From Planctomycetota bacterium (lineage in GTDB: Bacteria; Planctomycetota; UBA8742; UBA2392): a stretch of 49,533 nt of DNA. The position numbers and the translations under genes were made by a program. Under the pieces are notes generated by a model that saw only the letters and a list, made by a program, of their open reading frames with translations, was not told the DNA's origin and ran no database searches. How positions within the stretch are numbered: position 1 is the first letter of the stretch; every line of letters starts with the position of its first letter. Location of the stretch: contig JAMQHL010000047.1 in assembly GCA_025993795.1 (NCBI GenBank), forward strand, positions 70,529 through 120,061, in the 5' to 3' direction. This document shows positions 1 to 49,533 of this stretch, one piece after another.

Positions 1-1
1 A

Positions 2-946
2 CTGGACCCTGACGAATGCATCAGCGTTGACGGGGCATCGCCCGGCAGGCTTCACCTGTCGCACTGGCCTGTCAACCGCACGCCCGACCGCTTTCGGCAT
101 GATCTTTCCACCGGCATGTGCCTGCTGCTGGGTGATGCGCCAGATCGAGAGCAGTTGCTAAGCGGCATCACCGCTGTGACGAATAATCACTATGACACCG
201 ATGGCGTGTGCAGCGTCTTCGTCTGCATTGAGCCCGCGTTGGCAAAGGCACACGCACACACGCTTGTGGCAGCGGCTGCGGCCGGAGATTTTTCATTATT
301 CACGACGCCTGAGGGCGTCAAGCTTGACTTGACCCTGACCGCTTTGACAAAGGCCGAGAACAGCCCGGTCAAGACTTCCCTGTTCACCAGCGATCGGGAG
401 GCACGACAGGCACAGTACGACTTTGCGTTGCAGCATCTGCCCCAGTGGCTGGCAAATCCGGACACTCACGCAGACTGGTTCGCCCGCGAATTCTGGACGA
501 TCCAGCAACACTTGCGCCTGCTGCGTGAGGAAGATGCAGAAGTAGAGATCTTTCATTCGCTGGACCTCGCGGTAATCACGACTGCCCAGCCGTTGCACGA
601 AACCGCAGTCAACACCGCCACCGCCTGCGATCGGATACTGACAGTCCTTTCCACTGAGTCCGGCGCGGCAAAGTACGAGGTTCGACTTACGACACTTTCA
701 TGGTTTGATCTGCAAAGCCGCCCCTACAAGCCCCGCCTTGACTGGAGCGAGCTGGCGTTGCGTCTGAACGAGGAAGCGCCTGGGGATGGTACATGGCAGG
801 CGGATGACATTTCCGACCCGACGCCAAAGCTTGTCTTCGCCGACAAGGAGGGCATTTCCGCACTGAACGCAACCCAACCGGCGGCTGTCAGGCGAATAGT
901 CGCGGACTTTTTTACAGCAAGCCCGCATCTACCAGCCGGCATCTGA
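2..946 (+). CDS. DUF6687-like protein, 5' end cut by the window edge
   Basis: The reading frame is open from base 2, so the true start lies outside the window; the first in-frame ATG at 116 is internal to the conserved part. The visible 314 residues include LSHWPVNRTP near the left edge and TNNHYDTDGVCSVF about 60 residues later. I associate this pair of motifs with the DUF6687 family, whose function is unknown. The acidic NHxDxDG pattern could bind a metal, but that is a guess. There is no membrane segment or signal peptide in the visible part. The gene ends 163 bases before pilM and reads in the same direction; nothing links the two functionally. I am confident that it is coding and less sure of the family name. 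Confidence 0.6.
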   Translation: MDPDECISVDGASPGRLHLSHWPVNRTPDRFRHDLSTGMCLLLGDAPDREQLLSGITAVTNNHYDTDGVCSVFVCIEPALAKAHAHTLVAAAAAGDFSLFTTPEGVKLDLTLTALTKAENSPVKTSLFTSDREARQAQYDFALQHLPQWLANPDTHADWFAREFWTIQQHLRLLREEDAEVEIFHSLDLAVITTAQPLHETAVNTATACDRILTVLSTESGAAKYEVRLTTLSWFDLQSRPYKPRLDWSELALRLNEEAPGDGTWQADDISDPTPKLVFADKEGISALNATQPAAVRRIVADFFTASPHLPAGI

Positions 947-1109
947 CCCGACCAATGTCATGCGCATTCCCCGACTAAGCACAATCCCCGCTTGACGTTG
1001 GGAGCATTCTGGGCCATGCTGCTTACACCCCCAACGCGGAATCGAAGAATCTGTCTCGTCAGCTAGGTTGGCTCTGCCAATCTGCTTGCGCCTGCGTTTC
1101 GAGGGACTC

Positions 1110-3155
1110 ATGGCAAAATCAGCATGGGGCATTGAGCTGGGCACTTCCAGCGTCAAGGCAGTCAAGGTGTCAGGCGACCGCGGCAGCGCGACGCTTGAAG
1201 AGGTAGAGATCATCAGCCTGAATGACTTCGGCCTCGGGGCCGGCACATCGGCTGAAGACGCTACGTCCGGCGCTTTGAATGACCTGCGTGCCCGCAAGGG
1301 CATCAAGCGTGATGACACCGTGTTTGTGTCGATCTCGGGCCAGAACACGCTGGGCCGAATCATCAGCCTGCCGCCGGTCAGTGATGACCGCATTCGCGAG
1401 ACCATCCTGAACGAGGCCCGCAGCCAGATTCCAATCAAGCTTGAAGAAGCCGTCTGGGACTACCAGAACATCGAAGACGCAGACCCCGAAGAGCGCAAGG
1501 TCAACCTGTACGCGGCCAAGAAAGAGGCCGTCGACAAGATCGTGGCCATTTGTGAGAACGGCGGCCTGCAGATCAAGGGCGTGCAGGTGGCACCCCTTGG
1601 CATATACAACTACATCAAGTTTGAGATGGACGACACGATCAGCGACTGCTGTGTCGCGATCGACATCGGTGCTGACAACACCGACGTCATCCTGATTGAC
1701 GGCCAGAAGACCTACGTCCGCGTTGTGCCTGTCGCCGGCAACGACATCACCAAGGCCCTGCGCGCGCGTTTCAAGCTGAATGCCGAGCAGGCAGAGAAAC
1801 TCAAGCGCAACGCGGCAAAGTCGAAGGATGCGGCGGCTGTGTTCGAGGCGATGAAGCCTCCCCTCAAGGAAATGGTCGGCGAGATCTACCGCGCCGTGGG
1901 CTTCTACAAGAGCCAGAATGAAGCCGCGAACATCAACCAGCTCGTGATGATGGGCAACGGCAGCAAGCTGCTGAACATTAAGAAGTTCTTTGAGCAGCAG
2001 CTTCAATACAACGTGCATAAGGTTGACACGCCGCAGCGCATTGCCTTGGCGCGTACCGTTGACCCAAGCGAAGTCCAGAACAGTATCCAGAGCCTCGCCG
2101 TGGCAATCGGGCTTGGGCTGCAGGGCCTCGGACTCGAGGGGCTCAACCGGATCAACCTGATCCCGGCGGAGTACCTGAGCGCCAAGGAAACCGAAAAGCT
2201 GCGCATGCCGTTCTTTATCGGCGGCGGTATCGCGGCGGCCGGTGGCCTGATTGCGCTGCTGCTTTCGATCCTTGCAACGAGTGGTGTCGAGCCGCTGGTG
2301 GCATCCGCCGAGGGCACAGACAAGCTTGCCGCCGCCCGCGCCGCGGAATTCAACAGTGCGGGCGATCTTGGCACGTTGTCGAATACAGCGTTGTCGCTGC
2401 GGAACCTGGTACAAGGGCGCATCGCCACGCTGCCGGGCGCGACGGTTGAGGGCGTAGCCCAGCCCGCACAGCCGCTGTATGTGCGCCACAACATCCTGCC
2501 TGGTCTCGTCGCCGATTCGATGCAGGCGGCTTTGGGCGCCCACACCGACAGGCAGGGTGAAGGCAACAAGGTCTATTGGGCACATATCAGCAACAAGAGT
2601 GCTGGCAGTGGCGAGTCTCTTACCGGCTCGCAAGTGGTCTGGGTAACTCAAGAAATCTTGCCAGCCGCATACGTGTTGCCTGAGGGCACCACCGAGGGCG
2701 GCTATTTCACGCAGAAGCGCAACCTGACATACCGGGCGAACGTCGCGATCGAGGTAGGCAGCGGCAGTTCGTCGCAAGGGGCGAATGACGGCCTGAAGGC
2801 GGCGCTGACCGAGGGAAACAACGCTCTGCTGGTGAACGAAGTGAAGAAGCGGTTGCTCCAGCACTTCAAAGACAGCGGGCAGTTGGACGGCGCCAAGGAG
2901 TCCGAAGTAGAGAAAATCAAGTGGGACAACATCGGCTTCACGGTCACGGTTGTTTCTCCGACTGTCGCCGGCGGGCAGGGCAGCGTATTCAAGCTGACTG
3001 AGATTGTGCCCCAGGGCGGCAGTTTTGAGATTTCGCCCGGCAGGCCGGCACCACTGTCAACCAAGTCCGTGCCGGACCTGAGCTATGCGGTCAGTGAAGT
3101 GGCAGTGAAGATCAGTCTGGACCCGGTGACGCCACCGGCACCGACAGGCGGATAG
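1110..3155 (+). CDS. pilM: PilM-like actin-fold ATPase fused to a PilN-like membrane segment
   Basis: This is a predicted inner-membrane platform protein of a type IV pilus-like machine. The N-terminal ~340 residues form the FtsA/actin-like PilM fold: WGIELGTSSVKAVKV at the start is the first phosphate motif, AIDIGADNTDV is the second, and MMGNGSKLLNI is the adenosine motif. At residue ~348 the text changes to NLIP, the usual N-terminal signature of PilN, followed by one membrane helix at ~366-390 and a ~290-residue periplasmic part. PilM and PilN, normally separate partners, therefore appear fused. The ATG at 1110 was chosen over an upstream frame opening at 1068 because the PilM homology begins there and GAGGGA lies just upstream. 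The next gene follows 22 bases later. The PilM call is firm; the PilN-like call for the C-terminal half rests on the NLIP motif and topology. Confidence 0.85.
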   Translation: MAKSAWGIELGTSSVKAVKVSGDRGSATLEEVEIISLNDFGLGAGTSAEDATSGALNDLRARKGIKRDDTVFVSISGQNTLGRIISLPPVSDDRIRETILNEARSQIPIKLEEAVWDYQNIEDADPEERKVNLYAAKKEAVDKIVAICENGGLQIKGVQVAPLGIYNYIKFEMDDTISDCCVAIDIGADNTDVILIDGQKTYVRVVPVAGNDITKALRARFKLNAEQAEKLKRNAAKSKDAAAVFEAMKPPLKEMVGEIYRAVGFYKSQNEAANINQLVMMGNGSKLLNIKKFFEQQLQYNVHKVDTPQRIALARTVDPSEVQNSIQSLAVAIGLGLQGLGLEGLNRINLIPAEYLSAKETEKLRMPFFIGGGIAAAGGLIALLLSILATSGVEPLVASAEGTDKLAAARAAEFNSAGDLGTLSNTALSLRNLVQGRIATLPGATVEGVAQPAQPLYVRHNILPGLVADSMQAALGAHTDRQGEGNKVYWAHISNKSAGSGESLTGSQVVWVTQEILPAAYVLPEGTTEGGYFTQKRNLTYRANVAIEVGSGSSSQGANDGLKAALTEGNNALLVNEVKKRLLQHFKDSGQLDGAKESEVEKIKWDNIGFTVTVVSPTVAGGQGSVFKLTEIVPQGGSFEISPGRPAPLSTKSVPDLSYAVSEVAVKISLDPVTPPAPTGG

Positions 3156-3177
3156 GGCCCGGACGGAAGGAGCACAC

Positions 3178-4212
3178 ATGGACAACCTGAAAAAGAACCT
3201 GCACTTCGTGGTGTTCGGTGCAGGCATACTGCTTGGCCTGATCCTGCTGGGCGTCGGCTTCCTGATGCGAAGCGGCCAGGAAGGCACGTTGGGTGACAAA
3301 GTCGCGCTGCTAAAAGGCAAGAAGGATCCGGCTTCGCAGGGTGACCTCGACGCAGCAACGGCGGCGCGCGCAGAGTTTGACGGCGATTTCAAGGCCGCAC
3401 AGGCTGCACTGAGAGGCAGCGGCACGCGTTTGCGGACGGGCCTCCCGACATCGACCGATACCCGTACCTTCTATACAGATGAAGTCATCCCGTTCCTCAA
3501 TGACATGCGCAAGCGCTGGGGCGCCATGGACAAGCCGGTGCCGCTGCCCAAACGCATCGAGACCTGGATTCTGAAGCGCGGCACAACCCCGGCCCAGGAT
3601 TACTGGACCCTTTTCGACGGCGAAATGGCGCGCTTGAACGCCAGCAGCGACGGCCCAAAGCTTGCCGAGAACCGCCTGAAGCTGCGCATCATGGAAGAAG
3701 TGACCACGACCTGTGAGCTGTTGCACCAGAGCGGCAGGTTCGGGAACCAGGGCAGCAAGATCAATTCGTTCAAGTTCGAGGCGCTGGCATTCAGTGAACG
3801 CTCGGAGCCGGAATCGCCCTGGGAAGTGCTGCCTTTTGTGGTTGACCTTGAGTGCTCACCGGAATTCGGACTGGCGCTGATGCGTGAGCTTGGCTGCCGC
3901 ACCGACCTGACCAGCGGCACCGCGGCCGGAAAAACCCGCCACGGCTTTCCGATGGAAGTGCTGGTCGCACAGTTTGAGCAGATTGCGCGGCCGATGTCGG
4001 TTCGTTTCACGATCACCAACGACATGCGGGCCGCCGAGGGCATCGACTCGGCCTTGCGCCCCGAAACGGAGCAAGGGGCGCGCGTCAGCAAGCAGAAGGC
4101 CGAAGAGTTCGAGAAGAAAGACCGGCTCGTGCTGCCGGTGCACTTTGCCATCAAGCTGCGCGCACTGTCTTTCAACACGAAGTGGAAGGTTGTTGTCGAA
4201 CCAACTGGATAA
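3178..4212 (+). CDS. PilO / Amuc_1100-like inner-membrane protein
   Basis: This 344-residue protein has one N-terminal membrane helix (residues ~9-29, rich in G and L) after a short positively charged start, then a long periplasmic domain. That topology, its length and its place directly after pilM match PilO-type alignment-complex proteins and the Amuc_1100 protein of Akkermansia. The helix is followed by a helical stretch (~35-85) and a mixed alpha/beta region ending in a hydrophobic strand around HFAIKLRALSF. I see no catalytic motif. A strong AAGGAG sits 7 bases before the ATG, and the gene lies in an operon with pilM (22-base gap) and the EF-hand gene (38-base gap). The likely role is to bridge the cytoplasmic PilM ring to the secretin through the periplasm. 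Similarity is by architecture and context rather than clear sequence identity. Confidence 0.55.
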   Translation: MDNLKKNLHFVVFGAGILLGLILLGVGFLMRSGQEGTLGDKVALLKGKKDPASQGDLDAATAARAEFDGDFKAAQAALRGSGTRLRTGLPTSTDTRTFYTDEVIPFLNDMRKRWGAMDKPVPLPKRIETWILKRGTTPAQDYWTLFDGEMARLNASSDGPKLAENRLKLRIMEEVTTTCELLHQSGRFGNQGSKINSFKFEALAFSERSEPESPWEVLPFVVDLECSPEFGLALMRELGCRTDLTSGTAAGKTRHGFPMEVLVAQFEQIARPMSVRFTITNDMRAAEGIDSALRPETEQGARVSKQKAEEFEKKDRLVLPVHFAIKLRALSFNTKWKVVVEPTG

Positions 4213-4250
4213 TGAACCCCGGGCACTCAAGCCCCCGGAGGAACCGAGAT

Positions 4251-6254
4251 ATGCCGGTAGAAACTAAAAGTGGTGGCCTTGCCCAGTACGGCTCAATTCT
4301 TGGGCCCGTTGCCGGTTTGCTGGTGGCCCTGGTGCTGATCCTGGTGGCGGTGTTTACCGACAACGTTTCGAAACTCAAGGACGAGCTGACAGGAGAGAAC
4401 CAGCGGGTATCTACGGCGCTCAGCAGTAAGGAAGTCACGACAACGGCGCCGGATCTGGCCACGCCTGATCAGGTAGCTGCGGCGCTGACAGCAGACAAGG
4501 GCGGTGCGGAAAGTGTTCCGCGAAATGTTGACGCGCTTCTGAAAACGCCGATTGCATGGGACGTTCGCATTGAGGCAGGACAGCAGGACGAGTTTGATCA
4601 GTATGATGAGGACAAGAGCGGAGACTGGGACGAACGCGAATTCCGGGCGACGCCACACTACTCCGGATCCGCGCCCCGCAATGACTTCAAGAAGTGGGAC
4701 AAGGACAGCGACGGCAAAATCAGCCGTTCTGAGCACAGCACGCCACCGGGCAACCCCGAAGAGATTTTCACCAACCAGCTCGACAAGAACGGCGATGGCG
4801 TGATTGACGACAAGGAGATGTCGGCGGCTGAAATCAAGAAGATGGATTTCGACCAGGACGGCAAAGTTCGTCTTGACGAGTACAAACGCTACGACGCCGG
4901 CGATCGCCCCGAATTTTACAACATCGGCGACCCCAGCGGTGTGACGGCCGTGTTTGACCAGGCCAAGATGCAGATCACCATCAGTTGGTCGGCGCCATCT
5001 GCGACCGAGCTTCCGCCGGATCTGAAGTATCTGATCCTGCGTCGCGCACCTGAAACCGTCGAGAAGCGCCAGAAGGAATACGGCAAGCGCGTGCTTGAGT
5101 ACCAGAACCTGCTCAAGGCATGGGAGAGTCGTCGCGATGCGTGGCTGAACACAGCAGCATTGGTCGATGCCAAGGGCGACCCTGACCCCAATGGCAAGGC
5201 CGTCCCTGACAAGACGTTCAAGCAGGTGCTGCAGCGCGCCAAGTGGGACGGCGGGTTCGTACTCTGGGCCGAGCGATCCGGCAAAGCCGACCCCAAGCCC
5301 CGTGAGCCGGAAAAGGCCTCAGAGTGGGAGTTCGTCACCGAGACCGCACAGACAACCCACGACGACAACACGTTTGATCTTGATGTGACGTACACCTACG
5401 CCGTTCGCGCCGTGACGGGCAAAGAGCTGTTCAAGGGAATACCCTTCGAAGTTTATGAAAGCTACAAGTCCAGCAAACGCATCAGCCAGGACGGCCACCC
5501 GGTACTTGTGCGTAACCGCATCGAGATGGGCTGGCAGAGTGGCAGCGAGGGCGGCGGCACGGTCATGCTTACCCAGTGGGTCAATGTCCGGGACGCCGGA
5601 AACGTAACATGGTACCGCGTCAGCATTATCGTCACCGTCGATCCTGACAACCAGGACGTCGGCAAAGAATATACGGTCGCGGAGCTTCTGAACCTCAATG
5701 TAACCATGAGCACAGCCGACGGCCGGCCGGCAACTCCGAAGGAAGTGTTGCCTGCGGACCTGAAGGTGAACTTCAACACCCGGTCACGCTTCGAAGCCAA
5801 ACTGGGCGCCAACTTCCTGCTCAAGCATAGCGAGTATGGCGACTTTGAACTGTCCCGCGACACCAAGGCGCCTGCCACAGTGATTCCGGACGCCACAGGC
5901 ATGGACAACCCCGCCGAAGTGCGCCTGCTTGGGCTCTCGCCCAAGGCCAAGAGCGGCTTTTTCGAGGTCAGGCGCTGGCACAAAGTCGGCGATGACTGGT
6001 ACCTGGTCATTCAGCGGGGCAAGGTGGATGCCGGCAAGACGGTCGGACGCGAAGTAAGCATGTCGGCAATCGGCACCGACGTTGAAGTCAGGGATAGCGC
6101 AGGCAGCGTTGTATCGGCGGCAGTACTGCGCGGGGCGGCTTTCAAGGACCAGACGGTGAATCTCGTGGTCGGCAGCTTCGACGGTGTCGATAAGCGCGCT
6201 GCCAAGGTAGATGGCAAAGAGTTCGACCTGTTTGCCACGTTGTACGTCGAGTAG
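4251..6254 (+). CDS. Membrane-anchored protein with four EF-hand loops, pilus-like operon
   Basis: This 667-residue protein has a short cytoplasmic start, a membrane helix at ~16-37, a hydrophilic linker, then four EF-hand-type calcium loops. The loops begin at residues ~119 (DEDKSGDWDERE), ~150 (DKDSDGKISRSE), ~178 (DKNGDGVIDDKE) and ~199 (DFDQDGKVRLDE). A beta-rich region with a fibronectin-III-like strand pattern (ITISWSAP) and a helical insert follow. The ATG at 4251 has GGAGG 9 bases upstream; an earlier in-frame ATG at 4182 lies inside the previous gene and has no ribosome site. It is the last gene before a strong terminator. By position it could stand in for PilP, the link between PilN/O and the secretin, but no sequence similarity to PilP is visible. 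Calcium binding is well supported by the loops; the role is inferred. Confidence 0.7.
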   Translation: MPVETKSGGLAQYGSILGPVAGLLVALVLILVAVFTDNVSKLKDELTGENQRVSTALSSKEVTTTAPDLATPDQVAAALTADKGGAESVPRNVDALLKTPIAWDVRIEAGQQDEFDQYDEDKSGDWDEREFRATPHYSGSAPRNDFKKWDKDSDGKISRSEHSTPPGNPEEIFTNQLDKNGDGVIDDKEMSAAEIKKMDFDQDGKVRLDEYKRYDAGDRPEFYNIGDPSGVTAVFDQAKMQITISWSAPSATELPPDLKYLILRRAPETVEKRQKEYGKRVLEYQNLLKAWESRRDAWLNTAALVDAKGDPDPNGKAVPDKTFKQVLQRAKWDGGFVLWAERSGKADPKPREPEKASEWEFVTETAQTTHDDNTFDLDVTYTYAVRAVTGKELFKGIPFEVYESYKSSKRISQDGHPVLVRNRIEMGWQSGSEGGGTVMLTQWVNVRDAGNVTWYRVSIIVTVDPDNQDVGKEYTVAELLNLNVTMSTADGRPATPKEVLPADLKVNFNTRSRFEAKLGANFLLKHSEYGDFELSRDTKAPATVIPDATGMDNPAEVRLLGLSPKAKSGFFEVRRWHKVGDDWYLVIQRGKVDAGKTVGREVSMSAIGTDVEVRDSAGSVVSAAVLRGAAFKDQTVNLVVGSFDGVDKRAAKVDGKEFDLFATLYVE

Positions 6255-6266
6255 GCAAGGCCGATT

Positions 6267-6315
6267 ACCGGGGCGTGTCGGAACGCACACCAGCCGCCCC
6301 GGTTTCGCTTTTTTT
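6267..6315 (+). terminator. Rho-independent terminator after the pilM operon
   Basis: A perfect 9-bp stem, ACCGGGGCG (6267-6275) with CGCCCCGGT (6295-6303), closes a 19-nt loop and is followed by a run of seven T at 6309-6315. It separates the pilM/PilO-like/EF-hand unit from the secretin gene. Confidence 0.8.
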
Positions 6316-6383
6316 CGGTTACCGGGCCATGACTGATCCCGGCACCATAGAGAAGGGGCCGCCAAAACCTTTCCTTATCTCCG

Positions 6384-6411
6384 TTGACACCACCTGCACT
6401 TACGATAGATT
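6384..6411 (+). promoter_or_regulatory. Sigma-70-type promoter for the secretin gene
   Basis: A perfect TTGACA (6384-6389) is followed after 16 bases by TAGATT (6406-6411), which matches four of six positions of the -10 consensus. It lies after the upstream terminator and about 95 bases before the secretin start, so the secretin appears to be transcribed on its own. Confidence 0.5.
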
Positions 6412-6507
6412 AGAGTCCCCCTCCAAGAGTTCCGTTGGCCCCGATTCCCATCGTCCCCTGGGTTGAATTGCTTAGGCAATTGCCCCGACGTGAGGAGTGG
6501 ACTTCGC

Positions 6508-9189
6508 ATGAAAGCAGCATTCTCCAGGCGACTCGCCTTGGTCGCAGTGTCCGGCATTGCCGGCCTGCTGGTTGCTTGCGCGTCTGGCACGAGCACCGTG
6601 GACCAGACGCCCGTTCAATCAGGCACCGAGGATTACGTTTCCCGCATGGGCGGCGATACCAAGCCCAGCCGCGAGGAAGCAAGCAAGGACGCCTCACGCC
6701 CGGCGTCTGAAGGTGGCTCAACGAGCGAAGTTTCCAGCCGCGACGACGCGGCGCGCGGCGCGGTGGCGGCGGCCTCGGATAACGAGATGAAGAAGCTCGC
6801 CGAGTACTACGCCAACCAGGCTGCGCGCATGTACAGCGACAAGCGCTATGAAGAAGCGCGCACCTATGCGCGCGACGCGTTGCTGATGGACCCGGGCAAC
6901 AAGCTCGCGGCCCAGATCAAGGCTGACTCTGACCAGGTGCTCGGCCGCGGCCGCACTGAGGCCGAGAACATGGCCCGCGCCCGCAGCGAAGAAGAAGCCG
7001 CGCTGCGCAGCGAAGCCATCTATGAAATCAGCAACGGCTTGAACACCGCCGACAAGCTGATTCGCCAGGGCAAGTATACCGACGCGATTGCCGAGGCCGA
7101 AAAGGTTCTCGATGTCATCCGCTGGACCAATTACATGGTCGAGACGGAAGGCTATGAACGCGAAGCGCGCCTGATGATCCAGGAAGCGCAGACGCTGCGC
7201 GAGCAGGCGCGGCTGGAGGACTACACCAAGATCCGCGAGCAGGAACGCCGGCTTCGCGAGCTTGAGATCCAGGAAGAACTGAACCGCTACCGCGAAGAGA
7301 TCCGCAACCTGTACACGCAGGCCAAAGAGTATTTTGACCGTCGCGAGTACCGCGACGCGGTCGTGGTGCTGAACAAGATTCTGCGCGAAGACCCGTACAA
7401 CGCAGAGGTTGCGCGCCTGAAGCAGATTGCGACCAACCTTTCGCACGGCCAGCGCGACCGCACCGCATGGGAAGACTACAATCGCAACTGGCGCATCACG
7501 ATGCAGGAGATTTTCAAGGCCAATGCGATTCCCACGGACGACCTGACGCTGCCCAGCTATGAAGACTGGACCTATACCCGTGAGCGCGCCGACCGTCTGG
7601 AAGCGCAGCGCGTCACGCGCCTGAGCAAGGAAGACATCGCCGTTCGCAGCGCGCTTGAGAATGTGACGATCGCCCTTGAGTTCGATGCGAACCAGCTGGA
7701 CGACGTGATTGCCCGCTTCCGCGCTGAGGGCCGAATCAACGTGATCCGGGCCCGCAACGTAGCCGGCGACACGGAAGTCAGCCTCGACATCGGCCGCGTG
7801 AAGCTGCGCCAGGCCCTTGACCTGGTGTGCGACCAGACAGACCTGAGCTGGCGCGTCGAAAACGGCGCCGTCATCATCGACGAACAGGGCGCGTCCGAGG
7901 GCCGCAACGTTGTACGCCGCGTGTTTAACGTGGCCGACTTGCTTGTCACCCTGCGCACATTCCGTGGCGATGAGCCGCGGCTATCCGGCGACACTGATTC
8001 TGACGGCCGCTTCGATGCCGATGCCGACGCTGACGATGCAGACCCGCTGTCGATTGAAGACCTGCAGGAAGTGATCGAGGAAGCGATCGACCCCGAAAGC
8101 TGGGGCCGCGACGGGCACGGCATCCAGTTCCGCCAGCAGGACCTGATCGTGCTGAACTCGCCCGAGAACATCGAGCGCGTGGCCAACCTGCTGGGCGACC
8201 TGCGCCGCAGCCAGGGCCTTACCGTCAGCATCGAGACGCGCTTCATCACCATCCGCGACGACTTCCTTGAAGATATCGGCGTGGACTTCCGCGGCATAGG
8301 CGGCTCACCGGCGATCCCCGCGCCGGGCATTCCGCCGGTTCCGGCTGCCCTGGACGACATCCAGTTCGGCAACAACAGCAACCCGGCCGGCCCCGGTGGT
8401 TCAGGCAACGACGCGGGCTTCTTCTTTCAGGACATGCCGCCCAGCGGCAACGCCCGGCAGGATCAGCGCATCCGCATCGAGAACCTGTTTGACCAGGCGC
8501 TCGGTGGGCGACGCGGCAACGTGGGCCTCAGTGGCGAAGGCGGCATGAGCTTCCAGCTTGCGTTCGTCGATAACCCTGAAGTCAACGCGATTATCCGCGC
8601 CGTCCGCAAACGCGAACGCGCCACGCTGCTGACCGCGCCGCGTGTCACGGTTCACAACACCCAGCGCGCGCACGTCAGCGTGATGAACGAAATCGCCTAT
8701 ATTCGCGACTTCGACACCAACACCGCTACCGGTATCGCGGTTGCTGACCCGGTTGTTGACGTGATTCGCGACGGCATTGTGCTGGACGTGCGCCCCACGA
8801 TCAGCGCTGACCGCCGCTACATCACGCTGGAGCTGCGCCCGACGCTGGCGACGCTGCTGCGCCCGATTCCGACCTTCACGACGTCGCTCGGTGTCGGCAC
8901 GCCGGTGGCAATCCAGACCCCGCAGTTGACCCTGCAGCGCATCCGCACCACGGTTACGGTGCCCGATGGCGGCAGCTTTGTCATCGGCGGCTTGCGCCAG
9001 ATGAGCGAGACAGACACCCAGTCGGGCATCCCGATCCTGAGTGACCTGCCGCTGATTGGCGCGCTCTTCACACGCAAGGGCAAGAGCGTGGTGCGCCAGG
9101 ACATCATCATCATTGTGTCCGCCCGCATCATCGACCTTGAAGAAGAAGAGGAATACCAGTACGGCACCGGCCCCTCCAAGCCCCGCTAA
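6508..9189 (+). CDS. Lipoprotein secretin with N-terminal TPR/coiled-coil region (Amuc_1098/PilQ-like)
   Basis: This 893-residue protein should form the outer-membrane pore of the pilus-like system. A lipoprotein signal ends in LVAC with the lipidated Cys at 24. Residues ~92-330 carry TPR-like helices (NQAARMYSDKRYEEARTYAR and, later, QAKEYFDRREYRDAVVVL) and charged coiled coil. A secretin/TonB short N-terminal (STN)-like domain lies at ~385-461, then an N-domain. The C-terminal secretin barrel has the hallmark VPDGGSFVIGGL at 818-829 followed by GIPILSDLPLIGALF. An Asp-rich stretch, residues 495-512 with alternating Asp, interrupts the domain linker and resembles a calcium-binding repeat. 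The ATG at 6508 gives the lipobox and has GAGGAG upstream; a longer frame opening with TTG at 6463 would bury the signal peptide. It is larger than a typical PilQ because of the TPR front, as in Amuc_1098-type secretins. Confidence 0.9.
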   Translation: MKAAFSRRLALVAVSGIAGLLVACASGTSTVDQTPVQSGTEDYVSRMGGDTKPSREEASKDASRPASEGGSTSEVSSRDDAARGAVAAASDNEMKKLAEYYANQAARMYSDKRYEEARTYARDALLMDPGNKLAAQIKADSDQVLGRGRTEAENMARARSEEEAALRSEAIYEISNGLNTADKLIRQGKYTDAIAEAEKVLDVIRWTNYMVETEGYEREARLMIQEAQTLREQARLEDYTKIREQERRLRELEIQEELNRYREEIRNLYTQAKEYFDRREYRDAVVVLNKILREDPYNAEVARLKQIATNLSHGQRDRTAWEDYNRNWRITMQEIFKANAIPTDDLTLPSYEDWTYTRERADRLEAQRVTRLSKEDIAVRSALENVTIALEFDANQLDDVIARFRAEGRINVIRARNVAGDTEVSLDIGRVKLRQALDLVCDQTDLSWRVENGAVIIDEQGASEGRNVVRRVFNVADLLVTLRTFRGDEPRLSGDTDSDGRFDADADADDADPLSIEDLQEVIEEAIDPESWGRDGHGIQFRQQDLIVLNSPENIERVANLLGDLRRSQGLTVSIETRFITIRDDFLEDIGVDFRGIGGSPAIPAPGIPPVPAALDDIQFGNNSNPAGPGGSGNDAGFFFQDMPPSGNARQDQRIRIENLFDQALGGRRGNVGLSGEGGMSFQLAFVDNPEVNAIIRAVRKRERATLLTAPRVTVHNTQRAHVSVMNEIAYIRDFDTNTATGIAVADPVVDVIRDGIVLDVRPTISADRRYITLELRPTLATLLRPIPTFTTSLGVGTPVAIQTPQLTLQRIRTTVTVPDGGSFVIGGLRQMSETDTQSGIPILSDLPLIGALFTRKGKSVVRQDIIIIVSARIIDLEEEEEYQYGTGPSKPR

Positions 9190-9211
9190 GCCGTGGGAAG
9201 TCACGAAACCT

Positions 9212-9238
9212 GAAACCCGGCGCAAGCCGGGTTTCTTC
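9212..9238 (+). terminator. Terminator after the secretin gene
   Basis: A perfect 10-bp stem, GAAACCCGGC (9212-9221) with GCCGGGTTTC (9226-9235), is closed by a GCAA tetraloop and followed by a short pyrimidine tail, TTC. The stem is strong and the T-run is weak. Confidence 0.7.
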
Positions 9239-9474
9239 ATGACTGCACCCCGACTGCGCCGCGCCGTTCCAGTTCTTGCGACGGCCAAAACCGCCATGCT
9301 GGCGGCACGGTGACACACCGAATCTTTCCGCGACTGCCCTTGAATTATGGGCCCTACACGGCAAACTTCTGAACCCCAAGCCGTCTGATCCGTTGAGAAG
9401 CAGTTATGGGACCCAATCCCTCTACTGCGCCTTACCCTCAAGGGCTCCGGGGCTGAAGCACGGAGAAACTGGAT
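9239..9474. other. Non-coding stretch before the large exported protein
   Basis: I see no gene here. TTATGGG is present twice (9345 and 9404 regions) without a clear -35 partner, so I do not call a promoter. The last 15 bases hold GGAGA, the ribosome site for the gene at 9475. Confidence 0.5.
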
Positions 9475-12400
9475 ATGCCTCTAAAATCTCGACTTGCACC
9501 GATCAAGCTGTTGTTTGCTTGCTTGCTGGCCATTCTGGCGCTGGCGCCTGCCGCACTCAGCGCCCGTGACCAGATTGAATACGGCAAGTACCTCGGCATG
9601 CGCTTGCGGCTTTACCAGGAAGCTTACGAGGTTCTGGATAAAGAGATCAGCGCGGCCAAGGACAACGCCGGCAAGTCACGCGCACGCCAGGCCAAGGCCG
9701 AAGTCATGAAGACTGAAGCCGACCACATCTATGCCGAAGACGGTAACATGGACGCGCGCATGAAGCGTTATCGCGCTGCGCTGGGCGTGTTTTCTGACGT
9801 GACCGAGCCCGCCGGCGTGCTTGCAAAGGCTGTGATGCAGCTTGACGTCGCACACGAATTGCGCCGGCTGGACCCGGTGCAGGCGCGCAGCTATTGCGAT
9901 GAAGCCGCAAGCGCGCTGGATGCTGTGCGCCTGAGTCTAGAGAAAGAGCGCGACAAGGACGGTAAGGCCTTTGAGGTCCGGGCCGAAGTTTACAACTCGA
10001 TCTTCTTCAACATGTGCCGCAGCTACTACGTAAAGAGCCTGACGTTTGATGTCGGCTCGTCGGATCGCGAACACCAGTTGAAGCTGTCCGAGAAGTGGAT
10101 CGACGAGTTTGATTTCCTGCGCGAAGGCACCACGCGCGAGTTTGTGCTGACTTATAAACTGCGCGCAGAGATCGCCCTCGCCCGGGGCGATGCCGAAGCT
10201 GCCGCCAGCAAGTTCATGGAACTGGTGAACTTCGTGGGCGCCTTTCCCGCAAGCAGTGTGGTCGGCGGCCTTGCCCTTGAACACGGCTATCTGCCCGCCG
10301 TTGAGCTGCTTACGACAGAGCTTGAGTACGACACGCGCAACCTTCAGAAGGCGATTGACCTTTACGCCGAGGCGTTCAGCAAGTACGGCAATTTCAGTGA
10401 GCTCGACTTCTGGTTCAAGCGCTTCCAGTTGTACCGCATCAGCGCACTGATCAAGCTGGGCAACCAGAGCCAGATCCAGGGCGCCGTGGCGCTGCTGTTC
10501 AAGCTGGCAACCGACCGCGACGCCAATTTCCGCCGCAGCGCGTTGACGGTGCTGGCCGACGTCGCGACAAGACCCGAACTTGACGACGAGACACGCTTCA
10601 AATGTGCCGAGACAGTATTCAGCGAGATGACAACCAACCACATCAACGTCAATCTCAAGAACATCCAGGCCTACCAGTCGCTGCTTGCAAGCTGCGGCGA
10701 CGTCAAGAAGTTCGAGACATTCGGCCCGGCCTGCTTCACACGCATCGCGGACAGTTATTCAAACATGTGGCGCTTCTACGACGCCGCGCTGGTGTACCGC
10801 GAAGGCGCATACCGCACCCTGTACTTCAAGGATAAGTTTGCCGATGCGGACGCCGTGCCCGAGCACATGAAGGGGCGCTGCGACCTGATCAAGGACGCGG
10901 AAAGCCTGACCAAGTTCCCCGGCGAAATGGCCAACCGGGGTGCGCGTCACGCCGGCTACCTGATCCAGAAAGAGATCGGCGACCCCAACAACAAAGAGCT
11001 CAAGGCGTTTGCCGACTCGATGGACAAGCTCAAGGCCGAAATCTCGGAAGGTGATGCGCTGCTTGATTTGCAGTTCAAGAAAGCTCGCGAATACTTCGGC
11101 GCCAAGAAGTGGGCCAATGCCGCTGTGCTGTTCCTGAAGCTGCCTGCCCGGTACCGCTCATACCACATGAGCCTGTACATCGCCGGCAAGGCCTACTACA
11201 CGCTCAGCGAAGACTTCAACGCCCCGCGCATGAACCGCAGCGGCCCCGAAGAAGAGCGCGAAAGCGAAGCCTTCTTCACCGACCAGCGCAATCGCCACGC
11301 GCTCGACCTGAAAGAACTGCCGGAGTCGATGTGGAAGGGGATGGAAACTGAGCATTGGGACGTCATCCAGAATGGCGCGACCAAAGACTCGCTGGCCAAC
11401 TGGCACAAAGCCGTCTACCTGTACAAGAAGTACTTCCTGTTCGAGGCCCTGCGCCACTGGAAAGACATCCAGCCGCTGCTTGAGGGCAACGACAAGCCCA
11501 CAATCGTCGACGGCATGCAGGCTGTCGCGCAGTTCCGGAACGCCGCGTGGATGCAGGCAAACCCGTCCGGCAAGGGCGACCCGGACGCAGACATGAAGCG
11601 CATGGGCTATGCCGCCTACGACCTTGCATACCTGCTGCGCAACCCGCCCAAGAACCTGCCGCCTGCCGACCGCGACACCGCAAGCGCCGCCGGCCGTGAC
11701 CTGGCGCTAGGCATCCTCAGGCCGTTCTGGACGATGTTTGGCCTGCATCTGGCCGACAATACCGCCTATCAGAAGGGCTCGCTGAGCCTGGCCTTTGGCG
11801 CACTCTGGGAAGCCCGGGACGGCGATGCCTGTGAGCAACTGTATCTCACGTACGCAGAGGCATTCCCCGACGATAAAGCCAAGATCGAAGAGATGGTGAA
11901 CAAGGTCTACGGCATTCTTGTTGACCAGTTGCAGCCCCTGACCAGCGCCATGGCCCGCGCCAGCTCGCGCATTGGCTCGCGTGCCGCGCAGCTCAAGAAG
12001 GACCAGTTCAAGCGCGTCAATGAGCGCGACTATCCTGACGACGCAAAGCGTGTGGCTGATGCCAAGACCGCCTACGAGAGGCAAAAGGCCCTGGCGGACC
12101 ACTTCTGGAAGGTCTGGATCAAGCAGAAGACCTTTGATCCCAGCGAAGACAATCCGATCTCGGCTCATCTGCCTGAGGCACTGCCGGCGATCGAGAAGCG
12201 CTGGAATGAAATGTCAGAGACATACCCCAAGCGCTGGGCAGAAGCGGTCAGAGCAGAGTTCGACAAACAGATCAAGCTCGATATCTACAAGGACATCAAG
12301 GCGGCAGCAGACAAAGCCGCTTCCGGTGACAACCTGGCGTTGCTTGACCGGTTGCAGACGGCCCGCGACGCCGAGAAGGAAGACGCCAACAAGCAGCGTT

Positions 12401-13473
12401 TCGTGCAGTTGATTACCACGATCGAGTTGAACACCGGCGAGCTCGGGTTTTTCACGGGCACGGTTTTCATCTACGAGTTCGGTGCAATGCTTGAAGCCAT
12501 GGCAGCAGACATCGACGAGCGCGCCCGCCCGGTAACGACGCGCATCCTCAAGTACTACGAATTGAGCCGCATCGGCGCGGGTGGCAACATTGAGAAGATC
12601 CAGCTTGAAGAGATGTCCTGGGTTGCCGGACAGTACATTCGCATACGCGACTGGAAGAACGCCGTCCGCTACTTTGAGGTCATCGCCGAAAAGACCAAAG
12701 TCCAGTGGGGCAAGGAAGAGGAGATCCCGGTCGATGCCAAGCTAAAAACGATCGGTCGCCCGGCCAATGCCGGCGAGCTTGAGGTCCGCAACCAACTGGG
12801 CAAGGCCTATCTCGAGCTTTACCGCACAACCGGCGACATAGAGCAGCTGAAAAAGGCTGCCCTGCACCTGCGCCGCTGCCTGTGCTTCAACGAAATCCGC
12901 GATACCAACAAGAAGATGGGCGACCCGTTCAAGCTCAGCTTCCAGCAGGAGATCGAGACTTACTACCTGGCCACATCCGAGAATCTGGCGCAGGTCTTTC
13001 TGGAACTGTTCCGCCTTGGCGACATCAAGATCGAGTGGCCGAAATACGTTGACCAGGTCACAAGCAACTTCGCGCCAAAGAAAGACGACAAGGGCAATAT
13101 CGTGCTGCAGGGCGTGCCGGCTGACAAGGCGGGCTTCCTGTGGTTTGCAAGCCAGATCCGGCTTCAGGTATGGGCCAGCTTCACCAAGCTGTCAGCCTAC
13201 CAGTACCGCGGCGAGTTCCGGACCAACCTGATCGGGTGGCTTGAGGCGATGATCCGCTGGATTGATGCCTACGGGCAGAAGCCGCCGGCAGGCGTAACCG
13301 AGGCCGAGATTCAGCAACGCATTCAGGACGCGTACCTGACAGCCAGCAACGAAAGCAACTTCACCGCGGCCTACCTGGCCGAAGACACCAGGCAGTACAT
13401 CGCCAAGCTACAGGAGCTGTTGAAAAGAATTGTCGCGAGTTGCGAGAAGGCCAAAATAACTTTGAAGAAGTAG
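9475..13473 (+). CDS. Large exported helical-repeat (TPR-like) protein, function unknown
   Basis: This 1332-residue protein has a clear signal peptide (KLLFACLLAILALAPAALSA, cleavage after about residue 30). The mature part is almost entirely amphipathic helix, with recurrent alanine- and aromatic-rich TPR-like pairs such as KLSEKWIDEFDFLREG, LEHGYLPAVELLTTELEYD and VRYFEVIAEKTKVQW. No enzyme motif was found. The Cys in the signal core is followed by more hydrophobic residues, so ordinary cleavage is likelier than lipidation. GGAGA precedes the ATG. A second exported helical-repeat protein starts 19 bases after its stop and the ExbB/ExbD genes follow, so it is probably a periplasmic scaffold of that envelope system. 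The reading frame, signal and helical character are firm; the role is inferred from context. Confidence 0.7.
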   Translation: MPLKSRLAPIKLLFACLLAILALAPAALSARDQIEYGKYLGMRLRLYQEAYEVLDKEISAAKDNAGKSRARQAKAEVMKTEADHIYAEDGNMDARMKRYRAALGVFSDVTEPAGVLAKAVMQLDVAHELRRLDPVQARSYCDEAASALDAVRLSLEKERDKDGKAFEVRAEVYNSIFFNMCRSYYVKSLTFDVGSSDREHQLKLSEKWIDEFDFLREGTTREFVLTYKLRAEIALARGDAEAAASKFMELVNFVGAFPASSVVGGLALEHGYLPAVELLTTELEYDTRNLQKAIDLYAEAFSKYGNFSELDFWFKRFQLYRISALIKLGNQSQIQGAVALLFKLATDRDANFRRSALTVLADVATRPELDDETRFKCAETVFSEMTTNHINVNLKNIQAYQSLLASCGDVKKFETFGPACFTRIADSYSNMWRFYDAALVYREGAYRTLYFKDKFADADAVPEHMKGRCDLIKDAESLTKFPGEMANRGARHAGYLIQKEIGDPNNKELKAFADSMDKLKAEISEGDALLDLQFKKAREYFGAKKWANAAVLFLKLPARYRSYHMSLYIAGKAYYTLSEDFNAPRMNRSGPEEERESEAFFTDQRNRHALDLKELPESMWKGMETEHWDVIQNGATKDSLANWHKAVYLYKKYFLFEALRHWKDIQPLLEGNDKPTIVDGMQAVAQFRNAAWMQANPSGKGDPDADMKRMGYAAYDLAYLLRNPPKNLPPADRDTASAAGRDLALGILRPFWTMFGLHLADNTAYQKGSLSLAFGALWEARDGDACEQLYLTYAEAFPDDKAKIEEMVNKVYGILVDQLQPLTSAMARASSRIGSRAAQLKKDQFKRVNERDYPDDAKRVADAKTAYERQKALADHFWKVWIKQKTFDPSEDNPISAHLPEALPAIEKRWNEMSETYPKRWAEAVRAEFDKQIKLDIYKDIKAAADKAASGDNLALLDRLQTARDAEKEDANKQRFVQLITTIELNTGELGFFTGTVFIYEFGAMLEAMAADIDERARPVTTRILKYYELSRIGAGGNIEKIQLEEMSWVAGQYIRIRDWKNAVRYFEVIAEKTKVQWGKEEEIPVDAKLKTIGRPANAGELEVRNQLGKAYLELYRTTGDIEQLKKAALHLRRCLCFNEIRDTNKKMGDPFKLSFQQEIETYYLATSENLAQVFLELFRLGDIKIEWPKYVDQVTSNFAPKKDDKGNIVLQGVPADKAGFLWFASQIRLQVWASFTKLSAYQYRGEFRTNLIGWLEAMIRWIDAYGQKPPAGVTEAEIQQRIQDAYLTASNESNFTAAYLAEDTRQYIAKLQELLKRIVASCEKAKITLKK

Positions 13474-13492
13474 GGGACCGGGAGAACCAACC

Positions 13493-14812
13493 ATGAAGAT
13501 CAAGCTTGCAACCATGGCCGTCGCCCTGCTGCTTTCAGGGGGCCTGTGCGCAGCGCCGGCGACAATCGTGTTCAAGGGCGGCAAGACCGCCGAGGCGGAA
13601 GCCATTGAAAGCCAGACTGTCTCGGGAGTGAACTGGCAGAAGAAAAAGGGCACAAGTGAGGCGCGCGCCAAGCTGTGGGAAGTTGACGGCATCAACTACC
13701 GCGGCCAGGGCATGGACGAGTTCAATGGCATGCCCCGCAAGTTGGCCGGCGGCCAGGGCGCCAAGTTGATCGCCGACGCGCAGCGCATCATGAGCGGCGC
13801 GGCAGTCAAGGACTTCAGCGCGCAGGACTGGGAGTTCAATGTCGTGCTTAGCTGCAAGTACTTTGCCGCACAGGGGCATCGCCTCAATAAGGACTACAAA
13901 GAAGCGATCAAGGCATTTGAGGCCTTCTTTGCCGACTGCGAGAAGGCGCCGGTGTCGACCGGCATTCTGCCAATCAACTACAAGTCGTCGGTTACCGGCA
14001 AACCCGTGACCAACGGCGGCGGCATGAACCGCTACTACCTCGACGGCCTTGAGGCCTATGTGCTCTGCCTGTTGCAGGATGGCAAGGCCGACGTCGCTCG
14101 CGAAAAGGGCATCAAGAGCCTGCAGGACCTGTGCGACGAACTTGCCGGCAAGTCAGGCGACAACATCTACCACGACTGGACGATTCGCGCCCTGCGCAAC
14201 GCGGCTCGCTTTGCAGAGGGGAAGGAAGACTGGAAGACCGCCCGCGCAGCATACGAAGCGCTGATACCGGTTGCGCTGAAGCGCGGCGACAACAAGCCCA
14301 CCCGCGCGGCGAAAGAGGCACAGCTCAAGGTCGGCTTCATGCAGATCAAAGAGGGTGATGCACGCGGCGCCAACGCGCGCTTCTATGAAGCCACCCGTAA
14401 GTGGGAGTCGGCGCACAACACCCGTACCGCAGCGGTTCCGCGCGGCGACTGGATCAATGCCGAGGAGGCCTACATGGCGGCAGGCAGCTATGTAGGGCAG
14501 GGCCTGGTCAAGTCCGCCGACGCCAGGAACGCCAACGACTGGGCCGAGGCGCTGAAGAATTTCAGCATGGCATTGTCGATCTTCCAGTCGGACGACGAAA
14601 TCCGAAGCATGGCGTTGCTGGGTGCGGCAACTGCTTGCGCCAAGCTGGCCGACCTGAACAAAGCCACCGCGACGACCGCTTCCAACCACGCCAAACTGGC
14701 CGAAAAGTACCTGGCCGAGCTTCTCAATCTGTTGCCCAAGTCGCGGGCGGCAGAGGACGCGTCCATCACCGCAATTCAGCAGGTCATCACAAAGTACAAA
14801 TCGGGCGAGTAG
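13493..14812 (+). CDS. Exported TPR-like protein upstream of exbB, function unknown
   Basis: This 439-residue protein has an N-terminal signal peptide (LATMAVALLLSGGLCAAPA, cleavage near residue 21). After a short beta-like segment (ATIVFKGGKTAEAEAIES) come helical hairpins of TPR type: HRLNKDYKEAIKAFEAFFADC, DWKTARAAYEALIPVALKRGD, WAEALKNFSMALSIF and KLAEKYLAELLNLLPKS. GGGAG lies upstream of the ATG, and the gap from the previous gene is only 19 bases, so the pair is co-transcribed. It resembles accessory TPR proteins that accompany ExbB/ExbD motors, for example those beside Tol-Pal and the myxobacterial Agl motor. No ligand can be named. Confidence 0.7.
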   Translation: MKIKLATMAVALLLSGGLCAAPATIVFKGGKTAEAEAIESQTVSGVNWQKKKGTSEARAKLWEVDGINYRGQGMDEFNGMPRKLAGGQGAKLIADAQRIMSGAAVKDFSAQDWEFNVVLSCKYFAAQGHRLNKDYKEAIKAFEAFFADCEKAPVSTGILPINYKSSVTGKPVTNGGGMNRYYLDGLEAYVLCLLQDGKADVAREKGIKSLQDLCDELAGKSGDNIYHDWTIRALRNAARFAEGKEDWKTARAAYEALIPVALKRGDNKPTRAAKEAQLKVGFMQIKEGDARGANARFYEATRKWESAHNTRTAAVPRGDWINAEEAYMAAGSYVGQGLVKSADARNANDWAEALKNFSMALSIFQSDDEIRSMALLGAATACAKLADLNKATATTASNHAKLAEKYLAELLNLLPKSRAAEDASITAIQQVITKYKSGE

Positions 14813-14837
14813 CCACTGCCCATGATTCAAGGCACAT

Positions 14838-14867
14838 GGGGGTCGGTTCGCACGAGGGCTGACCCCC
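14838..14867 (+). other. GC-rich hairpin in the TPR-exbB intergenic region
   Basis: GGGGGTC (14838-14844) pairs with GACCCCC (14861-14867) around a 16-nt loop. There is no T-run after it. It lies in the 200-base gap between the TPR gene and exbB and may attenuate or terminate transcription; I see no clear promoter in the rest of the gap. Confidence 0.35.
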
Positions 14868-15012
14868 GGAATGCCCCAAAAAGCAGGCAGTCAAAATCAG
14901 AAATACCCCGAACTTTCTGCCAAACCCCCCGTTTTGAAACTATCTCGGATTCGGGCGCCGATTTCGACCTGCCACAGGCAGGCGGCGACCGCAAGTGCAG
15001 GAGAAGCCACCC

Positions 15013-15756
15013 ATGAACGTGAAAATCAACAAGCAAGCCTTCTATGGCGTGCTCATTTTCGCCGTTGCCGCAGTTCTGGCGCCGGCCCTGTTCGCCCAGG
15101 AGGGCGGTAGCGCATCTTTGGGCGAGAAAATTCTCGGTATCCCCTCGGGCGCGCTGGGCATCATTACCCAGCTCACGATCATCCTGACTTCGGTCTTCAT
15201 GTTCGGCTGGATCATTGAGTGCTTCGTGAACGTCCGCCGCGACAAGATCGTGCCGCCGGAAGTGATCGGCGCGCTCCAGAACTACATTGACGAAGGTGAC
15301 CTTGAGGGCGCGCTGCAGTACTGTGAAAGCGCCCCCAACTACCTGACGCGCGTGGTCGGCGCCGGGTTGAACCGCATGCAGTTCGGCCCCGAGAGCGTCA
15401 AGGACGCCGCCATCAGCATGGCCGAGGCAGAACAGGGCAAGGTCGAGTTCCATGTGTCGCCGATCGCCCTGTGCGCGTCTGTCGGCCCACTGATGGGCCT
15501 TTTCGGCACGGTGACGGGCATGGTTCAGGCCTTCACCCAGATTGAGAACGCACCCGGCGGCCAGGTAAACCCGAAGATGGTTGCCGGCGGTATCTCGCTG
15601 GCGCTGCTGTCCACGGTGTGCGGTCTTGTCATCGCGATTCCGGGCCTGAGCTTTTACTGGTTCTTCAAGAACAAGGTGCAGGCGATCGGCACGAGCATCA
15701 CGCTGGTGGCCGACGACATGATCGAGACGATTGCCGCTTACGCCGGCCAGCAATAA
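15013..15756 (+). CDS. exbB: ExbB/TolQ/MotA-type proton channel protein
   Basis: This 247-residue protein is the membrane motor subunit that, with ExbD, turns proton flow into work on the cell envelope. It has an N-terminal hydrophobic segment (~11-28, possibly a cleaved signal, typical of long ExbB forms), TM1 at ~46-70, a cytoplasmic loop, TM2 at ~148-173 and TM3 at ~194-219. The family signature lies in TM2 (PLMGLFGTVTGMVQAF) and TM3 (GGISLALLSTVCGLVIAIP). The ATG at 15013 was chosen over a GTG at 14995 because AGGAG stands 9 bases upstream. Three exbD genes follow in the same direction. No TonB, TolB or Pal gene is present, so the powered partner is not known; the exported TPR proteins upstream are candidates. 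Confidence 0.92.
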   Translation: MNVKINKQAFYGVLIFAVAAVLAPALFAQEGGSASLGEKILGIPSGALGIITQLTIILTSVFMFGWIIECFVNVRRDKIVPPEVIGALQNYIDEGDLEGALQYCESAPNYLTRVVGAGLNRMQFGPESVKDAAISMAEAEQGKVEFHVSPIALCASVGPLMGLFGTVTGMVQAFTQIENAPGGQVNPKMVAGGISLALLSTVCGLVIAIPGLSFYWFFKNKVQAIGTSITLVADDMIETIAAYAGQQ

Positions 15757-15769
15757 TCGAAACCCATTG

Positions 15770-15799
15770 GTGAAGGGGCGGCAAGTGCCGCCCTTTCAC
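15770..15799 (+). promoter_or_regulatory. Intercistronic hairpin between exbB and exbD1
   Basis: A 13-bp stem (15770-15782 with 15787-15799, one G-T pair) is closed by an AAGT loop. The exbD1 ribosome site CGGAG begins at the last stem base. No T-run follows, so it is more likely an RNA-stability or translation-tuning element than a terminator. Confidence 0.6.
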
Positions 15800-15810
15800 G
15801 GAGCCCATCC

Positions 15811-16320
15811 ATGGCAAAGCCACGCAAACCACGCAAACAGCCTGAGGGGGTGGAAGTTGACCTCACGCCGATGATCGACGTGGTGTTCCAGCTCATCATC
15901 TTCTTCATGGTGGTGACGCAGATTACCTCACAGGAAAACGTCAACCTTCGTCTGCCGGACGCGCTGGCGGCCAACGACGAAGACCCGCAGGCCAAGAAAC
16001 AGTTCATCGTTCATATCGCGCCGGCGGACCAGGGCAGCGACGCCGAATTGCCCGAGCAGTACGGGTACTTCTGCCACGGCCACCCTGACCCGAAGAACAT
16101 CCAGGAGATGGAAGGCATTCTGAATGAGCAGGCGGACCGCGTGGACGAGACTGCGGGCTATACCGGCCGCGGCCCCGACGGCATCAGCGAAAACATGATC
16201 GTCGTGCGCAGTGACGCCCGCGCCCCGGCGCAGTACTTCGGCCAGCTGATTGAGCAGATGGCGCTGATCAAGATCTACAAGATCAAGATCGCCATCATGA
16301 AAGACCAGGAACTCGACTAA
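15811..16320 (+). CDS. exbD: ExbD/TolR-type motor subunit, first copy
   Basis: This 169-residue protein has a basic cytoplasmic start, one membrane helix (~18-40) with the essential Asp at residue 23 in LTPMIDVVFQLIIFF, and a periplasmic domain. It is the proton-carrying partner of ExbB. Its periplasmic part differs from the next two copies: it lacks their shared SGTAPW segment and carries an acidic, polar insert (residues ~75-130). CGGAG is placed 7 bases before the ATG. It is the only one of the three of near-standard ExbD size (usually ~140 residues). It probably pairs with the same ExbB as its neighbours. Confidence 0.9.
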   Translation: MAKPRKPRKQPEGVEVDLTPMIDVVFQLIIFFMVVTQITSQENVNLRLPDALAANDEDPQAKKQFIVHIAPADQGSDAELPEQYGYFCHGHPDPKNIQEMEGILNEQADRVDETAGYTGRGPDGISENMIVVRSDARAPAQYFGQLIEQMALIKIYKIKIAIMKDQELD

Positions 16321-16326
16321 GCCACC

Positions 16327-16342
16327 ACAGGGAAAGCCCTGT
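16327..16342 (+). promoter_or_regulatory. Small intercistronic hairpin between exbD1 and exbD2
   Basis: ACAGGG (16327-16332) pairs with CCCTGT (16337-16342) around an AAAG loop, just before the exbD2 ribosome site CGGAG. It occupies the same place as the larger hairpin upstream of exbD1. Confidence 0.45.
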
Positions 16343-16355
16343 ACCGGAGAATCAA

Positions 16356-16973
16356 ATGTCGCGCAGAAAGAAACGCCAGCCCAAGGAAGAGAAAGCAAAC
16401 CCGGACCTCACGCCGATGATTGACGTGGTGTTCCAGTTGCTCATCTTCTTCATTCTTTGCACGCGCTTCAAAGTCGATGAGCGCAACCACCAGGTGCAGT
16501 TGCCCAAGGACGAAGGCTTGTCCAGCGCACCCAGCGTTCCCAAAGAGCAGGTGACCATTTACTGCCTGTGGGATGAGGGCGCCAAGGCCAACAACTACGT
16601 CGTTGCCATTGATGCCCGCGGCCGCAAGCCCGTGCCCGACAGCTACGCCACGTTGACCAGCCTGGTCATCTTCCCCGGTGACCGCACAGATGACGTTCGC
16701 GCGAAAAAGGCGCTCTACGCCCAGATTTTCAACAACGTCGTTGCAGCCGTTGAGCAGTACATCGTCAACAGCGGCGCCAAGATTGAAAAGCTCGAGATCA
16801 GCTTTGCCGTCAACGCCATGTCCGGTGCATCATCCGGAACTGCGCCATGGATGTTTGTGTCGCTTGCGGTCGATGCTGCCACCAGGGTGAACTACAACCG
16901 TACCGAAGCCGGGCTTGAGGCGTTGACCGTGACCTTCAAGTTCGCCGACTCGATGGGCCGATTCGCAGGCTGA
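16356..16973 (+). CDS. exbD: ExbD/TolR-type motor subunit, second copy, long periplasmic domain
   Basis: This 205-residue protein has a basic N-terminus and a membrane helix with LTPMIDVVFQLLIFFILC; the conserved Asp is residue 23. The periplasmic domain is about 60 residues longer than in classical ExbD. From residue ~148 it shares a C-terminal module with the third copy: ISFA, then SGTAPWMFVSLAVDA, and a final FKFADSMGR. The shared end shows that copies two and three arose by tandem duplication. GGAG precedes the ATG. As part of exbB-exbD-exbD-exbD it probably gives the motor a specialised periplasmic contact. Confidence 0.9.
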   Translation: MSRRKKRQPKEEKANPDLTPMIDVVFQLLIFFILCTRFKVDERNHQVQLPKDEGLSSAPSVPKEQVTIYCLWDEGAKANNYVVAIDARGRKPVPDSYATLTSLVIFPGDRTDDVRAKKALYAQIFNNVVAAVEQYIVNSGAKIEKLEISFAVNAMSGASSGTAPWMFVSLAVDAATRVNYNRTEAGLEALTVTFKFADSMGRFAG

Positions 16974-16990
16974 GTATTTCCGCAATTCAC

Positions 16991-17018
16991 CAGGGCGTGG
17001 GAACTTTCCCGCGCCCTG
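16991..17018 (+). promoter_or_regulatory. Intercistronic hairpin between exbD2 and exbD3
   Basis: A 12-bp stem (16991-17002 with 17007-17018, one T-G pair) is closed by an ACTT loop. The following TTCGTTTG is T-rich but interrupted, so partial termination is possible. Confidence 0.5.
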
Positions 17019-17067
17019 TTCGTTTGCATCAGTATCCCCGGGGCGGAATCCGCAAGGAGCTTCCGCC

Positions 17068-17682
17068 ATGCGTACCCGCAATCGTCGCCGCCAGAGCGAC
17101 AAAGCCATGCCCGACCTCACGCCGATGATCGACGTGACTTTCCAGTTGCTGATTTTCTTCATCCTCTGCAGCAGGTTTGCCCGCGAAGAAAAAATATTCC
17201 TGCCGGAGCTGTCAAAGACCGAGGGCACGCTCAGCAACCGCGCAGAAGTGCCGAAAGAGCCGATCACGATCTACTGCAACTGGGACCCGCATTCCAGGGC
17301 CGGCAACTTCACAGTTGCCCTTGCGGCCCGGGACCAACGCGCCGTTCCGGACAGCCACATCCAGCTTCTGGAGTGCGTGCACCTGGGTACCGACAGCATC
17401 AACGACACCAGGGACAAGCGGGCGGCCTATCGTCGGGTGTTTGAGGCGATAGTGGCAACACTGGCCGACTATGAGCGCCGCTACGGCGACCGGACAGACA
17501 GTTATGAAATCAGTTTCGCCTGTGACGCCCAGTTGGGTGCGGCGTCGGGCACGGCGCCGTGGGCGTTTGTCACACTTGCGATCGATGCCACTACGCAACG
17601 AAACAAGGCTCGCGTCAAGAACGAGGGCCGTGAGGCAATGCGGGTGAAGTTCAAGTTCGCCGATAGCCTAGGGCGCCACTAG
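17068..17682 (+). CDS. exbD: ExbD/TolR-type motor subunit, third copy, long periplasmic domain
   Basis: This 204-residue protein has an Arg-rich cytoplasmic tail and a membrane helix with LTPMIDVTFQLLIFFILC; the conserved Asp is residue 22. The periplasmic domain matches the second copy, including PKEPITIYC near residue 65 and the C-terminal SGTAPWAFVTLAIDA module starting at the same residue (~148). AAGGAG lies upstream of the ATG. Three ExbD genes next to a single ExbB are unusual. Since one motor holds two ExbD chains, different ExbD pairs could be assembled, or one copy could serve a different target. Family assignment is firm; the division of labour is unknown. Confidence 0.9.
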   Translation: MRTRNRRRQSDKAMPDLTPMIDVTFQLLIFFILCSRFAREEKIFLPELSKTEGTLSNRAEVPKEPITIYCNWDPHSRAGNFTVALAARDQRAVPDSHIQLLECVHLGTDSINDTRDKRAAYRRVFEAIVATLADYERRYGDRTDSYEISFACDAQLGAASGTAPWAFVTLAIDATTQRNKARVKNEGREAMRVKFKFADSLGRH

Positions 17683-17697
17683 CGGCGGTCCCGGCCA

Positions 17698-17725
17698 CTG
17701 ACGTAACCACAAGATTTGCTAGGCT
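17698..17725 (+). promoter_or_regulatory. Weak candidate promoter before the lipoprotein gene
   Basis: CTGACG (17698-17703) and TAGGCT (17720-17725) are separated by 16 bases. Both boxes are imperfect. It lies just after the exbD3 stop and about 70 bases before the lipoprotein start. Confidence 0.25.
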
Positions 17726-17757
17726 TTGCGCCGTCAATTTGCGTTCAATTAATGTCA

Positions 17758-17783
17758 GAAAGCCCCGGCCATCCGGGACTTTC
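17758..17783 (+). promoter_or_regulatory. Hairpin just upstream of the lipoprotein ribosome site
   Basis: GAAAG-C-CCCGG (17758-17768) pairs with CCGGG-A-CTTTC (17773-17783), with one C/A mismatch and a CCAT loop. AACGGAG follows at once. It is the fourth such hairpin placed directly before a gene in this cluster. Confidence 0.5.
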
Positions 17784-17796
17784 AACGGAGACGGTA

Positions 17797-18618
17797 ATGC
17801 CCGCAAGGCTTGCATTGGTTGCAATTGTGCTGGGGTTGCTTTCGGCATGTGGAGGCAACAAGGCCGGCACGCCGGGTAGTAACTCGGCGGCTGACACGCC
17901 CGCGAACTCAGGCCCGGGCAATACCGACACCGGGACAAACCGCCCGCCGGACCCGCCACGCAATCAGCCCGTTGCGCCAGAGCCCGCCCCGGTCAGCCAG
18001 CGCGAAGCCGCCTATGTCAGTTTCGAGGGCGGCCTGCGTGCATGGCCGGCAGAGAAGCGCGTCGAGATGGACGCATTCATGCTGAGTGAACAGACGCGTC
18101 CGCTTGAGTTCCTGCTTGTGGCCCCGGGCGGTGCGACGCACGAGTCGCTTTTCGCCGCCACCGCCAAGGGTGAGCATCTGAAACGCGCGCTCGAGATTGT
18201 CGGGTTGTCCGAGGGCAAAGAAAAGCGCATGGGTCGAGGTTACCTTGAGAAGCCCACCGGCGACCGCGTGAAGATCAGCGTGCGATTCAAGCACTCCGAA
18301 ACCGGCGAAACCACTGTGGTGCGCGTTGAGGAATGGCTGATGGATTTCCGGCTTGAGGGCAAGCCCGAGATGGTGGGGTGGGTGTTCACCGGCAGCCAGG
18401 AGCAGTTCCGGCCTGAGCTTAACCGCTCGCTGTTCGAGGCTGACCTGAAGGGCAACCTGATTGCGATGTGGCGTGACTCATCGTGCGTTCTCGACAACGA
18501 CCGCGAAAGCGGCACCCACAGCGACGTGTATTCACCCAACCCTAACGCGCCCGGTATCCCCCGTGCCGAGCGCGGCCAACCGGCAACCGTAACCCTGATC
18601 TTTGAGCCCCACGAATGA
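17797..18618 (+). CDS. Lipoprotein of unknown function in the exb cluster
   Basis: This 273-residue protein has a short signal ending in LLSAC with the lipidated Cys at residue 18, then a low-complexity linker rich in G, T, N and P (~20-65), then a globular domain. The domain includes EFLLVAPGGATHESLFAATAKGEH at ~105-128, a phrase seen in predicted envelope proteins of planctomycetes, but I cannot name a family. The ATG at 17797 was chosen because it gives the lipobox and has CGGAG 7 bases upstream. Its stop overlaps the start of the next gene (ATGA), so the two are translationally coupled. The linker suggests a tether from the membrane into the periplasm. Confidence 0.7.
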   Translation: MPARLALVAIVLGLLSACGGNKAGTPGSNSAADTPANSGPGNTDTGTNRPPDPPRNQPVAPEPAPVSQREAAYVSFEGGLRAWPAEKRVEMDAFMLSEQTRPLEFLLVAPGGATHESLFAATAKGEHLKRALEIVGLSEGKEKRMGRGYLEKPTGDRVKISVRFKHSETGETTVVRVEEWLMDFRLEGKPEMVGWVFTGSQEQFRPELNRSLFEADLKGNLIAMWRDSSCVLDNDRESGTHSDVYSPNPNAPGIPRAERGQPATVTLIFEPHE

Positions 18619-19667
18619 GCAGCGCAGCCACAACCAGTGTGTCCCTGCATGCGCAACTGCGCGTCGTGGCGCTGCGTCTGTTGGCCCGGCAGGCAGTTCG
18701 GGCGATTGTGGCGGGCATGCTGGCCGGCAGCACGATGGCACTGGCCGGGGTGTTGCTGCTGGTGGCGTTGCCGCTGGCACTCGGTTTGGCGTTTGCCTAC
18801 GCGGCTACCTGGGTACTGGCGCTGGGCGTCTGCGGGTTCATCGCCGGGCTGGTCGCGGCATTGCGCGGCACCCGGGTACCGAGCGTGACCGATGCGGCTT
18901 TGGCACTTGCGGGCAGGCTGGGCGATGATGACGGCGCGCTGGCAACGGCGTTGGAGATGGAAGAAACAGACCGCTTTCAGCAGCCGGTGCTGAAACGCGC
19001 CGGCGAGGCCTTGACGCAGGCGTTGCGGCTGCCAGCACCCCACGTGCTGACAACCCGGTCGCTGGTGATGGCGCCCCTGCTGATGCTGGCCGCGACGACG
19101 GCCCTGGTCTGGGCATTTGGTTTAGATGTGCCGCCGGCGCGCAAGCCGCGCCCGGATGCTGCCGCAGCCACGGCATTCAGCATCAACATCGACAGCAGCC
19201 GGGACGCCTCCGACACCGGCACCCGTGCCGAGACGATGGGGCTGCAGAAGGCCTCTTCCGCCATGAACAAGGCGGCGCAGCTCATGCGCAGCGAAAGCGC
19301 CACACACGACCAGCGGCAAAGCGCATTGGAAGATGCAAAGAAGGCCGGCGAAAACGCGGCACAAACACAGATGCGGCAAGGCGCAGCCGGGCTGCCTGAG
19401 ACAGCGCCATCCAGCCCCGCAGAACGGCAGGCGCTTGCGACGCGGCTTGAAAACCTCGCCATGGGCGCCGGAGAGAAAGCCGGCGACAAGGGCGGCACCG
19501 GCGACAGCGGCCAGGGAGGTGAGGTCGGGTCAGGGAATGTTGAACAGCGCTTTGTGCCCTTCCCCAGTGTCAAGCGCGGTGCTGCAGGGGCGACATCAGA
19601 ACTGGCGTCCCAGGCGCCGGAGCGGCGGGACTTTGCGCAAAGGGCACTTGCGGCGCTTGAGAAGTGA
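18615..19667 (+). CDS. DUF4175-like multi-spanning membrane protein
   Basis: This 350-residue protein has two adjacent membrane helices (~30-60 and ~62-84), a cytosolic segment, a third helix (~150-170), and a polar, alanine- and glutamine-rich tail with helical and disordered stretches (~175-350). The front part (RLLARQAVRAIVAG, then DAALALAGRLGDDDGALATALE) resembles DUF4175-type proteins, which carry a similar DDxLxTALE segment between helices. The start overlaps the lipoprotein stop by four bases (ATGA). The inositol-phosphate synthase gene follows 29 bases after its stop, so transcription may continue into it. The family call is tentative; topology and coupling are directly visible. Confidence 0.5.
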   Translation: MSSAATTSVSLHAQLRVVALRLLARQAVRAIVAGMLAGSTMALAGVLLLVALPLALGLAFAYAATWVLALGVCGFIAGLVAALRGTRVPSVTDAALALAGRLGDDDGALATALEMEETDRFQQPVLKRAGEALTQALRLPAPHVLTTRSLVMAPLLMLAATTALVWAFGLDVPPARKPRPDAAAATAFSINIDSSRDASDTGTRAETMGLQKASSAMNKAAQLMRSESATHDQRQSALEDAKKAGENAAQTQMRQGAAGLPETAPSSPAERQALATRLENLAMGAGEKAGDKGGTGDSGQGGEVGSGNVEQRFVPFPSVKRGAAGATSELASQAPERRDFAQRALAALEK

Positions 19668-19696
19668 CTGCCGCGCGTGAACCACAGGAGGAATCG

Positions 19697-20875
19697 ATGG
19701 GCATTGGAGTGTACTTTATTGGTGCCCGCGGCAACGTTGCCACGACGGTCATGGCCGGCACGCTTGCCATCGTTCAGAATCGCGCGGGCACTACCGGCAT
19801 GGTCACGGAAGGCCCGGAGTTTCGCGGCATTTCACTGCCCGCGGTTCGCGAACTAACGTTCGGCGGTGTCGACGTAAGCAGCAAACCCTTGCACGAGAAG
19901 GCCGTTGAACTGGGCGAGTCGCGCGTTCTGCCTGAAAAGCTGGGCCGTGACCTGCGTGATGACCTGACAGAGATAGACAGGAGCGTCCAGACGGTGCAGG
20001 GCTTCAGCTTCGGGACGCTGCCCAAGGGCGGCTATCTGGCTGAGCTGACGCGCATCGAAGAACGGATCGCCCGCTTTCGCACCGACCACAACCTCGACCG
20101 CGTGATTGTCGTCAACCTGTGCAGCACCGAACCCCACTTCGCCGAGACAGCCGACTTCGATTCGCCAGAGCGCCTGTTGGAGGCGCTGCCCAAGGCCGGC
20201 GCCGGGTTTACTTCGGGCACGCTGCTGGCAGCACTGGCTGCACTGCGGCAGGGCTGCGCCTACATTAACTTTACGCCAAGCCAGGCCAGCGAACTTCCGG
20301 CGCTGCGCAGGATCGCGCGGGACTCGCGCCTGCCCCACGCAGGCAAAGACGGCAAGACCGGCGAAACACTGCTCAAGACCGTGTTGGGCCCGATGTTCCT
20401 GGCGCGCAATCTCAAGGTTCTGAGCTGGATCGGCAGCAATTTTCTCGGCAACAACGACGGGGCAGTGCTTGATGCACCTGCCAGCAAGGACAGCAAGCTG
20501 CGCCAGAAAGACGTGGCGCTGCGCGAAATGCTGGGCGGGGCGTTCGTGCGCACCGATATCCAGTATGTGCCCAGTCTGGGCGACTGGAAGACCGCCTGGG
20601 ACCTGATCCATTTTGAGGGCTTCCTCGGCACGCAGATGACGTTTCAGTTCACCTGGCAGGGGTGCGACAGCGCGCTCGCGGCGCCGCTGGTGCTTGATCT
20701 GGTAAGACTGGTAGGCCTGTCGTGGCAGCGCGGAGAGATCGGGATGCTGCAACATCTGGCACCGTTCTTTAAGAACCCTCTGGACGGTCACACTCACGAC
20801 TTTGCCCAGCAGATGGCCGGCTTGTACGCGTGGCTCGACACGGTGCGCGCCGACCACTCCCGTGAGCGGAAGTAG
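19697..20875 (+). CDS. ino1: Inositol-3-phosphate synthase
   Basis: This cytosolic enzyme (392 residues) converts glucose 6-phosphate to 1D-myo-inositol 3-phosphate with bound NAD, the first step of inositol synthesis. The N-terminal NAD site is GVYFIGARGNVATTV. Family landmarks follow: VVNLCSTEP, INFTPSQASELP, the active-site region GKTGETLLKTVLGPMFLARNL, SNFLGNNDG, and CDSALAAPLVLDLVRL near the C-terminus. The length suits the shorter prokaryotic class. The ATG at 19697 was preferred over an upstream frame opening at 19664 because CAGGAGG stands just before it and the Rossmann fold begins at residue 2. Inositol may serve phosphatidylinositol-type lipids or a compatible solute; nothing nearby decides between them. 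Confidence 0.92.
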   Translation: MGIGVYFIGARGNVATTVMAGTLAIVQNRAGTTGMVTEGPEFRGISLPAVRELTFGGVDVSSKPLHEKAVELGESRVLPEKLGRDLRDDLTEIDRSVQTVQGFSFGTLPKGGYLAELTRIEERIARFRTDHNLDRVIVVNLCSTEPHFAETADFDSPERLLEALPKAGAGFTSGTLLAALAALRQGCAYINFTPSQASELPALRRIARDSRLPHAGKDGKTGETLLKTVLGPMFLARNLKVLSWIGSNFLGNNDGAVLDAPASKDSKLRQKDVALREMLGGAFVRTDIQYVPSLGDWKTAWDLIHFEGFLGTQMTFQFTWQGCDSALAAPLVLDLVRLVGLSWQRGEIGMLQHLAPFFKNPLDGHTHDFAQQMAGLYAWLDTVRADHSRERK

Positions 20876-20976
20876 GGCACGCCGCCCGCCCGGTTCGCGG
20901 TGCGCAGTTCGGTACTTTCCGATGTGGCAATTCGTTCGAGATAAAACTAGCCTTGGGACGCTTCGTGAGGGCTTCT

Positions 20977-21567
20977 ATGTCCACCGACGTTCGTAAGGTT
21001 GAAGATTCGGGCTGGCGCCGGCCGCTTGAGGTTCTGGTTGCTCAGCCGGCGCAGGCGCGTGACAGTTTTGCCGCGCACCTCGACTTCACGTTCTCAAAAT
21101 CCCTGCTAGGCGAAGCCGTCAAGCAGGCGGCGGCCATCATTGATGCCGACCGCAAAGGTATGATCGCGCGCCTGAACGGCTGGCGTTCGTTCGTGCCGAC
21201 GCGCAACGTGACCTGGGCCGAAGTAGTCGATCGCCTGACGAATGCTTTCGGCGTGCCGGCTCAGCTCGACAAGTCGATTGAGCACCGCGAGCGCCATCTG
21301 CAGAAACTCTTTCACGAGCGCGGCCTGCCCACCGGCTCGGTTCTGAACTCCGTCGCCGATGCCGTGCATGATGGCCAGGTCATCAAGGGACAGGCGCGTC
21401 GCAACTGGTTTGACCCCGTACGCATCGTCATGCAGACGCTGCAGGGCTTTGCGTCGCTGTACACGACGGACGCCGCGCCGGCGGTGAACTGCGTGTATGC
21501 AATTCTCGAGCTTCTGCACCCAGCCGAAGTGCCTACACCGTTCAGCGCGCTACCCAAGAAACTGTAG
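20977..21567 (+). CDS. Conserved-looking cytosolic protein, function unknown
   Basis: This 196-residue protein has no signal peptide or membrane helix. Its sequence is mixed helical, with GWRSFVPTRNVTWAEVVDRL in the middle and VNCVYAILELLHPAEVPTPF near the C-terminus. I recognise no family. The ATG at 20977 was chosen because GAGG lies 6 bases upstream; a TTG-opening extension at 20953 is not supported. The stop runs directly into a strong hairpin shared with the convergent mdh gene. The gap from ino1 is 101 bases, so it may have its own promoter, although none is clear. Confidence 0.55.
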   Translation: MSTDVRKVEDSGWRRPLEVLVAQPAQARDSFAAHLDFTFSKSLLGEAVKQAAAIIDADRKGMIARLNGWRSFVPTRNVTWAEVVDRLTNAFGVPAQLDKSIEHRERHLQKLFHERGLPTGSVLNSVADAVHDGQVIKGQARRNWFDPVRIVMQTLQGFASLYTTDAAPAVNCVYAILELLHPAEVPTPFSALPKKL

Positions 21568-21588
21568 GGGCGCAGCAAGCTGCGCCCC
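21567..21588. terminator. Hairpin between the convergent unknown gene and mdh
   Basis: GGGGCGCAG (21567-21575) pairs perfectly with CTGCGCCCC (21580-21588) around a CAAG loop. It starts on the last base of the upstream stop codon and ends 38 bases before the mdh stop. T-rich ends are weak, but the position suits a bidirectional terminator. Confidence 0.6.
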
Positions 21589-21626
21589 TTGCACATTTGA
21601 TCTGCGATGCGTCGAGTGCGGAAACG

Positions 21627-22659
<1,033 letters not shown>

Positions 22660-22753
22660 CGTGCTGCGGCAAGCCACAGTGGCGCGCGCAGGGGTGTGTC
22701 ACAAAAGGGCGCGGACAATAGTGAACAAGTGCCTCTAGTCAAGCGTTTTATGC

Positions 22754-22781
22754 TTCAAATTCGCGCCAAGCCTCGTATAAT
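22754..22781 (+). promoter_or_regulatory. Promoter for the rhodanese gene
   Basis: A perfect TATAAT (22776-22781) stands 16 bases after TTCAAA (22754-22759), four of six matches to the -35 box. It drives rightward, away from the mdh promoter, and lies about 67 bases before the rhodanese start. Confidence 0.5.
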
Positions 22782-22847
22782 TATGACCCTGATTGAGCTC
22801 TTTGGATTGACGGACTTCTTCTCTCGGCCGCTGGAAAAGGGACACCG

Positions 22848-23240
22848 ATGCAACTGCCGCCAAGACTTCGACCCACCGACGCAGCAACGATTCTTGAACC
22901 GACCACGACAGCCGCAGCAAAACCCAAACGCAAGAAAACCAAGGCAGTCAAACCCATTACGAATCAGCCCTTCCTCACGCTGATCGATGTGCGTATGCCA
23001 CAGGAACTGACGTCCGGGACCATCCCGGGTGCAACCCACATTCCGCTGGACAACATCCTGGACACCGTGCCCAAGAACATTCCCGACCCGACGGCCCCTG
23101 TGGTCGTCTACTGCAAAAGCGGGATGCGCGGTGGTATGGCGCAGGGTGCGCTGCGCAAACTGGGCTACACCAACGTCAGCAACATCGTTGGCGGCTTTGA
23201 CGCATGGCAGAAAGCCGGCTTGCCCACGACAGGCGACTAA
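22848..23240 (+). CDS. Single-domain rhodanese-like protein
   Basis: This 130-residue protein has a Pro/Thr/Lys-rich N-terminal ~38 residues, then one rhodanese domain (~40-126). Visible landmarks are LIDVRMPQELTSGTIPGATHIP, the active loop CKSGMRGG with the catalytic Cys at residue 89, and the closing GGFDAWQKAGLP. Such proteins carry a persulfide on the Cys and pass sulfur to acceptors; the substrate here is unknown. No signal peptide is seen, so a cytosolic site is expected. A purine-rich GGAAAAGGGA precedes the ATG. It has its own promoter and a strong terminator and so forms a single-gene unit. Confidence 0.9.
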   Translation: MQLPPRLRPTDAATILEPTTTAAAKPKRKKTKAVKPITNQPFLTLIDVRMPQELTSGTIPGATHIPLDNILDTVPKNIPDPTAPVVVYCKSGMRGGMAQGALRKLGYTNVSNIVGGFDAWQKAGLPTTGD

Positions 23241-23256
23241 GTTTCACGATGCAAGT

Positions 23257-23288
23257 AAGCGGACGGCTTCGGCCGTCCGCTTTTCGTT
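23257..23288 (+). terminator. Rho-independent terminator after the rhodanese gene
   Basis: A perfect 11-bp stem (23257-23267 with 23272-23282) is closed by a TTCG tetraloop and followed by TTCGTTT. This is a textbook intrinsic terminator. Confidence 0.85.
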
Positions 23289-23351
23289 TCAAGACCGCGC
23301 GGGCGCATGAAAATGTGCCCATCGACTGACGGCGAACCTAGACTCCTGCAC

Positions 23352-24068
23352 ATGCGCGCAGTGTTTCTGCCGGGGCTTGATGGAGTGGGGTTCTCCGCCG
23401 AAACAATCGGTGAGCTCACGTCATTGCTGACCATCGAGGTCTTTCAGTACCCGCTGGGTCTGAGGCTGGAGTGGCCGACCCTGTGCCACAGTATCGCCGA
23501 GCGCATGAAGCAACTGTCCGCCGGCTTGCTGATCGGTGAAAGCTTTGGCGGCGCAGTTGCCCAGGAAGTTCTGCTTCGCCACCCCGATGTTGTGAAGTCA
23601 GCCTTTCTGCTTTCGACCTTTCCAATGGAACCCGAGCCGTTTGCTGCCGCGTTGGGCCGCGTAGCGACCCGAGTGCTGCCCCGGGCGCTGATTAAGCCGG
23701 TTTCGCGTCGGCTGGCCGCATGGAAGCTGGCGGGTACGCTCAAGGGGACGGACCGCGCGAAGTTCCTCGCGCGTTTCGGCGAAGTTGACCACGCGGAGAT
23801 GGCAAGACGCCTGGAGCTGTTGAAGGGCTTCGACTCACGCCCGCGGTTGATGGGCGTCCGCATACCGATTGAGTTCGCATATGGAACGCGCGACACGATG
23901 TGCGCCGCGCCCGAGATGTTGCGCGCATGGAAGAACGTGCCAGACTGCCGCGTGCATGCACTGGAAGGCTACGGCCACCTTGTCAGCGTGGAAGCCGCGC
24001 CGGAGTTGGCAAAGCTGATCGACGCCTGGGCCGCGCGGACTCCACCAGATGAAACACCGGGCAAATGA
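23352..24068 (+). CDS. Alpha/beta hydrolase
   Basis: This protein of about 238 residues has an alpha/beta-hydrolase fold. FLPGLDGVGFS near the start forms the oxyanion turn; the nucleophile elbow is GESFGG (Ser 64 from this start), the acid is in YGTRDTM (Asp 181) and the base in GYGHLV (His 209). No signal peptide is present. The start is uncertain: 23352 places the fold at residue 1, as in related proteins, while an ATG at 23307 would add 15 residues; neither has a good ribosome site. The 3' end overlaps the next gene by 20 bases, so it belongs with the hydantoinase/oxoprolinase pair. The substrate is unknown; an ester or amide is plausible. Confidence 0.8.
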   Translation: MRAVFLPGLDGVGFSAETIGELTSLLTIEVFQYPLGLRLEWPTLCHSIAERMKQLSAGLLIGESFGGAVAQEVLLRHPDVVKSAFLLSTFPMEPEPFAAALGRVATRVLPRALIKPVSRRLAAWKLAGTLKGTDRAKFLARFGEVDHAEMARRLELLKGFDSRPRLMGVRIPIEFAYGTRDTMCAAPEMLRAWKNVPDCRVHALEGYGHLVSVEAAPELAKLIDAWAARTPPDETPGK

Positions 24069-26043
24069 CCGAGCCGTTGCAGGCATAGATGTCGGAGGCA
24101 CATTCACCGACGCGGTGCTGCTGCGCGGTCACACTCTGTTTACCTGCAAGCTTCCCAGCACACCGCATGACCCGGGCATTGCCGTCGGCGAGGCACTCAG
24201 GCGCCTTGGCGGCGCAGACCTGCTGGTGCATGGCACGACCGTCGCCACGAACGCGCTGCTGCAGGGTAAGCTTGGCCGCGCTGCCTTCATCACGACGCGC
24301 GGGTTTCGTGACGTGCTTGCGATCGGCCGCCAGAACCGCTCCTCCGTTGATCTGTACGCCCTTGAGCCGGCGCAGCGCCAGACACTGATTCCGGCAGAAT
24401 TGCGCTTTGAAGTTGCCGAAAGGCTCGAGCCTGACGGCAGCGTCGAGCAGCCGCTGACGGCCCACGAAGTGGTGCGGGTCGTCGAGCAAGTGAAAGCAAG
24501 CGGCGTGCAGGCCGCCGCAGTCTGCCTGCTGCACAGCTATGCCAATCCCGTGCATGAACGAGCGCTGGGCGACGCGCTGGAGCAAGCGGGCATCGCCGCG
24601 GTTCTTTCATCCGCGCTGGCGCCTGAGTTCCGTGAGTACGAACGCAGCCTGGTGACTGCAGCCAACGCGGGACTGTTGCCGATCCTGCGCGGGTACATCA
24701 GTCGCCTGCAGGAACGCGCGGCGCCCGCGCGGGTGGTGCTGATGCACTCAGCGGGCGGATGGCTGCCCGCGCAGATTGCGGCGCTTGAACCCGTGAAGCT
24801 GGCGCTATCAGGCCCCGCCGGCGGCATTGCCGGTGTGCGCGCAGCGCTGGCCGCCGAGGGGTTGAGCGACGGTCTTGCATTCGACGTGGGCGGCACCAGC
24901 ACCGATGTTGCGCGCGTGCACCCGCAGGCGGGACTGCGCAGTGTCACCGAGATTGCCGGTCTGCCCCTGCGTACTCCCAGTCTCGACATTCACACCATCG
25001 GTGCAGGCGGAGGCAGCATTGCCTGGCTGGACGCGGGCGGTGCATTGCATGTCGGACCGCAGAGCGCGGGCGCGGAACCTGGCCCTGCCTGCTATGGGTG
25101 GGGCGGCAGACGGCCCACGCTGACAGACGCGTTGCTGGTGCTGGGGCGCATCCCGCGTGACCTGAAACTCGGCGGCGAGATGGGGCTTTACGCCGACAAA
25201 GCCAGTGCTGCACTGCGCAGCCTCGACATCGGAACGCCAAGGCAAGCCGCCGAGGCAGTGCTGCGTGTTGCGCTGGCCGGGGTTGAGCGCGCGTTGCGGC
25301 GCGTGATGTTTGAGCGGCACGGAATCACTGGGCTGCCGCTCGTGCCGTTTGGCGGGGCCGGTGGGTTGCTGGTCTGCGACCTGGCCGAGTTGGTGGGCAG
25401 TGACACGGCGCTCGTTCCGCGCGAGCCCGGGTTGTTGTGCGCGCTTGGCATGCTGCACACGCCGGCAACGCGCGACCTGTCACGGACCCTGCTGCTGCGT
25501 GACGATGACAAGGCCCTGCCGGAAGCCACGGGTGTCGCCGATGAGCTGGAGAAGCGTGCAACACAGGAACTGCGCGAATGCGGCTTGCCCGGCCCGTTCC
25601 GTTGCCATGCCACTCTTGATGTGCGCTATGTCGGCCAGAGTTTTGAGCTGAGTGTTCCCCTGGGCAGCAACTGGAAAGCCCAGTTCGCCAAAGAGCACGA
25701 AGCGCAGTTCGGTTTCAAGCGCGTGCACGAACCCGTCGAGATCGTCAACGTGCGCGTGCAGGTGGTTGCGAAGCAACACCCACTCCGGATTCCGCTGGCG
25801 GCGGCGGCTTGGGGCGCGCCAAAGCCGGCGGGGACTTCCGGAAAGGCATCTGTGTATGACCGGGCTGCGCTGTCAGTGGGCGCCAAGCTGAAAGGCCCCG
25901 CGATCGTCACCGAACTCTCGTCCTGCCTGTACCTGAAAGCGGGGTGGCACATGACAGTCACGAAGTCAGGTCAACTGCTGCTAACCATGAACAAGAGCCC
26001 CGAGCGCAAGCGGCGGGCAAAGGCCAGAAAGAAACGCAAGTGA
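24049..26043 (+). CDS. hyuA: Hydantoinase A / 5-oxoprolinase ATPase-type subunit
   Basis: This 664-residue protein carries the N-terminal hydantoinase_A_N domain with AGIDVGGTFTDAVLL (residues ~10-24) and HGTTVATNALLQGK (~60), the central hydantoinase A domain with FDVGGTSTDVARV and IGAGGGSIAWLD, and a C-terminal domain. The family opens cyclic amides such as N-methylhydantoin or 5-oxoproline using ATP, acting with the B subunit. The length is normal. The C-terminus is an unusual string of Lys and Arg. It overlaps the hydrolase gene by 20 bases and the B-subunit gene by four (GTGA), so all three are translationally coupled. The exact substrate cannot be read from the sequence. Confidence 0.9.
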   Translation: MKHRANDRAVAGIDVGGTFTDAVLLRGHTLFTCKLPSTPHDPGIAVGEALRRLGGADLLVHGTTVATNALLQGKLGRAAFITTRGFRDVLAIGRQNRSSVDLYALEPAQRQTLIPAELRFEVAERLEPDGSVEQPLTAHEVVRVVEQVKASGVQAAAVCLLHSYANPVHERALGDALEQAGIAAVLSSALAPEFREYERSLVTAANAGLLPILRGYISRLQERAAPARVVLMHSAGGWLPAQIAALEPVKLALSGPAGGIAGVRAALAAEGLSDGLAFDVGGTSTDVARVHPQAGLRSVTEIAGLPLRTPSLDIHTIGAGGGSIAWLDAGGALHVGPQSAGAEPGPACYGWGGRRPTLTDALLVLGRIPRDLKLGGEMGLYADKASAALRSLDIGTPRQAAEAVLRVALAGVERALRRVMFERHGITGLPLVPFGGAGGLLVCDLAELVGSDTALVPREPGLLCALGMLHTPATRDLSRTLLLRDDDKALPEATGVADELEKRATQELRECGLPGPFRCHATLDVRYVGQSFELSVPLGSNWKAQFAKEHEAQFGFKRVHEPVEIVNVRVQVVAKQHPLRIPLAAAAWGAPKPAGTSGKASVYDRAALSVGAKLKGPAIVTELSSCLYLKAGWHMTVTKSGQLLLTMNKSPERKRRAKARKKRK

Positions 26044-27587
26044 ACGCAGCCGAACTCAGCATCCTGCATCACGCTCTTGTTGGCGCAGCCGAAGAAATGG
26101 GCGAAGCGCTCAAACGTGCCGCGTTCAGTCCGAACATCAAGGAACGGCAGGACTACTCGTGCGCGCTGTTTGATGCCAAGGGCCGCCTGCTGGCACAAGC
26201 CGCACACCTGCCCGTGCACCTTGGCAGCATGCCGGCGAGCGTCGACGCGGTGCTGCGCGCACGGAAGCTGAAACCGGGCGAATGCGCAATCGTGAATGAC
26301 CCTTACGATGGGGGCACTCATCTGCCGGACCTGACCGTGGTGGCGCCGGTGTTTGCAGCCGGCGCGCTCATTGGCTACACCGCGAATCGCGCGCACCATG
26401 CCGACATCGGCGGGGCCTCCCCGGGCAGCATGGCGCCGCAGGCAGACCTGATGGCGGAGGGCATCGTGATTCCGCCCTCCGTGCTGCGTACGAGCGCGGG
26501 CCTGCCGACCGACACCTGGAAGTTCATACTGGCGAACACACGCACTCCGCACGAACGCGACGGCGACCTCAAGGCCCAGCTTTCCGCCTGTGATCGCGGT
26601 GCAACACGCATGGTCGAAGTTCGTTCTCGCGTCGGCAGAGCCCTGTTTGGACGCCAGTGCAAGTCCCTGCTTGCCCACAGCCGGGTGCTGATGCGCGAAA
26701 GCCTCAAGCGCTTTCGGCCGGGGGTGTATGAGGCCGACGACTTCGTTGATGACGACGGCGCCGGCACACGCGATATCCCGATTCGCGTGACACTGACCGT
26801 TTCCCGCGAGAACCTGGTCTTTGATTTTTCCGGCAGCGCGCCCCAGGTTCGCGGCGGCGTAAATGCTGTTCTCGCGGTCACCCAGAGCGCCGCCTTCTAT
26901 GCCGTGCTCTGCCTTTGCAATCCGCGCCCCCCGATCAACGCCGGCTGTTTCGAGTGCATCGAGGTTGTCGCGCCGCAGGGCTGCGTCGTCAATGCGCGCC
27001 GGCCCGCACCTGTGGCGGGTGGCAACGTTGAGACAAGCCAGCGTATCGTAGACGTGTGCCTGGCTGCGTTGGCGCAGGCGGTGCCCGGCGTCGTACCCGC
27101 CAATTCCCAGGGAACGATGAACAACCTGACCATCGGCGGCGCCTGGCCCGACGGTCGCCCGTTCACGTACTACGAGACGATTGCCGGAGGCTGCGGTGGG
27201 GGACCGAACCGTGCGGGGGCCGGTGCCACCCACAGCCACATGACCAACACGCTGAACACGCCGGTCGAGGCGCTTGAGCACGCCTATCCGTTGCGCGTCG
27301 AGGAGTACTCGCTTCGTGAGGGCAGTGGCGGCGCGGGCGAGCACGCCGGCGGCGAAGGTGTAGTCCGCCGCGTGCGCGCGCTGTACCGCGCACAATTTGC
27401 GTTGCTGGCAGAGCGCCGCCGGCGCGGGCCTGCAGGATTTGCCGGGGGCACAGCCGGGGCGCCCGGCCTGGACCGGATGATTCGTGCCAACGGCGACGAA
27501 GAAGCGCTTGAGCCCAAGTGCCAGGGCGAGTTGCGCCCGGGCGACGCGATCGAGCTCCAGACACCCGGCGGCGGCGGTTGGGGTTAA
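26040..27587 (+). CDS. hyuB: Hydantoinase B / oxoprolinase subunit
   Basis: This 515-residue protein is the usual partner of subunit A. Its start has the family look: LHHALVGAAEEMGEALKRAAFSPNIKERQDYSCALFD. It continues with NDPYDGGTHLPDLTVV and ANRAHHADIGG, and it ends with the Gly-rich TPGGGGWG. The GTG at 26040 overlaps the A-subunit stop (GTGA) and puts the conserved region at residue 1; an upstream in-frame ATG at 25944 lies inside the A gene. The gene ends 13 bases from the convergent DUF2188 gene. Reaction specificity, whether hydantoin, oxoproline or acetone-carboxylase-like, is not decidable here. Confidence 0.9.
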   Translation: MNAAELSILHHALVGAAEEMGEALKRAAFSPNIKERQDYSCALFDAKGRLLAQAAHLPVHLGSMPASVDAVLRARKLKPGECAIVNDPYDGGTHLPDLTVVAPVFAAGALIGYTANRAHHADIGGASPGSMAPQADLMAEGIVIPPSVLRTSAGLPTDTWKFILANTRTPHERDGDLKAQLSACDRGATRMVEVRSRVGRALFGRQCKSLLAHSRVLMRESLKRFRPGVYEADDFVDDDGAGTRDIPIRVTLTVSRENLVFDFSGSAPQVRGGVNAVLAVTQSAAFYAVLCLCNPRPPINAGCFECIEVVAPQGCVVNARRPAPVAGGNVETSQRIVDVCLAALAQAVPGVVPANSQGTMNNLTIGGAWPDGRPFTYYETIAGGCGGGPNRAGAGATHSHMTNTLNTPVEALEHAYPLRVEEYSLREGSGGAGEHAGGEGVVRRVRALYRAQFALLAERRRRGPAGFAGGTAGAPGLDRMIRANGDEEALEPKCQGELRPGDAIELQTPGGGGWG

Positions 27588-27600
27588 GCCTGATTCGTGA

Positions 27601-28050
27601 TCACGAGTCCTGCACGTTGCGGTCAACTTCGGTTTCGTCATCTGCCTCGCGGTTCCAGTCGCCTACAGGCTTGGCAGGTTCTGACACGGTAGCTGGGCGT
27701 GGATCGGTCGGCGTGCCGTAGCTGTATTCCTGCGAGACCTTGCCGTCCTTGTTGTGAATGATGACCTGTGCCAGTGCAAGGTTGTTCGCAAACCCGCGCG
27801 CAGCCTCAATCGCAAGCTCCTTGGTATCACACACGGCGCTGGGTTTGCTGCCGCCCTCTTTCTTGACGTTCCAGCGCGCGTCCTTGCGGCGGGGCGTTAC
27901 GTGGTAGACAACCGGCTCACCCGGTGCAGCAACCTTGTCAGGCACCATGATGCCTGATGGTGGCGGCTGTACGGGCTGGGGCTCAGCGCGCTTTCGCGGC
28001 AACTCGCCGAACAGTTTGACGAAGAGTTCTGTTGCGAAGGTGGACTTCAT
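27601..28050 (-). CDS. DUF2188-domain protein
   Basis: This 149-residue protein has a Pro-rich linker (~22-45) and then a DUF2188 domain (~47-112), recognisable by YHVTPRRKDARWNV, TKELAIEAARGFA and the closing VIIHNKDGKVSQEYSYG. DUF2188 domains are small alpha/beta units of unknown function. The C-terminal ~35 residues are polar and acidic. The ATG at 28050 was chosen because CAGGAG stands upstream; a longer frame to 28107 would enter the kynureninase gene. It is the last gene of the kynurenine-type operon, 11 bases after the previous stop. A role in that pathway is only suggested by position. Confidence 0.7.
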   Translation of the reverse strand: MKSTFATELFVKLFGELPRKRAEPQPVQPPPSGIMVPDKVAAPGEPVVYHVTPRRKDARWNVKKEGGSKPSAVCDTKELAIEAARGFANNLALAQVIIHNKDGKVSQEYSYGTPTDPRPATVSEPAKPVGDWNREADDETEVDRNVQDS

Positions 28051-28061
28051 GCTTGCTCCTG

Positions 28062-29222
28062 TCACTTGCGGTGCAGCTCTTTCATCTGGCCGATGATGGC
28101 GTCGCACTCCTCCAGCGTGTTGAAGAAATGCGGGCTGACACGAATGCCGCCACCGGGCCGGTAGTCGATCACGAAGCCGCGACGAATCAGCTCTTCGTGC
28201 GCAGGTTCGGCATTCTCAAAATCAATGCAGACGGTACCGCCGCGGCGCTCGGGGTCGCGGGGGCTGTTCACCTTGAACCCGGCTTCCAGAGCCTTTTCCA
28301 TCAGGTGGCTGGTCTGGCGCTTACTCTTTTCGCGGATGGCCGGCAACCCGACCTGCTTGATGATTTCATAGCCCGGGCGCGCCGAGTAAAGCGCCACAAC
28401 AGGCGGCGTGCCAGTGGCGGCCCGCCAGGCTGTCTTATGCGGCGTAAAGTCCATCTCAAACCTGAAGGGGCGCGCGTGGCTGATCCAGCCGGTCAGCGCG
28501 GGCCTGTAGTCCGCGATCAAGTCCGGCCGAATGTACAGATAGCAGACGTTGGGTCCGCCGCAGACCCACTTGACGCTGCCGCCGACGGCGAAGTCAACGT
28601 TGAGTTCGGTGACATCGAAAGGAACGGTGCCGATGCTCTGGTACACGTCAAGCAACACCATGGCGCCAACCTTGTGCGCCTTTTCAATGATCGGCTTCAC
28701 GTCCTGCAGGTAGGCGCTGCGGAAGTAGACGTGACTGATCGGCACGAGGGCAGTGCGCTCGTCGATTGCGTCCACCAACTTCTGGACATCAACGCCGATG
28801 CGGTCTTCTGACTTCACGATGTGCAGGCTCGCACCGTATCGCGCCCACTCCTGGCACACGTAGTGGGGGCTGGTGAACTGCATGTCGTCGTACACGATGC
28901 GATTGCGCGGGCCTGTGAAGTCGATGCTGCTGAGCACTTGCGCGGTCAACGTCGCCACGTTCAGGTGCAGCATCACGCTGCCATTGGGGGCACCCATCAC
29001 GCTGCCGATCAGGTCGGCGGTCTTTTCGCAGTCATTTAGCCAGCCGCTGCCGTCTTCATAGTGCCAGGCGACGACGCCGTCTTCGTTCCACATGTCGGCG
29101 AATTGCTTCAGGCCGTCATACACCTTGCGCGGCATGGCACCGAGCGAGTTGTTGATCAGGTAGGTCTTGCGCGAAAGAATCGGGAATTCCTCGCGCCATT
29201 TCAGCAGCGGGTCGTCACTCAT
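28062..29222 (-). CDS. kynU: Kynureninase-like PLP enzyme
   Basis: This 386-residue fold-type-I PLP enzyme resembles kynureninase, which cleaves kynurenine to anthranilate and alanine. Supporting motifs are YLINNSLG near residue 21 (family NSLG), the PLP region LLDVYQSIGTVPFDV (~190-204), the Schiff-base Lys at 218 in GGSVKWVCGGPN, and GWISHARPFRFEMDF followed by GTPP. The His of the usual D-x-AHS motif is replaced (DVYQS), so activity on kynurenine is likely but not certain. It lies in an operon with a TDO-like gene, two small membrane proteins and a DUF2188 gene. A desulfurase or another class-V aminotransferase is less likely because of the GWxxHxxPF motif. Confidence 0.8.
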   Translation of the reverse strand: MSDDPLLKWREEFPILSRKTYLINNSLGAMPRKVYDGLKQFADMWNEDGVVAWHYEDGSGWLNDCEKTADLIGSVMGAPNGSVMLHLNVATLTAQVLSSIDFTGPRNRIVYDDMQFTSPHYVCQEWARYGASLHIVKSEDRIGVDVQKLVDAIDERTALVPISHVYFRSAYLQDVKPIIEKAHKVGAMVLLDVYQSIGTVPFDVTELNVDFAVGGSVKWVCGGPNVCYLYIRPDLIADYRPALTGWISHARPFRFEMDFTPHKTAWRAATGTPPVVALYSARPGYEIIKQVGLPAIREKSKRQTSHLMEKALEAGFKVNSPRDPERRGGTVCIDFENAEPAHEELIRRGFVIDYRPGGGIRVSPHFFNTLEECDAIIGQMKELHRK

Positions 29223-29224
29223 GC

Positions 29225-29449
29225 TTAGCGTTTCTTCTTGCCCTTCGCGCTGAGGGAATATGCAGCCCAGACCCCGAGCAGCACGCCAACACCCAGCAGG
29301 GCGATGCGCGCCGTCGGCCATTCGCTTGCTTCAAAGATGTTGCCGACCTTCAGGTTGAACCCTGAGCTCATACCAAACAGGTCCACCAGCGCCGCAACGA
29401 CGATGGCGACGCCCAGCACAAGCACGATCAGCGCAGTTTTCTTCGGCAT
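29225..29449 (-). CDS. Small two-helix membrane protein, copy 2
   Basis: This 74-residue protein starts MPKKTALIVLVLGVAIVVAA and has two membrane helices (~6-24 and ~49-66) and a basic tail KGKKKR. It is clearly a paralogue of the next gene upstream: same length, same helix spacing, same MxKKxxLIVLxLGV start and same WPxxRIAxLxxGxLLG second helix. It ends three bases before the kynureninase start, so the genes are co-transcribed. No family is recognised. With charged ends on the same side it probably forms a hairpin in the inner membrane. Confidence 0.65.
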   Translation of the reverse strand: MPKKTALIVLVLGVAIVVAALVDLFGMSSGFNLKVGNIFEASEWPTARIALLGVGVLLGVWAAYSLSAKGKKKR

Positions 29450-29479
29450 GGTGTGGTTCCGGGTTGATGGTGCGAGAGG

Positions 29480-29713
29480 TTATTCTTTCTTCTTCTCTTT
29501 CTTTGCGACGCCGTATGCGCCCAGCACGCCCAGCAGTGCGCCCGCGCTCAAGATCGCGATACGCAGCGGCGGCCACGTGCCCAGCGAGCCTTCGCTGCCA
29601 ACGCCAACGGCATCGCCCTTGGGCGTGTCGGCCATGTTGGTCAGGTCAAGGATGGCTGCACCCATGACGACGACACCCAGGATCAGGACGATCAATCCCA
29701 TCTTCTTGGACAT
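29480..29713 (-). CDS. Small two-helix membrane protein, copy 1
   Basis: This 77-residue protein starts MSKKMGLIVLILGVVVMGAA, with a second helix around LRIAILSAGALLGVLGAYG and the tail KKEKKKE. It is the tandem paralogue of the downstream small gene. It begins 9 bases after the stop of the TDO-like gene, with a GGGGT-type ribosome site. The pair sits between the two enzymes of the kynurenine-type operon. A role as a membrane anchor or transport helper for the pathway is possible but unproven. Confidence 0.65.
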   Translation of the reverse strand: MSKKMGLIVLILGVVVMGAAILDLTNMADTPKGDAVGVGSEGSLGTWPPLRIAILSAGALLGVLGAYGVAKKEKKKE

Positions 29714-29722
29714 GGCGCACCC

Positions 29723-30439
29723 CTATTGATAGGCCCCGCCCTGCGGGCGGAATTTGGCGTTGTATGAGTTTGTCGTGCGATTAATTACGTCCCACAGGTC
29801 AGGAAATGCGGGCTCCAGCGTGGTCCTTTCCAGCGACTTTGCCGGTATCCCCTTCAGGCTCATGACCGCGTCGCCGATGATTCGCTTCACGACGTTGTAG
29901 TGGCGGTACTTCCAGTGCATCAGTTCCTGGTCAAGCTGCGTCATCGCCCACATCAGGTCGTACAACGGCTGTTGGGAAGCGCGCTGCTGGTGAATCTCGT
30001 CCAGAGTCACCCCGTGGCGGGCAATCAGCGCGTTGAAGGCTTCAAGCACGCGCGGCACCACCTTGTGAATGCGCTGATAGGTCGGGCTTTCCTGGCCGCT
30101 GCCTTTGCCCAACCCCATGCGGATCTTGTGGTAGTCCCATGGCGCCATGCTGCGCGGAAACTTCAGGCCTTCGCCCAGCCACATAAGAATCTCACTGGTG
30201 CGCGTCAGAAAGCGCGTGGCTTCGTGCAGCGTGTCGTCGCCCATCCAGACAATCGCCTGCTCGAGGTGCTGGATACAGACCTTCAGCCACAGCTCCATGG
30301 CCTGGTGTACGACCTGGAACAGCAATTCCTCTTCATTCACCCATTCTTCAGGCCTCTTCTGAAGGGCGTATAGCTGCTGCGTGTGAATGTACTTCTCGTA
30401 ATCGCTGGTGCCGTCTCCAAATGCGGTAAGCTCGGTCAT
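29723..30439 (-). CDS. Tryptophan 2,3-dioxygenase-family haem protein, divergent
   Basis: This 238-residue all-helical protein belongs to the tryptophan 2,3-dioxygenase family. The distal-side motif LLFQVVHQAMELWLK holds His 45; the haem-ligand motif HWKYRHYNVVKRIIG holds His 180; the substrate-side GLGKGSGQESPTYQRI is also present. Two features are unusual. It is about 40 residues shorter than typical enzymes, and the Gly/Thr/Ser loop that normally follows the haem motif and contacts the amino acid is replaced by AVMSLKGIPAKSLER. It may act on tryptophan, giving N-formylkynurenine, or on another indole. It leads an operon with a kynureninase-like gene, but no formamidase gene is present. AAAGGA precedes the ATG. 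Confidence 0.75.
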   Translation of the reverse strand: MTELTAFGDGTSDYEKYIHTQQLYALQKRPEEWVNEEELLFQVVHQAMELWLKVCIQHLEQAIVWMGDDTLHEATRFLTRTSEILMWLGEGLKFPRSMAPWDYHKIRMGLGKGSGQESPTYQRIHKVVPRVLEAFNALIARHGVTLDEIHQQRASQQPLYDLMWAMTQLDQELMHWKYRHYNVVKRIIGDAVMSLKGIPAKSLERTTLEPAFPDLWDVINRTTNSYNAKFRPQGGAYQ

Positions 30440-30464
30440 GGATGCGTCCTTTGCTCAGGGAAGC

Positions 30465-30494
30465 ATCTTAGCGCGGCTTGCCCGCCACCGCCAA
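30465..30494 (-). promoter_or_regulatory. Candidate promoter for the kynurenine-type operon
   Basis: On the minus strand, TTGGCG (30494-30489) and TAAGAT (30470-30465) are 18 bases apart, each with four of six consensus matches. They lie 26-55 bases before the TDO-like start, in the 94-base gap shared with the divergent ispF gene. Confidence 0.35.
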
Positions 30495-30533
30495 CCGCTT
30501 CCCTTTATGAAGCGGGGTGGCATCATCCGGGTC

Positions 30534-31007
30534 ATGCGCGTGGGCATCGGCTACGACATCCATCCGCTTGTGGAAGGCCGAAAGCTGATGCTCGGCGGCT
30601 TGCACATTCCTCACGCCAAGGGCCTTCAGGGTCATTCCGACGGTGACGGTCTGCTGCACGCAATTACCGATGCGTTGCTGGGGGCTGCGGGCCTGGGCGA
30701 CATCGGGGAGCTGTTTCCTGATACCGATCCCGACTTCAAAGACGCGGACTCGGGCACGCTGCTCAAGGCAGCCTTCGAGCAGGTAAAGCGCCGCGGCTAC
30801 GAAGTGGAGAACATCGACTGCAATATCATCGCGCAGTCGCCGAAGCTGAAGCCCTTCAAGAGCCAGATGGAGGCCCGTATCGCCGGGTTGCTTGAAATCG
30901 AGACGCGGCGGGTGAACGTGAAAGCCAAGACGAACGAGGGCCTGGATGCAGTGGGCCGGAAAGAAGCCATCGCCACACAGGCGGTAGTGCTGTTGCGACA
31001 CTCATGA
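30534..31007 (+). CDS. ispF: 2-C-methyl-D-erythritol 2,4-cyclodiphosphate synthase
   Basis: This 157-residue enzyme of the non-mevalonate isoprenoid pathway cyclises CDP-methylerythritol 2-phosphate and releases CMP. The metal ligands are visible: GYDIHPL (Asp 8, His 10) and GHSDGDGLLHAITDAL (His at ~42). The trimer and nucleotide site motif NIDCNIIAQSPKLKP and the closing KAKTNEGLDAVGRKEAI are also typical. The length equals the usual ~157. The ATG at 30534 gives the standard MRVGIGYDIH start; upstream in-frame ATGs at 30507 and 30408 add unconserved sequence. The ribosome site is weak. cysS follows after 52 bases. Confidence 0.95.
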   Translation: MRVGIGYDIHPLVEGRKLMLGGLHIPHAKGLQGHSDGDGLLHAITDALLGAAGLGDIGELFPDTDPDFKDADSGTLLKAAFEQVKRRGYEVENIDCNIIAQSPKLKPFKSQMEARIAGLLEIETRRVNVKAKTNEGLDAVGRKEAIATQAVVLLRHS

Positions 31008-31059
31008 TACCGCGCGCCTTGGGGTTGCATCCCGGGGCCGACAACTGAACCTGAAGCCG

Positions 31060-32874
31060 ATGTCTGTCCTGAAGCTCAAGAACACATACACCAGGTCGCT
31101 GGAAGTCTTCCAGCCGCTGGACCCGACCGGGCAGCGCGTGACCATGTATTCATGCGGCCCGACGGTTTACAGTTATGCCCACATCGGCAACTTTCGCAGT
31201 TTCCTGATGAGCGACGTGCTTCGCCGGGTGCTTGAGCGCAACGGCTATGCGGTCCGCCACGTCATGAATATCACGGACGTCGGCCACATGACCGAAGACC
31301 ACGTGGCAGACGCCACGGGCGAAGACAAGCTGGCAAAGGCCGCGCGGGAGCTTGGCACCGACCCCTTCAAGGTCGCGCGCCACTTTGAAGACGCCTTTGT
31401 TGAAGATGCCCGCGCCCTCAAGCTCAAGATCTACCAGGGCGGTGAAGCCGCAGACGCAGGGTTGCACCCCCGCGCAACGCGACACGTTGCCGAAATGCTT
31501 GCTGCAATCCAGAAGCTGGTCGCGGGCGGGTTTGCCTACGTGGTGGACAGCGGCGAGGTTTACTTTGAGGTCGCGAAGTTTCCCGATTACGGCAAGTTGA
31601 GCGGCAAAGACATTGACGAACTGGAAGCCGGCGCGCGTGTGGGCGTGCGCGACGAGAAGAAAGACCCGCGCGACTTTGCGCTCTGGAAAGTTGACGCCAG
31701 GCACCTGATGCAGTGGGACCCGCACAGCAACGCCGGATGGGAACCCGAAGACTGGCGCCGCTATACGCAGATCTGCCCCGATGGCGTGGACTCGCGCATC
31801 AAGCCGGGTTTTCCCGGCTGGCACATTGAGTGCAGCGCGATGTCGCGGGCGCACCTTGGCGCCCTGATCGATATTCATACCGGCGGTGAGGACAACATCT
31901 TTCCGCACCACGAGTGCGAAATTGCCCAGAGCTACGGCGCCTACCACACGCATGTGCCGGGCCCCCATGGCTCGCCGGACGAGGGTGCGCCGCGCAACGC
32001 ATTTGCCCGGTACTGGGTGCACGGCCGCTTCCTGCTGGTCAACGGCAAGAAGATGAGCAAGCGCGACGGCACGTTCTATACCGTCAAGGACCTGCTGGAC
32101 CCGCAGGTCCAGGGCCTGAGCGACCTTGCCCGCGACCTTGAGGCGGCAGGATTTGCCGGCGGGCGCGTGCCCGCCAATGTGCTGCGCTACGCGTTGATCT
32201 GCAACCAGTACACCCAGCCGATGAACTTCGGGTTTGACCTGCTGGCGCAAAGCAAGGCCAGCGTTGAGCGCCTGCAAACTCGCTACGACAAGCTGCGTGA
32301 GGCCGTGGCGGCAGGTGGCGCCGACGGCGTTGCCAGTGATCACGTGCTTGCGCTGGTCAGCAAAGCCGAGACCGAGTTCGAAGACGCGCTGAATGACAAC
32401 CTGAACCTGCCAAATGCGCTTGCCGCAGTGTTCACGGCGGTCGGGGAGTTAAACCAGATGGAACTGGGCCCCGCCGAGGCACAAGAGGCGCTGCGCCTGA
32501 TGGACAGTTTCAATGACGTGCTGGACGTGCTGGACACGAGCGAGCGCAGCGGCCAGATCTCGCGAGAGCAGGTGCAGTCGTGGCTTGAGCCGGAGACGTT
32601 GAGGGCAAAGGCAATGCATCTGAAGCACTGGGCCGAAGCCCCCGACCGCGAGCAACTGTGGGAGCGTATTGAGGCCGGTCAGTTGCCCGCATTCGAGGAA
32701 CTTGCGCCGGTGGAGCAGATGGACGGCGCAATGATCGAGCTGTTTGTTGCGATACGGCAAAGCGCGCGCAAGGCCAAAGACTTCGCAACCGCAGACGCCA
32801 TCCGCGATGACCTGAAAAAGCGCGGCGTCCAGATCGAAGACACACCCCAAGGCTTCCGCTGGACGCTGGGCTGA
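31060..32874 (+). CDS. cysS: Cysteinyl-tRNA synthetase, long form
   Basis: This class-I synthetase charges tRNA-Cys. The HIGH box is HIGN at residues 41-44 and the KMSKS box is KMSKRDG at 331-334. Zinc ligands are conserved: Cys 32 in YSCGPTVY, Cys in WHIECSAM, and His/Glu in HHECEIAQ. At 604 residues it is far longer than the ~460-residue E. coli enzyme. The extra length includes an insert before WHIECSAM (WDPHSNAGWEPEDWRRYTQI) and segments around and after KMSK. The reading frame is unbroken and its codon use looks like that of its neighbours, so this is a lineage variant rather than a fusion error. It follows ispF in the same direction and converges with the NAD(P)-binding protein gene. 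Confidence 0.95.
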   Translation: MSVLKLKNTYTRSLEVFQPLDPTGQRVTMYSCGPTVYSYAHIGNFRSFLMSDVLRRVLERNGYAVRHVMNITDVGHMTEDHVADATGEDKLAKAARELGTDPFKVARHFEDAFVEDARALKLKIYQGGEAADAGLHPRATRHVAEMLAAIQKLVAGGFAYVVDSGEVYFEVAKFPDYGKLSGKDIDELEAGARVGVRDEKKDPRDFALWKVDARHLMQWDPHSNAGWEPEDWRRYTQICPDGVDSRIKPGFPGWHIECSAMSRAHLGALIDIHTGGEDNIFPHHECEIAQSYGAYHTHVPGPHGSPDEGAPRNAFARYWVHGRFLLVNGKKMSKRDGTFYTVKDLLDPQVQGLSDLARDLEAAGFAGGRVPANVLRYALICNQYTQPMNFGFDLLAQSKASVERLQTRYDKLREAVAAGGADGVASDHVLALVSKAETEFEDALNDNLNLPNALAAVFTAVGELNQMELGPAEAQEALRLMDSFNDVLDVLDTSERSGQISREQVQSWLEPETLRAKAMHLKHWAEAPDREQLWERIEAGQLPAFEELAPVEQMDGAMIELFVAIRQSARKAKDFATADAIRDDLKKRGVQIEDTPQGFRWTLG

Positions 32875-32901
32875 ACGCATGGTGGCGCCCGGCTGCAGCG
32901 C

Positions 32902-33576
32902 TCAACTCGGGCAACTTGTTACGGCAATTTCGGACAATTCGTGGCTTTCATGAACATGCACGCCTTGCGCGTCATGGAACACGAGCTTCTGCATCGCCTT
33001 GGCAACGCGTTGCGCGTGTATGGCGCGATACTTCTTCAGCGGCCCCAGCATCACCGGCCAAAGCGCATAAAACAGTGGAATCACCAGCCGCTCGCCAAGT
33101 CGGAAGTCGCGGCGTTTGCCCAGAAGCAAGGATGGCCGCGCAATATGCACGGTCGTGAACGGCAGCATGCTGACGGCGTGCTCGGCTTCGCCCTTGGTGC
33201 GCAGGTACAGGTTGGACGACTCGCAGTCGGCGCCTATGGCGCTGATCATGAGCGCCATCGATGCGCCCGCGCTGCTGGCGGCTTGTGAGAACGCGACGAC
33301 ATAGTCGTGATCGACTAACCGGAAAGCCTCTGGCGAGCCAGCGGAACGGATGGTCGTGCCAAGGCAGCAGAAGGCGACGGTAGGGTCCGGAAGGTCCTGC
33401 GGCAGGCTGGCGAAGTCAACGACGCGCTGGTTCAGCTTGGGGTGCGAGATCTCGAGTTCGCGCCGCCCGAAGCTAAGTACGGTACGCACGCGCGGGTCGT
33501 CAAGCAGCAGCAGCAACAGGTGGTTACCCACCAGGCCGCTCGCCCCGGCAATCCATGCGCAATTGTGGTTACTCAT
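32902..33576 (-). CDS. NAD(P)-binding Rossmann protein, HTATIP2-like oxidoreductase
   Basis: This 224-residue atypical short-chain-dehydrogenase-type protein has the nucleotide-binding GASGLVGNHLL (residues ~11-21), VAFCCLGTTIRSAGS (~67-81), MLISAIGAD-type strand MALMISAIGAD and a shortened active-site region YLRTKGEAEH (~123-132) with a Tyr-x-x-x-Lys-like pair. This pattern matches HTATIP2/YbjT-like proteins, whose bacterial substrates are mostly unknown. No membrane helix is certain; PLFYALWPVML (~168-178) is hydrophobic. It lies 63 bases downstream of bioB in the same direction and may be co-transcribed with it. Confidence 0.75.
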   Translation of the reverse strand: MSNHNCAWIAGASGLVGNHLLLLLLDDPRVRTVLSFGRRELEISHPKLNQRVVDFASLPQDLPDPTVAFCCLGTTIRSAGSPEAFRLVDHDYVVAFSQAASSAGASMALMISAIGADCESSNLYLRTKGEAEHAVSMLPFTTVHIARPSLLLGKRRDFRLGERLVIPLFYALWPVMLGPLKKYRAIHAQRVAKAMQKLVFHDAQGVHVHESHELSEIAVTSCPS

Positions 33577-33639
33577 TGTTCCGAGAACACAACGTGCGCT
33601 GCGGGCCAGAGTAGTTCCGCAATCCGGCCTCGCTGTGCA

Positions 33640-34653
33640 TTAGGTCCGCAAACCCAGATCGTGGGCAAGCTCAAGGTCGTCTTCCTTGGTGCGCCCGGGC
33701 GTGGTCAGGTAGTTGCCTACCATCATCCCGTTGGCGCCGGCCATGAAGATGAATGGCTGCAACTGGCGCAACTGTTGCACGCGGCCGCCGGCGACAAACA
33801 GGTCGCTTGTGGGGTTCGTAAGCCTGAACACGGCGATCGACTTCAGGCAATCGACCGGGCGAATGGGCGGCAGGTCGGCCAAGGGGGTGCCTTTCACGGC
33901 GACCAGGAAGTTCAGCGGGATGTGCTCAGGCTTCAGGCTGGCCACCTGCTGCATCAGCTCGACGCGCTGGGCTAGGCTTTCACCCATGCCCAGAATGCCG
34001 CCGCAACAGACCTCAAGGCCGGTTGCTCTTGCACGCTGGATGGTCTCGTAATTCTCGCTCCAGTCGCGGGTCGTGCATACATGGGGGTAGAAGCTGCGCG
34101 CACTTTCGAGATTGTGATGATACACCTGCAAACCGGCGTCCTTCAGTTTCTCTAGAACGCGCTTGCTGGCAACGCCAAGGCTGGCATCGGGCGCGATGCG
34201 ACCGCTGGCGCGGATCTTGCGCACAGCCTCGCAGATCGCGTCGAGCATCGGGCCTTCCTGCACTCCCTTGATCGCCGTGACGATGCCGAAGTTGCTGCTG
34301 CCGTATTCGACGGCTTCGTCGGCGGCGCGCAGGATGGCGTCGGCGTTCATGATGGGGTAGGTCTCAACGCCGGTGTCCTTCTGGTAAAAGCTGCTTTGCG
34401 CGCAGAACGTGCAGTTTTCGCCGCATGCGCCGGACTTGGCGTTCACGATGCTGCAGCGGTGCAGCTTGTCGCCCTGGTAATGGCGCTTGACCAGAAAGGC
34501 TGCGTACATCAGGTCGTACACGCGGTCGTCAGGCAGCATCAGAAGCGCCAGCGCGGTTGCCTCGTCGAGCACGCCGCCGTCGATGATGTGGTCGGCCACA
34601 TGGGTCAACGGGCCGGCGCCGATCGAGGGTTGCGAGATTGTTGTGCCTGCCAT
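33640..34653 (-). CDS. bioB: Biotin synthase
   Basis: This radical-SAM enzyme inserts sulfur into dethiobiotin, the last step of biotin synthesis. The cluster motif CGENCTFC has Cys at 77, 81 and 84; YHHNLESARSFYPHVCTTR and the closing FIFMAGANGMMVGNYLTTPGR are family hallmarks. The length is 337 residues. Two in-frame ATGs lie 6 bases apart: GGAG touches the first (34659) but stands 6 bases before the second (34653), so the second is the better start. It lies downstream of purD with a 41-base gap. No other biotin gene is in the window. Confidence 0.95.
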   Translation of the reverse strand: MAGTTISQPSIGAGPLTHVADHIIDGGVLDEATALALLMLPDDRVYDLMYAAFLVKRHYQGDKLHRCSIVNAKSGACGENCTFCAQSSFYQKDTGVETYPIMNADAILRAADEAVEYGSSNFGIVTAIKGVQEGPMLDAICEAVRKIRASGRIAPDASLGVASKRVLEKLKDAGLQVYHHNLESARSFYPHVCTTRDWSENYETIQRARATGLEVCCGGILGMGESLAQRVELMQQVASLKPEHIPLNFLVAVKGTPLADLPPIRPVDCLKSIAVFRLTNPTSDLFVAGGRVQQLRQLQPFIFMAGANGMMVGNYLTTPGRTKEDDLELAHDLGLRT

Positions 34654-34694
34654 GGGCATCTCCGGATGGTGCGGCGACTGACTTCACCGAACTT

Positions 34695-35969
34695 CTAGCG
34701 TCTGGTCTTCAAACCGCGGAAACCAATATCCTTGCGGTACAGCATCTTGTCGAAGTGAATCTTTCCCACCGCCGCGTAGGCCTTGGTGCGGGCGTCTTCA
34801 AGGTCGGCGCCCAGGGCACACACGCTCAGTACGCGACCGCCGTTGGTGTACCAGTCGCCATCGACCTTCTTGGTGCCGGCGTGAAATACCTGCACATCCG
34901 GCCCCAGCTCATACTCCAGCCCCCGGATCTTGTAACCCTTTTCGTGCTCGCGCGGATAGCCGCCGCTGGCCAGTACGACCGTGACCACACTGCGCGGGTC
35001 CCAGTTCACCTCGACCTTGTCCAGTTCGCCGTCTATGGTTGCGCTCAATACCTCGTACAGGTCGGCCTGCATGCGCAGCATGATACTCTGGGTCTCCGGG
35101 TCTCCGAAGCGCACGTTGTATTCAAGCACCTTCGGACCCTGCTTGGTCATCATGCAACCGGCGAACAGCGTGCCCTTGAACGGCTCGCCCTCAACATTCA
35201 TGGCGTGAATGGTCTGCACAATCACGTCGCGCTCAAGCTGGTGCACGGTTTCGGTGTTGATCTGGGGCAGCGGGCTATACGTGCCCATGCCGCCCGTGTT
35301 CTCGCCGGTGTCGCCTTCGCCGACGGGCTTGTGGTCCTGCGCCAGGCACAGCGGCAGAATGTTGTGTCCGTCGCTGATGGCATGCACGCTGACTTCTTCG
35401 CCGACCAGAAAATCTTCAATCAGGACCTGCCGGCCGGCGGTGCCGAAGCGCTTGTCGACCATGGCTTCCTGAACCGCAGCCTCCGCCGCTTCATAGGTCC
35501 GGGCGATGGTCACGCCCTTGCCTGCGGCCAACCCGTCGGCCTTCAGAACCACCGGGTAGTCGCAGTTCTTCAGGTACTCGAGTGCCGGCGCCGGCTGCTC
35601 GTACATCTTGTGTCCCGCCGTCTGTATGCCGTGGCGTGACATGATGTCCTTGGCAAAGTTCTTGCTGCCCTCAAGGCGCGAAGCTTTCCGCGTGGGCCCA
35701 TAGATGCGCAACTGCTTTTTCTGGAACAGGTCGACAATGCCTTCGACCAGCGGGTCCTCGGGGCCGACGACTGTCAGGTCAATCTTCTTTTCACGGGCAA
35801 AAGCGGCAAGTCCGTTCAGGTCGCTGACGTTGATGTTTACCGGCTTGGCCACACTGCACATGCCGTCGCTGCCCGGCGCTGCATACAACTCTGTGACGTG
35901 CGGCGATTGCTTCAGCTTCCAGGCAAGCACGTGTTCGCGCGCGCCGCTGCCGATCACCAGGACCTTCAT
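34695..35969 (-). CDS. purD: Phosphoribosylamine-glycine ligase (GARS)
   Basis: This 424-residue ATP-grasp enzyme of purine synthesis joins phosphoribosylamine and glycine. It begins MKVLVIGSGAREHVLAWKL and has VVGPEDPL, the ATP-grasp lysine motif KADGLAAGKGVTI, and QDHKPVGEGDTGENTGGMG, all standard for PurD. Length and order are normal. Its ATG overlaps the stop of the histidine kinase gene by four bases, so translation is coupled to that kinase. bioB follows downstream. Confidence 0.96.
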   Translation of the reverse strand: MKVLVIGSGAREHVLAWKLKQSPHVTELYAAPGSDGMCSVAKPVNINVSDLNGLAAFAREKKIDLTVVGPEDPLVEGIVDLFQKKQLRIYGPTRKASRLEGSKNFAKDIMSRHGIQTAGHKMYEQPAPALEYLKNCDYPVVLKADGLAAGKGVTIARTYEAAEAAVQEAMVDKRFGTAGRQVLIEDFLVGEEVSVHAISDGHNILPLCLAQDHKPVGEGDTGENTGGMGTYSPLPQINTETVHQLERDVIVQTIHAMNVEGEPFKGTLFAGCMMTKQGPKVLEYNVRFGDPETQSIMLRMQADLYEVLSATIDGELDKVEVNWDPRSVVTVVLASGGYPREHEKGYKIRGLEYELGPDVQVFHAGTKKVDGDWYTNGGRVLSVCALGADLEDARTKAYAAVGKIHFDKMLYRKDIGFRGLKTRR

Positions 35970-36733
35970 TGCTGCTCTCCCCGTTGCTGCGGCGTGTCAT
36001 GGTCCACGGCGACCATTGACTTCAGGCTGCCACGTTTGCCGGGGTCGGCGGGCAGCAGGATGATGAAGCGCGTCCCCTTGCCGGCTTCGCTTTCGAACGT
36101 GATCTGTCCGCCGTGCTCTTCAACGATTCTGCGCACCATTGCCAGTCCCATCCCGGTGCCACTCTTCTTCGTTGTAAAGTAGGGGCGAAACATACGATCC
36201 ATGTTGCTTTCAGCAATGCCGCATCCGGTGTCGATGACCTCAATCCCCAGAAGGTCGCCCTTTACGCGGGCGCGAACGATGACCTCTCCGCCGCCTTTTT
36301 CGTCAAGCGCGTCAAAGGCGTTGCGCAACAGGTTCATTAGTGCGTTGCGGACCAGCGTGGGGTCAAGCACCAGGTCATTCAGCTTGCCGTCCGCATCAAA
36401 GTGAATGCGTATGTTGCGGCGATGCGCGTCGTCGCCGAGAAACTCGAACAGCTCGACAATCAGGGCATACAGGTCGGTGCGCGTGAGCTTCAGGTCATGG
36501 CCGCGCGCAAAATGCAGGAACTCCTGGACAATGTCATCCAGATGCTTCACTTCGCGCAGCAGGACTTCAATCTTCCGGTGTGCGCGCTGGGCCCCCGGGG
36601 CTTTTTCTTTCGCAAGGTCCTCATCCAGCAGTTCCAGCGTCAGCTTGATCGTGCTGAGCGGATTCTTGATCTCATGAGCCAACCCGCCCGCAAGCTGGCC
36701 GAGAAATTCAAGCCGTGAGTTGGCGTTGCCCAT
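35966..36733 (-). CDS. Soluble histidine kinase without a sensor domain
   Basis: This 255-residue protein consists only of the kinase core. The H-box LAHEIKNPLSTIKLTLELLDE has the phospho-accepting His at residue 20; the N-box is RNALMNLLRNAFDAL; G1 is DTGCGIAESN and G2 is GTGMGLAMVRRIVEEHGG. There is no membrane helix, PAS or other input domain, and no response regulator next to it. It resembles the core of NtrB/AtoS-type kinases. It lies divergent from ppk2 and its stop overlaps the purD start (ATGA). Its signal probably comes from a partner protein; the coupling to purD may be incidental. Confidence 0.88.
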   Translation of the reverse strand: MGNANSRLEFLGQLAGGLAHEIKNPLSTIKLTLELLDEDLAKEKAPGAQRAHRKIEVLLREVKHLDDIVQEFLHFARGHDLKLTRTDLYALIVELFEFLGDDAHRRNIRIHFDADGKLNDLVLDPTLVRNALMNLLRNAFDALDEKGGGEVIVRARVKGDLLGIEVIDTGCGIAESNMDRMFRPYFTTKKSGTGMGLAMVRRIVEEHGGQITFESEAGKGTRFIILLPADPGKRGSLKSMVAVDHDTPQQRGEQQ

Positions 36734-36877
36734 GCATATGCTTCATACATCGAAACCCCGCGCGTGTCGCCCCTTGGCTGCGCCGGCGTCATTTTCCGGC
36801 TTTCCTTTCCGGGGACGGAACGGCCTAATGCGGCGTGTTCCGGGTTCCTGAATGAGGCTCTTGCGCGGTGAGAGAAC

Positions 36878-37639
36878 ATGACATTGAGCGTTGATTCGAT
36901 CGACCTGTCGTGCAGGGTAAAGGACAAGAACCAGTACCAGGAACGCCAGACGCTGGCGCAGATGCGCATGTTGCTGATCCAGCGCTGGATGCATGAAAGC
37001 CGGCGCGAAGCGCTGATGGTATTCGAGGGCGCGGATGCGGCCGGCAAGGGCGGCAGTATCCGCCGGCTGATCGAGCGACTTGACCCGCGCGGATACATCG
37101 TGCACCCGATCGGCGCGCCGACACCCCGAGAACAGGGCCGGCACTACCTGCAACGCTTCTGGGACCGTATTCCTGAGCCCGGCTGCCTTGCGGTCTTTGA
37201 CCGCAGCTGGTACGGGCGGGTACTGGTCGAGCGTGTCGAAGAGTTCGCAACCAAAGCCGAATGGAAGCGCGCCTACGACGAGATTAACGCGTTTGAGCAC
37301 ATGCTGCACTCTGACGGTGTGCCGATCCTGAAGTTCTACCTGCACATTTCCAAACCCGAGCAGTTGCGGCGCTTTCGCGCGCGGGAAGCAGACCCGTTCA
37401 AGAACTGGAAGATCGGCCCCGAAGACTGGCGCAACCGCAAGAAGTGGTCGAAGTACATCACCGCCGTTGACGACATGTTTGAGAAAACCTCAACGGCGTG
37501 GGCACCGTGGCACGCTGTTGCCGCCGAACACAAGTGGTTCGCCCGCATCAAGGTATTGGAGACCACGGTCGAGACCCTGTCCCGACACTTCGATATTGAC
37601 GTGTCAATCCCCAGGGGATGGAAACTGCATGGCGACTAG
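36878..37639 (+). CDS. ppk2: Polyphosphate kinase 2 family phosphotransferase
   Basis: This 253-residue protein uses polyphosphate to phosphorylate nucleotides. The Walker A motif is GADAAGKGG at 51-59; the lid and Walker B part is FDRSWYGRVLVERVE, the form typical of the polyphosphate:AMP phosphotransferase subgroup, followed by KFYLHISKPEQLRRF and EDWRNRKKWSKY. It is a single-domain version; PAP enzymes often have two. AMP as acceptor is therefore plausible but not proven. GAGAG lies just before the ATG. Its stop codon overlaps the convergent hemA stop in a shared CTAG. Confidence 0.92.
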   Translation: MTLSVDSIDLSCRVKDKNQYQERQTLAQMRMLLIQRWMHESRREALMVFEGADAAGKGGSIRRLIERLDPRGYIVHPIGAPTPREQGRHYLQRFWDRIPEPGCLAVFDRSWYGRVLVERVEEFATKAEWKRAYDEINAFEHMLHSDGVPILKFYLHISKPEQLRRFRAREADPFKNWKIGPEDWRNRKKWSKYITAVDDMFEKTSTAWAPWHAVAAEHKWFARIKVLETTVETLSRHFDIDVSIPRGWKLHGD

Positions 37640-38979
37640 TTTTTGCGCACGTCTGGCCGGGTCGTTGCATCGTCCGGCGCGGGCTGAACCTGCGCATCCG
37701 GTTCAGTCGCCTCATTGGCTTTGTCGATGCCAAGCGCCATGGCAATGCGCCGAATGCTGTCTTCGTCGCCCCGGGATGCTTCCTGCTTGATGCCCTGGAT
37801 CTGCGGGTGCAGCAGCTTGTTGACCAGGCGCTCGCTGAAGGCTGCCAACTCGCTGCGTTGCGCTTCGGTCAGGTCCGGGAGCTTTGCCAGCACTCTTTCC
37901 AGCTCTGCGTTCTTGACGGCGATGGCCTTTTCTCGCAGCTCTGTGATCAGCGGCCCGGCAGAGTAGGTCTGGAAGCTCGCGAGAAACAGGTCCGCTTCCT
38001 GCCGCACGATGGCGGCGCATTGTTCAAGCTCGCGGCTGCGCTCGCCTGTGTTCTCGGCGACGACATGTTCAAGGTCGTCCACGTTGTATAGAAACACGCC
38101 CTCAAGCTCAGCCGCACTTTCCTCAATGTCGCGGGGCACCGCCAGGTCAAGTGCGAATACCGGCGCATGGCGCCGATGCTTCTGGGAGCGCGCAAATTGG
38201 GCCTTGCTCAGGATGCGATCTTCGGCGGCCGTCTGGCTGATCACGACGTCGGCGCCGGGCAGATAGTCCTCCAGCAGGTTTACCGGGACCGCGTCGCCCT
38301 TGTAGCGTTCGGCGATTTCTTTGGCGCGATCAAGGCTGCGCGACACAACAACCACGCGCCCGATGCCCGCTTCGCGCAGATAGGTCAGCGTGAGTTCGCC
38401 GACTTCGCCGGCGCCGATCAGCAGCGCGGTCTTGGATGCCAGGTCGTCGAAGATGCGCTTGACGAAGCGCACAGCCACCGAGCTGACGCTGACCTGGCCG
38501 TGCCCGATGCCGGTGTCGGTGTGAAGCCGCTTGGCAACGTGAAAGGCGCGGTGAAACAGGGCGTTGAGCTGCTTGCCGGTGCTGCTTTCGCTTTGCGCCA
38601 GCAAGTACGAACGTTTTACCTGGCTCAGGATCTGGGTTTCGCCCAGCACCAGGCTGTCGAGGCCGCCGCAGACTCGCAGCAGATGCTCAATGGTATCGCG
38701 GCCGCGGTGGAAATAGCACAGCTTCTCGAGGTACTCGGGCTTCATGCCGTGGTCAGCGGCCAGTGCCGCCAGCAGCTTATCGCGGGCATCCAGGCCCTCG
38801 GAAAAGGCATAGATCTCGACGCGGTTACACGTCGAGAGCAGCACGGCTTCATCGGTGCCCAGACACTGCTGCACATGCTTGAGCGCGCCGGGCACCTTGC
38901 GCTCCGGGTACGCAAGGCGTTCCCGCACCTCAAGGGGCGCGTATTTGTGGTTGATGCCCAGCACTAGGTACCGATGCAT
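37636..38979 (-). CDS. hemA: Glutamyl-tRNA reductase
   Basis: This enzyme reduces glutamyl-tRNA to glutamate 1-semialdehyde with NADPH, the first step of C5 haem synthesis. The catalytic Cys is residue 51 in LLSTCNRVEIYAF. It opens with the usual GINHKYAPLEVRERLAY and has GSLVLGETQILSQVK and the NADPH-binding GAGEVGELTLTYL. At 447 residues it is of normal length, with a Pro/Asp-rich tail. The ATG at 38979 gives the standard start; a longer frame reaching 39156 reads back through the ccsA-like gene. It overlaps that upstream gene by 16 bases, so the two are coupled. Confidence 0.95.
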   Translation of the reverse strand: MHRYLVLGINHKYAPLEVRERLAYPERKVPGALKHVQQCLGTDEAVLLSTCNRVEIYAFSEGLDARDKLLAALAADHGMKPEYLEKLCYFHRGRDTIEHLLRVCGGLDSLVLGETQILSQVKRSYLLAQSESSTGKQLNALFHRAFHVAKRLHTDTGIGHGQVSVSSVAVRFVKRIFDDLASKTALLIGAGEVGELTLTYLREAGIGRVVVVSRSLDRAKEIAERYKGDAVPVNLLEDYLPGADVVISQTAAEDRILSKAQFARSQKHRRHAPVFALDLAVPRDIEESAAELEGVFLYNVDDLEHVVAENTGERSRELEQCAAIVRQEADLFLASFQTYSAGPLITELREKAIAVKNAELERVLAKLPDLTEAQRSELAAFSERLVNKLLHPQIQGIKQEASRGDEDSIRRIAMALGIDKANEATEPDAQVQPAPDDATTRPDVRKN

Positions 38980-39860
38980 GAGACTTTCCCGACAACTGCA
39001 GCGGTCTGAACGCGACTGTTCGATCTGGACCATACGCCAAGGCCGACAAAGGTCATCACGACCAGGGCGAAACCCAACAGCACCATGTAGAAGTTGCGGC
39101 GCCCGCGCAAAAACCCGAGCCAGCGGCCCGCTGCCACCAGCAGCAGTACCGCCCATAGCACCAGGCTGGGCGGAATCTTTGGGTTGCGCACGATCGACTC
39201 CCAGCCCGACGGCGACAGCGCGATGAATCCCAGCACCAAGCCAAGACTGAGCAGGGGCAACCCCACAAGAATGCAGGTGTCTACCAGCCGCTTCAGGCTT
39301 TCCAGCGGCGGGAAGCTGCGAATCAGCGTCGGATCCTGGTGCTTCTTCAGGGCACGCTCCAGCACCAGGAACATGACTGCGGCAAGCGATGCCATGAAGA
39401 ATGCGCCGTAGCTCAGGAGCGTCAGCAGCACGTGAATCACCAGCAGGGGCGTGCTTTCGTGGCCCTGCGCGGCGCTGTCGGCAAATGCCAGATTGACGAT
39501 GAAGATGATAGCGACCGCCGGAAAGGCAAACGCCCCAAGGGCAGGCAGCTTACGCATGCGCGTGGCGATGAAATAGGCCAGCACCAGGCACAGGCCCGCA
39601 AGTTCAATCACCTCAAACAGGTTGGTGAACGGTTCGCTGCCGGCTTCGGTGAAGCGCGCGATGAAGTACGCACCAAGGCAGAAGGCACCGGCAGCGCCGG
39701 TCCAGTCGGCCCAGGCCATGCGGACCTTGCGGGGCTGGAGCAACGCGATCACGGAGATGATGGCTGCGATCAAAAACAGCAGGATGCTGGCGTGCAGAGT
39801 CACCAGGGCGGCAGGGCCCATAGCGTGCTGCGTGAAGGAATGAAACGTCTGTAAGAGCAT
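38964..39860 (-). CDS. Cytochrome c assembly protein, CcsA/HemX-like
   Basis: This ~298-residue integral membrane protein has about eight hydrophobic helices and the CcsA/CcmC-type fold. Visible features are FTEAGSEPFTNLFEVIELAGL (~68-88), a shortened relative of the periplasmic haem-handling loop, and HVLLTLLSYGAFFMASL (~140-156) with a likely haem-ligand His. HemX-type relatives lie beside hemA in many bacteria, as here, and modulate GluTR or handle haem. The ATG at 39860 is the first outside the upstream AT-rich inverted repeat, but no ribosome site precedes it. The repeat unit at 39864-40414 may have displaced the native one. An in-frame start further up would encode only the repeat. Confidence 0.8.
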   Translation of the reverse strand: MLLQTFHSFTQHAMGPAALVTLHASILLFLIAAIISVIALLQPRKVRMAWADWTGAAGAFCLGAYFIARFTEAGSEPFTNLFEVIELAGLCLVLAYFIATRMRKLPALGAFAFPAVAIIFIVNLAFADSAAQGHESTPLLVIHVLLTLLSYGAFFMASLAAVMFLVLERALKKHQDPTLIRSFPPLESLKRLVDTCILVGLPLLSLGLVLGFIALSPSGWESIVRNPKIPPSLVLWAVLLLVAAGRWLGFLRGRRNFYMVLLGFALVVMTFVGLGVWSRSNSRVQTAAVVGKVSCIGT

Positions 39861-39863
39861 AAC

Positions 39864-39901
39864 CGCAATTGGCAATTCACAACTGGCAATGAGCAATTCA
39901 A
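39864..39901 (+). repeat. Left inverted-repeat arm of the four-helix-bundle element
   Basis: Blocks CGCAATTGGCAATTC (39864-39878) and AATGAGCAATTCAA (39888-39901) are separated by 9 bases absent from the right arm. It lies 3 bases upstream of the ccsA-like start. Confidence 0.75.
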
Positions 39902-40375
39902 TCAAGCCGCACTATCTTCGTGATTGCTCTGTCGTTTGCTACCCCGCGTACTCATGACGATGGCGCCGAGGATCTTCCTCAGTTCTTGGGCATCTGCTGC
40001 CAGACGATCCAGGGTGTTGTCCAGGTGGCGGGATTTTGGATTCAGCCAGGGCTCTATCTTGCTGGACTGCTGAACAGTCATCGGAAGCGAAGCGTCGGAA
40101 TCAGGAATCATGCGCAACCAGTAATCAGATTCGCGCGCCTCTTTGAACGCAATACTCATCTTGGACAGGAAGTCGGCACGGGATTGTCCGCCCTGCGCCT
40201 CCTCAATGTTGGCGCCGACAGAAGCCGCCGATCTCTGCACTTGCTTCAGGTGGGGGTAGCCCGGATGGAACTGCGCCTTGCGGAGTTGTGCCACGACAAA
40301 GCGCGACACCGCCACCGCGAAGCGGTAAGTCCGTCTCAGAATTTCCGGCTCGGGCACTCCGGTCTTATTGGCCAT
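39902..40375 (-). CDS. Four-helix-bundle protein, S23/Avd type
   Basis: This 157-residue helical protein belongs to the four-helix-bundle family that includes the protein encoded in 23S rRNA intervening sequences and the Avd accessory protein of diversity-generating retroelements. Family landmarks are RRTYRFAVAVSRFV (~14-27), the QVQRSAASVGANIEEAQGGQSRADFLSK run (~45-72) and IAFKEARESDYWLRMI (~75-90). No reverse transcriptase or variable repeat is near, so an Avd role is not supported here. It interrupts the mlaD-ccsA run and is flanked at once by inverted repeats. AAGG lies 7 bases before the ATG. Function is unknown; members are basic proteins that may bind nucleic acid. Confidence 0.85.
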   Translation of the reverse strand: MANKTGVPEPEILRRTYRFAVAVSRFVVAQLRKAQFHPGYPHLKQVQRSAASVGANIEEAQGGQSRADFLSKMSIAFKEARESDYWLRMIPDSDASLPMTVQQSSKIEPWLNPKSRHLDNTLDRLAADAQELRKILGAIVMSTRGSKRQSNHEDSAA

Positions 40376-40383
40376 ACAAAACC

Positions 40384-40414
40384 TTCAATTGCTCATTCCG
40401 AATTGCTAATTGCG
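40384..40414 (-). repeat. Right inverted-repeat arm of the four-helix-bundle element
   Basis: On the minus strand it reads CGCAATTAGCAATTC (40414-40400), two bases, then AATGAGCAATTGAA (40397-40384). It ends 7 bases from the mlaD stop codon and forms the leader of the four-helix-bundle gene. Confidence 0.75.
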
Positions 40415-40421
40415 AACTGCC

Positions 40422-41510
40422 CTACTGAAGGACCTGGAACAGCAATGAAGCAAACGTCGTAATCGGCGCCTGTTCGCGGATGTCTTCGAAACCTGCGCGC
40501 AGGGTGTTGATGGCGTTCAGCGTGTCGTTGAACAGCGTGTCGTTCTTGAACAGCTTGCCCACGGTGCCTTCGCCGCGGTTCACGCCCTCCATTGTGTCGC
40601 CGAGTTCTTTGGCGACGCGTGAAGCGTTGTCAACCAGCGTCGGCGCACGGGCGATGGTTGCCTTCATGTTCTGGCCGGTTTCTTCGTCGTTGAGCAGCAC
40701 GCCGAAAAGGCCCTTGCCGTTGTCCAGCTTCTCGGCGATTGACTTGGCGCTGCGTGTCGCGCCGACGGTATTGTCGGTGGCGTCTTCAACGTTCTTTACG
40801 ATGTTCTTCATGCGCATTGCCGTGTCGGCGTCGTCGAGCAGCATGGCGGCCATGCCCTCGCCGCTGTTCACTTTCTCGGTGATGTCGCGCACGTTGCTGG
40901 TGATGCCTTTGACGTCTTCGCTGGTGGCGCGTACGTTCTCGACGGTCGCGGCAATATCGCCCGCTACCTTTTCGTCGCGCAGAATGGTGCCGATGGGGCC
41001 GCGCCCGTCGCGCACGTCCTTGACGATCGCGTTCACGTCCTTGACCGTATCGACGGCAAGGTCGATGCCCTCATTGATCTTGCCGATACCACGTCCCGCC
41101 GCCGTAAACAGGTCTTCGACCACCCGGCCTTCAATCGGCGTTTCCATATCGTGCGGTGTGGGGGATTCGCCCATGTACAGCGCAATCGCGCGGCCGCCGA
41201 ACGCGCTGCTTGAAATGATCTCCGCGTAGCAATCCGAGTTCAGGCGCACGTCGCTGTCGATGCTGATGCGCACCAGCACGGTGCCGTTGCGCGTATCCAC
41301 GATCATGTCCTTGACCTTGCCCTTAGGCACGCCGCTGATCCAGACCGGCGAGTTCAGTTGCAGCCCCTGGACGTTGGGAAACAGAATCTGGGCGGGCTGG
41401 TCGGCTTTGAAGCTGATCGCGCCGTCGCCGCCAAGGCGAATCGCAAAGAACAAAACGATGCCGATGGCGGCAAAGAACAGCAGACCGGCAATGATGTCAC
41501 GTGCTTTCAT
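40422..41510 (-). CDS. mlaD: MlaD-type MCE-domain protein
   Basis: This 362-residue substrate-binding component of an Mla-like lipid ABC transporter has one N-terminal membrane helix (~8-25), an MCE domain (~38-112, QILFPNVQGLQLNSPVWISGVPKG is the core) and a long helical periplasmic tail. The tail carries four copies of a motif of the form G-x-G-x-x-G-x-L-L/F-x-D: GRGPIGTILRD, GEGMAAMLLDD, GKGLFGVLLND and GEGTVGKLFKN. The start overlaps the mlaF stop (ATGA). It is the last mla gene; the AT-rich element follows its stop directly. No MlaB or MlaC gene is present here. Confidence 0.92.
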   Translation of the reverse strand: MKARDIIAGLLFFAAIGIVLFFAIRLGGDGAISFKADQPAQILFPNVQGLQLNSPVWISGVPKGKVKDMIVDTRNGTVLVRISIDSDVRLNSDCYAEIISSSAFGGRAIALYMGESPTPHDMETPIEGRVVEDLFTAAGRGIGKINEGIDLAVDTVKDVNAIVKDVRDGRGPIGTILRDEKVAGDIAATVENVRATSEDVKGITSNVRDITEKVNSGEGMAAMLLDDADTAMRMKNIVKNVEDATDNTVGATRSAKSIAEKLDNGKGLFGVLLNDEETGQNMKATIARAPTLVDNASRVAKELGDTMEGVNRGEGTVGKLFKNDTLFNDTLNAINTLRAGFEDIREQAPITTFASLLFQVLQ

Positions 41511-42475
41511 GGCTTGTTCTCCGGTTCCGGCGGGGAAGGCTCAGGCTCAAGTTCCATAATCTCCGGGGCGGCATCGCCCCCGGTTTCCGTGGCAGTGTGC
41601 GCTTCGTCGTGGCCGGCCTCAAGGCGCGCGCTGAGTGTCGGCGAGCGACCCTTCAGGATGGCTGTGGTGCTGCGGCGGCTGACGGCGCCTTTGCGTCCGC
41701 CGGTGATGAAGTGCTGCACCTCTTCAATTTCGCTGGTGCGAATCTCGTCGGGGGTTCCGATCTGCAGCATGCCGCCCTGGTAGAACATGCCGATCCGGCT
41801 TGCGATTGTGTACGCGCTTTCCATGTCGTGGGTTACCACGATCTGCGTCATCTTCAGCTGGTCCCGCAACCGGTTGATCAGCTTGTCGATCTCATAACCG
41901 ATGACGGGATCCAGGCCGCTGCTGGGCTCGTCATACAGCACAAGCTCCGGGTCAAGCGCAATCGCGCGCGCCAAACCCGCGCGCTTCTTCATGCCACCCG
42001 AGATTTCGGCAGGAAATTTGTCTTTGTCCTGCCACAGGTTCACCAGCTCAAGCTTCTGTTGCACGATCTCGGCGCGTTTGCGGCGGCTCATCTTGCTGTG
42101 CTCCAGCAGCGGCAACTCGACGTTCTGGAACAGGTCCAGCCACGCAATCAGCGCGCCGGACTGGAACAGCACACCGAACTTGCGGCGCATCACCTCAAGT
42201 TCCTTGTTGGTCATCGTTGTGATCTCTTCGCCCGCGACACGAATGCTGCCTTCGTCGGGGCGCATCAGCCCGATCAGGTTGCGCAGCGTCACCGACTTGC
42301 CCGTGCCCGAGTACCCGATAATTACGAACGTCTCTCCCCGTTGGACGCCAAACGAGAGATTGTCGAGGATCTTGCGGTTCCCAAGCATCTTGCAGACACC
42401 GGTAAACTCAACCACCGGCGTCGAATCAACCAGCGCCTCAGTATGCGGATCTTCTGTCTGCATGTTCAACGTCAA
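41507..42475 (-). CDS. mlaF: MlaF-type ABC transporter ATPase
   Basis: This 322-residue ATPase powers phospholipid movement with MlaE. Walker A is GYSGTGKS (54-61), the signature is ISGGMKKRAGLARA, Walker B is LVLYDEPSSGLDP and the switch His is in VVTHDM. A C-terminal extension of ~60 acidic, Pro-rich residues follows the core. The TTG at 42475 is preferred: TCGGAG stands 7 bases before it, while the ATG four codons later has no ribosome site. It lies 27 bases downstream of mlaE and overlaps mlaD by four bases. Confidence 0.93.
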   Translation of the reverse strand: MTLNMQTEDPHTEALVDSTPVVEFTGVCKMLGNRKILDNLSFGVQRGETFVIIGYSGTGKSVTLRNLIGLMRPDEGSIRVAGEEITTMTNKELEVMRRKFGVLFQSGALIAWLDLFQNVELPLLEHSKMSRRKRAEIVQQKLELVNLWQDKDKFPAEISGGMKKRAGLARAIALDPELVLYDEPSSGLDPVIGYEIDKLINRLRDQLKMTQIVVTHDMESAYTIASRIGMFYQGGMLQIGTPDEIRTSEIEEVQHFITGGRKGAVSRRSTTAILKGRSPTLSARLEAGHDEAHTATETGGDAAPEIMELEPEPSPPEPENKP

Positions 42476-42502
42476 GCAAATGCTCCGAGGGGCACATTGC
42501 GC

Positions 42503-43285
42503 TTACAGGATTCCGGCCACGAGTCGCTTGACCATCCTATAGAAACTGGTCAGCAGGTAGTTCAAAAACACGGTCAGTGTCAGGGCGACCACGACAGTGT
42601 TGCGGCTTGCGCGCCCGACGCCGACTGCGCCGCCGCTGGTACGCATGCCGTTTGAGCAGGCGACGGCGCCGGCGCACAGGCTGAATACCAGCGACTTCAG
42701 CAGACCCCAGTAAACGTCCAGGGGCTCGGCCCCGCGCTCGGCAAAGCGCAAGAAGTCGGCAAGCGGCACACCAAGCTGGACGTTGGCAACCAGCGCGCCG
42801 CCCGCCACACCAACCAGCGTGCCGAAGACGGTCAGGATCGGCCCCATGATTGCGTAGCCGATCAGCCGCGGCATCACAACAAAGCTGACGGGGTTGATGC
42901 TCATGACCTCGAGGGCATCAATTTCTTCGGATGTTTTCATGGTGCCGATTTCGGCGGCCATGCTGCTGCCGACGCGGGCAATCAGCACGAACGCGGTCAT
43001 CCACGGGCCCAGTTCGCGCACCATGGCGCTGACAATCACCAGGCCGACAAGGCTGGTCTGGCCGAAGCGGGCGAACTCGATGCCGGTCTGCAGGGCGAAT
43101 ACCATGCCGACCAGCAGCATGAAGAAGCAGGTGATGGCCAGACTTTGCGTGCCGATCACGTGCATCTGCGTGAACAGCGCGCGACGGCGCTTCCAGGCGT
43201 GGTTGATGTAGCCCAACGCCTCAAGCAACAGCAGCAGTGTGTAGCCTGCGCCCCTGACCGCCCTTAGCCCGATAAAGTCTTTCAT
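42503..43285 (-). CDS. mlaE: MlaE/YrbE-type ABC transporter permease
   Basis: This 260-residue membrane permease of the Mla/MCE lipid transporter has the family motifs GTQSLAITCFFMLLVGMVFALQ, VRELGPWMTAFVLIARVGSSMAAEIGTMK and the following EEIDALEVMSINPVSFVVMPR, which is diagnostic for MlaE. About five or six membrane helices are predicted, and the length is normal. The ATG overlaps the stop of the repeat lipoprotein gene (ATGA), so the two are translationally coupled and probably act together. Confidence 0.95.
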   Translation of the reverse strand: MKDFIGLRAVRGAGYTLLLLLEALGYINHAWKRRRALFTQMHVIGTQSLAITCFFMLLVGMVFALQTGIEFARFGQTSLVGLVIVSAMVRELGPWMTAFVLIARVGSSMAAEIGTMKTSEEIDALEVMSINPVSFVVMPRLIGYAIMGPILTVFGTLVGVAGGALVANVQLGVPLADFLRFAERGAEPLDVYWGLLKSLVFSLCAGAVACSNGMRTSGGAVGVGRASRNTVVVALTLTVFLNYLLTSFYRMVKRLVAGIL

Positions 43286-44841
43286 TTGCGGATCTTCAGG
43301 CCCCAGAACAGTCGGGTGTATCGGTCATCGGGCCCGTGGTGATAGCCAAGCAGCCCATAGAGCAGGTTGAAGTCCTCGATATCGCCCGGGTTAGGACCTG
43401 ACGGATAGAGGCGGTCTTTGGCCTGCTTTACCACATGCCAGTCGAACAGCGGTGCCAGCGAGACGTCAATCTTGTACGGGTCTTCTTCATAGTTGAAGAT
43501 GCGGAACAGCGCCTGCACCTTGGTTTCGTCGGGCCCCACGCGCACGCTGAAGAACTTGAAGAACGGCCCATAGGTGTTGTCGAACTTGAGGTCATTGAAC
43601 GGAAAGATGCTGAGCATCTCGAAGTCCACGGTGCCATCGACATCTTTCTTGTACTTGGCCAGCGGCCATATGCGCACGAGGTCTTTGGTGCGAATCGTGC
43701 CGTCCGGCTCAGGCAGATACCGCTTGAAGTTGGCAAAGAAGATCGGGAACACCTGGTACCGCGTTTCCGTGTGCGTCGGAAACTTGTCTTCGTAGTACCA
43801 GAACAGCGGCCACAGCACATTGATCGCCGTGGAGTAACTGCCGTCGGGGAACTTGCGCTCGCTGTAATCCCACAGCGGCCACACGCGATACTGCTTGAAG
43901 GCGTCGCCCTTGGCGTACCGGAACACCGGCCAGAACAGGTCCAGAATTGTCGTGTCAGTCAAGTCAGCCCGCGTGTAGCTGAACATCGGGTAGTTGTAGA
44001 TGAACAGCATGCTGAAGTTCAGCGTCACCGCGCTCTTCTTGTACCCGAACAGCGGGTAGACCATCAGCGCTTCGCGCGGGTACTTGCGGTCCATCGCTTC
44101 GCGGTCGTACCGGAAGATCGGCCACAGGACAGTCCAGCGGTCCGCCACGGGCAGCTTCTTGGTGCCGCCGGTGATGTCGTCGGGGACTTCGCGCCACACC
44201 TCGGTGCGGCTGAACAGCGGCAGAACGCCATATGTGCGGTAGCCCGGGCCATAGCCCCACTTCACAATCGGGAACGGCATGTAGAACGTCGTGCGACCCT
44301 GGCGGTGCAGCTCAACGTACAGCGGAAACATGACAAACCGGACTTCGTCGTTGCCAAAGACGCCCTTGAGGTTGCCGCCAAAGGGCGCCACCGCAAAGTG
44401 CGAGCCTTCCATGCTGCTTTCGCCGCCAAACACCAGCGGAAAGAAAAAGTAATCCAGCTCGCGGTGGCCCGGCGAGTAACTCACGTCGTTCCACCAGAAC
44501 AAGGGCATCACGTGAATCTGGCGCTCAAGGCGGCCTTCCCAGCCGGCTGTGCGGCGCTCGCGCCAGCGCCCAATCGGGTAGAAAAAAAGCTGGTCGCGCT
44601 CGGCCCGGGCGGGTGACTCAGTGTAGCTGTAGAAGGGCCGCACACTGGTCTGTACATAGCCGTCGGGGCCGGTTTTCTTTTCATAGAAGGGGCCAGCCGC
44701 GCGTGTGTTGACGCTGCCGTCAGCGCCCGTCGAGTCGTTGAAAAACGGCCAGGCATAAGTGCGCGTAGGCGGCCGATCGCCACCGACCGTGCAGCCGGCG
44801 AGGGCAATCACAAGCAAGAACAAGGCCAGCGAAACGCGCAT
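43282..44841 (-). CDS. Lipoprotein with ~20 aromatic-Pro-Leu/Ile-Phe repeats, coupled to mlaE
   Basis: This 519-residue protein has a lipoprotein signal ending LAGC (Cys 17). The mature part is built of about twenty short units of the form hydrophobic-W/F/Y/M-P-hydrophobic-F-x-Y, such as VMPLFWWND, VLPLFSRTE, VLWPIFRYD, MVYPLFGYKK, LFWPVFRYAKG, RVWPLWDYSE, VLWPLFWYYED and RIWPLAKYKKD, spaced ~20-30 residues apart. The strand-turn pattern and aromatic girdle suggest a beta-sheet protein, perhaps an outer-membrane barrel or a lipid-binding sheet. I know no named family. Coupling to mlaE (ATGA overlap) suggests it is the outer-membrane partner that MlaA or PqiB would be elsewhere. The ATG at 44841 was chosen for the lipobox. 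Confidence 0.75.
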   Translation of the reverse strand: MRVSLALFLLVIALAGCTVGGDRPPTRTYAWPFFNDSTGADGSVNTRAAGPFYEKKTGPDGYVQTSVRPFYSYTESPARAERDQLFFYPIGRWRERRTAGWEGRLERQIHVMPLFWWNDVSYSPGHRELDYFFFPLVFGGESSMEGSHFAVAPFGGNLKGVFGNDEVRFVMFPLYVELHRQGRTTFYMPFPIVKWGYGPGYRTYGVLPLFSRTEVWREVPDDITGGTKKLPVADRWTVLWPIFRYDREAMDRKYPREALMVYPLFGYKKSAVTLNFSMLFIYNYPMFSYTRADLTDTTILDLFWPVFRYAKGDAFKQYRVWPLWDYSERKFPDGSYSTAINVLWPLFWYYEDKFPTHTETRYQVFPIFFANFKRYLPEPDGTIRTKDLVRIWPLAKYKKDVDGTVDFEMLSIFPFNDLKFDNTYGPFFKFFSVRVGPDETKVQALFRIFNYEEDPYKIDVSLAPLFDWHVVKQAKDRLYPSGPNPGDIEDFNLLYGLLGYHHGPDDRYTRLFWGLKIRK

Positions 44842-44881
44842 TGAGCCTTTGTATGCCGTGGTGGGGGAAATGCAAAGGGGT

Positions 44882-45919
44882 TCAGGCGGTAGCAACCATC
44901 GGGCGGCGGCCGATGAACTCGTTTTCCGGGATACCTACTGCGCGCTCAAAGTGATCGGTGACTTCATCGAGCACTTCGTGGAACTCTTCGCGCGAATCCA
45001 CGCGCGTCATCAACGCCCGGAACTGGGCGCTGCCGGGGATGTCCTTGATGTACCACGTGGCGTAGCGCCGCACGACCTGGCTTGCACGCCTGGCATCAAA
45101 GCTTTCCAGCAGCATCTCAAAGTGCTCGCGCAGCACCGCCAGTCGCTCAAGCGCATCGGGTGTCTCCGTGACCACGCGGCCGTGGGCAAGCGTTTCGTTG
45201 ATTTCGCGGAACAGCCATGGCCGACCCCAGCAGCCGCGACCGATCATGATGCCGTCGCAGTTGCTTTGCCTGAACACGCGAAGCGCATCTTCGGGCTCTT
45301 TGACGTCGCCCGACGCGATCACCGGAATGCTCAGTGCCGCCTTCAGCTCACCGGTCAGGGCGTGGTTGGCCAGGCCCGTGAAGCTCTGGGCGCGGGTACG
45401 CGGGTGAATCGTAATCGCCACCATGCCGCTGTCCTGCGCCATGCGGCCGATATCCAGAAAGTTCAGGCAGTTGTCGTTCACGCCCGCGCGAATCTTCACC
45501 GTCACGGGGATGCCTACGGCGCTAACCATGGCTTCCATGCACTTGGCTGCGCGCTCAGGGTAGGCCATCAAGGCGCTGCCGGCGCCGCATTTGCCGATCT
45601 TGGGCACCGGGCATCCCATGTTGAAATCAACGGTGTCATAGCCTTCGTCCTGCGCCATGCGGCAGGCTTCGGCAAGCCATGCGGGGTTATTGCCGGCGAA
45701 CTGGATGCCCACGGGGCGCTCGTCTTCGCGGTAGTACTTCAGTGTCATGGTCTTGCGGTTGTGGTGCAGAATGCTCTCAACCTTGAGCATCTCGACATAG
45801 GTCAAGCCGGCCCCATAGCGCTTGCACAAGACGCGATACGCCCGGTTGCTGATGCCCGCCAAGGGGGCTGCAACCAGGTTGTTCTTGAGCTGCAAGTTGC
45901 CGTACTTCAGGGGCGTCAA
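44882..45919 (-). CDS. dus: tRNA-dihydrouridine synthase, DusB-like
   Basis: This 345-residue FMN enzyme reduces uridine in the tRNA D-loop. Motifs are AAPLAGISNRAYRVLCKRYG at the N-terminus, the catalytic Cys in FNMGCPVPKIGKCGAGSAL, VKIRAGVND, TIHPRTRAQSFTG and GIMIGRGCWGRPWLF, with the helical C-terminal tRNA-binding part following. The length suits DusB. The start is a TTG at 45919: AGGAG lies 6 bases upstream and no ATG or GTG is available near the conserved start. It leads the run that continues through the repeat lipoprotein (40-base gap) and mla genes. Confidence 0.93.
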   Translation of the reverse strand: MTPLKYGNLQLKNNLVAAPLAGISNRAYRVLCKRYGAGLTYVEMLKVESILHHNRKTMTLKYYREDERPVGIQFAGNNPAWLAEACRMAQDEGYDTVDFNMGCPVPKIGKCGAGSALMAYPERAAKCMEAMVSAVGIPVTVKIRAGVNDNCLNFLDIGRMAQDSGMVAITIHPRTRAQSFTGLANHALTGELKAALSIPVIASGDVKEPEDALRVFRQSNCDGIMIGRGCWGRPWLFREINETLAHGRVVTETPDALERLAVLREHFEMLLESFDARRASQVVRRYATWYIKDIPGSAQFRALMTRVDSREEFHEVLDEVTDHFERAVGIPENEFIGRRPMVATA

Positions 45920-45956
45920 CGCAAACTCCTGTCAGCAAAATAGTTAGCGATGGTGT

Positions 45957-45984
45957 AGTATCGAAACGCCTGTTCAATGGTCAA
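45957..45984 (-). promoter_or_regulatory. Candidate promoter for the dus-mla run
   Basis: On the minus strand, TTGACC (45984-45979) and GATACT (45962-45957) are 16 bases apart, five and four of six consensus matches, about 38-65 bases before the dus start. Confidence 0.45.
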
Positions 45985-46072
45985 TCCGGGGGACTGCCAG
46001 AATCCGGGAGCAGGATAGTCATACATCGCGTAGAATAGTACGTCGCTTTGTCGGGCCGGATTGGAGACTTGT

Positions 46073-48058
46073 ATGCACCGTTTCGGGCGTCTTGTGTTTT
46101 CCTTTGGTGTGCTTGGACTTGCCGCATCGCTGTATGGCGCCGTGGGGGATGCGTCCCCGACGTTCAGCCTGATGCAGGAGGCTAAACCGCTGTCTGCAGA
46201 GGTAGACGAGCAGGTCAAGCTGCTGGACCACTCCAACCTTGAGATCCGCACGCAAGCCCGAGCGGCTTTGATCGCGCTGGGTGAGAACGCAATTCCACAC
46301 CTGCGCAAGCACCTGGACAGCGAGACGCTGTCGGCCGCGGCGCTGGACGAAGTGCGCGCCTCAATCAAGATGCTGGGCGGCGTTGCGGAGCCGCTGCAGC
46401 GGCCCAAGTCCGAAATGAAGCTTCGCTTCAAGACAACCGAACGCAGCATCGAAGTAACCGGCAGCGGAGGCGAAGTCCGCATCAGCAGAGAAGGCAAGTC
46501 GTTCAAGTTTGAGCGCCGGGACGACGGCAGCGTACGCGTGGAGGTTCGCGCCGCCGGCGAAGTCCAGGTAGAGACTTACGCCAGCGCCGAAGACCTGCGC
46601 AAGCATGACGCCGAGTTATACCGCGAGCTCGAAGCGGCGCCGCAAGCCCACGGCCAGGCCAACCCAGCCGACCCGTCGCAAGAGCAGGGCATCGGCGACG
46701 GCAACGCCCGCAAGGACAGCGGCGAGTTGCAGGACTTTCTTGACGCCATCGACGCGCTGAATGGCGTGAACTTTGCCGATGGCGACCTGTCAGACGAAGA
46801 GCGCAAAGTGCTGGCAGAGAAGGCGCGCCAGAAGCTCGAGAAAGACATGCAGAAGCTGCAAGAGCGCGAGAAAGACAACGCACGCGAGAAAGACCCCGAA
46901 GAAAGCATCGACATCAAGAAAGACCGCTACCGCGCCAGTCTCAAGGCGCTTGAGCGCGACCTGATCTATCGACTGGCAGAGTTGCGTCGGCCCGGCGGCG
47001 ACAAGTATGAGGGCAGCCTGGACGACCTGGATGAACGCATTCGTGACACTTTCTCGACCCTGCACGACAAGGTGGACGACGGCGGCCCCAAGGACTGGGA
47101 AGTTGCCCTTGGCGACGGCCGCAAGTTCCACAAGCTGTTCGGCGACGAGCTTGCCAAGTGGGGCAAAGACATCGGCGTCGATGCCAAGGTGATGGAGGTG
47201 CCGCGCCGCGTTACGGAAATGAAAACCCAGTTGCGTGACCGACTCAAGCGCATTCGCAAGCACGGCGCAAAGCGCGTTGAAAGCAACCTCGACGACCTTG
47301 AGGAAAAGATTCTCGACAGCTACGAGAACCTGGAATCCAAGGTCAAAGACACGCCTCCGTCCGGCTGGGGACAGATCCTTAGCGCTGCCGAGAAGTTCTT
47401 CATCCAGTACTCGGCCGAGCTCGACAAGTGGGCCAAAGAAGCTGGCGTGGACGAGGCGGTGGCATCGCCGCTTGAGACCATTGCCGAGTTGCGGAAAGAC
47501 CTGCTTGACCGCGTAAGCCAGGTGCGTCGCCTCGGCGGCGACAAGTATGAGAGCGAACTGGACGAGGTCGAAGACAACGTCAAGGAAACCTTTGCCGACC
47601 TGAAAGAAAAGGTTCTCAACCGCGACAAACGCGACTGGCCCGAGATCCAGAAATCCGCTGAGAAGCACTACAAGCTGTTCGTCGATGCCATCAACCTGTG
47701 GCAGCGCAGGATTGAGCTGGGTGCCGGCACGAAAGATGCGCCGGACCGTGACGTAAAGCTGCCGCCGGGCGAGCAGATGGATGTGGTCGATGGCGTGCGC
47801 GTTTCGCGCCTGCTGCCGCTGCCGCGAAAGCAGCTCGGCGTCGATAACGGCCTCAGCGTCAACGAAATTGTTGATGCAGACAAGCCGCTGGCCCGCGCCG
47901 GGCTTGAGGTATACGACATCATCACCGAGGTCAACGGCAAGGCGGTTGACAGCCGCACCGAGTTGCGTGATGCCATGGCGGTGGTTGAGCGCGGCGCCGA
48001 GTTCACGCTCAAAATCATGCGCAACGGCAAAGTGCAGGAACTCAATGGCAAGCGATAG
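46073..48058 (+). CDS. Exported protein with three 90-residue repeats and a C-terminal PDZ domain
   Basis: This 661-residue protein has a signal peptide (~1-24), a HEAT-like helical pair (~45-100), a beta-rich part (~115-185), a charged linker, then three tandem ~90-residue helical repeats at 297-386, 387-476 and 477-556. The repeats begin LIYRLAELRRPGGDKYEG, LRDRLKRIRKHGAKRVES and LLDRVSQVRRLGGDKYES. A PDZ domain closes the protein (~576-661, AGLEVYDIITEVNGKAV). The ATG at 46073 has GGAG 6 bases upstream. It is followed by a terminator and then an HtrA protease gene; both have PDZ domains and may share targets. The repeat family is not recognised. Confidence 0.7.
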   Translation: MHRFGRLVFSFGVLGLAASLYGAVGDASPTFSLMQEAKPLSAEVDEQVKLLDHSNLEIRTQARAALIALGENAIPHLRKHLDSETLSAAALDEVRASIKMLGGVAEPLQRPKSEMKLRFKTTERSIEVTGSGGEVRISREGKSFKFERRDDGSVRVEVRAAGEVQVETYASAEDLRKHDAELYRELEAAPQAHGQANPADPSQEQGIGDGNARKDSGELQDFLDAIDALNGVNFADGDLSDEERKVLAEKARQKLEKDMQKLQEREKDNAREKDPEESIDIKKDRYRASLKALERDLIYRLAELRRPGGDKYEGSLDDLDERIRDTFSTLHDKVDDGGPKDWEVALGDGRKFHKLFGDELAKWGKDIGVDAKVMEVPRRVTEMKTQLRDRLKRIRKHGAKRVESNLDDLEEKILDSYENLESKVKDTPPSGWGQILSAAEKFFIQYSAELDKWAKEAGVDEAVASPLETIAELRKDLLDRVSQVRRLGGDKYESELDEVEDNVKETFADLKEKVLNRDKRDWPEIQKSAEKHYKLFVDAINLWQRRIELGAGTKDAPDRDVKLPPGEQMDVVDGVRVSRLLPLPRKQLGVDNGLSVNEIVDADKPLARAGLEVYDIITEVNGKAVDSRTELRDAMAVVERGAEFTLKIMRNGKVQELNGKR

Positions 48059-48073
48059 CGCCTGAATCACACG

Positions 48074-48104
48074 CGCGGGCCGGCATGTGCCGGCCCGCGT
48101 CATT
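48074..48104 (+). terminator. Terminator between the PDZ-repeat gene and htrA
   Basis: An 11-bp GC stem (48074-48084 with 48089-48099) with an ATGT loop is followed by CATTTT. It could separate transcription of the two genes or lower read-through. Confidence 0.7.
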
Positions 48105-48159
48105 TTCCGGGTATCGACAGCGGCGGCTCGCGCGTAACAATAACAGGCAGGAGGCGTGC

Positions 48160-49350
48160 ATGAGCATCCGCAAGCTTGATCCGCAGGAGCCGGCCGAGGT
48201 TTCCTACTACGAAGGCTACAACCGCGGCCATCGCGACACCGCCAGAATGCTGGCCCGCCGCTCACTGATGTATCTGCTGGTGGGCATGTTCTTCGGCGGC
48301 GGCTTGATGTTCCTGGGCGCCAATGCCGGCGTTCTGGACCGTCTTGGCGCTGAGCCTGTGGTCGAGGACCCTGCGCTTTCGCAGGAAAAGCCAAAGCAAT
48401 ACGTCAAAGCCATCAACTGGGCCAAGCGGTTCACCGTCGGCATCGTCGCCAAGACGCCAGACCGCGCAGTGCGCGCCGGCGACGCCCTGGGTCGCATTCC
48501 CGGCCAGACCCACGTCGGCAGCGGTGTCATCCTGAGCGAAGACGGCTACATCCTGACCAACGCCCATGTCATCCCCAGTGACGCAACCGAGCTTTCCGTG
48601 GTGCTTGGCGACGATCTTTACGAGGCGCGATTCGTCGGCCACCGCCCCGAGTACGACCTCGCAGTCATCAAGGTCAACGCCAAGGGCCTCGTGCCTGCGT
48701 CGCTGGGCGACAGCGACAAAGCTGAACAGGGCGATGTGGTGGTCGCCATCGGCAGCCCCCACGGCCTGTTTCATACCGCGACCGAGGGCATCGTCAGCTA
48801 TGCCGGCCGCCGTAGCGAGGCAACGGGCACGCTGGTGCGCAACTACCTGCAGACCAGCGCCGCAATCAACCCCGGTAACAGCGGCGGGCCGCTGATTGAC
48901 CTGACCGGCCGCGTGATCGGCATCAACACGTGGAAGCTCGCGTCCCAGGGACCGGACGGCAGCGACAGCATCGGATTCGCCATACCGATCAACACCGCGC
49001 GCCGGGTGTTTGAAGCCATCATCAACGCTGACGACCGCAACCGCGACAGCACAATCAGCAGCCGACCACGCAGCCTGCAAAGCGCCTTTCTTGGCGTCAG
49101 CATTGACGATGGCTATCGGCCTGAGCGCGGCGAAGAGGGTGCTCGGGTGCGCTCTGTCATATACGCCACTGCGGCAGACAAGGCGGGGTTGCAGGCCGGC
49201 GACCTGATCGTGGACATCGGCGGCAGCAAGGTGACGGGGCTTGATGATCTGCGCACAGCACTGGCAGGCCGTCAGCCGGGCGAGAAGGTCCAGGTGACGT
49301 ACATGCGCAACGGCCAATCCCACACCATTGAAGTAATCCTGGGCGAGTAA
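48160..49350 (+). CDS. HtrA/DegP-type serine protease with one PDZ domain
   Basis: This 396-residue membrane-anchored protease has a short cytosolic start, one membrane helix (~34-54), a trypsin-like domain with the triad His 136 (LTNAHVI), Asp 166 (YDLAVIKV) and Ser 241 (NPGNSGGPLI), and one PDZ domain (~308-396, KAGLQAGDLIVDIGG). With a single PDZ and an anchor it resembles DegS or HhoA rather than DegP. The ATG at 48160 has AGGAGG 7 bases upstream; an upstream in-frame ATG at 48085 lies in the terminator. It probably monitors or degrades misfolded envelope proteins. Confidence 0.94.
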   Translation: MSIRKLDPQEPAEVSYYEGYNRGHRDTARMLARRSLMYLLVGMFFGGGLMFLGANAGVLDRLGAEPVVEDPALSQEKPKQYVKAINWAKRFTVGIVAKTPDRAVRAGDALGRIPGQTHVGSGVILSEDGYILTNAHVIPSDATELSVVLGDDLYEARFVGHRPEYDLAVIKVNAKGLVPASLGDSDKAEQGDVVVAIGSPHGLFHTATEGIVSYAGRRSEATGTLVRNYLQTSAAINPGNSGGPLIDLTGRVIGINTWKLASQGPDGSDSIGFAIPINTARRVFEAIINADDRNRDSTISSRPRSLQSAFLGVSIDDGYRPERGEEGARVRSVIYATAADKAGLQAGDLIVDIGGSKVTGLDDLRTALAGRQPGEKVQVTYMRNGQSHTIEVILGE

Positions 49351-49533
49351 CCGAAAGTTAAGCGCCGAAGCGTTCCCGGCGGAAATCTGAAAATACTTTC
49401 TGTGCGTAAGTGGCTTTGGTGGCTGTAGTTCCTGCTGCCTGCCTTCCGCTGCCTGCCGCCTTTCTTCCAAAGACTGTGTCCGTGGATTCCTGGGGGTGAA
49501 GGGGCGACGTCAGCCCTGACAGGAAGCCGCCAT
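49351..49533. other. Right-edge non-coding stretch with a short tandem repeat
   Basis: No gene was found in these 183 bases, which run off the window. They hold a tandem imperfect 14-bp repeat: TCCTGCTGCCTGCC (49430-49443) and TTCCGCTGCCTGCC (49444-49457), 12 of 14 matches. No clear terminator for htrA is visible. Confidence 0.5.
49430..49457 (+). repeat. Two tandem 14-bp imperfect repeats
   Basis: Two units share CTGCCTGCC and match at 12 of 14 positions. The following GCCTTTCTTCC continues the pyrimidine bias. The repeat could be the edge of a larger intergenic repeat beyond the window. Confidence 0.6.

What the first reader, a model, noticed from the sequence alone, without database searches (positions are those of the whole stretch)
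39861..40417. A lone four-helix-bundle gene packaged inside AT-rich inverted repeats
The gene at 39902-40375 is bracketed by arms whose two blocks match at 27 of 29 positions in inverted orientation. The arms touch the stop codon and lie 8 bases from the start, so the unit is almost only gene plus ends. AAC lies just outside each end. The unit splits a minus-strand run of mla genes from ccsA/hemA, ends 7 bases from the mlaD stop, and seems to have removed the ccsA ribosome site. S23/Avd-type genes are known inside rRNA intervening sequences and beside retroelements, but here there is no rRNA or reverse transcriptase. This could be a minimal transposable or homing cassette moved in trans, with the bundle protein binding its own ends or transcript.
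Basis: partly seen in the sequence, partly recalled or inferred. Interest (0 to 1): 0.8.

Follow-up and report, generated by a model that had tools for sequence, protein, structure and literature searches.

The report
Ring-protein cassette with heptamer-array ends
A single small gene enclosed by inverted arrays of seven-base repeats sits between two unrelated genes here, and the same design recurs at gene junctions across many bacterial groups, so it is likely a mobile element without a transposase gene whose protein is predicted to form a ring and recognise the repeats.

Summary
The gene at 39902-40375 is an S23 / 23S_rRNA_IVP four-helix-bundle gene (PF05635). Its arms (29/37 complementary) are inverted arrays of about five degenerate heptamers. 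Of 233 S23 genes scored, 193 have matched inverted arms, against 4/280 shifted mock genes; the unit differs between elements but matches between both arms of one. Thirteen relatives have mlaD and ccsA adjacent without S23. In the genus of Pseudoxanthomonas wuyuanensis the accB-accC junction is empty in 21/38 genomes, holds an S23 element in 11, a gene-less hairpin in 3 and another spacer in 3. Flank and element identity there are uncorrelated (e.g. 98.6% flanks, 69.5% elements), so the junction was likely occupied repeatedly. Doublets of the commonest unit there abound mainly in genomes with that S23 element (median 50 versus 1). Best reading: a REPIN/RAYT-like mobile cassette without a transposase, likely helped by its own ring protein; binding, mobility and the cutting enzyme are inferred. 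23S rRNA intervening sequences look like its rRNA-resident form; heptamers there were noted for Coxiella but, in the papers searched, not generalised.

The parts
39865..39901 (.). left arm: about five degenerate heptamers (unit like GGCAATT), directly downstream of the S23 stop codon
39902..40375 (-). S23 / 23S rRNA-intervening-sequence-type four-helix-bundle gene, 157 aa
   Evidence: model and fold match to 2rld/2gsc
40384..40420 (.). right arm: inverted heptamer array, upstream of the S23 start codon
40422..41510 (-). mlaD-like gene on one side of the insertion
   Evidence: PF02470; flank conserved in relatives
38964..39860 (-). ccsA-type cytochrome c assembly gene on the other side; its upstream leader is replaced by the left arm
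   Evidence: PF01578; start codon read from the sequence

Best explanation
The window holds one member of a widespread family of minimal cassettes, a single S23 gene between inverted arrays of mostly four to five heptamers, that likely moves into operon junctions with the help of its own protein, which is predicted to form a ring and to bind the heptamers. Shown: the heptamer arms, the match of unit between the two arms of an element, the recurrence across phyla, the differing presence and identity of elements at one junction in one genus, and the excess of unit doublets in genomes whose S23 element there belongs to that unit group. Inferred: that these differences reflect insertion, that the S23 protein recognises the arrays, perhaps one heptamer per subunit (relatives crystallise with five chains, and arms are mostly 4-5 units), that a folded RNA or single-stranded DNA copy is the moving substrate, and that a host nuclease, polymerase or reverse transcriptase supplies the chemistry, since no catalytic domain was found. 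The arrangement works like REPIN/RAYT: one resident gene flanked by the hairpin sequence it serves, plus a population of gene-less hairpins served in trans.
For: Generality: 193 of 233 S23 genes (five ORFs in four duplicate loci dropped; many loci are orthologous, so not independent) have matched inverted arms at score 16 or more. In the two surveys: 119/141 against 1.7% of mismatched pairs, and 57/74 against 3.9%. Controls: shifted mock genes 4/280, mlaD genes 2/26. Period: lag 7 is best in 152/193, lag 8 in 27. Junction: accB-accC in 38 genomes: 21 with a 6-13-bp spacer, 11 S23 elements of 417-455 bp, 3 gene-less hairpins, 3 other spacers. On the flank tree of 30 of them S23 presence needs 7 changes, at least 5 forced by well-supported branches. 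Element core and flank identity are uncorrelated over 55 pairs (rho -0.07, p 0.64; 98.6% flanks with 69.5% element, 97.2% with 67.9%, but also 96.6% with 91.9%). In trans: GGGAATC doublets (overlapping counts, own arms included), median 50 in the 11 genomes with the accB-accC S23 element versus 1 in the 27 others (p 1.2e-5, kinship not corrected). G294 and G329 carry gene-less hairpins at accB-accC whose unit variant resembles that of their own S23 element at another site (31 identical nt in G294). Window unit: 23 hits to its doublet pattern in G000, 5 of them in the element, versus 0 for the reversed control; of 10 other places read, 4 are gene-less hairpins. S23 is under purifying selection (dN/dS 0.06-0.24 in the 15 of 16 chosen pairs with an estimate). 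Both neighbours lie on the S23 strand in 116/179.
Against: No experiment; no nuclease, transposase or recombinase domain found; no target-site duplication seen. 40 of 233 S23 genes have no arms at the threshold. G325 (no S23) has 28 and G294 (S23 elsewhere) 55 GGGAATC doublets without the accB-accC S23 element; G319 has that element but 2 doublets, its unit being GTGATTC-like. G297 and G331 have many dispersed matches to the G294 arms without an S23 element at that site. At some sites alignments run through element and flanks as vertical descent predicts (the L264 site in three genomes; L076/L088, L097/L115, L113/L135). The whole-element RNA fold is not unusually stable (z -0.69), although the arms pair. 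The protein-unit correlation is weak overall (rho 0.12; largest of 300 permutations 0.08), and units are alike mainly above about 70% protein identity, so shared descent may explain it. Homologous replacement of the junction could mimic re-insertion.
Confidence: 0.6

Rival explanations
1. The cassette is a retroelement-like unit: its transcript, folded by the arms and bound by the Avd-like S23 ring, is copied into new junctions by a reverse transcriptase encoded elsewhere.
For: Chains of a diversity-generating retroelement RT complex (8ub7, 8ub8, 8ube, 8ubb) appear among the fold matches below the S23 structures, though only at E 0.23-1.1; S23 and RT co-occur in 294 genomes of the phylum (99 both, 52 S23 only, 59 RT only, 84 neither; odds ratio 2.7, p 3.9e-5); elements mostly lie in sense with both neighbours.
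Against: 52 of 151 S23-bearing genomes show no PF00078 RT (drafts, so some may be missed); genome size and kinship were not corrected; no RT among the genes named beside the window cassette or within 1.5 kb of six plasmid loci.
Confidence: 0.15
2. The arms are an RNA device, not a mobility signal: the stem is cut by RNase III and the S23 ring binds the array in its own leader as a TRAP-like autoregulator; the cassette spreads only by ordinary recombination.
For: RNase III cuts the Coxiella intervening-sequence stem in vitro (PMC4990558, passages read); the 5' arm has more G than C in 174 of the 190 elements without a tie; arms pair in the fold. The TRAP comparison is from memory.
Against: Does not by itself explain the excess of unit doublets in genomes with the S23 element or elements far less alike than their flanks.
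Confidence: 0.15
3. The hairpins are moved by an unrelated transposase such as a RAYT, and S23 is a passenger gene caught inside a hairpin.
For: REPINs are hairpin doublets proposed to be moved by RAYTs (abstract read); unit doublets and gene-less hairpins outside S23 elements are numerous.
Against: Arms flank 193 of 233 S23 genes scored across phyla, too constant for a chance passenger; the unit group follows the S23 element within a genus. RAYT presence was not searched.
Confidence: 0.08
4. Replication slippage makes heptamer arrays everywhere and the association with S23 is incidental.
For: Heptameric repeats are reported as over-represented in many bacterial genomes, with polymerase slippage proposed (PMC4692102, passages read).
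Against: Shifted mock genes 4/280 and mlaD 2/26 versus 193/233 at S23 genes; arms are inverted and matched.
Confidence: 0.02

Closest known systems
23S rRNA intervening sequence (IVS) with an S23 ORF, e.g. Coxiella (PMC4990558)
   Same: Same protein family; terminal inverted repeats forming a stem; tandem heptamers (GACAGAT) just before the S23 start, varying in number between strains (passages read).
   Different: The window and 14 S23 loci below the arm threshold show no rRNA family match; the cassettes read here sit at protein-gene junctions; RNase III excision not tested; heptamers in both arms as a general rule are not described in the passages read.
REPIN-RAYT (PMC3116915)
   Same: A resident gene plus many gene-less hairpins made of inverted doublets in extragenic space (abstract read).
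   Different: No Y1/HUH transposase found in the cassette; ends are heptamer arrays of element-specific unit.
Heptameric repeats of Xanthomonas/Nostoc, GGGAATC and GGGGA(C/T)T (PMC4692102)
   Same: GGGAATC is the arm unit of many of the S23 elements at accB-accC in the Pseudoxanthomonas genus (others GGGATTC or GTGATTC); the paper reports 70 and 75 convergent inverted pairs in two Xanthomonas genomes (passages read).
   Different: No occurrence of 'four helix' or 'intervening' in its text; the passages discuss G-quadruplexes and slippage.
Avd of diversity-generating retroelements
   Same: Four-helix bundle; PF05635 is reported to resemble Avd (PMC10053308, passages read). That Avd is a pentamer is recalled.
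   Different: No reverse transcriptase found among the genes checked beside the window cassette; template and variable repeats were not searched for.

Membership tests
23S_rRNA_IVP / S23 protein family (PF05635, TIGR02436) | score above curated cut-off | tested here: met
   54.6 vs 33.8 bits and 66.4 vs 24 bits
23S_rRNA_IVP / S23 protein family (PF05635, TIGR02436) | four-helix-bundle fold like 2rld/2gsc | tested here: met
   AF2 mean pLDDT 81; Foldseek 2rld_B E 1.7e-5, 2gsc_A E 0.021, probability 1.00 for both
23S rRNA intervening sequence | lies inside a 23S rRNA gene | tested here: not met
   no Rfam match in the window
23S rRNA intervening sequence | terminal inverted repeats around an S23 ORF | tested here: met
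23S rRNA intervening sequence | excised by RNase III | not testable with these tools
   needs an RNA assay
REPIN-RAYT | REP-associated tyrosine (Y1) transposase as the resident gene | tested here: not met
   the resident gene is S23; the overlapping plus-strand ORF 39920-40462 has no Pfam match. A RAYT elsewhere in the genome was not searched.
REPIN-RAYT | gene-less hairpins dispersed in the genome, matching the ends of the resident gene | tested here: met
   four places in the window genome; Pseudoxanthomonas genus
DNA transposon / insertion sequence | transposase and target-site duplication | tested here: not met
   no transposase domain in the cassette ORFs; no duplication at accB-accC by inspection
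Diversity-generating retroelement | reverse transcriptase with template/variable repeats beside Avd | tested here: inconclusive
   the one PF00078 match of G000 was not located relative to the window; no RT among the six genes checked by Pfam at the cassette; template and variable repeats not searched

The most novel reading that the evidence does not exclude
A new class of mobile element spread over bacteria, with at least one archaeal case: a transposase-less one-gene cassette whose pentameric ring protein reads a private seven-base code repeated about five times at each end, one heptamer per subunit, and moves both itself and a population of gene-less hairpins into operon junctions; the 23S rRNA intervening sequences and the unexplained bacterial heptamer repeats are its products.
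Probability: 0.4. Interest if true: 0.95.

Novelty: new variant of a known kind. Interest (0 to 1): 0.85.

Why it matters
It joins three loose ends: rRNA intervening sequences, known since about 1990 with function and origin still called unclear in 2016 (PMC4990558, passage); a common 'four helix bundle protein' of unknown function; and heptameric repeats reported in Xanthomonas, Nostoc and Beggiatoaceae. It gives a direct test (does the ring bind its own heptamers?) and suggests a form of mobility in which end sequence and protein diverge together while the design stays fixed. It also offers a way to account for some variable operon junctions.

Tried and rejected
AAC as a target-site duplication: rejected, since the right-hand AAC lies inside the extended arm and no duplication shows at accB-accC (by inspection). 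rRNA origin of S23 loci below the arm threshold: no Rfam match in 14 of them. Reverse transcriptase as an obligate partner: association only. Anti-phage defence: no PADLOC match for the window protein. S23 in phage records: none found with one query protein. Mantel test as proof of protein-unit recognition: set aside, descent may explain it. The within-versus-between arm comparison at shared sites (within higher in 28 of 34 pairs) used only loci already chosen for good arms, so I give it little weight. Some shared-site pairs there are also merely orthologs.

Selection and dropped rows. The 141 loci are 5 from the window genome, the 30 given, 100 regions (99 from the top's list, which shows only the best matches, plus one stretch of the window genome) and 6 of the 31 plasmid records; they gave 143 S23 ORFs, of which 141 had 200 bp on both sides. 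In the final count I dropped L173 (two ORFs that repeat L002 and L004; still inside the 141), L091 and L045 (repeats of L184 and L224 in the second set) and L264 (repeat of L240). Twelve elements with unclear neighbours and two with less than 600 bp on a side are outside the 179. Only 30 of 38 accB-accC loci were fetched at first; the other 8 were read. The flank tree used those 30, and its 18 'empty' rows include two with other spacers. Spacer lengths come from two slightly different boundaries (6-8 bp, 9-13 bp). Of 23 hits to the window-unit pattern, 20 were fetched.

Full report
Observation. The ORF 39902-40375 (-) is an S23-type four-helix-bundle gene. It lies between arms 39865-39901 and 40384-40420 that are complementary at 29 of 37 positions. 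Each arm is an array of about five degenerate heptamers (unit like GGCAATT): lag-7 identity is 0.60 and 0.63, lag-14 0.61 and 0.74, the other lags from 3 to 15 at most 0.34. In a strict scan for period 7 the right arm is the only hit in the window; one of ten shuffled windows also gave one. The left arm abuts the S23 stop; the right arm ends one base from mlaD, and ccsA begins four bases from the left arm.

It is an insertion. The mlaD protein was searched in 60 genomes. In 13 of the 14 closest loci (L009-L022) ccsA lies -1 to 116 bp from mlaD, and in the 14th the contig ends at mlaD; a profile search finds no S23 gene in any of the 14. G002 (mlaD 99% identical in protein) has an unrelated spacer of about 80 bp, while both flanks align. 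The element therefore stands in place of the spacer, including the ccsA leader.

It is not alone. The same genome has five PF05635 genes. Three of the other four show the same plan with other units: GGCAGGA (36 nt, 92%), GGGTTTT (37 nt, 86%) and GGGAGTC; the fourth has only a 17-nt pair. In the GGGAGTC case the arms also enclose about 1 kb more than in G002.

Generality. S23 was found in 151 of 294 genomes of the phylum. I took mostly the best-scoring matches of that list, the window genome's own and six plasmid loci, and scored the left flank against the reversed right flank. Of 141 ORFs, 119 reach score 16, against 1.7% of mismatched pairs. Shifted mock genes give 4/280 and mlaD genes 2/26. 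A second set, the best 80 named loci of a capped scan, gives 57/74 against 3.9%; those with arms include Planctomycetota, Pseudomonadota, Acidobacteriota, Bacteroidota, Bacillota, Chloroflexota, Gemmatimonadota and one Methanophagales MAG (record titles). The six plasmid loci read one by one (of 31 records with a match; five cyanobacterial, one Riemerella) all have arms. Pooled, with duplicates dropped: 193 of 233; best period 7 in 152 and 8 in 27; arm length rounds to four or five heptamers in 124 of 193. The 5' arm has more G than C in 174 and fewer in 16. Both neighbours lie on the S23 strand in 116 of 179. Many loci are orthologous, so these counts are not independent.

Units. The unit differs between elements. 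Mean arm similarity is 0.66-0.75 between proteins above 70% identity, 0.40 at 60-70%, and near background (0.18) below 40%. A Trichormus plasmid element shares its unit, and 70-74% of its protein, with two elements of the phylum set, which fits transfer of gene and arms together. Two copies in G030 (88% DNA identity over 452 bp) lose homology inside the arrays, so the unit of duplication looks like arms plus gene. The gene evolves under purifying selection (dN/dS 0.06-0.24 in 15 of 16 chosen pairs; the other gave no estimate).

One junction, many states. In the genus of Pseudoxanthomonas wuyuanensis 20 of 38 genomes hold S23, in 21 of 23 cases at one of three sites; 21 of 23 have arms. At the accB-accC junction (gene names from my reading of the encoded ends) 21 of 38 genomes have only 6-13 bp, 11 have an S23 element of 417-455 bp, 3 have a gene-less hairpin of about 140 bp, and 3 have other spacers. 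On a tree of the flanks of 30 of them S23 presence needs 7 changes, at least 5 forced. Over 55 pairs of elements, element core and flank identity are uncorrelated: two neighbours with 98.6% identical flanks have elements only 69.5% identical, though another pair (96.6%) has elements 91.9% identical. Repeated gain, or repeated replacement, at an exact junction is the simplest reading; precise loss and homologous exchange are not excluded. At other sites (the L264 site in three genomes; L076/L088, L097/L115, L113/L135) alignments run through element and flanks, as vertical descent predicts.

Unit copies follow the gene. Doublets of GGGAATC, the commonest arm unit at accB-accC, number a median of 50 in the 11 genomes with that S23 element and 1 in the 27 others (p 1.2e-5, kinship not corrected; overlapping counts, own arms included; reversed control 1 hit in all). 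Exceptions: G294 (55), G325 (28) and, the other way, G319 (2). The count in G296 comes largely from one long array. Matches to the arms of the L264 element are many in G294 (42) and G329 (19), few in G298 (7), which all have it, but also many in G297 (35) and G331 (26), which do not; the other 33 genomes have 2-5, mostly flank matches. Two gene-less hairpins at accB-accC (G294, G329) carry a unit like that of the L264-site S23 element of their own genome; the G294 one shares 31 identical nt with it. The third (G297) has no S23 at that site. In the window genome, of 10 places outside the element that match the window unit and were read, 4 are gene-less hairpins, on C14, C28 and twice on C54.

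Protein. The model is a four-helix bundle closest to S23 crystal structures 2rld and 2gsc; chains of a DGR reverse-transcriptase complex follow at weak E-values, 0.23 and above. Both S23 entries hold five chains of one sequence, and the S23 protein of Xanthomonas is described as a homopentamer (PMC4990558, passage). No catalytic domain was found in it, and the overlapping plus-strand ORF has no Pfam match. Five subunits with 4-5 heptamers per arm invites a one-to-one binding model; this is inference.

Literature. Heptamers before an S23 start are reported for the Coxiella 23S rRNA intervening sequence (PMC4990558, passages read). GGGAATC heptamers in Xanthomonas, with 70 and 75 convergent inverted pairs in two genomes, are described in a text without 'four helix' or 'intervening' (PMC4692102, passages read). 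TAACTGA heptamers are described in Beggiatoaceae in a text without 'S23' or 'four helix' (PMC4679880, passages read). PF05635 genes in cas loci were noted earlier (PMC3936711, passages). Paper searches joining S23 or four-helix-bundle terms with heptamers, inverted repeats or mobility list no title or abstract start that makes the general link; only open-licence PMC papers were searched and not all were opened.

Limits. Mobility is inferred from comparison; binding, intermediate and enzyme are not shown. Forty of 233 S23 genes lack arms at the threshold. RAYT presence was not tested.

Noticed in passing
L173:5839-7400 (G000 C67): Arms GTCGGGA enclose the S23 gene plus about 1 kb of extra sequence that G002 lacks at the same site, as if the cassette had picked up cargo.
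   Followed up: partly
L173:8800-8930 (G000 C67): Gene-less inverted array with unit near GGGTTCT in the same region (by inspection); its arm matches many short scattered places in G001 and G002.
   Followed up: partly
L344 and L350, accB-accC junction: Next to the left arm lies an inverted copy of roughly 9 bases of the accB 3' end (by inspection), a possible strand-switch footprint.
   Followed up: no
G296:C1:326879-327564: A perfect GGGAATC array of about 98 units in tandem.
   Followed up: no
L402, L403, L354: The gene-less hairpins of G329, G297 and G294 at accB-accC have similar loops by eye, so they may be one family or one old insertion.
   Followed up: partly
L009 and L178 (G002 spacers): The string GAGCCCCGAGCGCAAGCGAC recurs in two unrelated G002 spacers, possibly another degenerate 7-mer family.
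   Followed up: no
L049, L096, L111, L112, L128, L145: S23 loci whose flanks carry longer repeats that are not 7 bases long (AAACCGTTCAAAC-like).
   Followed up: no
L071, L072, L073, L266: S23 genes sit between cas6 and cas4, between ribonucleotide reductase genes (on the other strand), between an iron-sulfur assembly gene and sufB, and between genes I read as dnaK and dnaJ; core gene junctions may be favoured. L266 shows no arms.
   Followed up: partly
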